This document shows positions 1-64,000 of a stretch of DNA of 64,000 nt, one piece after another. The translations under genes were made by a program, and so were the position numbers. Source of the stretch: Candidatus Raymondbacteria bacterium RIFOXYA2_FULL_49_16 (GTDB lineage Bacteria; Fibrobacterota; OXYB2-FULL-49-7; XYB2-FULL-49-35). The notes beneath the pieces were generated by a model. That model worked only from the letters and a program-made list of their open reading frames with translations, did no database searches and was not told where the DNA came from. The stretch lies in the NCBI GenBank assembly GCA_001789205.1, contig MFYT01000070.1, positions 58,169 through 122,168 on the forward strand, read 5' to 3'. How positions within the stretch are numbered: position 1 is the stretch's first letter; every line of letters begins with the position of its first letter.

Positions 1-1023
1 CGAATTGGATTCACGAATTCCCATGGCCTTCAGGACTGAAGACAGGGATGTGGCGCCAGAATGGCAGGCCGAACCCGTGGAAACCGCGACATCTCCCAGC
101 GCTGAAAGTACGGCAGGTGTTGTAACACCCGAAAAGCCGATATAGAGCGTGTTCGGCAGCCGCTGGGCCGGATGGCCGAAAAGCCTGATTTTATTTCCAA
201 AGCGCTCTTTCATTCGATTCAAAAAATAATCCGTAAGTTGACGGATCTGTTCCACGCCGGAGAGCGCCCCCGCAATCTCGCATGCTTTTCCCAGGCCAAC
301 GGCAAAGATCACATTCTCTGTCCCGGCCCTTCTGCCATTTTCATGGCCTGCACCGTGGATCAGGGGTTCAATTGACAGCCCATTTCTGATGTAGAGAGCG
401 CCAATGCCTTTTGGCGCATACAGTTTATGGCCTGCCACGGACAAGAAATCCACGCCCAATTCGTTTACCCGCGTGGGGATTTTTCCGACAGACTGCGCGG
501 TGTCGGTGTGAAATAAGACGCCCCTTTTCCGGCAAACCTTGGAAATTTCTGCAATTGGCTGAATAGTCCCGGTCTCATTGTTCGCGTGCATGACAGTGAC
601 AAGTATTGTCATCTCAGTAATGGCCGTCTCGATATCAGCCGGATTAACCATCCCGTATCCATCAACAGGCAGATAGGTAATGGTGTAGCCGTTCTTTTCG
701 AGAAATCTGCAAGGGTTCAGCACTGCCGGATGCTCAATCATGGAAGTGATTATGTGGTTCCCTTTGCTCCTGTACGTATTGGCAACCCCTTTGATAACCA
801 TGTTATTGGATTCGCTGCCGCCGCTGGTGAAAACGATTTCTGAAGGTGAAGCTCCCAGCATTTGCGCCACTTGCCCCCGCGCTGTCTCAACAGCCTCTTT
901 TGCCAGGATTCCTAACTCATGGCTGCTTGAAGGGTTCCCGAAGCTCCCGTGAATAAAGGGCAGCATGGCTTCGGCAACACTCTTGTCGATTGGGGTGGTG
1001 GCGTTGTAATCGAGGTATATCAT
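1..1023 (-). CDS. nifS: Cysteine desulfurase, NifS/IscS type (3' end outside window)
   Basis: PLP-dependent class V aminotransferase-fold enzyme that takes sulfur from cysteine for Fe-S cluster or thio-cofactor synthesis. The minus strand reads 341 codons from ATG at 1023 to the window edge. It opens MIYLDYNATTPIDKSVAEAM, as group I desulfurases do. The PLP lysine lies in SVAGHKLYAPKG, after the DTAQSVGK stretch. The catalytic cysteine is residue 320 in STGSACHSG, so only the last few dozen residues are missing. It starts 7 bp after the ArsR-type gene at 1031-1354, so the two probably form one operon. NifS versus IscS cannot be decided from sequence alone. Confidence 0.93.
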   Translation of the reverse strand, partial: MIYLDYNATTPIDKSVAEAMLPFIHGSFGNPSSSHELGILAKEAVETARGQVAQMLGASPSEIVFTSGGSESNNMVIKGVANTYRSKGNHIITSMIEHPAVLNPCRFLEKNGYTITYLPVDGYGMVNPADIETAITEMTILVTVMHANNETGTIQPIAEISKVCRKRGVLFHTDTAQSVGKIPTRVNELGVDFLSVAGHKLYAPKGIGALYIRNGLSIEPLIHGAGHENGRRAGTENVIFAVGLGKACEIAGALSGVEQIRQLTDYFLNRMKERFGNKIRLFGHPAQRLPNTLYIGFSGVTTPAVLSALGDVAVSTGSACHSGATSLSSVLKAMGIRESNS

Positions 1024-1030
1024 TTGCTTC

Positions 1031-1354
1031 TCATTTTTTGAATTGTTTGAGGGCTTTTGCTTCTTCTTCCAGTTTGCCGATTAGGACCTCCCGCATGATA
1101 TCGCATGCTTTGGTGATCCTTTCATCTGAAAGCTTATACAGGACATTTATACCTTCGCGTTTTGACTTTACCACCCCTTTCTGGACAAGCACTGCCATGT
1201 GCTGTGAAAGGTTGGCTTTGCTGATATCCATTAATTTCAGGAGTTCACTTGCGGACAGTTCCTTGCCATCGCGAAGGGCGTTGATGATCTCCAGCCTTTT
1301 CGGGTTTGAGAAGGTCTTACAGATATCGGCGTGCCGGATGAACAGGTTTGCCAT
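1031..1354 (-). CDS. ArsR-family winged-helix regulator
   Basis: Small 107-residue transcription factor that is a winged helix throughout. CKTFSNPKRLEIINALRDG is the classic ArsR helix 1-2 segment. It is followed by the ELLKLMDISKANLSQHMAVL helix-turn-helix and a wing around KSKREGINVLYKL. ATG at 1354 follows an AAGGAAA ribosome-binding site. It lies just upstream of the cysteine desulfurase and probably controls it. The ligand is not evident: Cys12 and Cys83 are the only cysteines, and the ELCVC-type metal site of ArsR/SmtB is absent. An imperfect palindrome at 1381-1411 could be its own operator. Confidence 0.9.
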   Translation of the reverse strand: MANLFIRHADICKTFSNPKRLEIINALRDGKELSASELLKLMDISKANLSQHMAVLVQKGVVKSKREGINVLYKLSDERITKACDIMREVLIGKLEEEAKALKQFKK

Positions 1355-1380
1355 GAAATTTCCTTGCTATAAGTTACTAA

Positions 1381-1411
1381 ATATAACAGTTAATAAACAA
1401 GTTAACAATAT
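1381..1411. promoter_or_regulatory. Candidate operator upstream of the ArsR-type gene
   Basis: The core at 1389-1406 reads GTTAATAAACAAGTTAAC, with GTTAA/TTAAC arms, inside a longer imperfect dyad flanked by ATAT on both sides. It sits in the 100-bp A+T-rich gap just upstream of the regulator start at 1354, a normal place for ArsR autoregulation. A GTTACTAA octamer at 1373-1380 recurs in the lipoprotein operator at 2819-2840. Binding is inferred from position and symmetry only. Confidence 0.45.
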
Positions 1412-1454
1412 AGATTTTTTACCGATCGGATATCAATTCGCTTCTAATGGAGTG

Positions 1455-2279
1455 TTAAAAAACGAAAGCCACGCCGCCCATGTGGAACGTGTTTGTTCCA
1501 GTGGACATTTCCATGTATTTAAACCGGTACGATAGCCCAATATGCCGGGTCAGAAAAACATTTGCCATGGCTGATATGGTGGGGTAAAGAGTATCAGCGT
1601 CGAATGTTGCGTGATATTTGCCTTCAAGGTCAATAAAATGGAAGATATTGGCATTGACACCTAGACCCGCAAGGGCGAACCAGTCGTCTGCGACAATGTC
1701 CGCGTGTGTGGGATACTGGAATACGGGAAAATCGACCTCCATTTTCCCGCGCACTCCCTGGTATTGCACGCCTGCCCAGGGGAACACCGAGAGTCTGACA
1801 ATTCCCATGAGCTGTGAGAGTTTGTATCCGGCTCGAATAAATGGGGTATATACCATGTTTTGCATTTCAAAGTCGCTGAAGCTGGTGTGTCCGCCATTGG
1901 TCATGGGCATTGAGTTTGAATCAGCGTCCATGTTAATTGAAATAAGTTCCGAACCAGCGCCTGCAAGGCCAGTTCCCCAGCGTGAAGCGAGGAAATATAC
2001 GTCGCCCATGAGGTGGCCGCCCCACACAGAGCTGTAATTGATGTCCGATGACTGATACAGGAATGTGTTGACCTGGAAAACCTGGGGCCTGATCCATTGA
2101 AAGAAAAGCCCTTTCAGCAGGGCTGTGTCTTCGAGTGTGAGGGTATAGCTATGATGCGAGGTCTCGACTTCATTGATTAACGCGCCGGCATAGGGGCAGA
2201 GAATGCGAATATCATTTGCAGCAGGAGGGCCAGCCAATAATCCTGCGAAAATACAGCAGGTAATGAACAATCGTATCAT
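1455..2279 (-). CDS. Probable outer-membrane beta-barrel protein
   Basis: 274-residue protein of unknown function. An N-terminal signal peptide (MIRLFITCCIFAGLLAG) is followed by alternating amphipathic strands rich in aromatic residues and glycine. The chain ends in ...GGVAFVF, a terminal Phe typical of the BAM-recognised signal of outer-membrane barrels. No enzymatic motif is visible. It starts 15 bp after the lipoprotein gene at 2295-2780, so the pair are probably cotranscribed and may work together at the outer membrane. The family is not recognised. Confidence 0.7.
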   Translation of the reverse strand: MIRLFITCCIFAGLLAGPPAANDIRILCPYAGALINEVETSHHSYTLTLEDTALLKGLFFQWIRPQVFQVNTFLYQSSDINYSSVWGGHLMGDVYFLASRWGTGLAGAGSELISINMDADSNSMPMTNGGHTSFSDFEMQNMVYTPFIRAGYKLSQLMGIVRLSVFPWAGVQYQGVRGKMEVDFPVFQYPTHADIVADDWFALAGLGVNANIFHFIDLEGKYHATFDADTLYPTISAMANVFLTRHIGLSYRFKYMEMSTGTNTFHMGGVAFVF

Positions 2280-2294
2280 AGATACAAAAATACG

Positions 2295-2780
2295 CTATTG
2301 TTTTTTCAGCACCAGGGTTCCCAGATCGCGCTGGTTTGCTTTGTTGTCAATGTTAATGAAATTTGTGATCGTTAGAGTGTCGTTCGATATGCTGCCTGTA
2401 TACACTGGCCGCAAGGAATCGGTCGGGACCATTTGATGTTGTGCATTGCTATAGCGATCTATTGTTGGAGTAAAAGTGCGGACCGAACCAGCAGCCACAT
2501 AGCTGCCTTCCTCTCCCGATGGCACGGTCCATCCCATGCCTACGTTTTCATCGACAATAAAGTCGCCGTCAGTATATAACGTGTACCTGTATTGCGAGCC
2601 TGTATAGGTTATATGGGCTGTCGCAAATATGGCAGCCAGAACAGTGTCATACAAGGTTCCCTGGTATATGGTGCTGTCCAGACCGGGTGTTCCTGCAGGA
2701 TTGTTTGTATTCTCATCTTTGGAGCAGCCTGCCAGCACACCCAGGACAATTACTGTTGATATAACTAGATTACGAAACAT
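2295..2780 (-). CDS. Small secreted lipoprotein
   Basis: 161 residues with a clear lipobox: MFRNLVISTVIVLGVLAGC, cleavage before Cys19, then a flexible SKDENTNNPAG linker. The remainder looks beta-rich (repeated T/Y/G strands, DSLRPVYTGSISNDTLTITN) and resembles small lipocalin-like lipoproteins in general character only. No function is assigned. It is the first gene of a probable two-gene operon with the barrel at 1455-2279. A strong inverted repeat at 2819-2840 overlaps its likely promoter, so expression is probably repressor-controlled. Confidence 0.75.
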   Translation of the reverse strand: MFRNLVISTVIVLGVLAGCSKDENTNNPAGTPGLDSTIYQGTLYDTVLAAIFATAHITYTGSQYRYTLYTDGDFIVDENVGMGWTVPSGEEGSYVAAGSVRTFTPTIDRYSNAQHQMVPTDSLRPVYTGSISNDTLTITNFINIDNKANQRDLGTLVLKKQ

Positions 2781-2818
2781 GTGAAACTCCTTTGTTTTTA
2801 GTAGGAAAAATATACATA

Positions 2819-2840
2819 TTTGTTAGTGGTTACTAACAAA
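2819..2840. promoter_or_regulatory. Perfect inverted-repeat operator upstream of the lipoprotein gene
   Basis: TTTGTTAGT at 2819-2827 and ACTAACAAA at 2832-2840 are perfect 9-bp arms around a 4-bp spacer, about 40 bp upstream of the ATG at 2780. On the minus strand A+T-rich sequence that could serve as a -10 element follows directly, so a bound protein would block the promoter. The GTTACTAA octamer is shared with the region upstream of the ArsR-type regulator, which makes that protein a candidate ligand. Confidence 0.6.
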
Positions 2841-2887
2841 TACTTTATTAGGAGGGTTTGAACGCTGTGCCAAGCCGTTCTGCTATT

Positions 2888-3126
2888 GGCGTTTTTTCTC
2901 AGACGGTCTCAGAACTCCCAACGCCTTCCTGCATGCGGCAATCGAAGTTTTCTTTATTTACGGCTTCCCGGAAGTACGAAATGTATGTGCGGATGGGCTG
3001 GAATTGGCTGAATCCTTACCCAGGGGTTGGCTGGATGTGACAAAAACTGTCGCATAAGAAAGAAATATGAATTTCGCTTTTGGAGGTGGTTTATGCTGTT
3101 GTCAGGAAAAATAGTATCTGCTTACG
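2888..3126. repeat. 239-bp direct repeat, copy 1
   Basis: Matches 4537-4775 over 239 bp in the same orientation with 7 substitutions and no gaps (about 97% identity). Both copies end at ...GTATCTGCTTACG, exactly where the hairpin elements at 3126-3261 and 4776-5053 begin. Reading frames are broken. On the minus strand one short frame (IAACRKALGVLRPSEKKRQ) could be a decayed C-terminus. The copies bracket the Bro-N gene and its hairpin element. Together with the element at 3126-3261 it fills most of the 600-bp gap between 2781 and 3381, in which I see no intact gene. Confidence 0.9.
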
Positions 3127-3261
3127 CTAAGGTTTGGTGAAGTACCCGGCGTTGGACAGCGTGACGGAGCTTTGCGACATGACACGCTGTATTCAGACGC
3201 CGGGTATTTGCCGAAGGCCAAGGGCGGCTTTGCGCCCGCAGCATCCAAACCTTTGTTGGGT
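3126..3261 (-). other. Nested-hairpin element B, attC-like recombination site
   Basis: On the minus strand it begins with ACCCAAC (3255-3261), which fits the integron R'' core RYYYAAC. Three nested perfect stems follow: AAGGTTTGG at 3129-3137 with 3245-3253, TACCCGGCGT at 3143-3152 with 3197-3206, and ACAGCGTG at 3156-3163 with 3183-3190. The 136-bp length is within the known attC range. The expected far core GTTRRRY is poor (GTAAGCA). It lies downstream of the Bro-N gene in the same orientation, where a cassette attC belongs. The alternative is a structured RNA or transcription-terminating fold. Confidence 0.5.
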
Positions 3262-3381
3262 GCTTTAAGCCGGAATGCTACCATATTTCAAATTCTTGTT
3301 TGCGCCGTCTTCTCTTTTGTCTTTCTCTTGCAGCGCCCATTCTTTTTCGGCTCGGCGGAGGATGAGCCGAGCCGTGGTTCT

Positions 3382-4206
3382 CTAATCTTTTATTCGTTTT
3401 CTATCGGTGTTATCCAGATAATTTTTAGAGGAAATAACCTTTTTCTTCGTCTGATCCTCAATATCTTTCCGTGTTCTTCCGGCAACTGCTCCGCCATCTT
3501 TTGCGTCGTTGTGTAACAATTCAAAACCGATGCTGTTTCGGTCTTGGTGTAATTTTGTTGTTGTCGCCTCGCCAAGCATGGTAAGAATCAGCTCAATATC
3601 GTTCATGTGATCCCGAAGGTTTTCCCGGTCAAGATTTTTGAAACGTTTGTATTCTTCTACGGTTTTTTCAAAAGTTCCCTTCATGATTTCATTCGTTAAA
3701 ATCGCATATTCGAGATCAGACTGAGTACCGCGATTACTCCACTCATCTGTTAGGCTCTTTCGCACGGCTATGCCACGGATACGTTTATCGATCCAGTCTT
3801 TCGGATAGCCCTTTTTCTGATAAATCTCCTTCATCCTGTGCATGGCGAGTTCAGGATTTTCAATCTCATCAATGCGTTCCTTGCCGACCCTCGCAAGCCA
3901 CCGTTTTAGCGGCTCTACCTTGGGGGACGGTACCGACTGAATAATGCGAAATATTGTCTCGGTTTCCGCGCAGTCGGTTTCCCGCAATTTTCCGTCAGGA
4001 GCGGGCAATTTCAACTGTCCGATTTTTTCGGACACTTCAACGTAACCCTCTGCAACTAGCTTCTTTTTCAAGTCGTTCCAATATTTACGCGGTCGCCCGC
4101 CACCCACCAAAACTTCAATGATATCAATGATAGAAAACCACCATTGGTCATTATGAAGAACCTTTCGAATATGCTTTCCCTGAAAAACTGCGATTTTATT
4201 TTCCAT
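3382..4206 (-). CDS. Bro-N domain protein (phage-antirepressor/DinD-like)
   Basis: 274 residues. The N-terminal ~100 residues (IAVFQGKHIRKVLHNDQWWF, then a GGGRPRKYWNDLKKKL segment) match the BRO/antirepressor N-terminal DNA-binding fold. The C-terminal half is helical and Lys/Glu-rich, as in DinD-type proteins of mobile regions. ATG at 4206 is preferred over TTG at 4224 because GGAAGG lies 8 bp upstream of it. The gene sits alone between two copies of a 239-bp repeat and is followed by an attC-like hairpin, as expected for cassette cargo. Its role is unknown; DNA binding is inferred from the family. Confidence 0.72.
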   Translation of the reverse strand: MENKIAVFQGKHIRKVLHNDQWWFSIIDIIEVLVGGGRPRKYWNDLKKKLVAEGYVEVSEKIGQLKLPAPDGKLRETDCAETETIFRIIQSVPSPKVEPLKRWLARVGKERIDEIENPELAMHRMKEIYQKKGYPKDWIDKRIRGIAVRKSLTDEWSNRGTQSDLEYAILTNEIMKGTFEKTVEEYKRFKNLDRENLRDHMNDIELILTMLGEATTTKLHQDRNSIGFELLHNDAKDGGAVAGRTRKDIEDQTKKKVISSKNYLDNTDRKRIKD

Positions 4207-4536
4207 CAATTGTGCCTTCCACAATTTTAATCTCTTCGATGCGATATGATTTCAGAAAGGATCCGGTTGAACGAAGCCGTTTCGCGGAATCCTGATTCAG
4301 CTATGGGTTTTCAAAGCTGGTGATCCGTTAACGGCCCGCTCACTTCAAGTAATATAATCACTGAGTAAGCCAAAGTAAAGTGATATGAGAGCATCAAAAC
4401 GAGCGAGGTTAGCCATTCGCGGTTCCAAAGGGACAATGTTTCGCCAGAACCTTTTAATGTAAGGCTTTCTATTGGCCGGCATCATGAGTGTGTCATTCTT
4501 TAAGCTGTTTGCAGAGCTCTACCCATGATTTGGTCT
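4207..4536. other. Non-coding stretch upstream of the Bro-N gene
   Basis: No convincing gene on either strand. On the minus strand, a short frame continuing out of repeat copy 2 (RQTKSWVELCKQLKE, stop near 4494) looks like the tail of a lost protein. The rest must hold the Bro-N promoter; no clear -35/-10 pair stands out. Confidence 0.5.
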
Positions 4537-4775
4537 GGCGTTTTTCCTCAGGCGGTCTCAGAACTCCCAACGCCTTCTTGCATGCGGCAATCGAAATTTT
4601 CTTTATTTACGGCTTCCCGGAAGTACGAAATGTATGTGCGAATGGGCTGGAATTGGCTGAATCCTTACCCAGAGGTTGGCTGGATGTGACAAAAACTGTC
4701 GCATCAGAAAGAAATATGAATTTCGCTTTTGGAGGTGGTTTATGCTGTTGTCAGGAAAAATAGTATCTGCTTACG
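4537..4775. repeat. 239-bp direct repeat, copy 2
   Basis: Same orientation as copy 1 at 2888-3126, with seven substitutions. Outside the 239 bp the flanks are unrelated on both sides, so this is a discrete unit. On its high-coordinate side it abuts structured element A (4776-5053), just as copy 1 abuts element B. The repeat therefore marks a junction reused by two different inserts. It may be an insertion target, or have been duplicated by recombination. Confidence 0.9.
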
Positions 4776-5053
4776 GTCGCGCAGCCAGAAGTGCACCAGG
4801 AGGGGCTTGGGAACCGCTACCAGAGAAACGGACCCGACTGCCGGAGCGATTGCGGCCGAACCCGCGACGGAGGGCCGCCTTAGCGGCCCGACATGACGCG
4901 GGTGAGGATGGGGCGCGCGCCGGCCTGCCGTCAGGACAGGCCGGACCAGCGCCCCACAGCAATCGCGGAGGGTAGTGCATTTGGGAGAGGGCAGGCAGAA
5001 ATTCCATAATTATATTATTCTGCCTGACCGAACCTGGCTGCGCTTTGTTGGGT
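4776..5053 (-). other. Large multi-branched element A, attC-like core
   Basis: On the minus strand it starts with ACCCAAC (5047-5053) and has a 10-bp outer stem, 4779-4788 with 5034-5043. Inside are a hairpin 4993-5000/5018-5025 and a three-way GC-rich fold: closing stem GCGATTGC 4846-4853/4959-4966; arm one 4860-4866/4897-4903 capped by 4872-4878/4883-4889; arm two 4910-4916/4949-4955 capped by 4920-4927/4937-4944. All are perfect pairings. Position relative to the gene at 5197-6180 equals that of element B relative to the Bro-N gene. At about 278 bp it is longer than typical attC sites. Long frames across it are products of its GC content. Confidence 0.5.
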
Positions 5054-5096
5054 GCAGTACTGCCAGCGTGCCTTTTGCTTTGTTTTGGCCAGCGCG
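5047..5096. repeat. Left inverted boundary of the 5197-6180 cassette
   Basis: Positions 5047-5068 match the reverse complement of 6323-6344 at 20 of 22 bases, both starting GTTGGGTGCA. A second block GGCCAGCGCG at 5087-5096 matches the reverse complement of 6292-6301. The A+T-rich gene at 5197-6180 thus sits between imperfect inverted termini carrying the core GTTGGGT, as expected for cassette boundaries or transposon-like ends. Confidence 0.6.
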
Positions 5097-5196
5097 TGCC
5101 TTTTTCAACCGAACCAGGGATGGTGAGGAAGTTTATTAACATGTTTCTAACCTGCTAACCTATGAATACGTTTTTGCCTAAAATGAATCAAAACAA

Positions 5197-6180
5197 TTAA
5201 TCGATTTTAATAAGGTTATATATTGCAGGATCACTACGATATGGATCTAAAATAGAGCTGCATTGACAATATCGTCGAATCTCTGTGGGGGATTTTTCAA
5301 TGGCCTTCATTAGAATCTTTGTTCCTTCTTCTTTTTTGCCTCCTGTTATATTGACAAGAGCCTCATTAAAGAGAATCACTGCTTTGGCGTGTCCTACTTT
5401 TTCACGAAAGTTGGCTGCTCGAATTAATTGTCTGGCTTGCTCATGCTCGCCCTTTAAGGATTTGCATAATGCGAGGTTTGATAGGGTAAATACATCATAC
5501 CGACCTGAATGTAAAGCGCTATTTAATACCGTTATCGCATCATCAACGAAACCATGATGAAGTAAAAGAAAGCCTGCATTATTTTTATCGGGCGACATAA
5601 CTTCAAACAAACCTCTTTTTTTTACAAAAACTAAAAAGGAAATACCCATCAAGCCTAACAATAATGCGCTAAATGGTACCAAATACGTGAAAATATCCCG
5701 TAGCTTATCTTTGGGGGTTTGCACCGTTGACTTAGGTTTTTCTTCTACTCCGAGACTTGCCTCACTTCTCACAAAAACCTTTGGTTTGTCTGGTGCCGTA
5801 AGAAGTAGGTTTAGTGTAAAGCCTTCATTTGGCAAAAGAGATTCGAATGTTAGTTTTATGCTTTTAGGATTAATTTCTCTTGATGTTTCTCTAATTCCGG
5901 CATTAACGTCTAATGCAAAATCCTTTATTTCGGCTGTAGAAAATAATACTGAAACCAAAATGTTTTTTGCTCCAACGCCCCCATCGTTTTTAACTTTAAT
6001 CGTTGCGAAAGTAACCTCTTGACTACCACCTTTAAACGATGCGCTTTGCTCAATTAAGAAAACCACTTTTTCGGTTTTGTTTTGATCTGGTTCTTTCGTT
6101 AAATAATAGATTGCAATTCCACCTAATATTGTTACAGCAAGCGAGGCACTTGCGCCAAGTATAATGTCTTTCCATTTCAT
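5197..6180 (-). CDS. Membrane protein with C-terminal TPR-like region, unknown function
   Basis: 327 residues. An N-terminal membrane anchor (LGASASLAVTILGGIAIYYL) precedes a beta-rich domain of about 120 residues resembling CARDB/Ig-like folds in pattern. A second membrane helix (LVPFSALLLGLMGISFLVFV, near residues 172-191) follows. The last 120 residues have TPR-like helices (FVDDAITVLNSAL, EHEQARQLIRAAN). ATG at 6180 follows GAAAGAAGG. The gene is clearly more A+T-rich than its neighbours and lies between inverted GTTGGGTGC ends, which points to recent transfer. No known family is recognised, so a role in defence or stress is only a guess. Confidence 0.7.
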   Translation of the reverse strand: MKWKDIILGASASLAVTILGGIAIYYLTKEPDQNKTEKVVFLIEQSASFKGGSQEVTFATIKVKNDGGVGAKNILVSVLFSTAEIKDFALDVNAGIRETSREINPKSIKLTFESLLPNEGFTLNLLLTAPDKPKVFVRSEASLGVEEKPKSTVQTPKDKLRDIFTYLVPFSALLLGLMGISFLVFVKKRGLFEVMSPDKNNAGFLLLHHGFVDDAITVLNSALHSGRYDVFTLSNLALCKSLKGEHEQARQLIRAANFREKVGHAKAVILFNEALVNITGGKKEEGTKILMKAIEKSPTEIRRYCQCSSILDPYRSDPAIYNLIKID

Positions 6181-6620
6181 GGTACCTTCTTTCGAAAAGT
6201 GGGTAATATTGCTTTTTGATTTGATCTAAAATGAAATTAGCCGCAATATGTTTCCGTGTTTATTTGACCGCCACGATGGCGGCCTGCCTTTCGCGCTGGC
6301 CTGTCTTTTGTCTTTCTGTCTTCGCTGGCAGCATTGCACCCAACGGTGTAGTGACGAATATTTTGTACATCTTCCGGGGTTGCAAACAGAACATACCCTC
6401 ATCCTCCCTGGCGTGAAAGACGCATACCGTTAAAATCGCCTATCCGTCACTCCCTTGTCAACACTTCAGTTACAACTGATTCCCGCCGGATTTCTCCATT
6501 ATTGCTGCATACGCGCCGCGCCCCTTTTAGATTCTATTTTTCAACTTGTTTAAACCTAAATTTAGAATTATCTTTTTATACATATAACAGTCAAAAACCG
6601 CCTGACAAATTGGATTACAC
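6181..6620. other. Intergenic region between the cassette-like gene and RNA ligase
   Basis: No gene is supported here. It holds the right inverted boundary (6292-6344) and a perfect ACCGCCA/TGGCGG hairpin near 6269-6284. From about 6530 it becomes an A+T-rich stretch that probably contains the RNA-ligase promoter. Two overlapping plus-strand frames in 6231-6433 show no protein-like features. Confidence 0.6.
6292..6344. repeat. Right inverted boundary of the 5197-6180 cassette
   Basis: Mate of 5047-5096 in inverted orientation. ACCCAAC at 6338-6344 reads GTTGGGT on the minus strand, the expected GTTRRRY core at the 5' edge of an integron cassette whose gene is read on that strand. The cargo start codon at 6180 is 160 bp further in. 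Confidence 0.6.
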
Positions 6621-7625
6621 ATGCGTAAACTCGCGACAATTCGTCTCATTGAAGAAGTTCTTCCCATTGAAGGCGCGGATGCTATTGAAAAAGTCCGCAT
6701 TGGCGGCTGGTGGGTGGTGGCCAGGAAGAACGAATTCAAACCAGGGGACAAATGCGTCTATTTCGAGATCGACAGCCTGCTCCCTCCCTTGCCACAATAT
6801 GCCTTTCTGGAAAAAGCGGGCAAAAAAAAGACACTCTTTGAAGGCCGCGATTACGAAGGATACAGAATAAAGACCATAAAACTGCGCGGACAAATATCCC
6901 AGGGACTGGCACTGCCCGTTGCCAGCTTTCCCGGCATTCCTGATGAACTTGGCGCAGACGTATCTGAAAAGATCGGCGTGGTCAAATACGAGGCGCCAGT
7001 GCCGGTGGACCTGTCAGGCGAGGTCAAAGGTGCAATACCGGGTTTTATTCCCAAGACAGACGAAGAACGCATCCAGAACAGCCTGGAACTGCTCGAAAAA
7101 TGCAGGGGTCAGCGCTTCTATGTTACGGAAAAGGTGGATGGTACATCAACGACATTTTTCAAATACGACGGACAATTCGGGGTATGCAGCCGCAACCTGG
7201 AGATTCTGGAAAACGAGAGCAATGTTTTCTGGAACATGGCCAGATCCCACAAACTGCCCGAAAACCTGCCCGACGGATATGCTGTCCAGGGAGAAGCAGT
7301 GGGCCAGAAAATACAGAGCAATCCACTCAAAATTAACGGCCAGAAATGCCTTGTCTTTTACGTTGTGGACCTGAAAAAACAGGAATACCTGCCCCTGCCT
7401 GAAATGAAGGCGTTTGTGGAAAAGCTCGGCATGGAGATGGTGCCGGTTTTCAACGACAATTTTATCCTGGATCAATCCTACGATCAACTATTGAAAATTG
7501 CGGACATGAAGAGTGTTTACAATCCCAATGTGAACGCAGAGGGCCTTGTTTTCAGGCTTTATGACAGCAGAATAAAGGTGACCTTCAAAGTGATCTCCAA
7601 CCAGTATCTGCTGAAACAGGAATGA
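6621..7625 (+). CDS. ATP-dependent RNA ligase, DRB0094/Rnl5 family
   Basis: 334-residue nucleotidyltransferase of the family typified by Deinococcus radiodurans DraRnl, which seals nicks whose 3'-OH strand end is RNA. The family's N-terminal OB-like module covers about residues 1-100 (GGWWVVARKNEFKPGDKCVY). The ligase domain carries motif I EKVDGTS with nucleophile Lys171, motif III-like QGEAVGQKI, motif IV EGLVFR and motif V KVTFKV. All catalytic motifs look intact. It stands alone, with a divergent A+T-rich upstream region, beside the cassette-like zone. A role in RNA repair is inferred from the family. Confidence 0.9.
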   Translation: MRKLATIRLIEEVLPIEGADAIEKVRIGGWWVVARKNEFKPGDKCVYFEIDSLLPPLPQYAFLEKAGKKKTLFEGRDYEGYRIKTIKLRGQISQGLALPVASFPGIPDELGADVSEKIGVVKYEAPVPVDLSGEVKGAIPGFIPKTDEERIQNSLELLEKCRGQRFYVTEKVDGTSTTFFKYDGQFGVCSRNLEILENESNVFWNMARSHKLPENLPDGYAVQGEAVGQKIQSNPLKINGQKCLVFYVVDLKKQEYLPLPEMKAFVEKLGMEMVPVFNDNFILDQSYDQLLKIADMKSVYNPNVNAEGLVFRLYDSRIKVTFKVISNQYLLKQE

Positions 7626-7707
7626 TCGATGAATGAGATACGTTTTCCGCTGCAAGTGTCCAGTCGAAATGGTAATGTTTTCGCTCTTTTTCAGGTGCTG
7701 GTGTTTT

Positions 7708-8307
7708 TTATGGGTGGGACCGAATTACGCGGAGGGTTATTTTAAGCGAATGCCATGAGCGTTTTACCAGGGCGGTTAAATCCGTTTGGTATCCTGACAG
7801 CCGCCAGCGGATGGCAACGAGCCGCATGGTTCCCATGATCATGAGGCCAAGCTCTTTGCCGGATATGTCGTTGCGTACCTGTTTTTTCTTAACTCCCTGG
7901 GTCAGGATCGAACCGATAGTGGCCAGTGTTCCGTCCTGAATGGCAAGGGCCTTGGCCATGAGCTTTTTATTTTCCAGATAATGCTCTTCGGAAAGCATGA
8001 CTGTTGCCAATACCGGATTTTTGGCAAGTATGCCCATAGTGGAGACGTACATGGCCTCCAGCTTGTCGAGTGCTGGCATGGCGCTGTTGATAAACGCGGT
8101 CCGCATCTGCTTGTTGTCGGATTCCATACGGCACAGGATGGCATATACAATATCGGTTTTGTTTTTAAAGTGACGGTAGAGGGCGGGCTCTGTGATTTCA
8201 AGAGATTTAGCAAGCTCTTTTGTCGTAAGACCTTTGATCCCTTTTTTACGGACAATGGTAAAAGAAGCCTGGATAATTTCCTGTTGCCGTGGACTCAATG
8301 ATTTCAT
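7708..8307 (-). CDS. TetR-family regulator
   Basis: 199 residues. The N-terminal helix-turn-helix is complete (GLTTKELAKSLEITEPALYR then HFKNKTDIVYAIL). The C-terminal ligand domain is all-helical and not informative. It begins 11 bp after the toxin gene at 8319-8696, in the same direction, so it is probably the third gene of that operon. The target genes are unknown. The gene ends convergently with the RNA ligase gene; the 80-bp gap has no obvious terminator. Confidence 0.88.
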   Translation of the reverse strand: MKSLSPRQQEIIQASFTIVRKKGIKGLTTKELAKSLEITEPALYRHFKNKTDIVYAILCRMESDNKQMRTAFINSAMPALDKLEAMYVSTMGILAKNPVLATVMLSEEHYLENKKLMAKALAIQDGTLATIGSILTQGVKKKQVRNDISGKELGLMIMGTMRLVAIRWRLSGYQTDLTALVKRSWHSLKITLRVIRSHP

Positions 8308-8318
8308 GGAATTACCCG

Positions 8319-8696
8319 CTACACTTGAAAACGTTTGAAATGCAGATCTTTGATGGCCTTGTAATGTTTGTTGTTTCCGGAAACCAGCGATTGGTTGTTT
8401 TCAATGGCTGTGGCGGCAATGAGCGCGTCATCCGCCGAGATTCCGTGGCTGAGGGCATATTCTTCAACATAGATTGACGCCCGATGGCCGATATTTTCCG
8501 AAAGAGGCAATACGGTAAAATCCATCTGTGTTAAGTAATCCTTGATAACGGCCTGCTGTTCCCTGTTGTTGGCCTTTTGCAGCAGTTCCATATAGGTTAT
8601 GATTGAAATAAAACGGTCTGTGTCGGCATCGACCATGGCGGCCGCCTTCTCATTACCGCGCTGTATCCAGATGAGGATGTCCGTATCAAATATCAT
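8319..8696 (-). CDS. vapC: PIN-domain toxin, VapC family
   Basis: 125-residue PIN ribonuclease fold with the expected acidic residues: Asp4 in MIFDTDILIW, a Glu in ITYMELLQ, and the Asp pair in GISADDALIAATA. VapC toxins cleave RNA, commonly initiator tRNA or rRNA. The start overlaps the end of the antitoxin gene by 11 bp, so translation is coupled. The length is normal for the family. The TetR gene follows directly. Confidence 0.88.
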   Translation of the reverse strand: MIFDTDILIWIQRGNEKAAAMVDADTDRFISIITYMELLQKANNREQQAVIKDYLTQMDFTVLPLSENIGHRASIYVEEYALSHGISADDALIAATAIENNQSLVSGNNKHYKAIKDLHFKRFQV

Positions 8697-8925
8697 TGTA
8701 TCGTCCTCTTCTCATTTGCGCAATAATTTTTTCGGGGGGTGCTTTTTCACCTTTCACCATGCCGAAAAGGGGGTGATTGCTGGACTTTAGGCTGTTCTTT
8801 TGCTTGCTGGGGATTATCTCTCCCTTGATTTTACCATGGTACAGGATGCTGACTCGTTCCCGGCGATTCAACGCGCGCAGCACATCGCGCATTTTATACC
8901 GCAAATCCAAAACCGATGCGTTCAT
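8686..8925 (-). CDS. Antitoxin partner of the PIN toxin
   Basis: 79 residues. The N-terminus (NASVLDLRYKMRDVLRALNR, then RERVSILYHGKIKGEIIP) matches the Phd/YefM-like pattern of an N-terminal dimerising DNA-binding part, followed by a disordered basic tail that would wrap the toxin. ATG at 8923-8925 follows GGAGG. It precedes and overlaps vapC, the usual order. The operator palindrome at 8938-8960 lies immediately upstream, which fits autoregulation by the complex. Confidence 0.83.
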   Translation of the reverse strand: MNASVLDLRYKMRDVLRALNRRERVSILYHGKIKGEIIPSKQKNSLKSSNHPLFGMVKGEKAPPEKIIAQMRRGRYNDI

Positions 8926-8937
8926 GATGCCTCCAAT

Positions 8938-8960
8938 AATGTATATATTAAATATACATT
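8938..8960. promoter_or_regulatory. Toxin-antitoxin operator palindrome
   Basis: AATGTATAT at 8938-8946 and ATATACATT at 8952-8960 are perfect 9-bp arms around 5 bp, 13 bp upstream of the antitoxin start codon. The sequence is also A+T-rich enough to hold the -10 region. Position and symmetry indicate the autoregulatory site of the toxin-antitoxin complex; binding is inferred. Confidence 0.7.
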
Positions 8961-9013
8961 ATATTATTGCGTAACGCAAAGAATGCTGTGGGAGGGGATT
9001 GCATGGGTCTGAT

Positions 9014-9847
9014 TCAGATGTTCAGTTTAATCCCGGCGCCGCATGCTAAAAATCCTGGGCGTTCTGCTGCTTTGGTCATGAATCCGTCACCGCTGCAGTG
9101 GCAGGGGGCTATCTTTTCAGCATTAAAATCCGTAAGGGCTTGCATTGCGCGGTCCATGTTTTCAGGATTCGCGCTTGCCAGGTGAAGTCCCCCGAGAACC
9201 AGGTGTCTTTTTTCTTTTTCGCCAACAAGGGCAGCGATATGCGATAGTGTGTTTGCCACGCCCGCATGCGTACATCCTAGTATGACAGAGACGCCTTTGG
9301 CTGTTTTAATGAACAGTGCTTGTTCGTCGAGTATGTGGTCCGGTATAGTACCTTCAGGATCAAGAAAAAACCTGTTTTCCCAGCCTTCAACCGGCATGGG
9401 CCGGGGAATGGGGCCAGTGATCCAGAAATCTGGCAGAAGTTCCAAGGGAGCGGTTACCCATACTATGCGTTCCGGCACTTTTTCCAAATGTGTTTTCACT
9501 TCTTCAGGCATGCCAATGGATCGTGGTTGTGCGCCAGGAGCGATTGAATATCGGGTCGCAAGGGCCGAAGGATTAATGAAGATTTTTGCATTCGGGCATT
9601 GTTCCAATAAAAGACCAAGGCCGCCGGTGTGGTCATAATGCCCGTGGCTTATCACAATGGCTTCTACTTTCTCAAACAGAAGGCCAAGTGCACGCGCATT
9701 GTGCAATACGGTTGTTCCCTGGCCCGTGTCAAACAGTATGTGCTTTTTATCCGCCTGAATCAAAACAGAAAGTCCATGTTCTGTCTGAAGGCCGGGTTGC
9801 ATGGCGCGGTTATCGCAGATAATGGTGGCAATGCAGTGATCAATCAT
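9014..9847 (-). CDS. Metallo-beta-lactamase-fold hydrolase (COG1237 type)
   Basis: 277-residue MBL-fold protein with the zinc-binding motif SHGHYDHTGG, an upstream LFDTGQG and a later GCTHAGVANT. The final HCSG (PCHCSGDGF) also fits the subgroup annotated as 7,8-dihydropterin-6-methyl-4-(ribofuranosyl)-aminobenzene-5'-phosphate synthase. In most bacteria with no methanopterin pathway the true substrate is unknown, so that name should not be taken literally. It is divergent from the sigma-54 activator gene with a 90-bp shared upstream region. Confidence 0.85.
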   Translation of the reverse strand: MIDHCIATIICDNRAMQPGLQTEHGLSVLIQADKKHILFDTGQGTTVLHNARALGLLFEKVEAIVISHGHYDHTGGLGLLLEQCPNAKIFINPSALATRYSIAPGAQPRSIGMPEEVKTHLEKVPERIVWVTAPLELLPDFWITGPIPRPMPVEGWENRFFLDPEGTIPDHILDEQALFIKTAKGVSVILGCTHAGVANTLSHIAALVGEKEKRHLVLGGLHLASANPENMDRAMQALTDFNAEKIAPCHCSGDGFMTKAAERPGFLACGAGIKLNI

Positions 9848-9937
9848 ACCAGAAATATATGTTTAGATTAAAACTTGTAACTACATTTTTAATTTGTCAT
9901 GGTTGATACCTATTTGTGAGAATCATATTTTTATTCA

Positions 9938-11311
9938 ATGATTTCAGACCAGACCCAGATAATTCTTGAAAGCATCTCAGACGGCGTTTTTACGGTCGAC
10001 ATGGACTGGCGCGTCACCTTTTTCAACAGGGCCGCGGAAAAAATAACCGGCATTAAGCGAAAAGAGGCCCTTGGGCGGTTATGTTCCGAAGTATTCCGAT
10101 CCAGCATGTGCGAGGCTGCCTGTGCATTGAAGTCAACCATCAAGACAAACAAGCCCATCATCGGCAAGACCGCATACATTATTAACGCCAAGGGCGACCG
10201 GATTCCCATCAGTGTTTCAACTGCTGTTTTAGTAAATTCTCAGGGCCGTGTTATCGGCGGAGCAGAGACATTCCGCGATTTGAGCGAAGTGGAGTTGCTG
10301 CGCCGCGAACTCGAAGGCCGCTTCACTATTGGAGACCTTACCAGCCACAGCCCCCTCATGCAGAAGATATTCGAGATATTGCCCGCCATTGCCGCAAGCC
10401 CGAGCACTGTACTCATCCAAGGCGAAACCGGGACTGGCAAGGAGGTTGTGGCACGTACAATTCACGGGCTGAGTCCCCGGCAAAAGGGGCCGTTTATTGC
10501 CGTGAATTGCGGGGCATTGCCCGACACGCTCCTGGAATCCGAGCTTTTTGGATACAAGGCGGGCGCTTTTACCGGCGCCAACAGCGATAAGCCGGGGAGA
10601 TTTGCCCTTGCAAAAGGGGGTACGCTTTTTCTCGATGAAATCGGCGAGATAAGCCAGGCATTGCAGGTGCGTTTGCTGCGCGTTCTTCAGGACCGTATTT
10701 ATGAGCCGTTGGGATCAACCCGTTCCGAAACAGCTGATGTCAGGGTAATAACCGCCACCAATAAAGACCTGGCTGAACAGGTCCGCACCGGAGTCTTCCG
10801 CGAAGATTTGTATTATCGAGTGAATGTCGTGAGAGTGGAACTGCCGCCATTGCGCAGAAGAAAAGAGGACATTCCCGTTCTTGCGGACCAGTTCATCGCC
10901 CGTTTCAACCGCCTCCAGCAGAAAACCATTCCCGGAATATCCACGGAAGCGCTTTCGCTGCTCATGGCCCACGATTGGCCGGGCAATGTGCGCGAACTTG
11001 AGAATGTCATTGAGCGTTCTTTTATCATGTGCGCTGAAGGCGTTATTGACGTGCGCCATCTGCCCGCTGAACTCACCTCCCGTTCTTCCCTGGGACCAGT
11101 CTCGCCCACGGCACGGTCTGCCCAGGAAATGTTCAATGTCCAGTTGATCCGCGCCGCGCTTGAAAGAAATAAAAACAACCGGTGCGCCGCGGCAAAGGAG
11201 CTGGGCATGCACAAGACCACGCTTTTCAGAAAAATGAGGAAGCTGGGCATTGCGGTTACGGGAAAAGACGGCCGTTCGTTCCGCACCGGAAAACTGACAC
11301 CAGGCAAGTAG
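9938..11311 (+). CDS. PAS-domain sigma-54 transcriptional activator
   Basis: 457 residues. The PAS sensor (about 5-115) contains Cys49, Cys58 and Cys62 in LCSEVFRSSMCEAACAL, a spacing that suggests metal or redox sensing. The AAA+ domain has Walker A GETGTGKE (162-169), GAFTGA (209-214, the sigma-54 contact loop) and Walker B TLFLDEIGE. A Fis-type helix-turn-helix lies at the C-terminus (AAKELGMHKTTLFRKMRKLG). No receiver domain is present, so it probably senses directly through PAS. A consensus sigma-54 promoter at 13410 and a near-consensus one at 23030 are its likely targets. In Desulfovibrio an activator of this kind controls the ORP gene cluster. Confidence 0.93.
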   Translation: MISDQTQIILESISDGVFTVDMDWRVTFFNRAAEKITGIKRKEALGRLCSEVFRSSMCEAACALKSTIKTNKPIIGKTAYIINAKGDRIPISVSTAVLVNSQGRVIGGAETFRDLSEVELLRRELEGRFTIGDLTSHSPLMQKIFEILPAIAASPSTVLIQGETGTGKEVVARTIHGLSPRQKGPFIAVNCGALPDTLLESELFGYKAGAFTGANSDKPGRFALAKGGTLFLDEIGEISQALQVRLLRVLQDRIYEPLGSTRSETADVRVITATNKDLAEQVRTGVFREDLYYRVNVVRVELPPLRRRKEDIPVLADQFIARFNRLQQKTIPGISTEALSLLMAHDWPGNVRELENVIERSFIMCAEGVIDVRHLPAELTSRSSLGPVSPTARSAQEMFNVQLIRAALERNKNNRCAAAKELGMHKTTLFRKMRKLGIAVTGKDGRSFRTGKLTPGK

Positions 11312-11314
11312 TTT

Positions 11315-11344
11315 TTGACTTTTTAAGCATCAATATTCTATATC
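11315..11344 (+). promoter_or_regulatory. Possible sigma-70-type promoter of the catalase gene
   Basis: TTGACT at 11315-11320 and TATATC at 11339-11344 are separated by 18 bp, 40 bp upstream of the catalase ATG. A second TATAAT at 11348 is too far from this -35. Sequence match only. Confidence 0.35.
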
Positions 11345-11383
11345 CCTTATAATACCTTTAATGATGAAGGGAAGGAACTATTC

Positions 11384-12838
11384 ATGGCTGAAAAGAAAAA
11401 ATTGACGCACAGGTCGGGCGCGCCGGTTGCCGATAATCAGAATGTAATGACTGCGGGAAAAAAAGGACCCATGCTTTTGCAAGATACATGGTTTTTGGAA
11501 AAGCTGGCTCATTTTGACCGCGAAGTCATTCCAGAGCGGCGCATGCACGCCAAGGGATCGGGCGCGTATGGTTTTTTTACTGTAACGCACGATATTTCCA
11601 AATACACAAAAGCGAAGATTTTCTCGAAAGCAGGCAAGAAAACGGATCTTTTTACCCGGTTTTCCACGGTCGCGGGCGAACGCGGCGCTGCTGATGCCGA
11701 GCGCGATATTCGCGGCGTTGCGATTAAATTTTACACAGAAGAAGGCAATTGGGACCTGGTGGGTAACAACACGCCCGTGTTTTTTCTCAAAGACCCCCTC
11801 AAATTCCCGGACTTGAATCATGCAGTTAAACGCGATCCCAGAACGAATATGCGCAGCGCAAAAAACAACTGGGATTTCTGGACATCGCTCCCGGAAGCGC
11901 TTCATCAGGTCACCATTACCATGAGCGACCGCGGTATTCCTTTGTCATACCGGTACATGAACGCGTATGGCAGCCATACATACAGTATGATATCAGCCCA
12001 AAATGAACGTTTTTGGGTCAAATTCCATTTCAAGACCCAGCAGGGCATCAAGAACCTGACAGACCAGGAAGCAGAGGCCGTTATTGCCAAGGACCGCGAA
12101 AGCCACCAGCGCGACCTGTACGAGAGCATCGAGAAAAAGGACTTTCCCAAATGGACCCTGTTTATTCAGGTTGTTCCGGAAAAGGACGCCTCCAAATTCC
12201 CCTTCAACCCGTTCGACCTTACCAAGGTGTGGCCGCACAAGGACTATCCGCTTGTTGAAGTGGGTGTCATGGAACTCAGCCGCAATCCGGAGAATTACTT
12301 TGCCGAGGTCGAACAGTCAGCGTTTAACCCGGCCAACATCGTTCCGGGCATTGGGTTCTCGCCCGATAAGATGCTTCAGGGCAGGCTCTTTTCCTATGGT
12401 GATGCGCAGCGTTATCGCCTGGGCGTGAACCACCAGCAGATCCCGGTCAATGCGCCTCGTTGTCCGTTCCACAGCTTCCACCGGGACGGCGCCATGAGGG
12501 TCGACGGTAACTTCGGCAGCACCCTCGGCTACGAGCCGAACAGCTACAGTGAATGGCAGGAGCAGCCTGATTTCAAGGAACCGCCGTTGAGCATTGAAGG
12601 TGCGGCAGACCATTGGAACCACCGGGACGACGACGACTATTATTCACAGCCGCGCGCTCTGTTCAATCAGATGGGTCCTGCGCAGAAAAAGGTGCTGTTC
12701 GAGAACACGGCGCGGGCAATGGGCGACGCCCCGCGCGAGGTCAAAATACGGCATATCGGCAACTGTGCAAAGGCAGACCCCGCCTATGGCAAGGGAGTCG
12801 CGGACGCGCTTGGCATACCCATGAGTGAAGTCAAGTAG
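11384..12838 (+). CDS. katA: Monofunctional haem catalase
   Basis: 484 residues, the size of small-subunit (clade 3) catalases; it disproportionates hydrogen peroxide. The distal His55 lies in [13 protein letters not shown], the distal Asn in VGNNTPVFF, and the proximal haem Tyr in [18 protein letters not shown] at 11384 follows GGAAGGAA. It is intact and well conserved throughout. Expression is probably independent, with DUF454 gene 12849-13247 immediately downstream. Its presence shows that the otherwise anaerobic-looking host meets oxygen. Confidence 0.97.
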
Positions 12839-12848
12839 GAAAAGCATT

Positions 12849-13247
12849 GTGAGGCTGGTCGGAAAACATCTGTTTTTCCTGGCAGGCTTATTGTTTTTTG
12901 CGCTGGGGGTGATTGGGGTTTTTATCCCGTTGCTCCCTACAACGCCGTTCCTTTTGTTGGCGGCCGCGTGTTTTTTCCGCAGTTCAGCCAGACTCTACCA
13001 TTGGATCATGCACCACAGAGTTTTTGGCAGCCATATATCTGGTTACAGGCAATTTCATGCGATTTCAAAAAAGGCGAAGATTCTCTCCCTTGTTATGCTC
13101 TGGTCGGTCATTGTTTCCTCCGCTTTCATTTTCACCACATTAGTATGGATCCGGGTGTCCCTGCTTGTGATAGCCGTCAGTGTCACCATTTACCTGCTCC
13201 ATCTGCGGACACTTACACAAGAGATGATTGATCAGAGTGAGCCCTGA
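12849..13247 (+). CDS. DUF454 (YbaN-like) inner-membrane protein
   Basis: 132 residues with three or four hydrophobic helices. FIPLLPTTPFLLLAAACFFR is the signature of DUF454. GTG at 12849 is chosen over the GTG at 12825, which overlaps katA, because AGGA lies 8 bp before it. Function is unknown; in some bacteria the family lies near haem or redox genes, and here it follows katA by 10 bp. Confidence 0.85.
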   Translation: MRLVGKHLFFLAGLLFFALGVIGVFIPLLPTTPFLLLAAACFFRSSARLYHWIMHHRVFGSHISGYRQFHAISKKAKILSLVMLWSVIVSSAFIFTTLVWIRVSLLVIAVSVTIYLLHLRTLTQEMIDQSEP

Positions 13248-13409
13248 CCTTCATGTATCCATTATGGAATTCTTCAGGCCAGGTATTTCAATGGTAGCAA
13301 ACCTGCAACCATAAAACGCACTTCTTTTTCCAAAGCTATTTTTATAGTCTATTCTATTCTTATTATCCACAATATATTACCTGAATAAATAGTGTCTATG
13401 TATAATATG

Positions 13410-13425
13410 TGGCACTGTTCTTGCA
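13410..13425 (+). promoter_or_regulatory. Consensus sigma-54 promoter of the psd operon
   Basis: TGGCACTGTTCTTGCA has TGGCAC at -24 and TTGCA at -12 with exact sigma-54 spacing. It is 44 bp upstream of the TTG start of psd, leaving a short 5' leader. The site overlaps a GTG at 13409 and so rules out that codon as the start. The only sigma-54 activator in the window is at 9938-11311. No activator-binding palindrome was identified upstream. Confidence 0.85.
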
Positions 13426-13468
13426 ATATATAGCAAATGCTCTCTGGTTTCATGAAAAGGATTGTGTT

Positions 13469-14122
13469 TTGAAAATCAACAAGCATGGCTTTGGGATCAT
13501 TGCGATAGAGTTATTGCTATTGGTCATTTCTTGTTTTGCCATCTCAGTTTTTAGTGTGGCCGCAACAGCGGCCTGTATCTTGTTCTTTGTTTTATTTGTT
13601 TTCACAGTGTACTTCTTCAGGGACCCGGAAAGGCGCATTCCCGATGGCAAAGGCATTATTGTTTCTCCTGCCGATGGCAGGGTCGTGGAAATCGTACAGG
13701 AACGGGAAGACCAATTTTGTGACAAAGAGATGGTACGGATATCGATTTTTCTCAACATTTTTAATGTCCATGTAAACCGTATGCCGGTTGCGGGAAGCGT
13801 ACGGTTTATTCGGCGTGTTCAGGGAAGGTTTTTCCACGCTGCTTCGCACAAGGCATCGCTCGATAATGAGCAGACAATGGTAGGCATAGAGACCGGGGAG
13901 GGCGTAAAAATCCTGGTTAAACAGATCGCCGGTTTTATTGCGCGCAGGATTGTGTGTTACGCGAAGATCAACGACGGATTTTCAATTGGCCAGCGATTTG
14001 GCATAATCAAATTCGGGTCACGTACCGATATTTTTGTTCCCGTGCATACCCGGTTGAATGTTGTTGTCGGGGACAAAGTCCATGGCGGGACCACGATTCT
14101 CGGAACGTACGAGCAGCTATGA
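13469..14122 (+). CDS. psd: Phosphatidylserine decarboxylase, short type
   Basis: Membrane enzyme converting phosphatidylserine to phosphatidylethanolamine. TTG at 13469 gives 217 residues, the usual length for the short Psd form; AAAAGGA lies upstream. Two N-terminal helices (IAIELLLLVISCFAIS and ATAACILFFVLFVFTV) precede the FFRDPER motif. The NIFNVHVNRMP segment is typical of the family. The self-cleaving Gly-Ser is in IIKFGSRTDIFVP, giving a pyruvoyl-bearing alpha chain. It overlaps the DUF89 gene by 4 bp and is first behind a sigma-54 promoter, unusual control for a phospholipid gene. Confidence 0.93.
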   Translation: MKINKHGFGIIAIELLLLVISCFAISVFSVAATAACILFFVLFVFTVYFFRDPERRIPDGKGIIVSPADGRVVEIVQEREDQFCDKEMVRISIFLNIFNVHVNRMPVAGSVRFIRRVQGRFFHAASHKASLDNEQTMVGIETGEGVKILVKQIAGFIARRIVCYAKINDGFSIGQRFGIIKFGSRTDIFVPVHTRLNVVVGDKVHGGTTILGTYEQL

Positions 14123-15024
14123 AAAGCTTCATTGATTGTATTCCCTGCTTCATAGACCAGACACTCGGTAGTGTTCGAAGTATCACTGATGACACGGTCC
14201 TTCACGAAAAGATTCTCAAAAAAGTATTAAGGGTTGTGTCAGATTTGGATATGGGCGATTCTCCGCCGGCCATGGGGCAAAAAATCCACCGTATTATCAG
14301 GGAAATGACGGGTAATGCGGATCCCTACCAGAGCAATAAAGAGCGCTATAATCGTTTTGCTGAATCGCTTATGCCAATGCTGAAGAAAAAGATTGATGGC
14401 AGGGGCGATGCATTTGAAAACGGCCTGAGAATGGCCATTGCGGGCAATATCATTGATTTTGGGAAAAACCACGCGCTTACGGAGGATGATGTTTTAAAAG
14501 TGATTAACCAATGTTTTAGCGTTTTAATCGACATGGACGCAGTGGCCAGCCTGAAAGAAGAGGTGTTGTGCGCAAAGACGATTCTGTATCTGGGCGACAA
14601 TGCAGGTGAGATTGTCTTTGACCGGTTTTTTATTGAACAGCTGCCTGTGGAGAAGATCACGTATGTTGTGCGCGGCCGTCCCATAATCAATGATGTAACC
14701 AAAGTTGATGCCGAGGAAGTCAACATGAATCAGCTTGTGAGGGTTGCTGACAATGGTTCCGACGCTCCGGGGACAATCCTCTCTGATTGTTCACCTGGGT
14801 TTGTTGAAAGGTTTCACCAGGCCGATCTTATCATTTCAAAGGGCCAGGGTAACTATGAGACGCTGAGTGGAATGGATAACAATATCTATTTTCTGCTCCA
14901 GGCAAAATGTCCTGTCATTGCGCGCGATATCGGATGCGAAATTGGCGCATATATAGTAAGAAAAAATGCCATTTCGAGAATCATAGAAGGTAATCCCAAA
15001 CAAGGGGCTGCTAATACCAAATGA
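14119..15024 (+). CDS. DUF89/ARMT1-like damage-control phosphatase
   Basis: 301 residues. It opens with CIPCF, the Cys pair of the prokaryotic COG1578 subgroup, and carries the metal-binding core LGDNAGEIVFDRFF, then VRGRPIINDVT and SKGQGNYETLSG. DUF89 proteins are metal-dependent phosphatases proposed to remove harmful phospho-metabolites; the substrate here is unknown. ATG at 14119 overlaps the psd stop. The downstream gene, a putative Mn transporter, also overlaps by 4 bp, which suggests a link to Mn supply since some DUF89 enzymes use Mn or Co. Confidence 0.88.
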   Translation: MKSFIDCIPCFIDQTLGSVRSITDDTVLHEKILKKVLRVVSDLDMGDSPPAMGQKIHRIIREMTGNADPYQSNKERYNRFAESLMPMLKKKIDGRGDAFENGLRMAIAGNIIDFGKNHALTEDDVLKVINQCFSVLIDMDAVASLKEEVLCAKTILYLGDNAGEIVFDRFFIEQLPVEKITYVVRGRPIINDVTKVDAEEVNMNQLVRVADNGSDAPGTILSDCSPGFVERFHQADLIISKGQGNYETLSGMDNNIYFLLQAKCPVIARDIGCEIGAYIVRKNAISRIIEGNPKQGAANTK

Positions 15025-16037
15025 TTCACGTTTTCAAGCATGCGGTGATGATCACCGGTTTCGTATTCGTGATGATGCTTTTAATCGAATATGTAAATGT
15101 GCTGTCTAGCGGAACATGGCAAAAGCATCTTTCGGGAAATCGTTGGGGACAATACCTGCTTACGGCATTTCTGGGCGCAACACCAGGTTGCTTAGGCGCA
15201 TTTGCAGTGGTTGCCATGTATTCACACCGCACAGTAAGCCTGGGCGCGGTAGTTGCGGCCATGGTGGCCACGGCCGGGGATGAGTCATTTGTCATGTTTG
15301 CCATAATCCCCAAGCAGGCTTTGCTTATTCATGGCATGCTTTTTGTGCTGGGCGTTGTGGCCGGTGGATTGACGGATTTGATATTTGGAAGACGCTTGAC
15401 AGCCAAACCGTGTGCAGAAGGTTTTATTATCCATGAGGATGCAGGATATGATGTCTTGTCGTGCCACCGGGTGCTCGACCAGTGGAGGAACTGCATTCCT
15501 TCCAGAGGCATTCTTTCTGTTTCCCTTTTTCTTTTTATTGCCGCATTAGTTACGGGACAAATCGGGCCAGTGCAATGGGGCTGGATGAAAATTACGATGC
15601 TGTTGATATCGTGCGGCGCAATATTCATGGTATGCACGGTGCCGGACCATTTTTTGGAAGAACATCTGTGGCGACATGTCGCAAGAAAACATGTTCCCAG
15701 TATTTTTTTGTGGACCTTTGGGGCGTTAATTGCGATGCATTTTTTTGCGGATTACCTCCATTTGCAGCAGGCCATCAGGGAAAGTACATGGGCTGTTTTG
15801 TTGATCGCCTGCCTTGTCGGTTTGATTCCTGAATCCGGACCGCATCTTATTTTTATCACTTTATATGCAAATGGCGCTATTCCGGGAAGTGTTCTTCTTG
15901 CGAGTTCAATTGTACAGGACGGCCATGGTATGCTGCCCATGCTTGCGCATTCCCGCCGCGCCTTTTTCGGGATTAAAGGGGTCAATTTCGTGGTTGGAAT
16001 GCTTTGCGGAGCAGCAGGCATTGCAATGGGATTGTAG
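15021..16037 (+). CDS. Putative manganese transporter (PF11449 family)
   Basis: 338-residue polytopic membrane protein with about nine predicted helices. Two similar halves carry GATPGCLGAFAVVAMY with GDESFVMFA, and LIPESGPHLIFITLY with VQDGHGMLPMLA, typical of the family once called DUF2899 and now annotated as arsenic- or manganese-related transport. Direction and substrate are not proven. It is last of the psd operon. The stop codon at 16035-16037 lies inside a broken PLP-enzyme gene, so an ancestral deletion brought the two together. Confidence 0.8.
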   Translation: MIHVFKHAVMITGFVFVMMLLIEYVNVLSSGTWQKHLSGNRWGQYLLTAFLGATPGCLGAFAVVAMYSHRTVSLGAVVAAMVATAGDESFVMFAIIPKQALLIHGMLFVLGVVAGGLTDLIFGRRLTAKPCAEGFIIHEDAGYDVLSCHRVLDQWRNCIPSRGILSVSLFLFIAALVTGQIGPVQWGWMKITMLLISCGAIFMVCTVPDHFLEEHLWRHVARKHVPSIFLWTFGALIAMHFFADYLHLQQAIRESTWAVLLIACLVGLIPESGPHLIFITLYANGAIPGSVLLASSIVQDGHGMLPMLAHSRRAFFGIKGVNFVVGMLCGAAGIAMGL

Positions 16038-16618
16038 AGATCGCAACAAAAGCCCTGGGCGGGCATAATGACCTGATGGCTGGTGCCATGGCCGGGTCAA
16101 AGGAGCATTATGACAAGCTTTGGTTTACCCGGCAGGCAATAGGGACCACTCTTGACGCATATTCCGGGTCTCTTCTGGAGCGGGGACTTAAAACCTTTGA
16201 GATGCGTGCGGAAAAAATGGCCGCAAACGCTTTGGTTATCGCGAAACATCTGAACGAACACCCGAAAGTTAAAAATGTGCGTTATCCCGGCCTTTCAGGA
16301 GATCCTGGATACAAAGTGGCCTGCAAGCAAATGCATAATGGCTTTGGCGGGATTTTAAGCTTTGATGTGGGTGACAATATAGACCACGCAAAGAAATTCA
16401 TTGAAAACCTGAAAATGATCTATCATGCGGTAAGCCTTGGAGCAACCGAGTCGTTGATCTGCATACCGTATTTGACGACCATGCTTTATATGCCGCCTGA
16501 AAGACGCACTGGTTATGGCGTAAACATGCATACGGTTAGATTATCAACGGGAATTGAAAAAACAGAGTGTTTGATAGCAGATTTAAAACAGGCATTGTTT
16601 TTGGCAATGGCAGGGTAA
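16033..16618 (+). pseudogene. 5'-truncated Cys/Met-metabolism PLP enzyme
   Basis: Encodes the C-terminal ~195 residues of a cystathionine gamma-lyase/synthase-type enzyme. Homology starts abruptly at VEIATKALGGHNDLMAG, which still holds the PLP lysine, and continues to the natural end. The N-terminal half of a normal ~390-residue protein is missing; upstream sequence is the transporter gene. No ribosome-binding site or good start codon is seen. The remaining frame is open, so the loss is probably recent. A functional half-protein is unlikely because the missing part forms much of the cofactor site. Confidence 0.85.
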
Positions 16619-16635
16619 CCTGTAAGAAGGTGATT

Positions 16636-17574
16636 ATGCACAGACAGGCGTTCAAATATGTTTACGGGCCGGTCCCGTCAAGAAGATTGGGGCGTTCACT
16701 AGGTGTTGATCTGGTTCCCCACAAGACCTGCACGTACGACTGTATCTATTGCCAGCTGGGAAAGACGACAAAAAAGACGATTATGCGGCGGGAATATGTT
16801 CCGTTGAATCAACTTTTAGCGGAAATCAACCAGAAACTTAAAACAGGTTGTTCACCGGATTACATCACGCTTGCGGGTTCCGGGGAGCCGACCCTGTATG
16901 CAAAAATCGGTGAGCTTATCGACAAACTGAAAAAAAGGACAAAAAAGCCGGTAGCCGTGATCACCAATGGTTCGTTATTGTGGGATCCGGCTGTGCAGGA
17001 TGCGCTTTTGCAGGCCGATTTGGTCATTCCCTCATTGGATGCCGGAGATGCGGACACCTTTGGTTATGTCAACAGACCGCATGGAAAAATCCACTTCGAC
17101 AAAATGGTTGATGGATTAATTGGGTTTCGGAAGAAATACCATAAGAAATTGTGGTTGGAAGTGTTTTTACTGAGCGGCATAACCGCCATAGACGCTGAGG
17201 TTATTAAAATCGCCGCTATTTCAAAAGAAATCGCACCGGATAAAATTCAGCTTAACACCGTGGCCCGGCCACCCGCCGAAGTGTTTGCGGTTCCTGTAAA
17301 TGAACTTCAAATGACAAAATTTGCTAAAAGGTTCGGAAAAAACACTGAAATCATCATAAATTTCAGGCGTCACACGCGGCTTTCCGGTTTTACCGCCTCT
17401 TCAGCCGATGTTTTAAACCTAATTAGTCGCAGACCTTGTTCGCTATACGATATTGCCAACGGCCTTAGCATAGCGCATAATGAAGCCGTCAAAATTTTGG
17501 GTCACCTTGAAGGAAAGAATCTGATCGAAACGCATCTTAAGGGAAATAGTACTTTTTATGTCTCAGCAAAATAG
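16636..17574 (+). CDS. Radical SAM Fe-S oxidoreductase (COG0731)
   Basis: 312 residues. The radical SAM cluster motif is CTYDCIYCQLG, preceded by YGPVPSRRLGRSLGVDLVP, a signature of COG0731 proteins related to the wyosine-pathway enzyme. GSGEPTL is also present. The C-terminal ~60 residues form a winged-helix-like segment (LYDIANGLSIAHNEAVKILG). ATG at 16636 follows AAGAAGGTG. Substrate is unknown. The gene is followed after 33 bp by pta. Confidence 0.85.
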   Translation: MHRQAFKYVYGPVPSRRLGRSLGVDLVPHKTCTYDCIYCQLGKTTKKTIMRREYVPLNQLLAEINQKLKTGCSPDYITLAGSGEPTLYAKIGELIDKLKKRTKKPVAVITNGSLLWDPAVQDALLQADLVIPSLDAGDADTFGYVNRPHGKIHFDKMVDGLIGFRKKYHKKLWLEVFLLSGITAIDAEVIKIAAISKEIAPDKIQLNTVARPPAEVFAVPVNELQMTKFAKRFGKNTEIIINFRRHTRLSGFTASSADVLNLISRRPCSLYDIANGLSIAHNEAVKILGHLEGKNLIETHLKGNSTFYVSAK

Positions 17575-17607
17575 AAAAATACATAATCTAAATAAAAAGG
17601 AGTCCCT

Positions 17608-18612
17608 GTGGCTTCTTCTGGTTTAGGAATCATTGACGGCATTCTTGAAAGAGCGCGGAAAAACTTAAAAACTATTGTCCTGCCCGAAGGCGAGGACATT
17701 CGCATGCTTAGGGCCGCTCGCAAGGCCGTAGATGACAAAGTGGCCAAGGTGATCATTGTCGATGAAAAAAAGAGCGTTCCAAGACTGGCTGAGGAAAACG
17801 AAATATCCACCGCTGGAATAGAGTTGATAACGCCTATTGAATACGATGGGTTGGATGATTTGGCCAAAGCGCTTTATGAGCGCAGAAAAGAGAAGGGTGT
17901 GTCAAAGAAACAAGCTCTTGAACGCGTGAAAAGGCCCCTCTATTTCGGTGATATGCTGGTGAACACGGGCATTGCCGCTGGATGTATTGCCGGTGCCGTC
18001 AATTCCACAGGAAACGTGGTTACGGCCGCACGATACTGCATCGGCGCCAAGGAGGGCGTGGTCTCCAGTTGCTTCCTCATACTCATTCCCAACTGGAAGG
18101 AGGGCGAGGCTTACACTCCCTTTATTTTCGCGGACTGCGCGGTGGTGCCCTTTCCGGACGCCAGCCAGCTGGCGGCCATTGCCTCGGCTTCAGCGGACTC
18201 TTACCGCAACCTGGCGGGCGGGGAGCCCAGGGTGGCCATGCTCTCCTATTCCACTAAGGGCAGCGCCAAGCACGAGAATGTGGACAAGGTCATCAAGGCC
18301 GTGAAAATCGTCCAGCAGCGTAACCCGGGTCTGAAGGTGGACGGCGAATTCCAACTCGACGCGGCAGTGATCAAGTCTATCGGCCAAAGAAAAGCGCCGG
18401 GCAGCCCCATGGGCGGCGAGGCTAATGTGCTTATCTTCCCCGACCTGAACGCGGGAAACATTTGTTACAAGGCCGTGGAGCGCTTTGCCAAGGCCATCGC
18501 AGTGGGGCCCATCATGCAGGGGCTCAACAAGCCGGCCAACGACCTTTCCAGGGGATGCTCGGACGAGGACATCTATAAGCTGATGGCAATAACGTCTGTT
18601 AGCGCCGGGTGA
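17608..18612 (+). CDS. pta: Phosphate acetyltransferase
   Basis: 334 residues, the normal size of the compact Pta form; it interconverts acetyl-CoA and acetyl phosphate in acetate fermentation. The PTA/PTB domain covers almost all of the chain, with KTIVLPEGEDIRMLRAA near the start and SYSTKGSAKHENVDKV and PGSPMGGEANVLIFPDL further on. GTG at 17608 follows AAGGAG. No ackA is seen nearby. GC content rises in the second half relative to the upstream gene. Confidence 0.93.
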   Translation: MASSGLGIIDGILERARKNLKTIVLPEGEDIRMLRAARKAVDDKVAKVIIVDEKKSVPRLAEENEISTAGIELITPIEYDGLDDLAKALYERRKEKGVSKKQALERVKRPLYFGDMLVNTGIAAGCIAGAVNSTGNVVTAARYCIGAKEGVVSSCFLILIPNWKEGEAYTPFIFADCAVVPFPDASQLAAIASASADSYRNLAGGEPRVAMLSYSTKGSAKHENVDKVIKAVKIVQQRNPGLKVDGEFQLDAAVIKSIGQRKAPGSPMGGEANVLIFPDLNAGNICYKAVERFAKAIAVGPIMQGLNKPANDLSRGCSDEDIYKLMAITSVSAG

Positions 18613-18631
18613 ATTGAAAGGGACGGTAAAA

Positions 18632-18820
18632 ATGGAGTTAGAACAGAAAGAGAAAAAGCGATTTTGTATGCGTCATATTTTCGACCTCAAGGGCGACCCG
18701 GGATAGGAACGGCCGCTCAGAGACCCTGCGATCGAGAAACGGATGATAGAAATAATGGGAGGTTTAATGCGCGAAAATGACGCGTCTGCGGAGCAATTCA
18801 AGCGGCTTGGGTTGCTATAA
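18632..18820 (+). pseudogene. Decayed C-terminal fragment, probably of a sulfatase
   Basis: An ATG-started frame reads 24 residues ending FDLKGDPG, hits TAG at 18704-18706, then continues in the same frame as RPLRDPAIEKRMIEIMGG and ends FKRLGLL at TAA 18818-18820. The pattern (Asp-Leu-x-x-Asp-Pro followed by a helical tail) is that of arylsulfatase C-termini. It is a fragment with an in-frame stop, and no upstream catalytic part remains. This and the hairpin at 18824 account for most of the 320-bp gap between pta and the DegT gene. Confidence 0.5.
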
Positions 18821-18823
18821 TAA

Positions 18824-18851
18824 ACTTCCTCGCAGCAAGCTGCTGGGAAGT
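18824..18851. terminator. Perfect two-part hairpin downstream of pta and the fragment
   Basis: ACTTCC (18824-18829) pairs with GGAAGT (18846-18851), and inside it GCAGC (18832-18836) with GCTGC (18839-18843), loop AA. No T-run follows, so intrinsic termination is uncertain; it may be an mRNA 3'-end stabiliser. Confidence 0.4.
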
Positions 18852-18932
18852 ATACCCATTGTGATTAAAAAACTAAAGGATGTTCAAAATGCCTGATTTG
18901 CCGGAAACTATCCTTTACCGTGGAATGCAATC

Positions 18933-20054
18933 ATGATTACAATCCCTCTCATAAAACCATATATTACCTCCGAGGTGAAGCGGAAAGTATGCGAAGTACT
19001 TGACAGCGGCTATCTCACGGAAGGTCCCGTAACACACGAATTTGAGGGGCAATTTCGTGCGTATATAGGGTGCAAGCATGCTATTGCGGTCACATCGTGC
19101 ACTACCGGTCTTGAGCTGGCATTGCGGGCGGTGGGAATTGGCTCTGGGGACGAGGTCATTATACCCGATTTTACCTATCCGGCCACAGCGGACGCTGCCG
19201 GCATTGTCGGGGCAAAAATCGTTATCGTGGATGTTACGAAAGACACCATGCTTATAGACTATGCCGGGCTTCAGAAAGCGATAACAAAGAAAACAAAAGC
19301 CATTATTCCCGTGGCCCTTTTTGGCAACCCGCTTGATTATCGTTTTCTTAATTATATTAAACAAAAATATAAAGTGAAAATTATCGAGGATGCCGCGTGT
19401 GCGATTGGCGCGGAATATAATGGTGTGAAGGTCGGCAATCTGGTCGATATCAGCGTATTCAGCCTGCACCCCCGCAAATTTATCACCACGGGAGAAGGCG
19501 GGATAATCACCACAAATAGTCCATGGGTGGCCAACTGGATAAACAGATATAAACATTTCGGCATGGAACTGTCGACGGCGCGGGAAAGGGCATCGTTTGT
19601 TTCCTTGGGAACAAACTGCAAACTGAGCGATGTGCTTTCGGCAATTGGCGTAGTGCAAATGCGGCATATAGAAGAGCTGATTACTGAACGAAGACAGCTC
19701 GCAATGAATTATACCGGCCTTCTCGCGGGTGTCAAGAATATTACGCTGCCGAGAGTGACCCGTATGGGTGTGCATTCGTTCCAATCGTTCTGCGTTTTTG
19801 TCGATAAACCCTGTGATGTAATTAAAAAAATGCGCATGCGGGGAATAGAGGTGCAGATAGGAACATACGCGCTTCATATGCACAAGGCTTTTAAACGAAC
19901 AACGAGTTGTGCAATAATCGGGCGTATGCGTGCAAGCACATACGCCTACCGGCATTGCCTGGTCTTACCTTTGTATCATGGCATGAAAATAGATGATCAA
20001 AAAAAAGTGGTACGCTGTTTAGAAAGAGATATTGAGGGCGGCGAAAACGATTAA
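18933..20054 (+). CDS. DegT/DnrJ/EryC1/StrS-family aminotransferase
   Basis: 373-residue PLP enzyme of the sugar-aminotransferase family. PLP Lys182 is in HPRKFITTGEGG. The entry motif YLTEGPVTHEFEGQFRAYIG and the IIPDFTYPATADAAG segment are typical. Such enzymes aminate keto-sugars for surface polysaccharides or antibiotics. It is not beside sugar-nucleotide genes, so the substrate is open; it may supply the glycan locus at 44001-47549. No strong ribosome-binding site is visible before ATG 18933. Confidence 0.9.
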   Translation: MITIPLIKPYITSEVKRKVCEVLDSGYLTEGPVTHEFEGQFRAYIGCKHAIAVTSCTTGLELALRAVGIGSGDEVIIPDFTYPATADAAGIVGAKIVIVDVTKDTMLIDYAGLQKAITKKTKAIIPVALFGNPLDYRFLNYIKQKYKVKIIEDAACAIGAEYNGVKVGNLVDISVFSLHPRKFITTGEGGIITTNSPWVANWINRYKHFGMELSTARERASFVSLGTNCKLSDVLSAIGVVQMRHIEELITERRQLAMNYTGLLAGVKNITLPRVTRMGVHSFQSFCVFVDKPCDVIKKMRMRGIEVQIGTYALHMHKAFKRTTSCAIIGRMRASTYAYRHCLVLPLYHGMKIDDQKKVVRCLERDIEGGEND

Positions 20055-20068
20055 CATAGGAGGAACGT

Positions 20069-20446
20069 ATGCGGAAATTGCCTGATGTGGTCACACAAGC
20101 ATGGGAAAACCGCGAGGGGCCGGTTGTCTTTACGACCGTCGACACAAACGGCATGCCCAATGCTATTTATGCGACATGCGTGAAATTGATCGGTGGTGAC
20201 AAGTTTGTGATAGCGGACAATTATTTTAGCAAGACCCGGAAAAACATTTTAAGCAAAAGCAAGGGCGCGGTCTTGTTTATCGACAAAATCGGCACATCGT
20301 ATCAGATAAAGGGTCCGATCGAATATGACATGAAAGGGGAGGCGTTTGCGGATATGAAAACATGGCTCGATCCTAAGTTTCCCGGACACGCAGCCGCGGC
20401 CGTGTGCGCAAGCGAGGTCTATTCGGGCAGTGAACGGCTGGCGTGA
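20069..20446 (+). CDS. Pyridoxamine 5'-phosphate oxidase-like flavoprotein
   Basis: 125-residue split-barrel FMN-binding fold (EGPVVFTTVDTNGMPNAIYA then a KSKGAVLFIDKIGTSYQIKG core). This size is typical of small family members that are flavin reductases or unknown oxidoreductases rather than true PdxH. ATG at 20069 follows TAGGAGG. It lies 47 bp upstream of the FAD oxidoreductase gene and probably shares its transcript. Confidence 0.83.
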   Translation: MRKLPDVVTQAWENREGPVVFTTVDTNGMPNAIYATCVKLIGGDKFVIADNYFSKTRKNILSKSKGAVLFIDKIGTSYQIKGPIEYDMKGEAFADMKTWLDPKFPGHAAAAVCASEVYSGSERLA

Positions 20447-20493
20447 AGTTACAGGATGCGACATTGCACTATTTTTATAATGGAGGTCTTTGA

Positions 20494-21849
20494 ATGAAAA
20501 AAGCAGATGTGGTGGTTATCGGTGGAAGCGCGGCAGGTGTCTGCGCGGCAATTACCGCGAAACGTCATTATCCGGAAAAAAGCGTTATGGTGATCCGGTG
20601 TGAAGAGAAAGTACTTATTCCCTGCGGCATTCCCTATATTTTCGGGACCCTGGGCACATCCGAAAAGAATCTTATACCCAACGCGATCCTGGAAAAAAAT
20701 AATATCCAGCTTGTCATCGACATTGCGGATTCGATAGATGCCGCATCCCGTACGGTGGCGTTGCATTCGGGCGAGAGCGTGCAATACGAGAAGCTTATTA
20801 TTGCCACCGGGTCAAAACCAATAGTACCGCCCATTCCGGGTGTGGAGAAGAAGAATATCATTGCCATTGAAAAGGATGTTGACCTTCTCCAGGGAGTATT
20901 GCGCGATCTGAAAATCATAACCGACCTGGTGATCGTGGGATGCGGATTTATCGGGGTCGAGTTTGCGGAAGAATGCAAAAAAGGCAATCCGCAACTGCGT
21001 ATCTCAATCGTTGAAATGATGAGGCATTGCCTGCAGCTCGTGTACGATAATGAGTTTTGCCAGAAGGCCGAACAGGCGCTTGCTGCGCAGGGAGTTTCCC
21101 TGGTATTGGATGAGAAAGTGGAAGCTTTTACTGGAAACGAAAAGGTTAGCGGCGTGAGAATGAAAAGCGGCAAGGAGATCAAAGCTGATATGGTCATTCT
21201 AGGCATAGGGGCTTCAGCAAATGCTGAGTTGGCGGAAAAAGCGGGACTTGAGCTGGGGCCGTGCAAGGCGGTTCAGGTCAACCGGTACATGCAGACCAGC
21301 GATCCCCATATATTCGCGTGCGGTGATTGCACGGAAAAGGTCTCCTTTTTTGACGGCAAGCCATCGTCCATGAAACTGGCGTCCATTGCCACCATGGAAG
21401 CGCGCATTGCCGGTGCCAATCTGTTTTCGTCTTCCCGCATGAACATGGGAGTTATTGGGGTTTTTTCCACTGTATTGGGAAACGCCGCCTTTGCCGCGGC
21501 AGGCCTTACGGAAGAACAGGCGAAAAAACTGGGATACAACATCGTTATTGGTGAAAGTGAGGCTGTTAACCGGCATCCTGGTGATATGCCGGGCGCCGAG
21601 AACATGAAGGTAAAGCTTATTTTTGAGGCAGGTACACAGGTGATTTTAGGAGGACAGATTTACGGGGCAAAAAGCGGCGGCGAATTGATAAATGCCATCA
21701 GCGCCTTTGTGCATCAGCGCATGACCGTTAACGATCTGGCCACCTTTCAACTGGGTACGCATCCCGCATTGACCGCATCCCCGATTGTGTATCAATTGGT
21801 AAATGCAGCGGAGATGGCCATTAAAAACCTGAAATCAAAAAAAGGGTAG
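20494..21849 (+). CDS. CoA-disulfide reductase/NADH oxidase-like flavoprotein
   Basis: 451 residues. It has an N-terminal FAD Rossmann motif (VVVIGGSAAGVCAAITAK), redox-active Cys44 in LIPCGIPYIFG, the central NAD-binding motif LVIVGCGFIGVEFAEE, and an FAD-binding FACGDCTE near residue 275. The single active-site Cys places it with NADH oxidase, NADH peroxidase and CoA-disulfide reductases. ATG follows GGAGG. It probably handles oxygen or low-molecular-weight disulfides in an operon leading into Fe-S genes. Confidence 0.88.
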   Translation: MKKADVVVIGGSAAGVCAAITAKRHYPEKSVMVIRCEEKVLIPCGIPYIFGTLGTSEKNLIPNAILEKNNIQLVIDIADSIDAASRTVALHSGESVQYEKLIIATGSKPIVPPIPGVEKKNIIAIEKDVDLLQGVLRDLKIITDLVIVGCGFIGVEFAEECKKGNPQLRISIVEMMRHCLQLVYDNEFCQKAEQALAAQGVSLVLDEKVEAFTGNEKVSGVRMKSGKEIKADMVILGIGASANAELAEKAGLELGPCKAVQVNRYMQTSDPHIFACGDCTEKVSFFDGKPSSMKLASIATMEARIAGANLFSSSRMNMGVIGVFSTVLGNAAFAAAGLTEEQAKKLGYNIVIGESEAVNRHPGDMPGAENMKVKLIFEAGTQVILGGQIYGAKSGGELINAISAFVHQRMTVNDLATFQLGTHPALTASPIVYQLVNAAEMAIKNLKSKKG

Positions 21850-21858
21850 CAGACGCAT

Positions 21859-22491
21859 ATGTTTGTCAGTGACGCGGCATGGGAAAATCACGAAAAATAT
21901 GAGGAACGGCTCCGGTTATATCGCAGTTTTGGCTATGATATGGAAAAGGAGCGGCGTTTTGTTCTGGAAAAGTTGGGATCCTTGTCTGGCCGCATTTTAG
22001 AAGTGGGGACAGGCAAGGGCTATTTTTCCATTGCACTCGCCAGGATGGGTCTTCGCTTTACCAGTTTGGATGTTTCAAAGGTAGAACAGGAATTCGCCCG
22101 TCTCAATATCAGCTATTTTGGCCTCGAAAGCCTTGTGGATTTTACTTTGGGTGATGCCGGACAATTGCCCTATGCCCGGGCCAGTTACGATGTCATTATT
22201 TCTGTCAATGTAGTGCATCACCTGGCCCGGCCTTTTAAAGCAGCTGATGAAATGGCCAGAGTTGTTGTAGATATGGGAAAGATAGTTTTAAGCGATTTCA
22301 GCCCTGAAGGCCAGTCTGTCATAGAAAAGGTGCACGCCCACGAAGGAAGGAAACACGAAATGGGCGCATATGGGTTACAAGACATGAAAAAGTATTTTGA
22401 AGAAAAGAATTTCAGAGTGGAAGAACAGCGCAGCGAACACCAGGAAATGATAATAGCTTACAGGAGTCCCTATACTCATGCAAAAAAATGA
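21859..22491 (+). CDS. Class I SAM-dependent methyltransferase
   Basis: 210 residues. The SAM-binding motif I is ILEVGTGKGYFSIALA, with motif II FTSLDVSK and a post-I acidic residue. DVIISVNVVHHLARPFKAADE is the typical motif IV region of Methyltransf_11 proteins. The substrate is unknown. It is 9 bp after the oxidoreductase and overlaps the IscU-like gene by 14 bp, so it belongs to the same operon. Confidence 0.87.
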   Translation: MFVSDAAWENHEKYEERLRLYRSFGYDMEKERRFVLEKLGSLSGRILEVGTGKGYFSIALARMGLRFTSLDVSKVEQEFARLNISYFGLESLVDFTLGDAGQLPYARASYDVIISVNVVHHLARPFKAADEMARVVVDMGKIVLSDFSPEGQSVIEKVHAHEGRKHEMGAYGLQDMKKYFEEKNFRVEEQRSEHQEMIIAYRSPYTHAKK

Positions 22492-22855
22492 GTACGCCGA
22501 AAATACCGATTCTCTGCAAAAACCGAAGAACATGTACCGCATGAACGATCCGGATGGATCGGCGTATATCAAGGGTTTGTGCGGAGATTCAATGGAAATG
22601 TATCTGGTTATTCAAGATGATTTTGTAAAAGAAACCAGTTTTTTCACAGATGGATGCACTGTATCTATTGCATGTGGTGCGACTGTGACTATGCTGGCCA
22701 AGGGCAAGCGAGTTATGGATGTTTTACGTCTTTCTCCGGCCGATGTTTTAGCTGTGTTGCCCGATCTTCCAGAGGGCAATGTCCACTGTGCTATCCTGGC
22801 TATCATGACTCTTCATAAGGCTTTAGCTGATTATCTACTGAGCAGACAGGCGTGA
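22478..22855 (+). CDS. IscU/NifU-type Fe-S scaffold protein
   Basis: 125 residues. The three cluster cysteines of the NifU N-domain are present: Cys35 in LCGDSMEM with the adjacent Asp37, Cys60 in TDGCTVSIACGA, and Cys104 in VHCAILA next to His103. It would assemble [2Fe-2S] or [4Fe-4S] clusters on sulfur from a cysteine desulfurase such as the one at 1-1023. Its position immediately before the NifX/MinD cluster suggests delivery of Fe-S units to that system. Confidence 0.9.
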   Translation: MQKNEYAENTDSLQKPKNMYRMNDPDGSAYIKGLCGDSMEMYLVIQDDFVKETSFFTDGCTVSIACGATVTMLAKGKRVMDVLRLSPADVLAVLPDLPEGNVHCAILAIMTLHKALADYLLSRQA

Positions 22856-23014
22856 GGCTGAGAAATGATCCTTCGGGGAATGAAATGATATATGACTGCA
22901 GCTATGCATCTATCTGCCATCGATATGATAGCGAAATTGCTATTATAAAGTCTTTTTTTCTTGCCTTAAAACAATAGTAATCACCATAACCTGTTCATTT
23001 TTAGCCTTCAGGCT

Positions 23015-23045
23015 GTATCGCCGCGATACGGGCATGTTCTTTGTT
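23015..23045 (+). promoter_or_regulatory. Palindrome plus near-consensus sigma-54 promoter upstream of the NifX cluster
   Basis: GTATCGCCGCGATAC at 23015-23029 is a perfect 6-3-6 palindrome. It runs directly into GGGCATGTTCTTTGTT (23030-23045), which has GG and the -12 position at exact sigma-54 spacing but TTGT instead of TTGC. The mismatch falls on a nearly invariant base, so activity is uncertain. The 224-bp gap around it is the largest in the cluster and a natural promoter site. Confidence 0.4.
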
Positions 23046-23079
23046 ATACTTGGTTATAGAAACAGAAAGTATAAACGCA

Positions 23080-23463
23080 ATGAAAACAGCATTTGCACAT
23101 CTGGAAAACAGGATCGCCCCGGTCTTTGATACTGCGCGGCACATTCTTATAGTCGAGACGGAATCCGGACGCATTATCAAAGAATTGCAGGAATTGTTGC
23201 CGTCCGACCCGCCTGTTCAAAAAGTGCTTCGTCTTACCGAACTTGGTGTCAGTGTGCTTGTGTGCGGTGCGATTTCAAAGCCTTTTAACGACAGTATTAT
23301 TTCATATGGAATTCAGGTAATTCCATTTGTGGCCGGTGATCTGCGACAAGTTATAATGGCATGGCTTAACAACGGGCTCAACAAAGGCAATACGTTTGCC
23401 ATGCCAGGTTGCTGCGGTAGCGGTAGGCGCAGATTTCGCGGAGGATGCGGAAACAAACAATAA
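23080..23463 (+). CDS. NifX/NifB-C-domain-like protein, copy 1
   Basis: 127 residues. It has the dinitrogenase-iron-molybdenum-cofactor fold: MKTAFAHLENRIAPVFDTAR start, then ELGVSVLVCGAISKPF and a C-terminal helix. The tail CCGSGRRRFRGGCG is Cys/Gly-rich and may bind metal. ATG at 23080 is chosen because an upstream TTG at 23041 falls inside the candidate sigma-54 promoter. Family members bind metal clusters, for example orange protein, which carries a Mo-Cu cluster. Confidence 0.85.
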   Translation: MKTAFAHLENRIAPVFDTARHILIVETESGRIIKELQELLPSDPPVQKVLRLTELGVSVLVCGAISKPFNDSIISYGIQVIPFVAGDLRQVIMAWLNNGLNKGNTFAMPGCCGSGRRRFRGGCGNKQ

Positions 23464-23479
23464 ACAGGAGGTATTTATT

Positions 23480-23665
23480 ATGCCAAGAAGAGATGGAACA
23501 GGACCGGCTGGCCAGGGATCCGGGACTGGTCGAAGAATGGGGCCGTGCAATCCCGCGCATAAGGAGAGCCAAATTGGCCATGGAAAGGGAAGGGGGCGCG
23601 GCAACTGCAGAGGCGTAGGACGGGGTAAGGGCAAGGGAGCGGGACAGGGTGGCGGATCCAGATAG
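23480..23665 (+). CDS. Small Gly-rich DUF5320-type protein, copy 1
   Basis: 61 residues starting MPRRDGTGPAGQGSGTGRRM, the highly conserved N-terminal GTGP motif of DUF5320. The rest is a basic Gly/Arg/Lys tail. ATG at 23480 follows AGGAGG. The family is found beside NifX-like and MinD-like genes in anaerobes; function is unknown. A shorter sibling of the protein at 23713-24069, so probably a duplication. Confidence 0.82.
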   Translation: MPRRDGTGPAGQGSGTGRRMGPCNPAHKESQIGHGKGRGRGNCRGVGRGKGKGAGQGGGSR

Positions 23666-23712
23666 GATCATTACAAAATTTCAAGTAAAATTTCATTTTA
23701 AGGAGGTATGCT

Positions 23713-24069
23713 ATGCCAAGAGGAAATGGTACAGGACCCATGGGAATGGGCCCGATGACTGGCCGCGCAGCAGGATTCTGCGCCGGGAATGCAATGCCCG
23801 GATTTATAAATCCCAGTGCTGGGCAGGGTTGTGGAACTGGTTTTAGGAGGGGCGGCGGTTTTGGCGGAGGTGGACGAGGCTGGCGTAATATGTATTACGC
23901 CACCGGTCTTCCGGGCTGGGCGCGGCAGGGTGCATATATGGCACCGCACCAGATGCCCGATCCGGAAATGGAAAAACTGGCGCTGAAAAACCAGGCTGAT
24001 ATATTGCAGGCCCAATTGGATAGTGTCAGAAAACGGCTTGCAGAGACTGAGACCGGTGCACAAGCATGA
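23713..24069 (+). CDS. Gly-rich DUF5320-type protein, copy 2
   Basis: 118 residues. The N-terminus MPRGNGTGPMGMGPMTGRAA repeats the GTGP motif of its neighbour. A Gly/Arg-rich middle with Cys23 and Cys37 leads to a C-terminal amphipathic coiled coil (LKNQADILQAQLDSVRKRL). ATG follows AAGGAGG. It overlaps the next NifX-like gene by 4 bp. The coiled coil suggests oligomerisation or docking; function is unknown. Confidence 0.85.
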   Translation: MPRGNGTGPMGMGPMTGRAAGFCAGNAMPGFINPSAGQGCGTGFRRGGGFGGGGRGWRNMYYATGLPGWARQGAYMAPHQMPDPEMEKLALKNQADILQAQLDSVRKRLAETETGAQA

Positions 24070-24425
24070 AAATAGCCTTTACCACGTCCGGAAACGATTT
24101 GCAGGCCCCGCTCGACAGCCGTTTTGGACGCGCTCCTAAGTTTCTCATTTATGATTTGGATAGCAGCGCATTTGAACTGATCGACAATCAGCAGAACTTG
24201 AATGCGGCCCAGGGAGCGGGAATCCAATCTGCCGAAACCGTGGCAAAGTCAGGTGCTCAGGCTGTGGTAACAGGACATTGCGGGCCAAAGGCGTTTCGCG
24301 CTCTTAACGCGGCCGGAATAACAATATATACCAGTGATGCTCCATCGGTCGCTGGCGCGCTTGACCTGTATCGTCAGGGCCAGTTAAAAAAAGCCGAAAC
24401 CGCTGACGTAGAGGGCCATTGGTAA
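24066..24425 (+). CDS. NifX/orange-protein-like metal-cluster protein, copy 2
   Basis: 119-residue single-domain protein of the NifX/NifB C-terminal family: MKIAFTTSGNDLQAPLDSRF with the conserved LDSRFGRAPKF, then QAVVTGHCGPKAFRALNAAG and LDLYRQGQLKKAE at the end. It matches in size and layout the orange protein ORP of Desulfovibrio. It is coupled to DUF5320 copy 2 upstream and the ATPase pair downstream. Confidence 0.9.
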   Translation: MKIAFTTSGNDLQAPLDSRFGRAPKFLIYDLDSSAFELIDNQQNLNAAQGAGIQSAETVAKSGAQAVVTGHCGPKAFRALNAAGITIYTSDAPSVAGALDLYRQGQLKKAETADVEGHW

Positions 24426-24438
24426 AGGGGAAACGCAG

Positions 24439-25272
24439 GTGATTGTCGCAATAGCTTCGGGCAAGGGTGGAACAGGCAAGACTACATTGTCGGTCAATCT
24501 GGCAAAAATGCTGGCTCCCAATGTGCAGCTTCTGGATTGCGATGTTGAGGCGCCCAATTGCCATCTTTTCCTCGAAGGAGAAGTGCATGAGCGGATTATT
24601 GTCAACAGGCTGGTCCCTCATATCGACGAAACCCGTTGTAATGCCTGCGGTGAATGCGCCAGGTTCTGTGCTTTCCATGCCATTGCCATGCTGGGAACCG
24701 TGCCCCTTGTTTTTCCGGAAATGTGCCACGAGTGCGGCGGGTGTGTAAAAGTATGCCCTGTAAAGGCTATTAAAGAAAAGGGCCAGCCCATCGGTGTTAT
24801 TGAAAAGAGACAATCACAGGGCGTTCCCCTTGTTCAGGGCAGGCTGGATATCGGCGTTGCAATGGCACCGCCGCTTATTCGGGCAGTCAAAGCCTGCATA
24901 AATAAAGAAACAACAGTTATTATAGACGCGCCTCCGGGAACATCGTGCCCGGTTTTGGCAACTGTTCGCGATGCTGATTTCACTGTGCTTGTCACTGAGC
25001 CGACCCCTTTTGGCCTGAACGACCTTGCGCTTGCCGTTGGTATGGTCAGAGCTTTAGGCGTCCCTTTTGGCGTTGTTATTAACCGGACAGGGATTGGCGA
25101 CGCAAGGGTCCATGACTATTGCAGGGCGCAGGATATTCCGATTCTTCTGGAAATTCCGGACGATCGCCGCATTGCTGAGGCGTATTCCCGGGGTATTGCG
25201 GTCATTGATGCGGTACCGGAAATGCGGGAGCATTTTTTAAACTTATTTAATAAAATACGACAAACCATATGA
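24439..25272 (+). CDS. MinD-like ATPase with two-cluster ferredoxin insert, first of pair
   Basis: 277-residue P-loop ATPase of the ParA/MinD/Mrp class. It has a deviant Walker A SGKGGTGKTT at the N-terminus, a ferredoxin-type insert with CNACGECARFC and CHECGGCVKVCPV (near residues 63-105), and switch motif IIDAPPGTSCPV. Start is GTG at 24439. The layout equals one of the paired ATPases of the Desulfovibrio ORP complex. It overlaps its homologue by 4 bp; the two likely form a heterodimer coupling ATP hydrolysis to Fe-S chemistry. Confidence 0.93.
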   Translation: MIVAIASGKGGTGKTTLSVNLAKMLAPNVQLLDCDVEAPNCHLFLEGEVHERIIVNRLVPHIDETRCNACGECARFCAFHAIAMLGTVPLVFPEMCHECGGCVKVCPVKAIKEKGQPIGVIEKRQSQGVPLVQGRLDIGVAMAPPLIRAVKACINKETTVIIDAPPGTSCPVLATVRDADFTVLVTEPTPFGLNDLALAVGMVRALGVPFGVVINRTGIGDARVHDYCRAQDIPILLEIPDDRRIAEAYSRGIAVIDAVPEMREHFLNLFNKIRQTI

Positions 25273-26150
25273 AAGAAATCGTCGTCATCAGCGGCAAAGG
25301 GGGCACGGGTAAAACCAGTGTTACTGCGTCGTTTGCAGTACTTGCCGGCAAAGCCGTGGTCGCTGATTGCGATGTAGACGCTGCTGATCTCTATCTTCTT
25401 CTGATGCCCACGGTAAAAGAGCGCCACCAGTTTTATGGCGGCAATCTGGCGGTTGTCCGCAAAGACGATTGCATTGGATGCGGCGCGTGTCTTGCCCATT
25501 GCCGCTTCAATGCCGTGATAATGAACGGCAGGGGAGCTGGGGAAGCGGTATTTACCATTGATCCGTTGTCGTGCGAAGGGTGCGGCGTATGCGTGCGTTT
25601 CTGCCCGGTCAAGGCCATTGATTTTCCCGAACGCCTCTGCGGCGAATGGATGGTTTCAGATACGCGCTGTGGTTCCATGGTCCACGCGCGGCTGGGTATT
25701 GCTGCTGGAAATTCAGGAAAACTGGTTTCGATTGTGCGACGCGAAGCGCGCCGCATTGCTGAAGCCGAAGGCAAGTCCCTGATAATCGTTGATGGACCTC
25801 CCGGCATAGGATGTCCTGTCATTGCCTCGGTAACCGGGGCCACACACGTGCTTGTCGTAACAGAACCCACGGTCTCAGGCGCTCACGATCTTGAGCGTGT
25901 TTTGTCCCTGACCAACCATTTTAAAATACCAGCGTGGGCGTGCGTGAATAAGTGGGATATAAATTCTGAGATGACGGAAAAAATTGAGGAAAAAGCCGGA
26001 CAGCTCAATGCACGCATTGTCGGCCGCATACGTTACGACAGGATGGTTACCATGGCACAGATTAATGAGCGTTCAATGGTTGAGACTGAAAGCGCGTGCG
26101 GTGAAGACATTAAACGCGTATGGGAAAAGATTGTTTTACAAGAAGGATAA
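25269..26150 (+). CDS. MinD-like ATPase with two-cluster ferredoxin insert, second of pair
   Basis: 293 residues, homologous to the preceding gene: Walker A SGKGGTGKTS, cluster motifs CIGCGACLAHCRF and CEGCGVCVRFCPV, and IVDGPPGIGCPV. The second ATPase keeps all eight Cys, so both subunits should carry two [4Fe-4S] clusters. ATG overlaps the previous stop by 4 bp, indicating stoichiometric synthesis. The Mrp-fusion gene begins 5 bp downstream. Confidence 0.93.
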   Translation: MKEIVVISGKGGTGKTSVTASFAVLAGKAVVADCDVDAADLYLLLMPTVKERHQFYGGNLAVVRKDDCIGCGACLAHCRFNAVIMNGRGAGEAVFTIDPLSCEGCGVCVRFCPVKAIDFPERLCGEWMVSDTRCGSMVHARLGIAAGNSGKLVSIVRREARRIAEAEGKSLIIVDGPPGIGCPVIASVTGATHVLVVTEPTVSGAHDLERVLSLTNHFKIPAWACVNKWDINSEMTEKIEEKAGQLNARIVGRIRYDRMVTMAQINERSMVETESACGEDIKRVWEKIVLQEG

Positions 26151-26155
26151 AGAAC

Positions 26156-27370
26156 ATGGAATGCAGCAAAACACAGGGTTGTCACGATGATGTTTCTGAG
26201 GATGACCGCTTGCTTCAGGACAGAATGTCTCATATCCGGCATAAAATAGTCGTATTATCGGGCAAGGGCGGGGTTGGAAAGAGCACGGTTGCCGTAAATA
26301 TCGCGGTTGGCCTCATGATGTCTGGAAAGAAGGTGGGCTTACTCGATGTTGATATTCACGGTCCAAGCGTCCCAACAATGCTTGGGTTGGAAAAAGAGCG
26401 TGCCCAGGGAGCTGACGGCGAACTTATTCCCGTTATCTGGGAAAATATGAAGGTCATGTCATTGGGGTTTTTACTGGAGAACCAGGATCACGCGGTTATC
26501 TGGCGCGGGCCTATGAAAATGGGGGTGATCAAGCAGTTTCTAAAAGACGTTGCCTGGGGAGACCTGGATTTTTTAGTTGTCGATTCCCCTCCCGGGACCG
26601 GTGATGAACCCCTTTCCGTGTGCCAGCTTTTAGGTACTGTTGATGGTGCGGTCATTGTTACCACACCCCAGAAAGTGGCGGCCATCGATGTACGCAAATC
26701 CATTACCTTTTGCCGGCAACTCAATGTGCCGGTTATGGGTGTGGTCGAAAACATGAGCGGGTTTGCCTGCCCGAAGTGCGGCGAAGTTACCCAGATTCTT
26801 CCTGCGGGTGGGGGAAAACACATTGCCAAAGACATGGACGTGCCTTTTCTGGGGGCCATTCCCATGGATCCAAAAATTGCCGCTGCCTGTGATAGCGGTA
26901 TGGTTTTTATTCAGCATCTTGCCTCTGTTCCCACGGCAAAAATCATGCGGGATATTATTCAGCCTATTATTGCGCTTGATCAGCAGAACCATTCAATAGA
27001 AAATATAGAAACATCAAAAAAGGACATGAACATGAAAATCGCTATTCCACTTGCGGATGGAAAATTGGCAATGCATTTCGGCCATTGCGAACAATTCGCT
27101 CTGGTCGATGCGGATCCTGTATCCAAGAAAATTTTAAATTGTACCAATATCAAAGCGCCGCCGCATGAACCCGGACTCCTGCCGGCCTGGCTCGCACAAC
27201 AGGGAGCCACTGTGATTATTGCTGGCGGCATGGGACAGCGTGCCCAGGGACTTTTTACTGAACAGAAGATACAGGTCGTTGTTGGCGCGCCTGCGGAGCC
27301 GCCTGAAACGCTTGTTGCCAATTATCTTAACGGGTCGCTTCAAACCGGAACGAATGCTTGTGATCATTGA
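26156..27370 (+). CDS. mrp: Mrp/ApbC Fe-S carrier ATPase fused to a NifX-like domain
   Basis: 404 residues. A Cys-bearing leader (MECSKTQGCHDD) precedes the Mrp ATPase domain with Walker A SGKGGVGKST and VVDSPPGTGDEPLS, and the carrier's cluster site GFACPKCGEVT. After a linker near residue 290, a complete NifX-like domain follows (MKIAIPLADGKLAMHFGHCE to the end). Mrp proteins transfer [4Fe-4S] clusters; a fused NifX domain could receive or protect the metal unit. ATG at 26156 follows AAGGATAAAGAAC. It closes the cluster. Confidence 0.93.
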   Translation: MECSKTQGCHDDVSEDDRLLQDRMSHIRHKIVVLSGKGGVGKSTVAVNIAVGLMMSGKKVGLLDVDIHGPSVPTMLGLEKERAQGADGELIPVIWENMKVMSLGFLLENQDHAVIWRGPMKMGVIKQFLKDVAWGDLDFLVVDSPPGTGDEPLSVCQLLGTVDGAVIVTTPQKVAAIDVRKSITFCRQLNVPVMGVVENMSGFACPKCGEVTQILPAGGGKHIAKDMDVPFLGAIPMDPKIAAACDSGMVFIQHLASVPTAKIMRDIIQPIIALDQQNHSIENIETSKKDMNMKIAIPLADGKLAMHFGHCEQFALVDADPVSKKILNCTNIKAPPHEPGLLPAWLAQQGATVIIAGGMGQRAQGLFTEQKIQVVVGAPAEPPETLVANYLNGSLQTGTNACDH

Positions 27371-27416
27371 AAGAATATATTTTATCAACCATTAACCAAT
27401 AACCAAGGAGCACTGT

Positions 27417-28637
27417 ATGTTGCGTATGCGAACGCTGGTTTTAGGGTTGCTTGTTTTATGGGCAACCTCGTTTGGCATCTCGCCCGGAAATCTCAAATTC
27501 GTCGAATATCCCGGTTTTGACGAAAAACATTCCACATGGGGATCAATTGGGTATTCGGCGAAATACGACAAGGTCATCATTGGCGTGTGCAATCACATAA
27601 ACAAAGTGGCAATTTACGAGTATGATTGCGCAAAGGGGACTATGTCGCTACGTAACTGGGTCGCCAAAGGAGGGCACTTGCAGCCTTTCCAGTGGCAGGC
27701 AAAAATACATACGCCGATTGTGGAAAACAAAAAAGACGGTTGGATGTATTTCGGCACTGATGCCGGCGAATCGAAAGCGGAATATTACATGGACCATCCA
27801 GATGGATATGTGGGTGGTTTTTTTATGCGGTACAATCCAAAGACTTTTGAATTAGAAGCCTTGGGCCAGGGACTAAAACAGCAAAGTCTGAAGGAACTTC
27901 AGATAGACCAGATACGCCAGCGCCTCTACGGCATAGCATATCCGAGCGCGCATTTTCTTATCAAAGACCTGAAAAGCGATTCCTTGTACGATAAGGGCGG
28001 TCTGAACAAAGGACATGTAAGCCGTGTCCTGTTTACGGACGACTGGGGAAACGCGTACTACAACGATATCCGCGGCCACTTGGTAAAATACCAGGCTGAC
28101 GCTGATTCATTCATATTTGCCTTGGACTCCCTGCCGCATTATCCTACCACTGAAGGCTGGATCATCCGTACGGGCATGAGAGCTTGGGCGCGGGACAAGG
28201 ACACTTATTTTATTATGACTCACTGGGGCCGGCTTCTTTCGTTCATACCTCAGGAAAAGGGTCTTGGACCTGTTGGAAACATTGGCGACCTTTGGGAAGA
28301 TCCTTCACGGTCTGTTGATTCCGTGATATCCGCTGGTGCGCCAAATCTGGCCTGCGGCGCAAATCACAAGCTCTATTACTGGGTGGGCGGCCATGGTCAC
28401 TACCTCTTGCCCGATACAGCGGTATTTATCGAATGCGATCCGAAAACAAAAAACAAGACCATCTTATACAAGTTCCCGATAAAAACAGTTATGGAATGCA
28501 CGGGCAGTCAGATTGTGGACAAACGTGGAAATATCTATTTTGCCGCGCGGCGCAATGCCGGCACCCGGTCATACGGCGAGTCTGGGACATCGGAGCCATT
28601 CCTGATTATTTTTAATCCGCAAAAGGAGTTGAAATGA
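27417..28637 (+). CDS. Secreted beta-propeller-like protein, unknown function (1)
   Basis: 406 residues with a signal peptide (MLRMRTLVLGLLVLWATSFG). The body has repeated beta-blade-like units with Y/W-G turns (DKVIIGVCNHINKVAIYEYD, DGWMYFGTDAG, RLYGIAYPSAHFLI, GNIYFAARRN), as in propellers that read PQQ- or NHL-like repeats. No catalytic motif is visible. ATG follows AAGGAG. It leads a seven-gene chain whose members overlap or nearly touch; the next gene is a second propeller of similar size. Family not recognised. Confidence 0.7.
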   Translation: MLRMRTLVLGLLVLWATSFGISPGNLKFVEYPGFDEKHSTWGSIGYSAKYDKVIIGVCNHINKVAIYEYDCAKGTMSLRNWVAKGGHLQPFQWQAKIHTPIVENKKDGWMYFGTDAGESKAEYYMDHPDGYVGGFFMRYNPKTFELEALGQGLKQQSLKELQIDQIRQRLYGIAYPSAHFLIKDLKSDSLYDKGGLNKGHVSRVLFTDDWGNAYYNDIRGHLVKYQADADSFIFALDSLPHYPTTEGWIIRTGMRAWARDKDTYFIMTHWGRLLSFIPQEKGLGPVGNIGDLWEDPSRSVDSVISAGAPNLACGANHKLYYWVGGHGHYLLPDTAVFIECDPKTKNKTILYKFPIKTVMECTGSQIVDKRGNIYFAARRNAGTRSYGESGTSEPFLIIFNPQKELK

Positions 28638-29815
28638 ATATCATGAATCACATAGCATGCGGCGCGCTTGCGCTTGGTCTAACGGTGCCTGTTGCGGCCG
28701 CCTCAAAGAGCGAGCAGTATTTTAAAGGCGTTTTTGGGCAGGATTCGGCCGTGGACCTTGCCCATCCAAAGAAAGAGGGAAAAACCCTCCCAGTCGGCGG
28801 AGCGAACATTCGCGCCATTGTGCAAACAGGGAAGTATATTGTCGGCGTAACAGCGCCGCAATATCCGAATAAGTCCCCGTGTATATTCCGGTTCGACGTA
28901 CAGAAAGGCGCGCTGGAAGATTTTACAGACTTTAATACGCTTAAAAAACCGGGTGTTGTTCCATCGCACGCGCTTGTTGCGGGCGATTCCGGACTGGCCT
29001 ATGCCGGCACTTTTGGCAATGGTCAAACTGGGGAACTGCTTGAAATTAATTCCACAGGCGCAGCGGTTGCGGTCAAAACGCTGGGAAAGATCAGGGACAA
29101 GGAGGGCGTTTTTACGGTGGCCATCTCCCCTGACAAAAAAACGCTCTATGGGATTCTCTATCCTTCAAACGCGTTTTTCGCCTACGACTTTGCCAAGCGC
29201 ACAGCCGCAGTGTTTGATGAGACGGTTTTTGACGCTGTGACGCGTGATATGATCTCCCAAGTTCATAGCGGCGAAGAAGAACCCTATTGCAAAGCTCTGG
29301 GTATTGACGTTTCTGGAAAGGTATATGGCAGCACAGGGCAGGGAATGCTTTTCAGGTTCGATCCTGTTGCAAAGAAGATAGAGATGCTTAACCTGCAACT
29401 GCCGTATATTCCCTGGCGTGTTCATACAAACCGCGTGGAATCGTGGGTAAACGGTCCGGATGGCATGCTTTATGGCGGTACATCCATCGATGGCTTTCTC
29501 TTCAAACTTGACCCCAAAACCCTTATGCTGGTGAATCTAGGCAAGCCCAATTCTGCCGGAAACCTCAAATCAATGGTTATAATTGATAATACCATATATG
29601 GGTTGGTGGGAGAGGGCGCGCATTTTCCACAGATGTTCAGCTATAACTTGAAATCGGGTGGTTTTGACGTTCTAGGCCTGATCTCCATCTCAATCCCCAT
29701 GGCGCGGACACGGTATACGGCATACGCCGCGAAATCTATCCTACGCCTACCCGATGGCCGCGTGGTCATTTCCGAAGAGGACTTGCTGCCAAGCCTTATT
29801 TTTATGAAGCTGTAA
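28634..29815 (+). CDS. Secreted beta-propeller-like protein, unknown function (2)
   Basis: 393 residues, signal peptide MNIMNHIACGALALGLTVPVAA, cleavage near AAA-SKS. Blade-like repeats follow (GKYIVGVTAP, SGLAYAGTFGNGQTGELLEI, DKKTLYGILYPSNAFFAYDF, GKVYGSTGQGMLFRFD, DGMLYGGTSIDGFLFKLD). The ILYPSNAFFAYDF segment resembles IAYPSAHFLIKDL of the previous protein, so the two are probably related. ATG overlaps the preceding stop by 4 bp. A binding or scaffold role at the cell surface is inferred. Confidence 0.72.
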   Translation: MNIMNHIACGALALGLTVPVAAASKSEQYFKGVFGQDSAVDLAHPKKEGKTLPVGGANIRAIVQTGKYIVGVTAPQYPNKSPCIFRFDVQKGALEDFTDFNTLKKPGVVPSHALVAGDSGLAYAGTFGNGQTGELLEINSTGAAVAVKTLGKIRDKEGVFTVAISPDKKTLYGILYPSNAFFAYDFAKRTAAVFDETVFDAVTRDMISQVHSGEEEPYCKALGIDVSGKVYGSTGQGMLFRFDPVAKKIEMLNLQLPYIPWRVHTNRVESWVNGPDGMLYGGTSIDGFLFKLDPKTLMLVNLGKPNSAGNLKSMVIIDNTIYGLVGEGAHFPQMFSYNLKSGGFDVLGLISISIPMARTRYTAYAAKSILRLPDGRVVISEEDLLPSLIFMKL

Positions 29816-29832
29816 GGCCACAGGTTCCGCAT

Positions 29833-30618
29833 ATGGCACGGAGGCGATTTGTTTGCCTGTGCGTGGGCGTTGTTATTGTCGCAACAGGCTGCTTGGTGCG
29901 TGAGCAGTGCAGTGATGCCGAAGATTGCGCTGCCGGCACCTGTATAAGCGGAGTGTGTTATACCGAAAGCGACTTGCCGGACAAGAAAAAGAACCTCGCT
30001 TGTCCTGGCGGCATGACGGTTGTCGACAACCGGTTCTGCATCGACCGGTATGAAGCGGCGCGGATTGATGCAGACAGTGGGACCGCCGGATTCCTGGATT
30101 CGCTTGGGACGGTCCGGAAAGGCGTTATTCCCTGGGCAGGCGTAACCTACGAAACGGCAAGACGGGCCTGCGCATCCCGGGGGAAACGCCTCTGCACCCT
30201 TTCGGAGTGGCAGTACGCGTGCAGCGGTCCCAATGGAACCGCCTACTGTTACGGCGATGAATATAATGCCGCCACATGCAACAGCATCGACTCCTTCTGC
30301 GACAGTGTCTACAACGGTTGTTTTTACGATTGTCCCTATTGCTATCCGTTCCATGTTGTGCCAACGGGAAGTTTTGCCGGCTGCACCAGCCATTGGGGCG
30401 TGTACGACCTGAGCGGTAACTTGTGGGAATGGGTCGATACCAGCGTTACCTATACGGAGACCGGTTCATACTCCGTGCTTCCGCATCTGAGGGGCGGCGC
30501 GTACAATTGCAGCTCCCCGGGAGCTCCGTATTACATGCTCTCCTGTGAATTTGACGGCGGCACATACCGGCCTGCCAGCGGTTTCCGCTGTTGTGACAAC
30601 GGGACTGAGTCAGAATGA
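29833..30618 (+). CDS. Cys-rich lipoprotein with FGE-sulfatase domain
   Basis: 261 residues. Lipobox VVIVATGC places Cys20 at the lipid site. A short Cys-rich stretch (EQC, EDC, GTC, GVC) precedes a formylglycine-generating-enzyme/EgtB-like fold: FCIDRYEAAR start, CTLSEWQYAC, GVYDLSGNLWEWV, LRGGAYNC and SGFRCC at the end. Twenty cysteines follow the lipid Cys, far more than in normal FGE domains, implying many disulfides. Such standalone domains often have carbohydrate- or protein-binding rather than FGE activity. Genes for MauE and DsbA-like proteins lie three positions downstream. Confidence 0.85.
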   Translation: MARRRFVCLCVGVVIVATGCLVREQCSDAEDCAAGTCISGVCYTESDLPDKKKNLACPGGMTVVDNRFCIDRYEAARIDADSGTAGFLDSLGTVRKGVIPWAGVTYETARRACASRGKRLCTLSEWQYACSGPNGTAYCYGDEYNAATCNSIDSFCDSVYNGCFYDCPYCYPFHVVPTGSFAGCTSHWGVYDLSGNLWEWVDTSVTYTETGSYSVLPHLRGGAYNCSSPGAPYYMLSCEFDGGTYRPASGFRCCDNGTESE

Positions 30619-32246
30619 TAGTGCGATTTTTTTGTCTTATTTTGAGCATGATTGTTGTTTCTGAGTTATACGGCATTGAAGGCATGGCACTGTCAGGAAA
30701 CAATCAAACACAGGAAACAGAAGCCCGCATCGGACGGTTGATTGACCAGGGACGGCTTACCGAGGCTCTGGGAGAATGTAAAATCGCTGTCAGCATGTTT
30801 CCACAGACACGGGCATTCATGCTTTTGTTGGCTAAAGCATATATCTTGGATAACAATTCCGTATGGGCTCTCAAAACACTGTATGGGTGGATTAATGACA
30901 ATCCGGATGACCATGAGGTACGCTCCTGGATTACCTGGCTTCACATGCAGCGAGGCGAGATGGACAAGGCCAGTGCTCAGAGTGAGCAGTACCGCCTTGC
31001 TGAGTGGCCGTCGCTTATTTCCCGTGACAACCTGTATCAGGCGTTTCTCGCTCTCTCTGCAAAAGATTTGCGCCAGGCTCGGTTTGGTTTCAAGAGCGCT
31101 TTTTCCGGTCAGGCTGGTTTTCCGGAAGACGAGGCGCTTGCCGGGCAGATTGGCGCAGCGCTGTTTCCGCAATGGCAGGGAAAATACCATCTGACCGTCA
31201 GCGGAGTCCTGGGATACAGCACGCATCCTTCCCTGGCTGCGACGTTTGGAGAAGATGTCACAGCGGCCGGATCCCCGTATTCCGGGCTCACTGCATCGGC
31301 AACTATTGATCCGCTGCTCACATATCCAGTACGTCCGGTTATTATGTTCAAACAGACCGCTTCATATTATACCGAAAACCAGGGCGCGGATAAGCCTTCG
31401 GCCAGCTCCTTTTTTTTCCCCGAATTCAGAGTGTCATTTCCCTGGCGGGCAGGGTTTGTTGAAGCGGCTGTGGCGTATGCGTCAGGTGCGTATCTCCTGA
31501 ACAGCCGGCCTCCCTTCTCTTTTCCAGATACCACCTGGATGGAAGAATTTTTTTCTGAAAGGGCGTATTGGTTCTTTGAATACCATCGTTTCGAAGCAGA
31601 CCTGAGAATATCCGACGGGATTGCCGCGCTCTATGGATTCGGCAGGCGATGGTTCAACCATATGGGCAGGAGCCGTTATGAGAATGATCTTACTTTTGCC
31701 TGGCAGATACCTTACAGGAAATACGCGGAAATTGTAGCGGCTCTATCAGGAAGGTACTACCATGCGACCAATGATAATTATTCCATTACCGGAGGCGACT
31801 GTCTTGTTTCTCTGGAACGCCGTATTTCCGGTAAGCTGTCTGCGGCGGTCAGCGTGATTGGCGGCCTGGATCATTATCCGAAATCCTTGGATTTTTTCCT
31901 GGCCAGTGTTACGAGGTTCGACAGACTGGCTGTTCTGCAGACAAAGCTCCGGTATGCATTCCGAAAGTCGATCCGGATTGTTGTTTCATACGAGTTTTCG
32001 GATCGCAGATCTAACGCATCATCCGCTTCGGACAACTTCGACTACCGGGACCACCGCATCCAGGCTGGTCTGGAATGGTCTGCGGTCCGGGGAGTATGGC
32101 TGCGCACGGCGTCTGATTCGGACATGGGATCCCGGGTGACACTTCCGTACGAGGGGATTTCCGGATCAGACCACATTTTTGATGCGGTGCGGGAACTGCT
32201 CAAACACCGCCAGGAACTCAGAAGAAGCTCAACATGCCTGAATTAA
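30615..32246 (+). CDS. TPR plus outer-membrane beta-barrel protein
   Basis: 543 residues with a signal peptide. The N-terminal ~170 residues contain TPR helices (GRLTEALGECKIAVSMFPQT, RGEMDKASAQSEQY). After about residue 190 the chain turns into long amphipathic strands (YHLTVSGVLGYSTHP, KQTASYYTENQ, FEADLRISDGIAALYGFG) typical of a barrel. This layout is found in exporters of polysaccharide such as PgaA, but no close match is claimed. It overlaps the gene on both sides, so it is part of the envelope operon. Confidence 0.72.
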   Translation: MIVRFFCLILSMIVVSELYGIEGMALSGNNQTQETEARIGRLIDQGRLTEALGECKIAVSMFPQTRAFMLLLAKAYILDNNSVWALKTLYGWINDNPDDHEVRSWITWLHMQRGEMDKASAQSEQYRLAEWPSLISRDNLYQAFLALSAKDLRQARFGFKSAFSGQAGFPEDEALAGQIGAALFPQWQGKYHLTVSGVLGYSTHPSLAATFGEDVTAAGSPYSGLTASATIDPLLTYPVRPVIMFKQTASYYTENQGADKPSASSFFFPEFRVSFPWRAGFVEAAVAYASGAYLLNSRPPFSFPDTTWMEEFFSERAYWFFEYHRFEADLRISDGIAALYGFGRRWFNHMGRSRYENDLTFAWQIPYRKYAEIVAALSGRYYHATNDNYSITGGDCLVSLERRISGKLSAAVSVIGGLDHYPKSLDFFLASVTRFDRLAVLQTKLRYAFRKSIRIVVSYEFSDRRSNASSASDNFDYRDHRIQAGLEWSAVRGVWLRTASDSDMGSRVTLPYEGISGSDHIFDAVRELLKHRQELRRSSTCLN

Positions 32247-32725
32247 AACAGTCGCTTTTAATAGCGGTGGTATTAACGGCCGGAGTGGGGCTTTTCGCGC
32301 TTATGTTCAATGCGCTCAGACCTGCTGGTTTGCCGCTGTTCGCTGTTCTGCCATACGAGACATTTGTTCCCTGCCCCGAACCTGTGGGGGAAGTTTATTC
32401 TACAGGCGCTGAGAGTTGTGCGAAAAAGGGCGCGTTTATCATCGATGCACGCCCTGCGGCTGAATATGAGGCGTTTCACGTTGAGAATGCGTTGCATGTG
32501 CCATTTGATTATCTGGTACCGGTTTCCAGGGAGGCATTGGCGACGATCGCGCGGAGCAGGGCTAAAACCATTGTTGTATACGGCGATGGAGGACAGCCTG
32601 ACAACGGACGGGAACTTGCACGCGAGCTTGCGGGCAGTGGTATCAAGCATGTTTTTTTTGTTGATGGAGGTGTGGCTGCAATTAAAAAAGCAAAAAATAT
32701 GGATGGGCATCATGACGCGCAATAA
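32234..32725 (+). CDS. Membrane-anchored rhodanese-like protein lacking the catalytic Cys
   Basis: 163 residues. One N-terminal helix (SLLIAVVLTAGVGLFALMF) is followed by a rhodanese domain (FIIDARPAAEYEAFHVENAL, then VPFDYL). The active-site loop reads TIVVYGDGGQPDNG, with Gly in place of the expected cysteine, so sulfurtransferase activity is unlikely. The domain probably faces the periplasm. It overlaps both neighbouring genes, including the MauE gene. A structural or substrate-holding role is inferred. Confidence 0.82.
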   Translation: MPELKQSLLIAVVLTAGVGLFALMFNALRPAGLPLFAVLPYETFVPCPEPVGEVYSTGAESCAKKGAFIIDARPAAEYEAFHVENALHVPFDYLVPVSREALATIARSRAKTIVVYGDGGQPDNGRELARELAGSGIKHVFFVDGGVAAIKKAKNMDGHHDAQ

Positions 32726-33170
32726 ACTGGTTCCCGTATCCTGTCTGATCGTGCGGTTCTATCTGGGCGCTGTATTTCTTGCCGCCTGTTACCATAAAAT
32801 ACTGAATCCGTACGCGTTTGCAATCGATGTGGCGACCTATGACATTTTGCCTTTGTCCCTGGTCAATCTCATGACTGTTGCCCTGCCATGGGTCGAACTG
32901 CTCGCAGGACTACTGGTCATTTCCGGTGTTGCCGTGCGGCCGTCGGTCCTGATGATGGGGGGCATGATGATTATGTTCATCATCGCGCTTTCTCTTGCCC
33001 TGTCCAGGGGGCTGGATATGAGTTGCGGATGTTTTGCGTCGGCTGATGTTGAAGCCGCGATATCGTGGAAAACGCTGGTGCGGGACCTTTTTTGGACAGC
33101 CCTGTGTGCATATGTATATTTTTGCGACAGGAATCCTGTAGGGATCCGCATGTTCAGGAGGAAGCCATGA
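32712..33170 (+). CDS. MauE/DoxX-family membrane protein
   Basis: 152 residues, four helices. The SCGCF motif (Cys105, Cys107) in the loop before the last helix is the MauE hallmark. MauE works with MauD in Mau systems to make the disulfides of methylamine dehydrogenase. ATG at 32712 overlaps the rhodanese-like gene; an in-frame ATG at 32703 is an alternative. The DsbA-like gene overlaps its end by 4 bp. The pair would form an electron path for disulfide formation outside the cytoplasm. Confidence 0.83.
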   Translation: MTRNKLVPVSCLIVRFYLGAVFLAACYHKILNPYAFAIDVATYDILPLSLVNLMTVALPWVELLAGLLVISGVAVRPSVLMMGGMMIMFIIALSLALSRGLDMSCGCFASADVEAAISWKTLVRDLFWTALCAYVYFCDRNPVGIRMFRRKP

Positions 33171-33997
33171 AAGTTGTTTTTGTCTGCGGAATACTGCTCT
33201 TTGCGGGAATCTTGACCGCAGGTCAACAGGAGTGTTCATCTATTTCTGGAAACAGAGAGAAAGACCTGGTCGCGAAGATTATTTCCAGCTACCATCTCTA
33301 CGATTGCAGTGATGGCACAATCAGTGAAGGCCTTGCCAGTTCGCAGTGCAATCGTCTTGCGAACAGATTGAAAAATAATGTCTGTAGACTGGCGCAGAAG
33401 GGTTTGCCGGAGAAAAGCATACGCGATGCCCTTGACCGGCGCGGTCAGACCATGGTCAGTTTTGAACCTCCGGCGTCCATAGAGTGTGAAGGTGTGCTTT
33501 CGCTGGGCAGCGACAGCGCGAAAGTGGTGCTTGTTGTTTATCTCTGCGCCAGGTGCCGTTTTTGCCGGGTTATTATTCCGCAACTGTATCATGCGATAAC
33601 GGTCGGGGAACTTAACGGTAAAGTGCGGATTGTTGCACGGCTTTTTCCGATCAAAGGGCATGAAGGCTCCGTGGAAGGGGGGGTAGCTTTTCAGGCCGCT
33701 GCTCACCTTGAAAAATTCTGGGAATACGCTCTTTTGGCCTACAGGAATTTTGATTCATTTTCGACTGGACATATTCGTAACTGGGCGGATTCGGCTGGTT
33801 TTACCCGGACTGCTTTTGATTCGTTGTATGACAATGCTGCGATACGCGAAGAGGTTGTGCATTCAAAAAAAGAGGGCATGCGTCTTGGTGTCTCTGAAAC
33901 ACCGGCATTTTTCATTAATGGAAGACGATATGTTGCCGATATGGACATTCAAACTCTTGTCGATATACTAGAGGAAGAATACGAAAATAGAGAATGA
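33167..33997 (+). CDS. DsbA-like thiol-disulfide oxidoreductase, secreted
   Basis: 276 residues with signal peptide VVFVCGILLFAGILTAGQQ. A helical N-terminal part (DCSDGTISEGLASSQCNRLA ... GLPEKSIRDALDRRGQTM) recalls the CcmH helical hairpin. The thioredoxin-like domain carries CARCRFC at 127-133, so the CxxC could be 127/130 or 130/133, and the cis-proline motif SETPAFFINGRRYV. Last gene of the envelope operon, coupled to MauE. Its likely substrates are the Cys-rich lipoprotein at 29833-30618 and partners. Confidence 0.85.
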   Translation: MKVVFVCGILLFAGILTAGQQECSSISGNREKDLVAKIISSYHLYDCSDGTISEGLASSQCNRLANRLKNNVCRLAQKGLPEKSIRDALDRRGQTMVSFEPPASIECEGVLSLGSDSAKVVLVVYLCARCRFCRVIIPQLYHAITVGELNGKVRIVARLFPIKGHEGSVEGGVAFQAAAHLEKFWEYALLAYRNFDSFSTGHIRNWADSAGFTRTAFDSLYDNAAIREEVVHSKKEGMRLGVSETPAFFINGRRYVADMDIQTLVDILEEEYENRE

Positions 33998-34055
33998 AAG
34001 AAGAGCAATATCGGATGTGCATGGAAGTATCTATCGGTTTCCAGAAAACAGTTAT

Positions 34056-35786
34056 CTACTTGAGGGAAATATACTGGTGTGCCAGAAACGCCCAATTCAG
34101 GGCTAAAGCCACACCCACAGCGCTTGTGAATGTCAGTCCAACCACTTTGAGCGCCTGCGCAGGTCCTGCTTCTCTAATCAGGCTGAAGAACGAGGCAATG
34201 CAGGGCAGATAGAGCACCAGAAAAACGCTGGCCACCACAAACTGGCGTGTGGTCATGTCAAAGGGCGCAAGCATGGCAATGGACACGTCCTTGCGCAGAA
34301 AACCGAGGATAACCACAGTTGCCATTTCTTCGGGCAGGCTGAGAATGACTGCTAATGTTCTGCCTAGTGATTGGCTGATCGTTTGAAGCGCACCGACAGT
34401 GTCAATAATGTTTATGATGAAGACTCCGATAATGATCATGGGAATGGTCTCGAGAAAATAACTGCCGATACGGAGCTGCAACTTTCGAGCCATAAGGATT
34501 AACGATGGCATGCGGTAGGAGGGGATCTCCATGAACAGGTCCGGCGGTACGCCTTTCATGAGCCGGTTCAGCAGCAGATTGGTCACCAGGGCAACGACAA
34601 GCAGGGTGCCGAATACGGCCGCAATGGCAGCGCCGCTATGGCGCATTCCTATGGAAAAGATCATTGCGCTTTGTGGCATACACGGCGCTGACATGATGAT
34701 CAGCGTGTAGGTGAGCACCTTTTCCCTTTTTGTCGCAAGCATGCGTGTTGCCATAAAGGCGGGTACTTTGCAGCCAAGGCCCAGCATAACAGGGATCGAC
34801 GAATATCCGTGCAGGCCAATCCGGTGAAAAAATGAGTCAAAGGTCACTGCCAGACGCGGCAGAAAGCCAAAATCCTCAAGAATGCCGAAGATAAGGTAAA
34901 AAGCGAGGAAGTACGGGAAGACCAGAACAACGGATATGTATATGCCTGTGGTGAGAATGCCGAAAGAACGCATTATGTCGTTGCCCTGTCCAACAAGAAG
35001 TGTTTGCGCCAATTCCCACGGTATTGCCGCGATCAGTTTGAGTACTGCGGGCAGATAGTAATGGTCAAAAAGCGGTGTAAGTACCTGATTGATCAGTGTC
35101 TCCCCAATGGTCCGTATTCCCCAGAAGGTGAGAACCAGCATGAGAAGCGCTGATACCAAACCTCCGGCCGGATGCAGGGTAAAGTCACTGAGTATTTCCA
35201 ACAGGGTATGATGACGATGGCTCAGTTTCTGAACCTGCGATATTATTCCACCTATGGCAGCCCATCGATTATCAGGCGTTTCGGCATATGCGGGAACGGC
35301 CGCATGATCAAGCGCCTCCAACAGCTCACGGATCCCGGTGTTCTGCAGTGCGCTTACGGGTATTACAGGCGCCCCAAGAACTTTGGCTAGATGCGCATGG
35401 TCAATAGCAATGCCTTTGTGAATTGTCTCATCCCAAAAATTGAGGCATATCACCATGGGAATACGTTTTTCCGCGAGTTGCAGTGTCATATTGAGGTTAC
35501 GCTCAAGATTCGTAGCATCCACGACGTTGATGATCATATCGCAATCGTCAAGCAGTTTGACAGTCTCCTGCTCCGCGGATGTCTCCACGTCAAGTGAATA
35601 CAATCCGGGCATGTCTACAAGCTTGTACCCTGTATTTTTATGGGAAAAGTGGCCGGTTTTCACTCCAACCGTGGTGCCCGAATAATTAGAAGTGATGACG
35701 CCAAGGCCTGTTATACGCGAGAAAAGCAGGCTTTTTCCCACATTCGGGTTACCTGCGATTAGAACAGATGGCGCGGTTTTTTCCAT
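34056..35786 (-). CDS. feoB: Ferrous iron transporter FeoB, short form
   Basis: 576 residues. The G domain has P-loop AGNPNVGKS (11-19), switch II DMPGLYSL and G4-like NFWD. The membrane part carries the LFGILEDFGFLPRLAV-like Gate motif (YLIFGILEDFGFLPRLA) and GLGCKVPAFMATR. It is shorter than the E. coli protein because the C-terminal tail is missing, as is common in other phyla. It starts 2 bp after feoA in a probable nikR-mntR-feoA-feoB unit. It imports Fe(II), fitting a low-oxygen life. Confidence 0.95.
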   Translation of the reverse strand: MEKTAPSVLIAGNPNVGKSLLFSRITGLGVITSNYSGTTVGVKTGHFSHKNTGYKLVDMPGLYSLDVETSAEQETVKLLDDCDMIINVVDATNLERNLNMTLQLAEKRIPMVICLNFWDETIHKGIAIDHAHLAKVLGAPVIPVSALQNTGIRELLEALDHAAVPAYAETPDNRWAAIGGIISQVQKLSHRHHTLLEILSDFTLHPAGGLVSALLMLVLTFWGIRTIGETLINQVLTPLFDHYYLPAVLKLIAAIPWELAQTLLVGQGNDIMRSFGILTTGIYISVVLVFPYFLAFYLIFGILEDFGFLPRLAVTFDSFFHRIGLHGYSSIPVMLGLGCKVPAFMATRMLATKREKVLTYTLIIMSAPCMPQSAMIFSIGMRHSGAAIAAVFGTLLVVALVTNLLLNRLMKGVPPDLFMEIPSYRMPSLILMARKLQLRIGSYFLETIPMIIIGVFIINIIDTVGALQTISQSLGRTLAVILSLPEEMATVVILGFLRKDVSIAMLAPFDMTTRQFVVASVFLVLYLPCIASFFSLIREAGPAQALKVVGLTFTSAVGVALALNWAFLAHQYISLK

Positions 35787-35788
35787 GG

Positions 35789-36058
35789 CTATGATGGTCC
35801 TATGAGTTCAACAATGACTTTTTCAGCCATGCCGTGGCCGAGGGCAACAGTGGTCTGTCCAGATTTTATTACAACAGGCCCTTGCCCATAGAAGGAGTTT
35901 TTTTTCACAATGACCGATCCAATGGCAAGGCCCATTGCATTGAGCCGCTCCCGCAGTCCATGTCCTCCCTGAATTTCGATGATGCGCGCCGGATGGTCTT
36001 TGTCCAAATTGACCAGGTTGGTTGTACCTGTCTGTTTGGCGTGGCTGCTTTTTTCCAT
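35789..36058 (-). CDS. feoA: FeoA-domain protein
   Basis: 89 residues from ATG at 36058 (MEKSSHAKQTGTT...). The SH3-like FeoA core is seen in ARIIEIQGGHGLRERLNAMG, then GSVIVKKNSFYGQGPVVI and ending in KVIVELIGPS. A longer start at 36106 would overlap the regulator gene and is rejected. FeoA is thought to modulate FeoB. The gene begins 7 bp after the DtxR-type gene. Confidence 0.92.
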   Translation of the reverse strand: MEKSSHAKQTGTTNLVNLDKDHPARIIEIQGGHGLRERLNAMGLAIGSVIVKKNSFYGQGPVVIKSGQTTVALGHGMAEKVIVELIGPS

Positions 36059-36065
36059 GGTGTTT

Positions 36066-36446
36066 TTATTCCTTTGTTTTCCTGGTGAATTTAATGAGCC
36101 GGTCAAGCGTATCGGTACTTAACGCGTGTTCCATGCCGCAGGCCTCTGCCTCGGCAATCTTGGGATTTACCTTTAGTACGCTGGTGAGGAATTCGACAAG
36201 CGCGCAATGGGCCGTATAGATTCCCTCCGCAGTTCTTCTGCCTTTTTCAGTTAGTGTGATATATCCATAGTGCTCGTGTGTTACAAAACCTTCGTTTTCC
36301 AGCACGTGCAACGCGTTGTGGGCGCTTGGCATGCTCACGCCTCTTTTTTTACTGATATCTTTCAGCCGGACAGCGGGAACTTCTTTGTCGAGGATCAGAA
36401 TGGTTTCAAGGTAATCTTCTATGCTTTCGCTTGAGGCGCCGGACAT
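36066..36446 (-). CDS. DtxR/MntR-family metal-dependent regulator
   Basis: 126 residues. Winged helix LKDISKKRGVSMPSAHNALH, then the metal/dimer domain EACGMEHALSTDTLDRL with the Cys, Glu and His ligands of the family. ATG at 36446 follows GGGAGG. The SH3-like third domain is absent, as in MntR, although a FeoA-fold protein is encoded next door. It probably represses feoAB with Fe(II) or Mn(II); a matching box lies at 36464-36483. Confidence 0.9.
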   Translation of the reverse strand: MSGASSESIEDYLETILILDKEVPAVRLKDISKKRGVSMPSAHNALHVLENEGFVTHEHYGYITLTEKGRRTAEGIYTAHCALVEFLTSVLKVNPKIAEAEACGMEHALSTDTLDRLIKFTRKTKE

Positions 36447-36463
36447 ATTAGCCTCCCATAACA

Positions 36464-36483
36464 AAATTAGTCTTAGCTAAATT
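36464..36483. promoter_or_regulatory. Candidate DtxR/MntR box upstream of the feo operon
   Basis: TTAGTCTTAGCTAA at 36467-36480 is an imperfect dyad of the TTAG-N6-CTAA kind, extended by AAA/ATT flanks, 20 bp before the regulator start. This matches the general form of DtxR-family operators. Autoregulation of the mntR/dtxR-feoA-feoB operon is inferred. Confidence 0.5.
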
Positions 36484-36527
36484 ATATAAAAAAACAATGG
36501 AGGTAATCAAGATTGTTAGAGTATGGG

Positions 36528-36944
36528 TTATTTCAGGATCCTGCCGGTGGTGGACATGCTCAGAGTCACGTGTTTGACGCCTGTATTGGCCTTGAGCGCG
36601 TCTGCGAGTTTCTGGATTTCCGAGGCGCGACCTTTGACAGCGATTATCTCGAGGCAATTATGATGATCGAGGTGCACATGTTGGGAAGAGATGATTGAAG
36701 GTTGGAAATCGTGCTGGATTTCCATGAGACGGTTGACCAGGGTCCGCTTGTGGTGGTCGTAGGACATGGTGATAGCGCCTGCGACCTCGTCCTTGCCTTC
36801 CCATTGTTTTCTGACCAACGCCTCACGTATAAGGTCGCGGATGGCCTCGGAACGATTGCGATAATTCTGCTTCCGTATATGGGAGTCAAAGTCTTTGATC
36901 AGGTCTTGTTCCAAGGAAATACCGAAGCGGTACAACGAACTCAT
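36528..36944 (-). CDS. nikR: Nickel-responsive regulator NikR
   Basis: 138 residues from ATG at 36944. Ribbon-helix-helix N-terminus (YRFGISLEQDLIKDFDSHIR) and ACT-like metal domain with HVHLDHHNCLEII, the His/His/Cys nickel-site pattern. Longer starts run through non-protein-like sequence and are rejected. NikR represses nickel uptake. No nickel transporter is in the window; the feo operon follows in the same direction after 81 bp, so wider metal cross-control is possible. Confidence 0.93.
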   Translation of the reverse strand: MSSLYRFGISLEQDLIKDFDSHIRKQNYRNRSEAIRDLIREALVRKQWEGKDEVAGAITMSYDHHKRTLVNRLMEIQHDFQPSIISSQHVHLDHHNCLEIIAVKGRASEIQKLADALKANTGVKHVTLSMSTTGRILK

Positions 36945-37029
36945 GGCATAAAATATACATAAAAACGATGTGATAACCATATCTTCTGGCGACTTCCCGG
37001 TCGCTAATTGTATTTTAATCGCATTGCAC

Positions 37030-37587
37030 ATGGAAATCACAAGCATTGCTTTTAATATCCGCAAGTTGAGGCAGCGTAAGAGTTTCACGGTCGAAGCGCT
37101 GGCAAAAAAGGCCGGTGTCACCAAAGGCTTCATTTCCCAGGTAGAAAATTTTCGGACAGTACCCTCCCTGCCCCTGCTCTATAAAATAGCCCAGGCGCTC
37201 GATGTCGAACCCGCAACCCTTCTTGCCCAGGATAAGGAGACCCGCACCTATGTTATCACCAGAAAAGACCATGGGCCGGTGATTGAACGGGAATTTCCCG
37301 AATCCGGTTTTGTCTACAAAGCGCTGGCGAACGAGAAAAACGGCAAAATCATGGAGCCTTTTACCATTGAAATGCCTCCTCATTCAACCCGTAAAAATGT
37401 GACCACCACGGGTGATGAGTTTTTTTATATGCTTGAGGGCAAGGTCGATTTTTTCCTGGGACGCGACAAAGTTTCCCTGCAGGCGGGGGATAGCCTCTAT
37501 TTCGACGGCACAGTGCCCCATCATCCTGAAAACAACGCATCGAAAAAGGCCCTTGCCATCATTATTTATGCCATTAAGCAGGGCTGA
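37030..37587 (+). CDS. XRE-cupin transcriptional regulator
   Basis: 185 residues from ATG at 37030. Helix-turn-helix FTVEALAKKAGVTKGFISQV (about 20-40) and a C-terminal cupin_2 domain (GDEFFYMLEGKVDFFLG, GDSLYFDGTVPHHPEN). Regulators of this design often control amino-acid, polyamine or one-carbon genes through a small ligand. It is divergent from nikR with an 85-bp gap and is followed after 7 bp by the PHP gene. Confidence 0.9.
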   Translation: MEITSIAFNIRKLRQRKSFTVEALAKKAGVTKGFISQVENFRTVPSLPLLYKIAQALDVEPATLLAQDKETRTYVITRKDHGPVIEREFPESGFVYKALANEKNGKIMEPFTIEMPPHSTRKNVTTTGDEFFYMLEGKVDFFLGRDKVSLQAGDSLYFDGTVPHHPENNASKKALAIIIYAIKQG

Positions 37588-37594
37588 ACACGCC

Positions 37595-38482
37595 ATGGCC
37601 CCTTTACCTATAAACTGGTGCAACCCCTATGCTGGCAAAGGGCGGCTGCGCCTCAAGGGCAATCTCCATACGCATACGGACGCAAGTCAGTGCGGCAGAA
37701 TTCCGATTACACGAGTGCTCAAAACTTATGAGAAGATGGGGTATGGCTTTCTTTCCATCACTGACCATGACATGGTGACCCCGGCCTGGCAACAAAGGAC
37801 AAAGCTCATCATTTTTCCCGGCAATGAAATCGATTTTAATGGAAAGCATCATACCTGCGTGGTGCAGCGGCCCGGAGGAAACATCCATTACACGAAATTC
37901 AGCGACCAGAAAGAAATAGTTGCGCGCAATTATGAGGCAGGCGCGCTGGTTACGCTCAACCATCCTGATTGGGAGATAGAGGAGCATTATACAGCTTCGC
38001 ATCTTCTTCATCTCAATCCCTATACCGGGATCGAGATTTATAACAGTGTGGTCGAACGGCTCGATGGCGCATCACTGTCAACCGCCAAGTGGGACAGGCT
38101 CCTTGACCTTGATAAACGCGTATTGGGATTCGCAAACCAGGATTTCCACCGCCTGTCCGACGCTATTGATTGCTGCAATGTTGTCATGGTCAGGGAAAAG
38201 ATCCCGGACGCAATTTTTAACGCACTGCAGACCGGGTGTTTTTACTGTTATTATGGCGTGTCCATTACCGATATTGGCAGGAAGAAGGACACTGTTTTTG
38301 TTAAAACGAAGAACGCCCAGCTTATTCGCTTTGTTGGCAACGGCGGCATCATCTTCAAGAAGATGAAGGGGAAGAGCGGGTCATTTAATTTTAAAGATCT
38401 GCCTGAGGTGAAATATATCCGCGTCGAATGTCTGGGATTTGGCGAAGCCATTTCCTGGAGCCAGCCGTTTTTCAGGGTTTGA
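37595..38482 (+). CDS. PHP-domain phosphoesterase
   Basis: 295 residues from ATG at 37595. Metal-binding motifs of the PHP fold are present: NLHTHTDASQC, SITDHDMVTPA, a conserved Glu in FPGNEIDF, LNHPDW, and FANQDFH at the C-side. These proteins are metal-dependent phosphatases, such as histidinol phosphatase or nucleotide phosphoesterases; the substrate is unknown. Cotranscription with the cupin regulator is likely. The stop codon runs into the 7-bp repeat array. Confidence 0.87.
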   Translation: MAPLPINWCNPYAGKGRLRLKGNLHTHTDASQCGRIPITRVLKTYEKMGYGFLSITDHDMVTPAWQQRTKLIIFPGNEIDFNGKHHTCVVQRPGGNIHYTKFSDQKEIVARNYEAGALVTLNHPDWEIEEHYTASHLLHLNPYTGIEIYNSVVERLDGASLSTAKWDRLLDLDKRVLGFANQDFHRLSDAIDCCNVVMVREKIPDAIFNALQTGCFYCYYGVSITDIGRKKDTVFVKTKNAQLIRFVGNGGIIFKKMKGKSGSFNFKDLPEVKYIRVECLGFGEAISWSQPFFRV

Positions 38483-38611
38483 GGCACGAGGCTAGAGGCG
38501 CGAGGAACGAGGCTACTTCGCGGCATTGTATCTATTGGGCCATTCGTTCCAGGTCTTAAACGTTGGCGCCTCGGCGCAGCCTCCAGTCTCGATCCTCGAT
38601 CCTCGATCCTT
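38481..38611. repeat. Two inverted arrays of a 7-bp repeat between convergent genes
   Basis: Left array 38481-38515: five tandem heptamers GAGGCAC, GAGGCTA, GAGGCGC, GAGGAAC, GAGGCTA. Right array 38577-38611: five heptamers CAGCCTC, CAGTCTC, GATCCTC, GATCCTC, GATCCTT, whose reverse complement has the same GAGGNNN form. The arrays are 61 bp apart and could pair as a long imperfect stem. It fills the gap between the convergent PHP and radical-SAM genes. No direct-repeat/spacer pattern, so not CRISPR. Confidence 0.75.
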
Positions 38612-38612
38612 C

Positions 38613-39497
38613 CTATAACATCCACGGACTGGTCCATTCCTCATCATTCAGGAATTCCTTGTCCCGCAGCATTGCATCGACTTGGGCAATCAGGCTTTCT
38701 TTATCCTTTGGAAATCTGCCCTCGAGGGGCAGGGGGTTCGACGTATGGTTGCACCTGAAAACAGTATGATTGAGTTCAAAACCTAAAATCATTTCTCGCA
38801 GTTCCAGCAGAATCTCTTCTTTGTTTAATTGGATAAAATGGCCTTTCGATATGTCCTGCACCAACGCTGTTCCGGGCACAGGGATCATGGTCAATAGAGA
38901 CAGAATTGCCGGCTGCATGGCGTTTACTATTTTAATAGTATCCTGCGCATGCTCCTGGGTTAGCGCCTTGCCACCAGCACCGAGCAATACCATGACTGAG
39001 CATTTCAGGCCGCACTGGTTTGCCAGTTGGACAGCTTCGATTGCCTGTTCCGCCGTATCTTTTTTCTTGAGAATCTTCAATACCTCGTTGCTGCCGCTTT
39101 CAAGGCCGATGTAAAGGGTGTTTAGCCGCAGTTCTTTCAGCCTTTTTAATTCAACCGCGCTTTTACCAAGGATCGAAGAACTGTTCGCGTACATGTTCAC
39201 ACGCGCAAGATGGGGAAAGGCATCGTGTATGGCCTTCAGGATCGCCTCGATCCGGTCAAACCGCATGAACATGACATCGCCATCAGCCAGAAAGACCCGT
39301 TTTTCATTTCTGTAGTGTTCTTTTGCCCATGCGATGTCAGAGAATGTTTCGATGGGGTCGCGTTCGCTATATTTTTTTCCCTTATACATGCCGCAGAAGG
39401 TGCAGGTGTTGTTGGGACACCCGTACGCTGCCTGAAAAATGAGGCTGTTCGCCTCTGCCGGAGGCCGGAAGAGCGGCTCTTTATAACGCATGACCAT
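38613..39497 (-). CDS. Radical SAM protein, unknown substrate
   Basis: 294 residues. Cluster motif CPNNTCTFCGMYKGKKY has C-x5-C-x2-C spacing rather than C-x3-C-x2-C, known in a COG1032-like subgroup. YIGLESGSNEVLK is the SAM-binding beta-strand region. The start MVMRYKEPLFRPPAEANSL is also typical. No B12 domain is present. It stands alone between the repeat array and msbA, on the opposite strand to both neighbours. Confidence 0.85.
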   Translation of the reverse strand: MVMRYKEPLFRPPAEANSLIFQAAYGCPNNTCTFCGMYKGKKYSERDPIETFSDIAWAKEHYRNEKRVFLADGDVMFMRFDRIEAILKAIHDAFPHLARVNMYANSSSILGKSAVELKRLKELRLNTLYIGLESGSNEVLKILKKKDTAEQAIEAVQLANQCGLKCSVMVLLGAGGKALTQEHAQDTIKIVNAMQPAILSLLTMIPVPGTALVQDISKGHFIQLNKEEILLELREMILGFELNHTVFRCNHTSNPLPLEGRFPKDKESLIAQVDAMLRDKEFLNDEEWTSPWML

Positions 39498-39545
39498 CAG
39501 ATTTTACCATAACAAAAGATATACTGATAATATTATTTTATCCGA

Positions 39546-41486
39546 ATGGAACTCAAGACGAATTTTACGCTGTACCGGCGCATGCTCGGATATATGGCGC
39601 CGCATCTGCACCTTGCGGTCCTGGGCATTCTGTTTATCCTGCTGTTTACCGTGTCAAGTTCAGTCGGCATTTTTACCCTCAAACCCCTCTTTGACGGCAT
39701 TCTCACGAAAAGCAAGGCCGATCTCATTCAGTCAGAGAAAAACGCTACTCCGGGCCACGCAATGACGTATGCACGGGAGTTCGGGGCTTTGGCGTACAGT
39801 GAAATCGTCCAGGTTGTGCGCAGGGAAAAGGGATTCAAACAGGTCAAAAACGAGTTTGGCGCGCATTTCAACGGGTATCTCCGCACCGGTTCTGTTTCAA
39901 GCATCCTCATGCTCACGGTGTTCATGATCGTGGCCGGTGTGGGAGTCAAATGCTTCAGCGAGTACAGCAAGAACATGTTTTTCCTGCGGCTCAATTTGCG
40001 CATCATGAAACGCGTGCGCATGGACATATACGAGAAGGTCATGGGTTTCTCAATGCCCTTTTTCAACGAATACAAGATCGGTTTCCTTATGAACCGGATC
40101 ATCAACGAAGTGGGCATCATGCAGTCGCTCATCATCACCACCGCGTCGGCCATGATCACCAATATCGCGCAGGTGCTCTTTTTCTTCGTCATCCTCATTG
40201 TCATGGACGTGAAACTCACCCTCATCCTCATGCTCTGTTTCCCGCCGCTGGTGTACATGCTCGACAAGGTTGCAAGCTACCTCAAGGGCTTTCAAAGCAG
40301 GCTTCAAAACCTTGTGGGGACCATCATGTCCGTGGTGCAGGAAACCCTTACCGGTATCAGGCTGGTCATTGCCTCGAACAAGCAGAAATACGAGGTGCAA
40401 CGGTACGAAAAGGCCGTAGACGAATTCCAGTCAGTGACAAAGAAACTCTCCAAATTTGATTTCCTCGCTGCTCCGCTCTCCGAGTTCGTCACCACTATCA
40501 TTGGCCTGGGCATTGTGGTCTACGCGCTCAAGAGCAGGGTCATGAATCCCGAATCCTCAATGACCAGCGGCGATTTTGTCGTGTACGTTGCCTTCATGTT
40601 CTCCATGATGCGGCCCATCAAGGCACTCAACTCGTTTCTCGTCAGCTTCCAGAAAGGTATGGTGGTGGCGGGCAGGGTCTACGATATACTCGATCGCGAT
40701 CCCATCATCAAAAACAGTGACAATGCCGTAACTCTTACCGAGTTCAAGGATTCCATTGAGTTCAGGAACGTCGTCTTTTCCTATGCAAGGGACAAGCAGG
40801 TGCTCAAAGGCATCAATCTTACCATCAAGCGCGGCGAAATCGTTGCGCTGGTTGGTTCATCTGGAGGCGGCAAGACCACGCTCGTGGACCTGCTTCCCCG
40901 GCTCTATGACCCTGATTCGGGAGAAGTGATCATTGACGGACGAAATATCAGCGAATACACGCTAGAATCATTGCGCGATCGCATGGGCGTGGTCACCCAG
41001 GAGACCATACTTTTCCACGATACGGTACGCAACAATATCGCATATGGCAGTCCTGCCGCGTCTCTCGACGATCTCCGCAAGGCCGCGGCAGTGGCCAATG
41101 CCCTTGATTTCATTGAGGAACTGCCCAACAAATGGGACACTATCATTGGCGAACGCGGGACCCTGCTTTCCGGTGGCCAGCGCCAGCGGCTGTGCATTGC
41201 CCGGGCTGTGCTGCGCAATCCCGACATCCTTATTTTTGACGAAGCCACGTCAGCCCTCGACAATGAATCAGAGGCAAAGGTGCAAGAAGCCATTGATAAT
41301 CTTATCAAGAACCGTACCGCTATTGTCATTGCGCACCGGCTGTCAACCATCAGGCGGGCTGATAACATCGTGGTCGTGGATAATGGCTCAATCGCCGAGA
41401 CCGGAACGCACGATGATCTTATGAAAAATGACGGTATTTACAAACGCCTCTACAACCTTCAATTCCGCGATCGGGCGTGGGGGTGA
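39546..41486 (+). CDS. msbA: MsbA-like ABC exporter
   Basis: 646-residue half-transporter with six helices and an ABC ATPase: Walker A VGSSGGGKTT, signature LSGGQRQRLCIARA, Walker B ILIFDEATSALD and H-loop IVIAHRLSTI. Overall order fits lipid A/phospholipid flippases. Between the first and second helices about 60 extra residues (roughly 40-110) form an external loop not present in E. coli MsbA. It probably moves the LPS core lipid made with lpxB and kdsA, although other lipids cannot be excluded. Confidence 0.88.
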   Translation: MELKTNFTLYRRMLGYMAPHLHLAVLGILFILLFTVSSSVGIFTLKPLFDGILTKSKADLIQSEKNATPGHAMTYAREFGALAYSEIVQVVRREKGFKQVKNEFGAHFNGYLRTGSVSSILMLTVFMIVAGVGVKCFSEYSKNMFFLRLNLRIMKRVRMDIYEKVMGFSMPFFNEYKIGFLMNRIINEVGIMQSLIITTASAMITNIAQVLFFFVILIVMDVKLTLILMLCFPPLVYMLDKVASYLKGFQSRLQNLVGTIMSVVQETLTGIRLVIASNKQKYEVQRYEKAVDEFQSVTKKLSKFDFLAAPLSEFVTTIIGLGIVVYALKSRVMNPESSMTSGDFVVYVAFMFSMMRPIKALNSFLVSFQKGMVVAGRVYDILDRDPIIKNSDNAVTLTEFKDSIEFRNVVFSYARDKQVLKGINLTIKRGEIVALVGSSGGGKTTLVDLLPRLYDPDSGEVIIDGRNISEYTLESLRDRMGVVTQETILFHDTVRNNIAYGSPAASLDDLRKAAAVANALDFIEELPNKWDTIIGERGTLLSGGQRQRLCIARAVLRNPDILIFDEATSALDNESEAKVQEAIDNLIKNRTAIVIAHRLSTIRRADNIVVVDNGSIAETGTHDDLMKNDGIYKRLYNLQFRDRAWG

Positions 41487-41554
41487 TTTCATCTGTGTCT
41501 AAAAAATGCCGATAATATACTCTAAGAAGGCGTTACGGCTTTTATGGAGGTGTT

Positions 41555-42580
41555 ATGGTTGCATTTTTCGCTTATTTTATCCGTCTTATTCTTTGGGTAT
41601 TCCGGTCTAAAAGTTCCCTTCTTTGTGAAATCGCCTTGCTGAGAAAAGAGAATGATATCTTGCTGCGAAAAATTGGCAGGAAACGTATCTATTTCAATAT
41701 TTATGATAAACTATTCCTGGTTGCCCTAAATAAGGCGGCTGCCATTAAAGAACGGATCACCATCATTAAACCCGAGACACTCCTCTATTGGCAACGAGCA
41801 ATGATCAAGCGGTTCTGGACATTCAAACAAGAACCTGCCAAAAGAGGCCGAAAACCCGTGGCAACAGACATCAAGAGCCTGATTCTTTCCATGAAGAACG
41901 ATAATCTGCTCTGGGGTATTAAAAGAATTCAGGGAGAGTTGCTGAAACTGGATATTACCCTGGATACGAAAACAATTAGGAATATTCTGAGAACATTCAG
42001 ACAAAAGGGAAAAGTTCGGCGTTCGTTGACCTGGAATACATTTCTCAAAGCCCAGGCACATGCGCTGTTCGCCATGGACTTTTTTACGGTTGACACCATT
42101 TTAAATAAACGGCTGTATGTTTTTGCAATCATAGCTCATAATACACGTGAAATTGTGAGATATGCCGTAACAGAGAACCCGGTCAAGGAATTTGTCCGGC
42201 AACAATTGATTGTATTTAGCGAGTCAGTACGTTTGCCTGCGTATATTATTCACGACAATGCTTCCATGTTCAATGTGGATTGTTCGGCCTACGATCTTGT
42301 GCCGGTTTCAACGTTCGTGGAAGCCCCGAACATGAACAGCATTATGGAACGCTTTGTCGGTTCAATCCGGCGTGAGGCATTGGATAATTTTCTTATAATA
42401 AGCCGGAATCAGGTCCAACGAATCATTGATGAATATATAGAATTCTATAATTGTCGGAGACCGCACCAGGGAATTGAACAGCGTGTTCCCGGGCCAATGA
42501 TGAGAGGGAGAGGCGCTACCATCAGTATAGCGCCTGTATTAGGCGGTTTGCATCATCATTGCGACAGGGCCGCCGCGTGA
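41555..42580 (+). mobile_element. Integrase-core (DDE) transposase
   Basis: 341-residue transposase with an N-terminal helix-turn-helix region (WGIKRIQGELLKLDITLDTK) and an rve-type catalytic domain. The DDE residues are seen in FAMDFFTVD, IHDNASMFN and NSIMERFVGSIRREALD. The family is widespread as single integrase-like genes. The frame is intact. I found no convincing terminal inverted repeats or target duplication, so the element ends are undefined; it may be a domesticated or stranded copy. A PIN-protein gene follows closely. Confidence 0.85.
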
Positions 42581-42657
42581 AGGGAGGGCTGTTCATGGAG
42601 AATGGAGCCTGAGAAGATAAAACAGTGGAAAAAGGGCAAGCGTATTTTTATAGCGAG

Positions 42658-43140
42658 ATGAAAAAGAAGTTATACATAGAAACATCGGTGTGGAACCAGC
42701 TCTATAGAAGCAACCGTCCAGACTGGCATGAGATCACAAAAAAGTTCATGGGTGTGATGCAAAGGACAGACGGATATGAGCTTTACATATCCAATTATGT
42801 CTTTATCGAGCTTGAAGAATGTTACGATGAGAAAAAGAAGGTGCTGTTGCAGTGGATACAGATGGAGGACAGCATCGAATGCGAGGCATTGATGGAAAAA
42901 TACTTTGAGGCGGGCATACTTGAGCCGACAAAAGCGAACCGGTATTATGACGCAGCCCATGTTGCGGCGTGTTCAGTGGGCGGTATTGAATATCTGGTGA
43001 CCTTTAACTTCAGGCACCTGGTAAAGGTACAGAAAATAGACGCTTTTAACGGCGTGAATCTGCTTCATGGGTATGGCTCCTTGAATTTTGCGACCCCTGA
43101 AATGTTTTTGCCCGAGGAGGAATACAATGGATCCTTATAA
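42658..43140 (+). CDS. PIN-domain-like protein, putative toxin
   Basis: 160 residues from ATG 42658. The start KLYIETSVWNQLYRSNRPDW has the PIN first strand with Glu in place of the usual Asp. VFIELEECYDE and NRYYDAAHVAACSVGGIEYL fit the later acidic positions. It is like stand-alone PIN proteins in mobile regions. It overlaps a 56-residue gene by 14 bp, giving a two-gene module next to a transposase. Toxin activity is inferred. Confidence 0.78.
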   Translation: MKKKLYIETSVWNQLYRSNRPDWHEITKKFMGVMQRTDGYELYISNYVFIELEECYDEKKKVLLQWIQMEDSIECEALMEKYFEAGILEPTKANRYYDAAHVAACSVGGIEYLVTFNFRHLVKVQKIDAFNGVNLLHGYGSLNFATPEMFLPEEEYNGSL

Positions 43141-43297
43141 GACAATCGAGGAAGTATGGGACTGGCGGAAAAAGGCCTATGCCAAACTGGATGATTTGCC
43201 GGCAAAGAAACGCGTTGCAGAAATAAATAAAGTCGGCGGCAAATATGCGCGGCAATTGAAACTGAAGACCGTACACCAGGAACTTACCGTCAGGTAA
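43127..43297 (+). CDS. Small protein coupled to the PIN gene, possible antitoxin
   Basis: 56 residues, MDPYKTIEEVWDWRKKAYAK..., helical and basic toward the C-terminus. ATG at 43127 follows GAGGA inside the end of the PIN gene. No known family is recognised. A toxin-first order occurs in some modules. Its coupling and size make an antitoxin role plausible but unproven. Confidence 0.65.
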   Translation: MDPYKTIEEVWDWRKKAYAKLDDLPAKKRVAEINKVGGKYARQLKLKTVHQELTVR

Positions 43298-43353
43298 TGG
43301 TGCAAATGCGGACCCGTGGGGGTGTTTTATTTCATCCGCAAAAAAGGTAAGAA

Positions 43354-43614
43354 ATGAAAAAACCTCTTTCTGCTATACTGATAGCCTCTCTGCTGCTTGT
43401 TCCGTTGGCGCCTCAGAAGACCGAAGCAGGAGTTTTGGAGGGAGCTTTAATAGGAGGCGCCGTCGGTGCTGTTGTGGGACTGATAATGTATGCCGCAAAA
43501 CCCCATGAAAACAAAATGCCTGCAGAAGAGCCGCCGTCTTCGGAAAATAGTCAGAACGTTGATACTGTGGTAAGCGATAGTACTAACGTGATCCATCCAG
43601 CACTTGCCCAATAG
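43354..43614 (+). CDS. Small glycine-zipper membrane protein
   Basis: 86 residues with an N-terminal signal (MKKPLSAILIASLLLVPLA) and a Gly-zipper helix GALIGGAVGAVVGLIMYAA, then an acidic/Ser-rich tail. Such proteins are usually envelope-anchored and uncharacterised. ATG follows AAGGTAAG. It has no obvious operon partner. Confidence 0.7.
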   Translation: MKKPLSAILIASLLLVPLAPQKTEAGVLEGALIGGAVGAVVGLIMYAAKPHENKMPAEEPPSSENSQNVDTVVSDSTNVIHPALAQ

Positions 43615-43846
43615 ACTTCAAAGCCCTGAAAGTTGGGTATTACCATTTTTGGGTATCCCATATTTCAGACGGCAAATAATTAGATGGCGAAAACCCTGAC
43701 CAATACCCGTCTTATCTTTTCCCTCGTTAGTGTTCAATACGCCTGTTTTTGGTTTTGGGGTTGACAACGAGTTGACATCTCTGGGTATATTTGGGGTATA
43801 TTTGGGGCTATTTCGTGCTATTGCGATAAATTCGGCAATAAATAGC

Positions 43847-43880
43847 AAAGCCCTCTAATTCATTGGAATTAGAGGGCTTT
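43847..43880 (-). terminator. Intrinsic terminator of the tRNA-Lys gene
   Basis: Perfect 14-bp stem: AAAGCCCTCTAATT (43847-43860) with AATTAGAGGGCTTT (43867-43880), 6-nt loop. It begins four bases after the tRNA 3' end on the minus strand, and the stem's own U-rich end serves as the tract. It is symmetrical and could also stop plus-strand transcription. The 230 bp beyond it, to 43618, hold no gene I can support. Confidence 0.75.
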
Positions 43881-43884
43881 ACAG

Positions 43885-43957
<73 letters not shown>

Positions 43958-44000
43958 AAGAGCAATAAAAATACTTTCAGCCAGGCGCGATTTTCAACTA

Positions 44001-45542
44001 TTACGTTGCATCCACTATCCTGGCATTCACTGTGGACTTTTCCATTCCTTCGATCCGGTGGATGACCATGAGCACGCCGGCGCAGAACCAGAAAACCAAG
44101 TCACCCGGGTGGGAGGCAATGTGTGTGCCGGTTGTGTTGATGACGCAAAACATGAAAAACATGGTCAGGCATCCCTGGATAATCACCCGTTTGACGCGCT
44201 CCTCCTCATCGAAATAGATCCTGAAACCTACGAGAAAAATGCGTATCATAATAATGAATGCCAGGACAAGGCCTGGATACCCGAGCCAGTAGAGGGTTGA
44301 AAAATAATAACTGTGCGCGTCGAACGACCCCGTACCCCATCCAATGGGACCCTGGGGAAGAATGATTGAATTGCGCGCCACCATCTGCCACATGCTAAAG
44401 CGCGATACCATGGAATATTCCTCGAACGGATTGGTGACGGCCGAGATGCGGTCAGTGACCAGAAGGTCGGTGAGTGTTTTTTCCTGCTTGCGTTGCGATG
44501 TCGCACCCTGCAGCAAGAATGCGTCGAAGCCTTGTGTGCCGCCCGTAAAGAGTTCGAGCAGGGTTGAGCCTGCCATGAATACAATGACCACGATTGTCAG
44601 CAATACGACCTTGATCTTTACCGTGGAGCGCTGTGCCATAAGGAACCAGAAGACAATACCCGCGAGAAGTCCAGTCCAGTTCGAGCGAACTGATGTTATC
44701 AGCAGTGCTGAAATCATGAAGGGAATGGTAACCAGGTATAAAACCCTGGCCCGGCTTTTATCAATGAGATACAGGCAAAGACAGGCGGTCATGGAAATGA
44801 GCATGTAATCCGCAAGACAGGCGGGAGACGCGAAAATGGAGAAGGGCCGCGCATTACCGCCGATAAAGAGGGTGACGAATTTCTCCCGCATCACATCGAG
44901 CCAGAGGATCTCAAAAGTAGAATAGCCGAAAATCAACTGTTTTATGCCGTAGAGCGAGGCGGCAAACCCGATGAACGCGATTATTTTGAAACATGTGACG
45001 ACCTGGCGTGCCGACGAGATGAAGTGCGCGGTAAAAAAAAAGCAGAGAATGTACAGCGCCGCGAATTTGAATTCATGGAGACCGTCAGTCATTGAAACGG
45101 TATTGGCCACGAAGCAGCGGATTAGCTGATAGACAAAATAGATCCAAAGAAGAGGGCCAACAGCCGGGTCTTCGAGAAAGGTCTTTTCCCTTTTTCTGAG
45201 CCGGTCAAAATAGACAAGCGTAAGAAAAGCGATGATTGCGTCGGGGATCAGAAGAAGAAGATCATTAGTCGGCCGCACATACAGCAGATAGTAGACCCGC
45301 CTGATAAGAGGGATAAAGGGAACAAAGGCGAACAGCAGGTAAATGCCCAGGCGGGGGAATTTAAGCACGGGAATGGCGCAGCAGAGAATGAAGAACACCA
45401 GGACATCGCGGCGTGTGGGAATATCGAATATTTTTTTTGCAATAAGCTGGCCAGCGGTTACAGCGAGTGCCACGAACAGGACCGCGGGCAGCAGCCGGGA
45501 GGTGTCGATACCCCCCTTCTGGTCGTCAGACAATAAGTTCAT
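44001..45542 (-). CDS. O-antigen ligase/polymerase-family membrane protein
   Basis: 513 residues from ATG at 45542, with about 11 hydrophobic helices. A large periplasmic loop in the second half has the FRFSMWQMVARNS-like region (SRFSMWQMVARNSIILPQG) and GPIGWGTGSFDAHSYY, the Wzy_C/RfaL pattern of O-antigen ligases. It overlaps the upstream glycosyltransferase gene by 17 bp. It probably polymerises or ligates a surface glycan made by the two transferases. Confidence 0.82.
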   Translation of the reverse strand: MNLLSDDQKGGIDTSRLLPAVLFVALAVTAGQLIAKKIFDIPTRRDVLVFFILCCAIPVLKFPRLGIYLLFAFVPFIPLIRRVYYLLYVRPTNDLLLLIPDAIIAFLTLVYFDRLRKREKTFLEDPAVGPLLWIYFVYQLIRCFVANTVSMTDGLHEFKFAALYILCFFFTAHFISSARQVVTCFKIIAFIGFAASLYGIKQLIFGYSTFEILWLDVMREKFVTLFIGGNARPFSIFASPACLADYMLISMTACLCLYLIDKSRARVLYLVTIPFMISALLITSVRSNWTGLLAGIVFWFLMAQRSTVKIKVVLLTIVVIVFMAGSTLLELFTGGTQGFDAFLLQGATSQRKQEKTLTDLLVTDRISAVTNPFEEYSMVSRFSMWQMVARNSIILPQGPIGWGTGSFDAHSYYFSTLYWLGYPGLVLAFIIMIRIFLVGFRIYFDEEERVKRVIIQGCLTMFFMFCVINTTGTHIASHPGDLVFWFCAGVLMVIHRIEGMEKSTVNARIVDAT

Positions 45543-46554
45543 GATAGAGTTCCAGGTAGCGGGCAGCAATGGTCCTTATGTCAAATGCCTGGGCCCGTGT
45601 ACCGCCGGCCTGGGCCAGAGCGTCGCGCGCGGTTTTGTCTTTGAGCAGTCCGCACACAGTGTCAGAAATCCGTTCCAGGCCGCAGATAATCCCATTTTTC
45701 CCGTTTTCCAGGACAAACGACGCCCCGGTGTTGGGTGTGGATACCACGGGCGTGCCGCACGCCATGGCCTCGGCAAGAGGAAGGCCAAACCCCTCATATG
45801 TTGAAAGCGAACAGAGGACCCATGCTTTTTGGTAGAGTGTAATCAATGTATCCTCATCGATATTTTTAAAACAGTGTATTCCCGCACCTTCCTCGAACCC
45901 CGCGCCTACGGTCCACAGTACCGCGTCAGGCGCTTGTTGTCTGATGCGCTGGTACACCGCAGCCATGGCTTGCCCGCGTTTCCGGCCCTGCGCGGATCCA
46001 ACGAAAAGGATCGCGGGCCCCGGATTTTTCTCATTGGCGGGGCGGTAGGCGAGCAGATCCACCCCGCAAGGCACAATATGGCCGATATAGGGAAGATATT
46101 TTTTTGTTCCCGGTGATATCGAGACCCGCACATCAGCGGCCGCAAGGCCCGCAAGTTCCCCGAGCCAGAACAAGGATTGTTCCAGGGCGCGCAGCGGATT
46201 GCGGGCGTGGAGCGCTTCGCCCAGCGCGGAGCCGTAATAGGTGCGCACCTGGGGGCCTTTACCGAACATGAAAAAATTATCTCCATGCGCATGGACAATG
46301 TCGAATCCATGTAGCGGGATCCTGGAAAAATACCATCCTAAAAGAAAACGTTCTGTCAACCTTATACTGCGCAGAGAGGGGGGCATGGGGCAGGGCCGTA
46401 CCTCGTAGAGAGCGCTGTCTGGTTTTTCGCTCAGTGAAAAGACGGTCACGGTCTGGGAAAGGCGTACCAGCTCATTCGCAAGAAGATGAACCTGTTTCGC
46501 CACGCCGCCATGTTTTTCCGGCGGAAGGTCGCGCTGAAAAAAAGCGATATTCAT
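45526..46554 (-). CDS. Glycosyltransferase, GT4 family
   Basis: 342 residues. GT-B fold; C-terminal nucleotide-sugar motif TYEGFGLPLAEAMACGTPVV with the E-x7-E pair. The N-terminal LPPEKHGGVAKQVHLLANEL is the Gly-rich acceptor-side loop. Retaining sugar transfer to a surface glycan is likely; donor unknown. It overlaps both neighbours by a few bases, so it is the middle gene of a three-gene glycan operon. Confidence 0.9.
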   Translation of the reverse strand: MNIAFFQRDLPPEKHGGVAKQVHLLANELVRLSQTVTVFSLSEKPDSALYEVRPCPMPPSLRSIRLTERFLLGWYFSRIPLHGFDIVHAHGDNFFMFGKGPQVRTYYGSALGEALHARNPLRALEQSLFWLGELAGLAAADVRVSISPGTKKYLPYIGHIVPCGVDLLAYRPANEKNPGPAILFVGSAQGRKRGQAMAAVYQRIRQQAPDAVLWTVGAGFEEGAGIHCFKNIDEDTLITLYQKAWVLCSLSTYEGFGLPLAEAMACGTPVVSTPNTGASFVLENGKNGIICGLERISDTVCGLLKDKTARDALAQAGGTRAQAFDIRTIAARYLELYHELIV

Positions 46555-47549
46555 GCGAGCGCCTCCGCAATGCCGCGGGCGATGATTCCAGGCGCCATGT
46601 GCGCGTTGTATAGCTCGCGGCCAGCGCGGGCGATACGGTCCGCGCGGTCGGGGCCGGCTTCGAGCGTTTGGATGGCCGTGGCCAGGCCGTCCGCGGTCCC
46701 ATCGAAGAAAAAGACGTTTTCATCGTGGATAAACAGGTCATCGGTCCATGCGCTCCGCGTGGCAATAACGCACAGGCCGGCCGCAAGCGCGGCGGCGGTC
46801 GAACCCTTGCGCAGACTGATGCCCCGTTTATCGCACAAGACAAAATACCTGATCTTCATCAACTGGCGTGCCGCGTCCGCGGGGGAGCAATAGCCGGTGA
46901 AGAACTCCCGCATTGCGTGCAGCCTGGGAGGGGCGTTGCCGATGAAGAGCGGCCGTTTGTCCGGGAAGCGGCGCATGGCCTCGAATACTGTATCAAGGTC
47001 AAAGTCGTGGTGAAAGGAACCGAGCGATCCCAGAAAGAATTCCTTGAATACCGGAGGGCCTTCGTAGGCCGGGATGTTTGAACAGACCGGGAGCATACGT
47101 ACCTGCAGGCCATAGCGGTCCCGCAGGAAACGCGCACGGTGTTGAAAGGTGACCACCGGCACACGGGTGAGTGTAAGACACGCCAGGTCTTTGAAGAAAT
47201 TATAGGGACGCTGCACACTGTTCCTTGCCAAGCCTTTGTATGCGGGAAGAAAGAGTTCGTGGAACACGGTCAGGGTACGCACGCCTTTTTGCCGCAGCAG
47301 CAGAAGCAGGACCGGGGCGAAGAGGCTGCGCCACCGGTAGATGTTTGGCGTGTATTGGAGCACCGCGGCGGTACAGCCTGACTTTACAATACGATTAGCA
47401 AGCGAAAAAGCGCCGCAAAGGGTGAAGGTGCATCCGGTGAATTCCTGGACCCGGGCAAGGGACGAAAGCGTCTTTCCGATGATGACGGTATAATCGGCGA
47501 CACCGCCGCGCTGGTATTCCCTGTCCGGGACAATAAGCGCTATATTCAT
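46551..47549 (-). CDS. Glycosyltransferase, GT-B fold
   Basis: 332 residues from the MNIALIVPD start at 47549. It opens with a Rossmann strand and GGVAD loop, and the C-terminal domain has STAAALAAGLCVIATRSAWT with FIHDENVFFFDG, the degenerate donor-binding region of GT1/GT4 enzymes. First gene of the glycan operon on the minus strand. GC-rich relative to the tRNA-side sequence. Substrate unknown. Confidence 0.82.
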   Translation of the reverse strand: MNIALIVPDREYQRGGVADYTVIIGKTLSSLARVQEFTGCTFTLCGAFSLANRIVKSGCTAAVLQYTPNIYRWRSLFAPVLLLLLRQKGVRTLTVFHELFLPAYKGLARNSVQRPYNFFKDLACLTLTRVPVVTFQHRARFLRDRYGLQVRMLPVCSNIPAYEGPPVFKEFFLGSLGSFHHDFDLDTVFEAMRRFPDKRPLFIGNAPPRLHAMREFFTGYCSPADAARQLMKIRYFVLCDKRGISLRKGSTAAALAAGLCVIATRSAWTDDLFIHDENVFFFDGTADGLATAIQTLEAGPDRADRIARAGRELYNAHMAPGIIARGIAEALA

Positions 47550-47621
47550 AGATATTGCCCGCATAGCTATAAATAGATTATTTTAAATCCCGAAAGAAAC
47601 AGGAATAATCAAAGAGTCTCA

Positions 47622-47831
47622 ATGAACAAATACTCGATAGCGTTTATTTCACCGGGCGGAAATCTCCTGCACCGCCTTGTCATGGCGAAAAACGAAGACG
47701 AGGCGCTCCGCACCTTTTTCAAAGAGGTGAACCTCGCCAGTTACAGCCAGGATGAGGACGGTTTCTACTATTTCAAGGAGGATTTTTCTTTCGGTGAACG
47801 TCCAGCGGGAAGCATCATCCAGCTCAATTAG
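47622..47831 (+). CDS. Small conserved-looking protein, unknown
   Basis: 69 residues, MNKYSIAFISPGGNLLHRLV... A compact alpha/beta pattern with no signal peptide. DEALRTFFKEVNLASYSQDE looks like a helix-loop, followed by two strands. Divergent from the glycosyltransferase operon by 70 bp. Codon use and composition look coding. No family recognised. Confidence 0.55.
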   Translation: MNKYSIAFISPGGNLLHRLVMAKNEDEALRTFFKEVNLASYSQDEDGFYYFKEDFSFGERPAGSIIQLN

Positions 47832-47907
47832 CGCCGCGGCCATTCTCAGCTAACTTCGGCATAATTTAGTTGTCTGCATTGGTGCGGTAAACTATATTTA
47901 TTCGCGT

Positions 47908-48588
47908 ATGAGAGCGCCGTTACTTCTTCTTTTGCTGCTGGGGTCTTTCTGCTTTGCCCAGCTCGATTTCAAGGACGATGAAAACGAACGCATGAAATAC
48001 GGCCTTTCACAGGCCGAGTGGCAAAAATATAAGGAATCGGGCATCTCAAAGTCTAAGTTCGAATCGCTCATACGGTGCGGCATTTCCATCAACGAATATA
48101 TCAGCCGCCCATGGATGACCGTTGGCGTCAGCGAAGACCAGTGGCTTTCTGAACGATGCCAGGGTCTTGGCGACGAGGACATTCAGGCCTTTCACGAAAA
48201 GGGCGAGACCGACGTTTCCACTATTGTTTCCTTTGTTCTTCCGGGGTTCTACCACTGGAAGTCAAAATCATACGGAAAAGCCGCTCTCTTTTCATGCGCT
48301 TTCGCAAGCTCCATTGCCTTGTATTTTGCCGTCAGGGACGAGGAATATCCGCGCAGCACAGGCGCCAACAACCAGACCATCGTTGATACCGTGTCGGTCA
48401 GCTATCCGGTTTTCCTTCTCATTGGGGTTACTGACATGGTGGCCAGCGCTGTCTTTGCCTACCGCGATGGACGCAAATCAGTGCAAGAGCAGAAAGACGC
48501 TGATCAGGAGCAGTCGTCGCTGCCGCTCAGACTCTATTACAAACCTGAAGGCGCTGTAGTGGGTCTTATCTACGCACGTTCCTTTTAA
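47908..48588 (+). CDS. Secreted/membrane protein of unknown function
   Basis: 226 residues with a signal peptide (APLLLLLLLGSFCFAQ). A helical acidic region follows (LSQAEWQKYKESGISKSKFE, GISINEYISRPW). Two hydrophobic segments come later (KAALFSCAFASSIALYFAV and YPVFLLIGVTDMVASAVFAY), with a P-GFYHWKSK turn of the kind seen before membrane segments in DUF5683-like proteins. The C-terminus LRLYYKPEGAVVGLIYARSF ends in Phe. Family not certain. Confidence 0.65.
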   Translation: MRAPLLLLLLLGSFCFAQLDFKDDENERMKYGLSQAEWQKYKESGISKSKFESLIRCGISINEYISRPWMTVGVSEDQWLSERCQGLGDEDIQAFHEKGETDVSTIVSFVLPGFYHWKSKSYGKAALFSCAFASSIALYFAVRDEEYPRSTGANNQTIVDTVSVSYPVFLLIGVTDMVASAVFAYRDGRKSVQEQKDADQEQSSLPLRLYYKPEGAVVGLIYARSF

Positions 48589-48654
48589 CACAGCCCCGTT
48601 GTTTCCTGCTCCCCCTTGAATTTTCCCTGAGAAAAGATTATACTTTTAAATGCT

Positions 48655-49203
48655 ATGACACGGTGTTCTTCATCCTTTCTGATATTCTTTTCAGTCATTG
48701 TTTTTTCAGCATTTGCCCAGGACTACGTGAGTAAAAAAGAAGCTTTTTCGCGCAACTCCCTTCTAGGCGGTCAGAACGCCATGGGCTTGCAGCAACCAGC
48801 TGGTTCAGGCCTGCTCGACGCCTCCCATCTCACCATGCACCAGAGCTATACCATGAGCTACGCCTCAAACGGTACGCAGGGAGACATGACTGGGCTCTAT
48901 CTCAACAGGCTCCAGTATCAGTTCTCGGTCCCAGTCACGCTTCAGGTCGATGTTGGCTTGTTCCACAAGCCCCTGGCGCTTGCGGGCAAGGAGAGCGGTT
49001 TTGGCACAGGCGGGCAGGATGCAGTGCTCACTGTCCCGCGGATCGGCCTGTTCTACAAGGCCTCGGAAAATCTTTTTATGTCCTTTGAATACATCAATAT
49101 CCCGGCAGGGTATTCATCCATGTTCATGCCCTATGGTGCCGGATATGGTATGTTCTCTTCGCCCGGATATCAGCGTCCATTGGCCCGTCCTCAATCCGAA
49201 TAA
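48655..49203 (+). CDS. Secreted small beta-rich protein
   Basis: 182 residues, signal peptide CSSSFLIFFSVIVFSAFAQ. The body has Tyr/Gly-rich strands (HQSYTMSYASNGTQGDMTGL, YLNRLQYQFSVPVTLQVDVG) like a partial outer-membrane barrel, and a Gly/Tyr/Met-rich tail. ATG of the LytR_C gene at 49204 directly follows its stop. Probably a surface protein in a conserved block leading to lpxB. Confidence 0.65.
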   Translation: MTRCSSSFLIFFSVIVFSAFAQDYVSKKEAFSRNSLLGGQNAMGLQQPAGSGLLDASHLTMHQSYTMSYASNGTQGDMTGLYLNRLQYQFSVPVTLQVDVGLFHKPLALAGKESGFGTGGQDAVLTVPRIGLFYKASENLFMSFEYINIPAGYSSMFMPYGAGYGMFSSPGYQRPLARPQSE

Positions 49204-49614
49204 ATGAAATATCTCTATGTCGGTCTTATTGTCCTGCTTGCCGGACTTGGCGTCTTCTTTTTTATTCAGACAAAGGGCCATGGCGCATCAGGCGGCATAG
49301 CGCCTTCAATTCCCCACATTGGATCAATTCAGATTCTGAACGGCTGCGGCAAGCCCGGCGCTGCCGGCGTTGTAGGCGATTTTTTACGCAAGAAAGGGTT
49401 TGACGTCAAAGAAACGGACAATGCGCCAGACTGGAACTACGGTGAAACTATTGTTGTTTCCCGTTCCGCTGACACAACAGTCGCCAGCCAGGTGGCTGAG
49501 GCGCTCAAAACCCCGAATGTTATGCGACTCCGGAACGACCAGGGGCTTTTCGACGTGACAATTTTCGTGGGGCGCGATTTCAACGAACGCGTGAGGACTG
49601 GGACCGGGAAGTGA
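49204..49614 (+). CDS. LytR_C-domain membrane protein
   Basis: 136 residues. An N-terminal helix (YVGLIVLLAGLGVFFFI) anchors a periplasmic domain. QILNGCGKPGAAGVVGDFLR and ETIVVSRSADTTVASQVAEA form the LytR_C fold, which in other bacteria is linked to cell-wall polymer attachment or cell-wall sensing. It overlaps lpxB by 4 bp, so its expression is tied to envelope synthesis. Confidence 0.85.
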   Translation: MKYLYVGLIVLLAGLGVFFFIQTKGHGASGGIAPSIPHIGSIQILNGCGKPGAAGVVGDFLRKKGFDVKETDNAPDWNYGETIVVSRSADTTVASQVAEALKTPNVMRLRNDQGLFDVTIFVGRDFNERVRTGTGK

Positions 49615-50732
49615 AACACCTCTTTTTCTGCGCTGGCGAATTATCGGGTGATCTTCATGCCGCAAAGGTTGTCGCGCGACTGCAGGGCCGGTTCAGGGTT
49701 TCGGGAATCGGCGGCGATGCCATGGCTGGCGCTGGCCAGGAGACGCTCCATCATATCCGTGAAACAGCGGTCATGGGGTTCTTGGAGGTGGCGCGGAACT
49801 ATCCCCGGCTCAGGCGCATTTTAAAAAACGCCTGCTCATTTCTCTCACAGCAGAAACCCGACCTGCTTGTGTGTGTTGACTATCCCGGGTTCAACCTCAA
49901 GCTGGCCGCGCATGCGCGCGACCTTGGCATTCCGGTGTTGTACTACATTGCGCCAAAGGTGTGGGCGTGGGGAAAGGGGCGCATTGGGAAAATGCGGAAA
50001 GTTGTTGACCGATGCGCGGTCATTTTTCCCTTTGAGGAGGAGTTTTTTAAACAGCGGGGCATTGACGCTCAGTTCGTGGGAAATCCGCTCCTTGAACAAT
50101 CAGCCGCGTCCGGACAAAAGCCGGATTTTCGCCAGGCGCTGGGCATTGCCCCGCGGGCGCGCGTACTGGGCATTCTGCCCGGCAGTCGCGAGCAGGAGGT
50201 GCGCCGCATGCTTCCCGCCATGGCCCAAGCCGGCAGCCAGCTTTGCGCCAGGGGCGCGTTCGATATGTGCGTGGTTTCCCGCGCGCCCGGGGTTTCCCGG
50301 GAGTTGGTCGCATCGTGCGCCAGAGCGGCCGGCGGGCTCAGTGTATGGGAGGGCGGCACAGGAAGTCTCCAACGTGAGGCGGATTTTCTCATTGTTAAAT
50401 CAGGCACCGCCACGCTTGAGACCGCGCTCGAACGCAAGCCCTTCATCGTGGTATACAGGACATCGGCGTTTTCGGCTTTCATTGCCCGGTCAGTGCTCCG
50501 CATACCCGATATATCGCTGCTCAATATTATCTGCGGCAAGCGCGTGGTGCCTGAGTTGCTCCAGGAGGAGGTCACGGCCCATGCCATGGTCCAGGAGACC
50601 CTGGCCATATGGGAGAACGAGGCCAGGAAGCGCGATATCCTTGAGCAGGAAAACCGGGCCAGGGAACTTCTGGGAACAAAAAAGCCTTCATATGAAGTGG
50701 AACACATGATAGAGGAGATGGTCAATGGATAA
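49611..50732 (+). CDS. lpxB: Lipid-A-disaccharide synthase
   Basis: 373 residues, the expected length. It joins UDP-diacylglucosamine and lipid X to make the lipid A disaccharide. The N-terminus FFCAGELSGDLHAAKVV holds the conserved AGE.SGD motif. YYIAPKVWAWGKGRI and IPDISLLNIICGKRVVPELL are also diagnostic; VKSGTATLE lies in the donor site. Overlaps murA by 8 bp. This proves the host is a lipid-A-making diderm. Confidence 0.96.
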   Translation: MKHLFFCAGELSGDLHAAKVVARLQGRFRVSGIGGDAMAGAGQETLHHIRETAVMGFLEVARNYPRLRRILKNACSFLSQQKPDLLVCVDYPGFNLKLAAHARDLGIPVLYYIAPKVWAWGKGRIGKMRKVVDRCAVIFPFEEEFFKQRGIDAQFVGNPLLEQSAASGQKPDFRQALGIAPRARVLGILPGSREQEVRRMLPAMAQAGSQLCARGAFDMCVVSRAPGVSRELVASCARAAGGLSVWEGGTGSLQREADFLIVKSGTATLETALERKPFIVVYRTSAFSAFIARSVLRIPDISLLNIICGKRVVPELLQEEVTAHAMVQETLAIWENEARKRDILEQENRARELLGTKKPSYEVEHMIEEMVNG

Positions 50733-51984
50733 ATTTGTCATTCACGGAGGCGGCAAGCTGCGCGGAACCATTATGGTTGGCGGATCGAAGAACGGCACAC
50801 TGCCCCTTATGGCGGCAGCGCTTCTGACCAAGGGAGTCACCTCCATCAGTGGGAGTCCCCACCTGCAGGACGTGGCCACCATGTCCAATGTGCTGCGCGT
50901 TTCAGGCGCGCGCGTCTACGGTAAACGGCACGAACTTAAGATCGATACTGCCACATGCAATCATTTCGAGGCGCCATACGACTTGGTAAAAACCATGCGC
51001 GCGTCATTTTATGTGCTTGGGCCGCTGGTAGCGCGCTATGGCAGGGCGCGTGTGTCCCTGCCCGGCGGCTGTGCGTGGGGACCCAGGCCGGTGGACCTTC
51101 ATCTCAAGGGGCTCGAGGCCCTGGGAGCGCAGATCAAGAACGACCATGGATACATTGAGGCGCGCGCAAAATATCTGGTCGGCGCGACCTTTGAGTTCGA
51201 CAAGGTGAGTGTGGGCGCCACAGCGCAGCTTGTCATGGCGGCAACGCTGGCGCGCGGGGTCTCGCGGTTGGTGAACACGGCCAAGGAACCGGAAATACTC
51301 ATGCTGGTGCAGATGCTGCGAAAGATGGGCGCGCAGATACAGGAACTGCCTGACGGCCTCAAAATTACCGGGGTACGGAAACTCAAACCCGTGCACATCA
51401 CGGTGATGCCGGATCGCATTGAGGCGGGGACGTATATTGCCGCGGCCACGCTTGCCGGCGGTTCGCTCAGGATAGAAAACTGCCCCATTGACCATCTTTC
51501 CGCGGCCATGGATGTTTTTTCCCGCGCGGGCGCTGTTATGAAAAAAGCCGGTCCCCGGGTGCTGGTTGTCCAGGGACCCAAAGTCATCAAGCCCATGGAA
51601 ATATCCACCGCGCCCTTCCCGGGTTTTCCCACAGACCTTCAGGCCCAGCTCATGGCAGTGTTGTCCATGGCGCGCGGCACCAGTATTATCACCGATACTG
51701 TGTATCACGACCGGTTTACGCATGTTGCGGAGCTCAAGCGCCTGGGCGCGGATATTTCTGTGAGCGGCAATTCCGCGATTATACAAGGGGTCGCCTCTCT
51801 TACCGGCGCTGAGGTCATGGCCACGGACCTGCGCGCCAGCGCCGCGCTGGTCATCGCTGGTCTCCGCGCCAGGGGAACCACCAAACTCGACCGGGTCTAT
51901 CACATCGACCGCGGATACGAGCATATTGAGGAAAAATTCAATGCTGTGGGAGCGCGGATAGAAAGAATAAAAGAAGCGATGTAA
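50725..51984 (+). CDS. murA: UDP-GlcNAc 1-carboxyvinyltransferase
   Basis: 419 residues; first committed step of peptidoglycan synthesis. The N-terminal GGSKNGTLPLMAAALL holds the Lys-Asn pair. The catalytic cysteine is in LPGGCAWGPRPVDLH, so the enzyme should be fosfomycin-sensitive in principle. The EPSP-synthase-like inside-out barrel covers the whole chain. It is translationally coupled to lpxB. Downstream is a strong bidirectional terminator. Confidence 0.96.
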   Translation: MDKFVIHGGGKLRGTIMVGGSKNGTLPLMAAALLTKGVTSISGSPHLQDVATMSNVLRVSGARVYGKRHELKIDTATCNHFEAPYDLVKTMRASFYVLGPLVARYGRARVSLPGGCAWGPRPVDLHLKGLEALGAQIKNDHGYIEARAKYLVGATFEFDKVSVGATAQLVMAATLARGVSRLVNTAKEPEILMLVQMLRKMGAQIQELPDGLKITGVRKLKPVHITVMPDRIEAGTYIAAATLAGGSLRIENCPIDHLSAAMDVFSRAGAVMKKAGPRVLVVQGPKVIKPMEISTAPFPGFPTDLQAQLMAVLSMARGTSIITDTVYHDRFTHVAELKRLGADISVSGNSAIIQGVASLTGAEVMATDLRASAALVIAGLRARGTTKLDRVYHIDRGYEHIEEKFNAVGARIERIKEAM

Positions 51985-52000
51985 TAGAAATTGGAGAGTA

Positions 52001-52066
52001 AAAGGGTCAGAGGGGTAAAGGTCCCCTTTGAGGAACTGCTAACCGCCTTTGACCCTCTGGCCCTTT
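52001..52066. terminator. Bidirectional terminator between murA and the barrel gene
   Basis: AAAGGGTCAGAGGG (52001-52014) pairs with CCCTCTGGCCCTTT (52053-52066), 14 bp with one G-U, around a 38-nt loop that itself can pair (GGTAAAGGTC/ACCGCC parts). It lies exactly between convergent genes ending at 51984 and 52070. The A-rich and T-rich edges fit intrinsic termination in both directions, though the T-runs are short. Confidence 0.6.
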
Positions 52067-52069
52067 CCT

Positions 52070-53650
52070 TCAGAACTTGCAGTTGAGCGCAAAGCGCTGA
52101 GATCCCGACAGGTCCATATAGGCCGATTCTTCGAGAGGGAAATATTCATACGAATAATCCACGCCAATGCTCATGGTCTTCATCCTTACATCGAGGCCAA
52201 GGCCCGCATGGTACCGGCGGTGGGAGTTCATGGAAAAGTACTGCGACATGCCAAGACGCAAGGCAAGCGCGTCAAAGAGCCATTTTTCCATGCCCAGGCC
52301 CACATGGTCTTCAGTGTCGAGATAGATGCTCTTGTTGCCGTCGAGCACAAGATTGAGGCTGTTTAACACACGATAGTGGCCGCCGATAAGCACGCTCATG
52401 GGAACGCCCTCGTTGTAGTCTTTGCCCGTTGACACGTTCCGGTATTTCACTGTACCCGCGATATCGCGGATGAGCAGCGCGGCGGTGATGCGTTCCGAAA
52501 GCTCGAATTGCGCGCCAAGGTCGACAGACGCGCCGAAACCGCCGCCCGAGACCGCGAAATCTTGCCACGCGTAGATGGAATCCTCGGCTTTGTTTGCGGT
52601 CATCATGAGAAATTTCACGTTAACACCGACTGAAATTGGCCGCAGCCTCTCGGAAAGATCGTCAAAGACCTTTGCCACGCTGGTGATGACCTGGGTTTCA
52701 TTTGAGCCAATACCGCTGCCGCTGGACGTGATGAGCGCCTGGCCCGCTGAGACCGTCCGGGTCACTTTATTTACGTAGCCGGAATAGACATAGGGGAGCG
52801 AACCTGATCCGTAGGTGTAGTGCATGTATCCTGCGGTAAATGTCCGGCCTTTGACTCGCACCATGCCCGCGGGGTTGTAGACCATGGCGTTGGCGTCGTC
52901 GGAGAGCGCGATAAAGGCGCCGCCCATGCCATGGGCGCGCGCGGAATAGGAGAGGTCGGCAAAGGCGCCATGCTGGCGCGACACGGTACCCATGTCATAG
53001 TCCGCCACCTCGGAAATGGCGCTGTTTTTTTCGCCTGAGGGAGAGAACGCGCCGCTTGCCGCGCCCCAGATAAAGGCAGCGGCTGTTGTGAGGCCCGCGG
53101 CAAGGAACCACTCCTTCTTGTTGTTGACTTCCTTGCCTTTGTATTTGATGAGCTGGAGCGATACGTCTTTGACCTCGAGCCCGAGGAGCTGGAGGACGCC
53201 CGCGCGTGCCAGTTCTGGCAGCTTTGCCGGGATGCATTCGGCCGCAATGGTCACCTTTGATTCAAAATCGCGGGATTCGAGATCGAACATCTTGAGCCGC
53301 AGGATATAGACCTTTTCGTCAAACCCCAGTTCGCCCACAACCACCTTGCTGACCGCGAAGGTCTGGCCCGCGTCGAGCGCGCACTGTTCAGTGTGACATT
53401 CGGCCGGAATACTCTGTTGCGCCGCGTTAAGGCGCGTGTTCATGTCCGCAGCGGAAAGCACGTAGTACATGCCTGTCTTGGTCAATTCTTCCCGCAGGGC
53501 CTTTGACACGGACGACGCCTGCATGGGGGTCGCATTGTCCTGTTCGAGTTCGAGCACAGCCAGCCGTACCAGTTCCTCTTCCTTTTCGTTCGAGAAGGCG
53601 GGAAGGACGCCAAGAAGGCCAGTCAGTGCGAGAGCGAGTATATGTTTCAT
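52070..53650 (-). CDS. PorV-like outer-membrane protein with N-terminal TolB/CsgG-like domain
   Basis: 526 residues with a signal peptide. Residues ~30-150 (LVRLAVLELEQDNATPMQAS, ALREELTKTGMYYVLSAADM, KVVVGELGFDEKVYILRLKM) match the fold of TolB N-terminal/CsgG-type periplasmic domains. From ~215 the chain becomes a FadL/PorV-like barrel: MGGAFIALSDDANAMVYNPA is its signature. It ends FALNCKF. It is last of the secretion-related operon, 17 bp after the giant secreted gene, so it may help export or display it. Confidence 0.82.
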   Translation of the reverse strand: MKHILALALTGLLGVLPAFSNEKEEELVRLAVLELEQDNATPMQASSVSKALREELTKTGMYYVLSAADMNTRLNAAQQSIPAECHTEQCALDAGQTFAVSKVVVGELGFDEKVYILRLKMFDLESRDFESKVTIAAECIPAKLPELARAGVLQLLGLEVKDVSLQLIKYKGKEVNNKKEWFLAAGLTTAAAFIWGAASGAFSPSGEKNSAISEVADYDMGTVSRQHGAFADLSYSARAHGMGGAFIALSDDANAMVYNPAGMVRVKGRTFTAGYMHYTYGSGSLPYVYSGYVNKVTRTVSAGQALITSSGSGIGSNETQVITSVAKVFDDLSERLRPISVGVNVKFLMMTANKAEDSIYAWQDFAVSGGGFGASVDLGAQFELSERITAALLIRDIAGTVKYRNVSTGKDYNEGVPMSVLIGGHYRVLNSLNLVLDGNKSIYLDTEDHVGLGMEKWLFDALALRLGMSQYFSMNSHRRYHAGLGLDVRMKTMSIGVDYSYEYFPLEESAYMDLSGSQRFALNCKF

Positions 53651-53667
53651 TGTTTGCCTCCTTTTAC

Positions 53668-56600
53668 CTATTTAAAGAGCACCACGGGAACGGTTCTATA
53701 GACGCGGTCAACGCCGTCGTCAACCATGATCCGGATAAAATATCTTCCGTTGCGGCTCATACGGCCATTACGGTTGGTCCCGTCCCATACATAGGCGCGC
53801 TTGAATGACTTGCTTCCGTAGAAACCGCCGGTGGTTGACAGCTTTCCCGATCCCACGTCCATGGTAGACAGGTTGACCACCATATTGCCTTCGGTATTGA
53901 AGACCGTGGCCTCGGAGAGCACGTCGATGGATTTCTGCGACGCGGTCTCGAATTCGACCCTGCATCCTTTCCATGGGGTCTCGTTGGGCGCATGGACGGT
54001 CACAAAGGGCGAAAAGGGGCTGGGGCCGACTTTGAGCGCATAGATGCCCAGGTCGATCGAATTGACCAGAAGCGCGTATTCGGCGCCATCTTCAGGATCG
54101 CCCGCGCCGCCAATGGTTGTGGTTTTAAAGAGCATCTTGGTGGCCCGGGAAACGGGCGCCACATCCAGGTTTTCATCCACATACGCGACATTTGTCTGTG
54201 TTTCCCAGGTTGTGGCGCGCTGGTTCCAGCGTCCCACAAGGATCTCTTTTCCCCGGGCAATGGCGGGTATGTCGATGTATATGTTCATTGTGTCGGCCGG
54301 GACCGTGTTGTAGGTCTCGCTGAACGACATGGTATAGACCGGGCTTACCACCTGGATTGTCTGCTGGACCGCCTTGAGCGCGGCCACTGTATTGAGGGCG
54401 GCTTCCTTCAGGTAGAATTCCTGCGGCGCATCGGGAAAGACGCGGGAGCTTATGGTCAGCAGGAAGCCGTTTCCATTTCCGGCCCAGGATGAATCGCCGG
54501 CAGCGAGGAACTGCTTTATCTTTAGGTCCGTCTGTGTGGTTTTGCCATAGGCTGATGCCGCTAAAGCTACTGTGTTGATGTAGTGGGATGGCGCCCTGAA
54601 TGTGCCGCTGTTATCAATCGCAAAGCCGTATGGTGTTTCAAGCGCAGGGTCAGCGCTCCACGCGGCCACTGCGGAGAATTGCTGGTTGGAATCGATATTA
54701 ACGCCCACCACGCCAAACGATGCGTCTTCACCAGAGTTAATGTCAAAGCTGTTGCCAATGATGAGCAGGGTATCGATCCGTAGTTTCTTGACCAGGAAAT
54801 AGGTGGTAACCACAGTGTCCCATCCGCCTGTGGCGACCACCGTGCACCTGACTGCGCTTACCAGCGTGTCATTTATTGAGGTATTACGGGCAATGCTCAG
54901 ATTCATTGATTGACTCGACCTGTTTGTGAATGTCAGGCCGGTCCGGTTGGGCGCATTCCACGAGACCCTGCTGGGCGCCACAGGCAAGAACGAGCCGTTA
55001 AGGCAGGTGACCCTAAAGGCCACTGAGGCGTTCCACGGGAGAATGGCGGGAGACGACTGGTCCCAGGCATAGGGTTCAACAGAGATGTATTTGATGCGGG
55101 CCGCTGATGGTATGCGCGTTGAAAAGAGTTTGTACCGGTTGATGTAGGCGATTGAGCCGATCCGCGCGGTGAAGTAGTATTTCATTACTGAATTGTCGAC
55201 CGTGGGCAGCACTTTAAACACCAGCGTGTCGCCCGAGCGGGTAAAGGTCGAGACGCTCTTGAAGTCATTTTCCGACTGGTCGCGGTAATAGACCGCGGCA
55301 GAGGTCACGTCAGTACCAATGACCAGGGGATCATCGACAATGAGTTTCAAGCGCACGGTATCGTTGGTCAGGCCGGCTGTATCGGCAATTGCCAGGGCAA
55401 TGTGCTTGAGCGGATGGTTGAGGACGATGGTCGTGTCCGTAGTGGCGGTCAGCAACGTCAGCGACAGGGAATCGATGTTGATGACCGAAGGATTGATCAC
55501 CATGGTACCAACAACGTAGGTTCCCGGGCTCGCGTTGGTAAAGTCCTGCGTATAGGCGAGGTTGAGGCGCGAGGGGAATTTGATTTTGACCAGGCTTGTG
55601 CTGTCGTTCGTTGCCAGAAGGGTCTGGCCCAGCGCGTCAATCTGCCAGGACACGGTTTTGTCGCCCGCGTCGAGTGTGTCGTCGGGTACCAGGACGGATT
55701 TGAGGTAAGAGCGGCCGCTAATCGTAGTGTCAAGTATACCTACGGTGACACTTTTGGTGTTGTATCCATTCTGGCCAAAGGTGACTGTATAAGAACCGGA
55801 ATCGAGCCGGGGAATGGTGTATTCGCCTGTGGCAAGTTCAGACTGGACCGTATAGGTGCCGTTCAGAATGCCTCCCTGGGCGGTTACCGTGACCTTGAGA
55901 TTTGCGCCTGCAAGATCCAGCGCCTTAATGACGCCGCTGATTGTTGCGTATTCCTGAAGATATACATTGGTATCCAACGTCTGCAGCGCGGTCACCAGGA
56001 CACTGATGGAATCGGTGATCAGGTTGTCCCCGGAAAAAACAAGGGTATAGGTCCCGGCGGGAAGCGAAAGACTGTACGTGTTGTCGCGCCATGTCACCCC
56101 TTTTGCCGCAGTGTCGCGGGCCGCTGAAATGGCGGCCACAACAACCCCTTCACGTCCGCTTGTCACAAAAGAGTTGGTGGTTGCGGAAAGGTGGTGGGAG
56201 GTGACGTAGGCAATGCCGTTGATCATGCCGATGCCCGAGGCTAGCGAAACATTGTAAGTCACGTTGCCTGCAACGGAGATGTTGGATATAATGCGGCTCG
56301 AAAAGCCTTCGCGCGATACCTCGAGCCCATATCCGGTGCCTTGGTCGACTGAAAAGGAGTAGTTGCCCGAATTGTCCGAATAGGCAGTGCGGATGAACGA
56401 TCCGTTTCGCGAGAGTGTCACCGATGCGTTGATGATGGGTTTATACGTTACGCTGTTCGTGACGCTGCCTGAAATCAGGTTTTTAAACTTGCGCAGCACA
56501 ACCGCTCCCGAGGGCGGAGGCGATTTGTTTTCATCGGCCGCTACTGTGATGCTGTATTCGGTGGAGCGCTGGTATCCGGCTTTTTCCGCAAAAACAGTCC

Positions 56601-58275
56601 AGCTCTCGGGCGTTACTGAAAGGTCGAAGCTGCCGGTTGACGATGAGTAGGTGACAAAGGTGTCCTGGTATTCAGAGACAGCGGTTATTTTTGCGTTTGC
56701 TATTGTATTGTTCAGGCTGTCCTTGATTACTCCGAAGATTCCCGCTGAATAGCGTTCGAGGGTAAAATAGACAGAGGGGTCGGTTTCAGTACTGGTGACC
56801 GTGATGTCGCGGCTGATGGGCACATAGCCATCGGGGTTGGCCTCTATCCGGTAGGTGCCGTAGAGCACTGATTTGCTTCCAATGCCCTGGTCGTTTGTAG
56901 GCACGTCAAAGGGCAGGCCGCCGCCCTCGAGCGGGGTAATAGCCACATTGGCGAATTTGACCGCCACGGTATCGCTGCCGATGATCTCGCGGGTACGGTA
57001 GTGGATTGTGCCAATGCCTGTAATATTGTAAAAGAAGGCTTTTTTCTTTGAAGCAATGCCAGCGCCGCTGGTGTTTTCGACAAAGACCTTCCATTCGTGC
57101 AGCACGGAATCGGCTAGAAAAGACCGTGCCTCAATGGTGACCGAGGTGTCCAGCGTATTGCGGGACCAGATAATTATACCAGCGTCAGAGTTGGTACTCG
57201 AGTCAAATATGACGTTGTACAGATAAATTTTATACAGATTGAAGGCCGGGTCGGTACAGCGCCCCCAGGAAAGGGTAATTGAATCAGAACCCGTGGTATC
57301 GACCGATACAATACCGGTACTATCATAAAAACTATGCAACTCCACGCCGCCGCTTGCCAGTGTTTTCATGGTTGATGTGTCGGGCGGCGTGACATTCACA
57401 CTTCCTTTGATCACGAAGATTTTCGGAATATTGTAGGCGCGTATTGAGGTGTATTCCTTGGTGTTGCCATAGTTATTGAGCATGACCCACTGGTACTGGA
57501 TGCCGGGTGTAAGGGGCGGGGGTGCGGGAAAAATCCCGGAAGGATCGGGCGATCCGTAGCGTATCTGGTTTCCCGATGAAATGACCTGCCAGATGAAGCT
57601 GGCGTTTGATATACCTTCAGTGGAGAAATCAATGGGCTGGTCTGAGAGCAGCAGATGATAATAGGGGACTCCAGGTACCGGGGTCCACTCGAACAGGGGC
57701 AGCAGATCGCTGATGGAGTCCTTGGGCGCAAGCATGGTCGCGGCCTGGTTGGTTTCGACAATGAACATGGCTTCGGTTGAGACCTTGGTCCGCGCCCTGT
57801 TTGTTACTATAAAGTAGAAGCGGCCCGCGGTCATGCTTTTTTGGTTTGTGGTTGATTTTTGAAACCGGGGTGAAAAGTAGAAGGAACGCTTGGGACTGCC
57901 AACCCCGTATGTTTGCGCGTACATTGCGCTGGTGGTGATTGCGGCGCCCCTGATTTCGGCAATCGAGTCGATGGCGGAATCGCTGAGCGCGGTATCGGCC
58001 ATGAAAACATGCGTGGCGCTGTAAGGATAGTTGGCCGGGATACCGCCGCCGTTCACGGTCCCGTACAGAATGGTGAGTGATTCGTTTTCCGTGTAATAGA
58101 GCGGGTTGTTGATATAGAAATCGACGCGCACGTTTGTGCTGTCGTTGATTCCCGTGGGCGGGAATATCCAACTGACAGTGTACGAGGCTGCGCCAGACCC
58201 CGCGCTCCACAACAGGAGCGCCAGCATGCAGGCGCGCGCCGCGATCTTTGAGGCTATGCGTGTGTGTATATTCAT
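53668..58275 (-). CDS. Giant secreted protein with carboxypeptidase-regulatory-like repeats
   Basis: 1535 residues. Signal peptide (ARACMLALLLWSAGSGAAS), then Ig/FN3-like N-terminal domains. Between about residues 530 and 880 there are four tandem CarboxypepD_reg-like modules (GIFGVIKDSLNNTIANAKIT, LISGSVTNSVTYKPIINASV, GMINGIAYVTSHHLSATTNS, ATISGVIKALDLAGANLKVT). More Ig-like parts lead to a C-terminal FlgD-like/sorting-type end: YVWDGTNRNGRMSRNGRYF, then RTVPVVLFK. No catalytic domain is visible. It is probably a surface or extracellular adhesin/scaffold. Coupled to the barrel genes on both sides by 17- and 28-bp gaps. Confidence 0.87.
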   Translation of the reverse strand: MNIHTRIASKIAARACMLALLLWSAGSGAASYTVSWIFPPTGINDSTNVRVDFYINNPLYYTENESLTILYGTVNGGGIPANYPYSATHVFMADTALSDSAIDSIAEIRGAAITTSAMYAQTYGVGSPKRSFYFSPRFQKSTTNQKSMTAGRFYFIVTNRARTKVSTEAMFIVETNQAATMLAPKDSISDLLPLFEWTPVPGVPYYHLLLSDQPIDFSTEGISNASFIWQVISSGNQIRYGSPDPSGIFPAPPPLTPGIQYQWVMLNNYGNTKEYTSIRAYNIPKIFVIKGSVNVTPPDTSTMKTLASGGVELHSFYDSTGIVSVDTTGSDSITLSWGRCTDPAFNLYKIYLYNVIFDSSTNSDAGIIIWSRNTLDTSVTIEARSFLADSVLHEWKVFVENTSGAGIASKKKAFFYNITGIGTIHYRTREIIGSDTVAVKFANVAITPLEGGGLPFDVPTNDQGIGSKSVLYGTYRIEANPDGYVPISRDITVTSTETDPSVYFTLERYSAGIFGVIKDSLNNTIANAKITAVSEYQDTFVTYSSSTGSFDLSVTPESWTVFAEKAGYQRSTEYSITVAADENKSPPPSGAVVLRKFKNLISGSVTNSVTYKPIINASVTLSRNGSFIRTAYSDNSGNYSFSVDQGTGYGLEVSREGFSSRIISNISVAGNVTYNVSLASGIGMINGIAYVTSHHLSATTNSFVTSGREGVVVAAISAARDTAAKGVTWRDNTYSLSLPAGTYTLVFSGDNLITDSISVLVTALQTLDTNVYLQEYATISGVIKALDLAGANLKVTVTAQGGILNGTYTVQSELATGEYTIPRLDSGSYTVTFGQNGYNTKSVTVGILDTTISGRSYLKSVLVPDDTLDAGDKTVSWQIDALGQTLLATNDSTSLVKIKFPSRLNLAYTQDFTNASPGTYVVGTMVINPSVINIDSLSLTLLTATTDTTIVLNHPLKHIALAIADTAGLTNDTVRLKLIVDDPLVIGTDVTSAAVYYRDQSENDFKSVSTFTRSGDTLVFKVLPTVDNSVMKYYFTARIGSIAYINRYKLFSTRIPSAARIKYISVEPYAWDQSSPAILPWNASVAFRVTCLNGSFLPVAPSRVSWNAPNRTGLTFTNRSSQSMNLSIARNTSINDTLVSAVRCTVVATGGWDTVVTTYFLVKKLRIDTLLIIGNSFDINSGEDASFGVVGVNIDSNQQFSAVAAWSADPALETPYGFAIDNSGTFRAPSHYINTVALAASAYGKTTQTDLKIKQFLAAGDSSWAGNGNGFLLTISSRVFPDAPQEFYLKEAALNTVAALKAVQQTIQVVSPVYTMSFSETYNTVPADTMNIYIDIPAIARGKEILVGRWNQRATTWETQTNVAYVDENLDVAPVSRATKMLFKTTTIGGAGDPEDGAEYALLVNSIDLGIYALKVGPSPFSPFVTVHAPNETPWKGCRVEFETASQKSIDVLSEATVFNTEGNMVVNLSTMDVGSGKLSTTGGFYGSKSFKRAYVWDGTNRNGRMSRNGRYFIRIMVDDGVDRVYRTVPVVLFK

Positions 58276-58303
58276 GGGAGTGTCTCCTTATAATGGGGTT
58301 CTT

Positions 58304-59704
58304 CTAGAAATAATAGACAATGCCTGTTTTACCCGCGGGAATGGGCAGAATGTCGAGTTCGAGCAGTATGCGCGCCGCCCCGCCGATGGTGGTCGAGAGG
58401 TTGAGTACCGGCACCGGCACTCCGCCGAGAATGTCGATACCCGCGCTTTCGGAGAGCCAGTTCTTCTTGTTCATTTCGTAGAAGTCGATGACAAAGGCGC
58501 CTACCGTGAGGTTTGCCCTGAAAAGTGAAAGGTTCATGAGCATGACATGGTTCACTTCAAACCCGAGGTTGAGGTCCGTGACGCCCTGTTCGTCCTGGTG
58601 ATATGCGGAGATGGCGCCCCGTACATAGGTATACGAAAAAGAGAGGTGGTCACGGATGAGATCGAAAGAGAGCGTATATCCTGAAGGGATTGAGAATTCG
58701 AGGTCGGTTTTGGTGTCGATTTTGAAGCTGTCGGTTTCAGCGCGGTCGAGTTTTCCTTCCAGCGTCTGCATTTTATTCATGAGTTCCGAGACATTCACAT
58801 TGCCGCTGTCGTCCTGGGGAATGTCGGTGATCAACAATTGGTCTTCCTCGACTTTGAAGCTTTTTGGGTTGGGATCGATGAAGAAGGGAAGTTTCCATTT
58901 CATGAGAAAATGGCCTTTCACCTTTGTATTGACGCCCAAACGAGCGGTTGCGGTGAGCCGCCACCATTTGAGGCCAAAGGCGGGCGACCAGGCTGAACCG
59001 GAAAAATTGCCGCGTACCTGGCCAAAGACGTCGTTTTCACTGTAATTTATACCCAGGTCCTTTGAAATGGCGGGATTGGATATGTCGATGCCTACATTGC
59101 CCAGAATATTGGTGTTCACAATGCCGTTTGCATCCAATTCAAAAAGGTGCTTGTGCAGGTTGAAGGCCAGGACCATGTTTTTGGTGGGCTTGAAGGCATA
59201 GCCAAAGGTCTGGGTGCGCCACCCCATACGATATCTAATAGGCGCATTGATTGCGCCTTTAAGCGAAAGGGTGAGATTGCCCATGTCTTCCATGGGGGTA
59301 ACAGTGTCCATGCCAATAATGCTGCCCAGATTCATATTGAAGCCAAAATTCACGTTTTCAGTCTGGGAATAGGAAACTACGCCGCCAAGCATGGGAACAT
59401 TGATGCGGAAGGAAAAGTTGACCTTCTGACGGGCGCCAATGCGCGGGGCAAAAGATGAATCCACACCTTCAAGCGGCATTTCAAACTGGCTGGTGGTAAG
59501 GTCAAGAGGCACATTGAATGAAAGGTGGCCTTCGGGATAATCGAACGACACATCGGTAGGGTACCGCAGTATGTCGTACGAAATACCGCCTTCAAGAATT
59601 GCCCTGCTTTGTTCCGCGTTCAACGAAAGGTCGAGCGATTGGGAAAACGCCATTGGCGCCCCCCAGGCCAGCAATAGGAGAAGGAACTTTTTTTGTATAC
59701 CCAT
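58304..59704 (-). CDS. Outer-membrane beta-barrel protein, unknown family
   Basis: 466 residues from the ATG at 59704 (MGIQKKFLLLLLAWGAPMAF signal), preceded by GGAGAG. The mature chain has long alternating strands (VNFSFRINVPMLGGVVSYS, NVNFGFNMNLGSIIG, YRMGWRTQTFGYAFKPTKNM) and ends ILPIPAGKTGIVYYF, a BAM-type terminal Phe. Layout fits DUF5723-like barrels but a family is not certain. It sits between the protease fusion and the giant secreted protein. Confidence 0.75.
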   Translation of the reverse strand: MGIQKKFLLLLLAWGAPMAFSQSLDLSLNAEQSRAILEGGISYDILRYPTDVSFDYPEGHLSFNVPLDLTTSQFEMPLEGVDSSFAPRIGARQKVNFSFRINVPMLGGVVSYSQTENVNFGFNMNLGSIIGMDTVTPMEDMGNLTLSLKGAINAPIRYRMGWRTQTFGYAFKPTKNMVLAFNLHKHLFELDANGIVNTNILGNVGIDISNPAISKDLGINYSENDVFGQVRGNFSGSAWSPAFGLKWWRLTATARLGVNTKVKGHFLMKWKLPFFIDPNPKSFKVEEDQLLITDIPQDDSGNVNVSELMNKMQTLEGKLDRAETDSFKIDTKTDLEFSIPSGYTLSFDLIRDHLSFSYTYVRGAISAYHQDEQGVTDLNLGFEVNHVMLMNLSLFRANLTVGAFVIDFYEMNKKNWLSESAGIDILGGVPVPVLNLSTTIGGAARILLELDILPIPAGKTGIVYYF

Positions 59705-59787
59705 GGACTCTCCTTGGTAAGATTTCAAGAATAAATGGATGTAAGACTAATTATAATAATAAAAAAGGGTTACTGGCAAGAGGCTAT

Positions 59788-62622
59788 CTAAAAGCCCGTG
59801 CCCGCATTCATGAAGAAGGAAAAGTGGCCTGCAGCGTCCGGGTCGTATGCAAGCCCGAATCCCGCAAGCACTGTTTCCTTACCGAGGAAATAGATCCGCT
59901 GGCGGGCTTGGATTCCCGCGGTCCACCAGAAGGGGTTGTCCATGGCAATGAACAGATTGTCCCAGAAACCAGCCACTGAAAGCATGTCAAAATAGAAACC
60001 AAAGAGGGAGAAGCCAAGATCCCGTACCAGCGGAATCCTGTATTCGGCTGTGAACGCGCCATACTGCATGGCAACGGGCCAGCGGTCAAATGTTTTTCCC
60101 CGCGGCAGATGTTCAGCCGGAACAGAGAGGCGCGTGTTTGTCCTGCCCACAAGGGCCGCGCTTGCCCATTGCGTATAAACGGTGTGGTAGGTTACGCCTA
60201 TTTCCGTGGACGTCTGGAGGGTAGCTGCCGCAAGACGGTAGATCACGTCGCTTCCCCAAAGCGTGTCCGCGACGCTCAATGATGTTGAAAACGCATAGGC
60301 GTCGAGTGGGTGTAGAGGCAGGCCTGTGTAGTTTCTGACCCACGAGAGCGCATATCCAAGGGAAAAGGGAAGCGATCGGTCCCTGGCTGCGGTGAATTTC
60401 GAATAGATTGTTTGGTTTGCCGGATCGAACCATTGATAGGTAAAACCCCGTTCCTGCACTGAGAATCCCGCTGAAACATGCTGTGATAGCGGCGCAGGTG
60501 CATTCATATCTATAGGCAGTGACCAGTGTATGGCGCCAGCGTCTTGGCCTTCGATGGTTCGCAGAAAAAGACGGTCGTTGTAGCGTTCCTCGGTGGTGAT
60601 AAAATTTCGCGCCAGGGAAAAGTGAAGCGTGGCTTTTTGCGTGGTATTCCAGTAGTCAACCTCACCGCCGGCCTGATTGTTTGAGCGGCAGTAAAAACCT
60701 TCCACGGCAAAGGAGTGCTTTTCAAGAGGATCGGCCATAAGGACCCTGACCCCTGGTTTCGTCATGCTCTCATTTGAGAAGTCCTTGAAATAGGGATACG
60801 CCAGCAGGGGGCGCAGGTGCGCTCCCGCATGGTAGGCGCTACCTGTTGCTTCAGGCATATCTTCGATTTCCGCTTCGAACCGGGTGTGGTCTATGGCGGA
60901 TATATTTTTCCAGGAAAGATCCATGTTCCAGCCGGCGGGATCCCTGGTTTCATCCGTTGACAGGGAAAAACACGAGAGGGAAAAATCAGCCTCTTCAGTG
61001 CGCAGGCCGGTCACTATGACCGAATCAGCGTGTTTGGTCAGGACCGGTGCAAAAACGCCATAGGGGTCTGCGCTCACCCATTTCTCGTTGCCCGCAGTAT
61101 CGCGCACAACCACGTTAAAGGGGCCGTGTTTATTCGAGAGATAGGCCATGACGCCGTTTTCCGCAACCCACGGTAATCGTACGTCGGTCCCGTGTTTTTC
61201 GATTTCAATACGATAATCGCCGCCATCCACGGTCAGGGAGGCGATTTTTCTTTCACCGGAGAACTCGATGATTGAAAAATAGATACGGTCGCGCGCATAT
61301 TGCGGCTTGAAAACCTGGGCAATGCTGTCGGGAAGTTCGAATTGGGCGACATCGTTTCCCAGCGTGTCGCAGGAATAGAGGGTACTGAGGCCCGAAGCAA
61401 ACCTGACAAAGGCGATTCTTCCCCCAGGCAGTACACAGGGCTCTTCTCCGCGCACATTGTTTAGAGACTGCACACGGCCCTTCTGGCCAGCCTTGAAGAG
61501 AAGATTGACCAGGGTACCGCTTGTATGACGGACCATTTTACTGTAAAAAAGGGTGTTGTCCTGCATGTCAAAAAAGAGACCAATTCCAGGACCGTCGATT
61601 TTTATAAGACCGCTGTTCGGACTATACCAATAGAGGTTCTGCTCGTACACATCAATGCGTTCCATGCCCGTGAAATAAAATCCCTGTTCCCGGCGCCTCA
61701 GATAAAAAACCTGTTCCATGATGGAAGAGACAGCATGGTTGGTTTCTCCAGCGTATTGGTTAACCCTGGTACCGGTCCCTGCGAGCGGATAATCTTCCTC
61801 AAGCGCAAGGCGCCAGGCCATCATAACCTGCGCTTCGGACGCTCCTGTTGTTTTTTTTAGCGCGCTGCTGAACACGGGATTAAAGAGGCCCATGTTTGCC
61901 AGTATTTTTCCGCCAATGTCCCTGCCCGACTTGCTGGTTAGAAACCGGTAAAGCGAATGGCCTTGTTCGTACAGCAGCCTGGTGCTGACATAATCGCCGG
62001 TAATGAAACCATAGAGGTGGTCGCGATCGAGAAAGAGAAATTTATTGTAACAGCTGCGCAGGAGAAACTCCCTGTTTTTGTCCCATTCCTCTGCTTCAAA
62101 TTGCGCAATCCCTTCCAGAAACCACGTGGGCAGAAAGGCGGTAAAAAACCCCTCGCTGTATATGCCAAAACCGCGGCGCAGCGCGCAATAGGTGAGCTGG
62201 TGGGTGAGTTCATGGACCATGACGCGGTCTATCCAGCCCAGAGAGCCAGTGGTTTTTTGCAGCATGGGGTGGGCGAAAAGTTCAATGGTGTGGCCTAAGG
62301 GGCTGGAGAACCCGTTGCTGATATCGTCAATGTCCGTGAGAATAACGGTTATTTCGGGAAGAGTGTTCCCGGCATTGACGCGGAGATCCTCGCAAATGGC
62401 AGGCAGCGCTGCTTCAGCTACGGATGCCGCGCGAAGCGCAAGGGAGTCCAAACCTTCCTGATAAACGAACTTGAAATGGGGTGTGGTGAATACGGAAAAG
62501 CCAATATCAGGATTATTCCTGTTGTTGTAAAAAGAATATACCGGGATGGTCAGGAAAAAAAGAAACCAGGAAAAAAGAAGGAAACCTGTTTTCGATTTAA
62601 TAAATGGCTGCTTCGCCCGCAC
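59788..62622 (-). CDS. Zinc-metalloprotease, propeller and outer-membrane barrel fusion
   Basis: About 944 residues from GTG at 62622; ATG codons further upstream lie within the HU gene and are rejected. A signal/anchor (FLLFSWFLFFLTIPVYSFY) is followed by a gluzincin domain with VMVHELTHQLTY (HExxH at ~137-141) and a downstream zinc Glu in FLEGIAQFEAEEWD, like peptidase MA-type enzymes. A middle TolB-like propeller follows (NVRGEEPCVLPGGRIAFVRF, NGVMAYLSNKHGPFNVVVRD), then about 350 residues of barrel strands ending FFMNAGTGF. It may process proteins at the outer membrane. It overlaps the HU gene by 26 bp. Confidence 0.82.
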   Translation of the reverse strand: MRAKQPFIKSKTGFLLFSWFLFFLTIPVYSFYNNRNNPDIGFSVFTTPHFKFVYQEGLDSLALRAASVAEAALPAICEDLRVNAGNTLPEITVILTDIDDISNGFSSPLGHTIELFAHPMLQKTTGSLGWIDRVMVHELTHQLTYCALRRGFGIYSEGFFTAFLPTWFLEGIAQFEAEEWDKNREFLLRSCYNKFLFLDRDHLYGFITGDYVSTRLLYEQGHSLYRFLTSKSGRDIGGKILANMGLFNPVFSSALKKTTGASEAQVMMAWRLALEEDYPLAGTGTRVNQYAGETNHAVSSIMEQVFYLRRREQGFYFTGMERIDVYEQNLYWYSPNSGLIKIDGPGIGLFFDMQDNTLFYSKMVRHTSGTLVNLLFKAGQKGRVQSLNNVRGEEPCVLPGGRIAFVRFASGLSTLYSCDTLGNDVAQFELPDSIAQVFKPQYARDRIYFSIIEFSGERKIASLTVDGGDYRIEIEKHGTDVRLPWVAENGVMAYLSNKHGPFNVVVRDTAGNEKWVSADPYGVFAPVLTKHADSVIVTGLRTEEADFSLSCFSLSTDETRDPAGWNMDLSWKNISAIDHTRFEAEIEDMPEATGSAYHAGAHLRPLLAYPYFKDFSNESMTKPGVRVLMADPLEKHSFAVEGFYCRSNNQAGGEVDYWNTTQKATLHFSLARNFITTEERYNDRLFLRTIEGQDAGAIHWSLPIDMNAPAPLSQHVSAGFSVQERGFTYQWFDPANQTIYSKFTAARDRSLPFSLGYALSWVRNYTGLPLHPLDAYAFSTSLSVADTLWGSDVIYRLAAATLQTSTEIGVTYHTVYTQWASAALVGRTNTRLSVPAEHLPRGKTFDRWPVAMQYGAFTAEYRIPLVRDLGFSLFGFYFDMLSVAGFWDNLFIAMDNPFWWTAGIQARQRIYFLGKETVLAGFGLAYDPDAAGHFSFFMNAGTGF

Positions 62623-62950
62623 TTTGTGCGCTGCCCTGCTGGCTGGCCTGGGGTTTTTCGCTTCCCGGCCTGTTGATCCGTTTTTTAAGATCAGTGCTGA
62701 ATTTAAAGAGCGGCACAATCCGTTCGAGAAGCGGAACGATTTCACCTGTTTTTGGATTGCGTGCAGGACGGGGTTTGCGGACCTTGGTAAGAAAGGTTCC
62801 AAAGCCCCTGATTTCAATATTTTTACCCTCAATGAGAGTGTCGGAGACAACAGTGAGGAATTCTTCGACTGCGAGTTTGACATCGGCCTGCGTAAGACCT
62901 GTTCCCTTTGAAATATCGGCGATTATGTCCTGCTTGGTAATGTTTCCCAC
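62597..62950 (-). CDS. HU/IHF-family DNA-binding protein
   Basis: 117 residues from GTG at 62950 with AGGAGGG 5 bp upstream. The N-terminus GNITKQDIIADISKGTGLTQ and core FGTFLTKVRKPRPARNPKTG (beta-arm with RNP) are typical. About 25 extra residues rich in Gln/Ser/Ala form a C-terminal tail not found in E. coli HU. It bends DNA as a dimer. It is upstream of the protease fusion and 69 bp from kdsA in the same direction. Confidence 0.95.
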   Translation of the reverse strand: MGNITKQDIIADISKGTGLTQADVKLAVEEFLTVVSDTLIEGKNIEIRGFGTFLTKVRKPRPARNPKTGEIVPLLERIVPLFKFSTDLKKRINRPGSEKPQASQQGSAQSAGEAAIY

Positions 62951-63019
62951 AAACACCCTCCTGAGTTTATCGTGTATAATGGTAAAATACAAATAGTTAT
63001 GTAGTTTGGCAAGGAAAAT

Positions 63020-63811
63020 TTATTTTCGTGCGCCCGAAACAGCGTCAATTTTTATCAGGGTTTTCACGAGAGATGCTAACTGCCGCAGAGGGAATGAAGT
63101 GGCAGCATCGGATTTCGCCTTTGCAGGGTCAGGATGCACTTCCAGAAAGAACCCGTCAACGCCCGCACCAGCGGCTGCGCGTGCAAGGGGCGCGACCATG
63201 TCGCGGTCTCCCAATGAAACAGTTCCGCCCATGCCCGGTCTCTGCACTGCGTGTGTTGCGTCGAATATGACTGGAAAACCCAATGAGCGCATGAGGGGAA
63301 GGCCGCGCATGTCCACGACAAGGTTGTGATACCCGAATGATGCGCCCCGTTCAGTGAGCATGATTTTTTTATTGTTGGTTGAAAGAACTTTTTTTATTAT
63401 CTGCTCCATATCTTCGGGAGCGGCGAACTGGGCCTTTTTGATATTTATTGTCTTTCCTGTTTTCGCGGCGGCAATAATCAGGTCTGTCTGGCGGGACAAA
63501 AACGCGGGTATCTGGATGATATCAACAACTTTCGCGACTATCGCGGCCTGGTCTGGCGTGTGAATATCGGTCAGCACCCTGAGGCCGAATGTTTTTTTAA
63601 CGGAATTGAGTATTTCAAGTCCCTGCCTGATTCCCAATCCTCTGAAGGAATCTTTCGATGTCCTGTTTGCCTTGTCGAATGACGCTTTGAAAACAACGGG
63701 AACATTGAGTGTTTCAGAAACAGCCTTGAGTTCCTGCGCAATGGCAAAGCAGAGTGCCTTGGATTCAATGACACACGGGCCTGCGATGAAGAGAAGGGGT
63801 TTTGTTTGCAT
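63020..63811 (-). CDS. kdsA: 3-deoxy-D-manno-octulosonate 8-phosphate synthase
   Basis: 263 residues; condenses arabinose 5-phosphate and PEP to Kdo8P for the LPS core. IAGPCVIES holds the Cys of the metal-dependent class; non-metal enzymes such as E. coli's have Asn there. KASFDKANRTS, DIIQIPAFLSRQTDL and ATHAVQRPG are all diagnostic. ATG at 63811. It precedes the HU gene in a probable operon on the minus strand. Confidence 0.96.
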   Translation of the reverse strand: MQTKPLLFIAGPCVIESKALCFAIAQELKAVSETLNVPVVFKASFDKANRTSKDSFRGLGIRQGLEILNSVKKTFGLRVLTDIHTPDQAAIVAKVVDIIQIPAFLSRQTDLIIAAAKTGKTINIKKAQFAAPEDMEQIIKKVLSTNNKKIMLTERGASFGYHNLVVDMRGLPLMRSLGFPVIFDATHAVQRPGMGGTVSLGDRDMVAPLARAAAGAGVDGFFLEVHPDPAKAKSDAATSFPLRQLASLVKTLIKIDAVSGARK

Positions 63812-63883
63812 TACTTTAAGTCCTTTGTTTCAGTGAACGTCTCGCCCCGTACATAGTGCAATGGAGTGAGGTCTTTATATTCA

Positions 63884-64000
63884 TTATTTTACCAGCAACA
63901 TTCTACGTTTTTGGATGAAATCATCCGCTATTATCCGATAGATATATAGACCACTGGCGAGTGTTCTGCCATTATCCGATTTACCATCCCAAATAACAGA
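63884..64000 (-). CDS. C-terminal end of a secreted protein with FlgD-like sorting segment (partial)
   Basis: The last 38 codons of a minus-strand gene enter from the right edge: SVIWDGKSDNGRTLASGLYI then YRIIADD and RRMLLVK-stop at 63884-63886. The WDGK-x-DNGR-x-LASG-x-Y pattern is that of FlgD-Ig-like C-terminal ends of secreted proteins in the FCB group, and echoes YVWDGTNRNGRMSRNGRYF of the 1535-residue protein. The gene lies 72 bp upstream of kdsA; its catalytic part is outside the window. Confidence 0.8.
   Translation of the reverse strand, partial: SVIWDGKSDNGRTLASGLYIYRIIADDFIQKRRMLLVK

Follow-up and report, generated by a model that had tools for sequence, protein, structure and literature searches.

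Decayed gene cassettes in a Raymondbacteria genome point to an integron-like system with an IntI-sister recombinase

The window analysed here, a stretch of 64,000 nucleotides, probably holds two decayed gene cassettes that belong to a site-specific recombination system resembling an integron, and the enzyme of that system belongs to a family that is sister to the integron integrase IntI. To judge from sequence comparison, this system would work like an integron, yet it would fall outside the definition built on IntI.

Cassettes, folded sites and leader copies in the window

An earlier note on this DNA had read two minus-strand genes as integron-like cassettes; both open reading frames are present, both read toward a folded site as cassette genes would, and both depart in base composition from the chromosome, with 43.4% GC (3382-4206) and 37.2% GC (5197-6180) against 50.3% for the window. 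The parts of the two cassettes are as follows.

5197-6180, minus strand: cassette 2 gene, 327 aa, from the list of open reading frames
3382-4206, minus strand: cassette 1 gene, 274 aa from ATG, with a Bro-N domain (PF02498, E 2.9e-08)
6338-6344, minus strand: start core of cassette 2, GTTGGGT, the R' half, read from the sequence
6323-6344, minus strand: left terminal arm of cassette 2, pairing with 5047-5068 (inverted repeat I1, 91% over 22 nt)
4774-5068, minus strand: attC-like site 2, with an outer arm and R'' ACCCAAC (5047-5053) and inner arms 5034-5043/4779-4788
3125-3261, minus strand: attC-like site 1, with R'' ACCCAAC (3255-3261), inner arms 3245-3253/3129-3137 and a final G at 3125

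The cassette 2 protein has a putative N-terminal membrane anchor, judged by eye, and a TPR-like match at its C-terminus that lies below cut-off. As had been noted, R'' opens both elements (minus-strand starts 3261 and 5053) and the inner arms are perfectly complementary, 9/9 in site 1 (AAGGTTTGG/CCAAACCTT) and 10/10 in site 2 (GCGCAGCCAG/CTGGCTGCGC); as for extrahelical bases of the L arm, the inner arms of these two window sites pair without a bulge. Site 2 likewise finishes on a G, the last base of its cassette, and GTTGGGT does stand at the 5' edge of the second gene (6344-6338, minus). With their 10-bp arms, the two cores of cassette 2 agree with the R''/R' pattern of attC (RYYYAAC/GTTRRRY), and are tighter than the site cores of relatives (TAAC/GTTA). 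Folded as single-stranded DNA, sites 1 and 2 gave z = -4.0 and z = -5.6 against dinucleotide shuffles, 0/200 of which were equally stable; the joint expected in an excised circle, site 2 with its own cassette start, gave z = -9.1 in a construct lacking the cassette's last G. The 22-nt inverted repeat between start and end of cassette 2 scored 34, and the maximum among 20,000 random 26-mer pairs was 24. An Rfam search at both sites returned no match.

Directly 3' of both sites lies a direct repeat of 240 nt at 97% identity (2887-3126 and 4536-4775), which the earlier note did not mention. Since its copies are so nearly identical, one of them arose by duplication, as would be expected were the sites structured intergenic repeats (terminators, or REP- or MITE-like) that sit beside unrelated genes and were copied by segmental duplication. 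Such an origin is most improbable: the sites share their R'' core but differ in their bodies, the cassette termini form inverted repeats 1.3 kb apart, and an empty attI exists.

That empty attI lies in contig C11 of the same genome, where GTAAGCAGATAC and the recombinase leader follow the left half with nothing between them; the corresponding attI in the window is filled, with cassettes at the junction and its left half next to cassette 2 (6345-6379). GTAAGCA (3125-3119 and 4774-4768), formerly taken for a diverged far core of attC, is instead the attI right half, because the opening ~95 nt of the repeat (GTAAGCAGATACTATTTTTCC...) are the leader that precedes the recombinase start codon in C11. 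This core is one T short of GTTAAGC. In a genome-wide search for the leader, the leader stood 3' of 3/3 cassette ends, two in the window and one in C11, and the two window copies have 1 difference in their first 97 nt. A genome search for the exact pattern ACCCAAC..GTAAGCAGATAC, as had been proposed, found no match, because the cores lie farther apart than the pattern allowed. The attI halves and neighbouring remnants are these.

6345-6400, minus strand: attI-like left half, ending ...TACAAAATATTCGTCACTACACC; 34 nt at 91% to C11 (L007 2965-2998), with gapped homology beyond
4680-4774, minus strand: attI right half (GTAAGCA 4768-4774) and recombinase leader, copy 1; 98-99% to L007 79-181 and 2868-2962, with a recombinase start codon after the leader there
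3031-3125, minus strand: attI right half (GTAAGCA 3119-3125) and recombinase leader, copy 2; 98-99% to L007
4645-4683, minus strand: recombinase gene remnant (linker region), 90% to L009 4643-4681, within the C109 recombinase gene region
2996-3034, minus strand: recombinase gene remnant, 92% to L009
2887-2952, minus strand: IS91-like transposase remnant, 97% to L008
4237-4601, minus strand: IS91-like transposase remnant and downstream end of the element, 90% (4237-4501) and 93% (4503-4601) to C44/L008; 82% to transposase residues 299-332 by tblastn

Both cassettes are thus real, as proposed, but the first is not intact: its 5' part has been replaced by IS91-like transposase remnants, and its start core was lost with it. 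Three further candidates yielded little. An attI match in contig C59 falls at the start of an unrelated gene and was taken as chance; a TTCGTC motif in attI is enriched twofold only; and control by LexA (SOS) is not borne out, as the leader palindrome TGTGACAGGTTTTGTCACA occurs upstream of recA (L143) but of neither lexA-like gene.

Recombinases of the IntI-sister family

The absence of IntI from the window, reported earlier, extends to the whole genome, in which (rated 100% complete) no protein passed the cut-off of the IntI model. The system is nevertheless not without a recombinase, for the genome has two members of the IntI-sister family: C26, which is intact, and C109, whose gene has an in-frame TAG between N-domain and core. 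Against TIGR02249 (cut-off 265 bits) they score 219.1 and 212.2 respectively, and the alignment takes in only columns 3-180 and 235-315, leaving ~181-234 unmatched. The family lacks the IntI-specific insertion of ~40 residues near patch III, which serves IntI in its action on folded attC sites, and shares a C-terminal SPLD motif with IntI. Spacing between KDR and HxLRH is 58-61 aa in all measurable family members (59 in both C26 and C109), as compared with 98-100 in IntI (n=6) and 65-72 in Xer (n=5). In the tree, IntI is monophyletic (100/98), the family forms the neighbouring clade (95/97) and Xer falls outside (100/100), placing the genome's recombinases outside the IntI clade. C26 has the catalytic core of a tyrosine recombinase (PF00589, E 1.9e-44). 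Comparison of the core fold gave Z 22.9 to 4a8e and 5hxy and Z 20.1 to IntI4 (2a3v). Around C26 neither attI nor an array was seen, and no IS91-type transposase occurs in the 583 nt between it and the contig end downstream; next after C109 comes a Bro-N-like gene rather than such a transposase.

It is unlikely, on this evidence, that the window holds an ordinary cluster of cassettes lacking an integrase (CALIN), either left behind when a canonical integron lost its integrase or thrown into a secondary site by an IntI elsewhere. R'' ACCCAAC and the start GTTGGGT do agree with canonical cores, and canonical IntI arrays occur in the same phylum (L158, L159); set against this are the lack of any IntI above cut-off in a genome rated 100% complete, the leader of one non-IntI recombinase adjoining 3/3 cassette ends, and a junction that resembles the attI-like cores of relatives. 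The earlier suggestion of a diverged or novel cassette type was, on the preferred reading of an IntI-sister system, a good guess.

A HARP-like N-terminal domain is usual in the family. Domains of this type act on branched DNA. At E values up to 0.1, the HARP profile matched 14 of the 23 N-domains, with scores under the curated cut-off of PF07443 (25 bits) wherever displayed, C26 reaching 23.3 and the others lower or 24.8. The best PDB sequence match of the N-domain is SMARCAL1 HARP (4o66, E 0.31). Its predicted fold has five strands and two helices, for which the top Foldseek rows include XPB and SMARCAL1 HARP at weak E values of 0.01-0.1; the structural matches are weak (Z 6-7), and eIF1 and other folds score equally high. 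Any role of this domain in the recombinase is something we infer, and a testable idea is that it does the work of the missing insertion.

Arrays beside related recombinases

The comparison covered 80 relatives plus loci from the window's own phylum, and an array meant three or more repeated intergenic sites in 6 kb. Of the testable loci, 21/51 have an array on the downstream side of the recombinase, against 1/83 on the upstream side (Fisher p about 1e-9, with loci partly related); over half of those testable downstream have fewer than three repeated sites downstream. A separate new Paenibacillus genome has 7 sites downstream and 0 upstream, and P. sedimenti has 16 sites in three clusters. Single-gene cassettes, each with a folded site 3', make up arrays in L086 (Pseudobacteroides), L101 (P. 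sedimenti) and L163, and the window has two, one damaged. As in window cassette 2, the ends of Paenibacillus cassettes are cassette-specific inverted repeats: start/end complementarity in P. sedimenti was 26.2 for own pairs versus 9.8 for swapped ones (maximum 15), and in the second genome was 31, 26, 10, 29 and 21 versus 11.6. Near-identical loci also diverge exactly at the core, with L112/L122 95% identical up to GTTA, L126/L127 98% up to GTTA, and L089/L091 84%. A scan for AAC/arm/GTT hairpins was discarded as an array detector, giving 0.9 per 10 kb versus 1.3 in controls and missing obvious arrays.

Taken together, these features are consistent with the following mechanism: 1) the tyrosine recombinase would release a gene, together with the site 3' of it, in circular form; 2) circularisation would bring the cassette end (R'' ...AAC) beside the start (GTT...), forming one long hairpin that the enzyme may recognise as a folded strand; 3) the recombinase would insert the circle into the attI adjoining its own gene, the exchange point being G|TT, or G|TA in this genome. 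The attI lies 5' of the recombinase gene in the window's genome, where the cassettes are oriented toward it, and 3' in the other arrays seen. The window's recombinase genes would later have been deleted or broken, partly together with an IS91-like element, leaving the cassettes and two copies of the leader.

The involvement of that element raises another possibility, that the genes and their structured ends were passengers moved by IS91-like rolling-circle copying and that the integron look is coincidental. IS91-like transposase remnants do occur in both repeats, and some family recombinases (L121, L124, L129) have an IS91-type transposase directly downstream. We regard this as very unlikely: such a transposase is missing downstream of the array-bearing L086 and L101, neither cassette-specific end complementarity nor GTTA breakpoints would be expected from IS91, the remnant breaks into cassette 1 instead of flanking both cassettes, and no intact IS91 copy with ends matching cassette ends was seen. 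Several IS91-linked members (L121, L129, L045, L047) share the family core and also lack the insertion, so the recombinase protein alone does not indicate cassette capture.

Wider reach and comparison with known systems

Among known devices, integrons are the main one with which bacteria gather single genes, and the search normally used for integrons demands the IntI-specific domain. We lean towards the view that Bacillota, Bacteroidota, Ignavibacteriota and the window's phylum hold a second, widespread integron lineage. Its integrase would have parted from IntI either before that domain was acquired or without ever acquiring it, and would read the folded cassette site with its N-terminal HARP-like domain; searches built on the IntI domain would overlook the lineage. 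No earlier description of such a system was found in the literature searched. Under the IntI-domain definition, one complete integron has been reported in Firmicutes, in Limnochorda pilosa (PMC9024848), and relatives in the present family head arrays in Paenibacillus, Clostridium and others, where integrons seemed nearly absent. If arrays of domain-less IntI sisters are borne out, such gene capture would be far wider than counted, the IntI domain would be dispensable for it, and living intermediates would allow study of the step from Xer to integron.

Of the known systems, XerA-like recombinases (NF040815) have a similar core fold, and C26 and some relatives score above that model's cut-off; the family here differs in standing at cassette arrays and in having an N-domain and the IntI-type SPLD motif. 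The model's name, 'site-specific tyrosine recombinase/integron integrase', suggests that it does not settle the class. IS91-family elements with a tyrosine recombinase carry a core from this clade that likewise lacks the insertion, but have a shorter N-terminus and a transposase directly downstream. Cassette clusters without an integrase resemble the window in its two cassette sites inside 2 kb with no adjoining integrase, whereas elsewhere in the window's genome there is a matching recombinase that is not IntI, along with an empty attI. IntI integrons, archaeal ones included (PMC9668308), share single-gene cassettes facing one way, orphan genes, patchy occurrence, folded R'' AAC ... R' GTT sites, and attI at G|TTRRRY adjoining a tyrosine recombinase. 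Outer complementarity beyond the R box, ~12-15 nt here versus ~5 nt in 2/3 class 1 cassettes, was dropped as a unique mark and differs in degree, since class 1 controls also extend ~5 nt. The enzymes differ as well: the IntI-specific domain defines IntI and is held necessary for integron recombination (PMC9668308, PMC8138268), whereas the recombinase of the window's system is without it and has an N-terminal HARP-like domain.

Cassettes and a split attachment site in the window

The earlier note, made from the sequence alone, described two integron-like cassettes without an integrase, and its genes, R'' cores, complementary arms and GTTGGGT edge are all confirmed at the positions it gave; folded as single-stranded DNA, each site proved far more stable than its shuffles.

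3382-4206, minus strand: gene of cassette 1, followed by site 1
5197-6180, minus strand: gene of cassette 2, followed by site 2

The termini of cassette 2 form a 22-nt inverted repeat, 1.25 kb apart, with a score of 34 (random pairs reach at most 24), and joining its end to its start as in a circle gives a single long stem running through the R boxes (in a construct without the cassette's final G). Directly 3' of each site lies a 240-nt repeat, overlooked in that note, in copies 97% identical. Its first ~95 nt, from GTAAGCA on, occur twice more in the genome, both in contig C11, and are the leader of a recombinase, because the ATG and frame (MSQARVV...VEGRRWDRDRKLWILPRT) following the copy at C11:2868-2962 recur at the start of C109, a contig carrying a tyrosine recombinase with an in-frame TAG between its N-terminal and core frames. 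The rest of the repeat consists of a fragment of recombinase gene and fragments of an IS91-like transposase, which is intact in contig C44.

GTAAGCA, which the note took for the far core of a possibly diverged or novel cassette type, has a different origin. In C11, ...CCCCGGAAGGTATACAAAATGTTCGTCACTACACTA|GTAAGCAGATAC runs on into the recombinase leader, and this junction is an empty attachment site (attI). In the window, the sequence running into cassette 2 is ...CCCCGGAAGATGTACAAAATATTCGTCACTACACC|GTTGGGT, and the order is the left half as in C11, cassette 2 and finally the right half; GTAAGCA is therefore derived from attI, as is the TTRRRY that follows the final cassette in an ordinary integron. 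The window copy of the system is a relic. A third cassette, in C11, holds two small genes with signal-like N-termini, starts TTGTGGGGC, has the R'' GCCCCACAAC and terminates at the same leader; its ends pair less well with each other (score 20-24), and the site shows only a moderate fold (z -2.2). Beside the intact recombinase copy in contig C26, which ends soon after the gene, no attI is visible.

Several neighbouring features may be recorded here. At the C11 locus (L007), the empty attI is immediately preceded by an AbiEii toxin gene and a probable AbiEi partner (3107-4430, minus strand). A group II intron domain (RF00029; 2380-2438, minus strand) separates that attI from the next cassette, together with an apparent intron-encoded protein tail fused to a recombinase N-domain. 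After the C109 recombinase lies a truncated Bro-N-like gene (L009 3432-3752, minus strand), 38% identical over 81 residues to the cassette 1 gene.

A recombinase family adjoining IntI

What defines the integron integrase, IntI, is an extra domain (PMC9668308). None of the genome's proteins passes the IntI model, and the C109 and C26 recombinases align to its columns 3-180 and 235-315, skipping the middle. Between KDR and HxLRH, every measured relative has 58-61 residues; six true IntIs, of which three belong to the same phylum, have 98-100, and Xers have 65-72. Since a test for this defining feature found it missing, the system is not an IntI integron. A maximum-likelihood tree, its bootstrap not fully settled, places IntI in one clade (100/98), the family in an adjoining second clade (95/97) and Xer outside (100/100); in the same tree L042, from a same-phylum genome, pairs with L081, a named Chitinispirillaceae sequence, which makes Fibrobacterota the likely phylum of the window's organism. 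Most members carry a C-terminal SPLD, as does IntI and unlike Xer, and in structure the core resembles XerA (Z 22.9) and IntI4 (Z 20.1). Alongside the domain-less lineage, the same phylum contains canonical IntI loci (L158, L159), whose TAACAACGCGC / TAACGCCGCGC sites are highly similar.

Most members also have 70-100 additional N-terminal residues with a G-x-x-W-x6-W motif. Of 23 such domains, 14 match the Pfam HARP model at E up to 0.1, below the model cut-off wherever scores are shown, and among proteins of solved structure the SMARCAL1 HARP domain comes closest in sequence (E 0.31). Five strands and two helices make up the predicted fold, in agreement with the description of HARP (PMC4666394); structural matches to XPB, SMARCAL1 HARP, UvsW and MutS-beta are weak, eIF1-like folds reaching scores just as high.

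In the same clade, IS91-type transposases lie downstream of short-N members (L121/L124 5814-8289, L129, L107, L043, L045-L047), and the two Geosporobacter copies are 99.9% identical over 2.5 kb. A palindrome, TGTGACAGGTTTTGTCACA, with TTATATTTA after it, precedes recA, a ComM/YifB-like gene, IS91-type transposases and both recombinase copies:

3036-3054 and 4685-4703, window: palindrome
C26, C64 (recA), C31, C21 and C77, other contigs: palindrome

It is possibly a damage-response operator of a new kind; TGTGACAGGTTTTGTCACA is not present upstream of the two lexA-like genes.

Arrays beside relatives and comparison with integrons

In Pseudobacteroides cellulosolvens (L086) and Paenibacillus sedimenti (L101), at least six mostly single-gene cassettes follow the recombinase gene, each closed by a site of ~150-260 nt; in P. 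sedimenti the sites number 16 and fall into three clusters. At least three repeated intergenic sites were found within 6 kb downstream of the recombinase at 21 of 51 loci and within 6 kb upstream at 1 of 83 (Fisher p about 1e-9, a guide only because the loci are partly related), and a previously unused Paenibacillus genome gave 7 downstream and 0 upstream. Close matches occur in 2 of 30 genomes sampled from that genus, and the system is therefore patchy. IntegronFinder 2 identified a single complete integron in Firmicutes (PMC9024848), and a full-text search, whose coverage excluded preprints and most subscription journals, returned no account of cassette arrays beside domain-less recombinases.

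Signs of movement come from paired loci and from cassette ends. Two Paenibacillus loci (L112/L122) share 95% identity over 6.8 kb of flank and recombinase, similarity stopping at ...GAAGTTATA; it stops at ...GTGTTA in L126/L127, and L089/L091 diverge within 15 nt of the core. L082/L092 and L057/L064 diverge shortly past the recombinase, with no recognisable core there. Start-end complementarity in P. sedimenti averages 26.2 within a cassette versus 9.8 across cassettes (maximum 15), and a second Paenibacillus genome repeats it in four of five cassettes, the fifth stretch containing transposases. Such co-variation of ends one gene apart would be expected only if the ends meet, as in a circle.

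That the system would work like an integron is a reading well supported by sequence. In a class 1 integron control of three cassettes, end pairing extends ~5 nt beyond the R box in two, whereas in the family's arrays it extends about 12-15 nt. In this genome attI lies upstream of the recombinase, whereas in the family's other arrays it lies downstream, as in archaeal integrons (PMC9668308).
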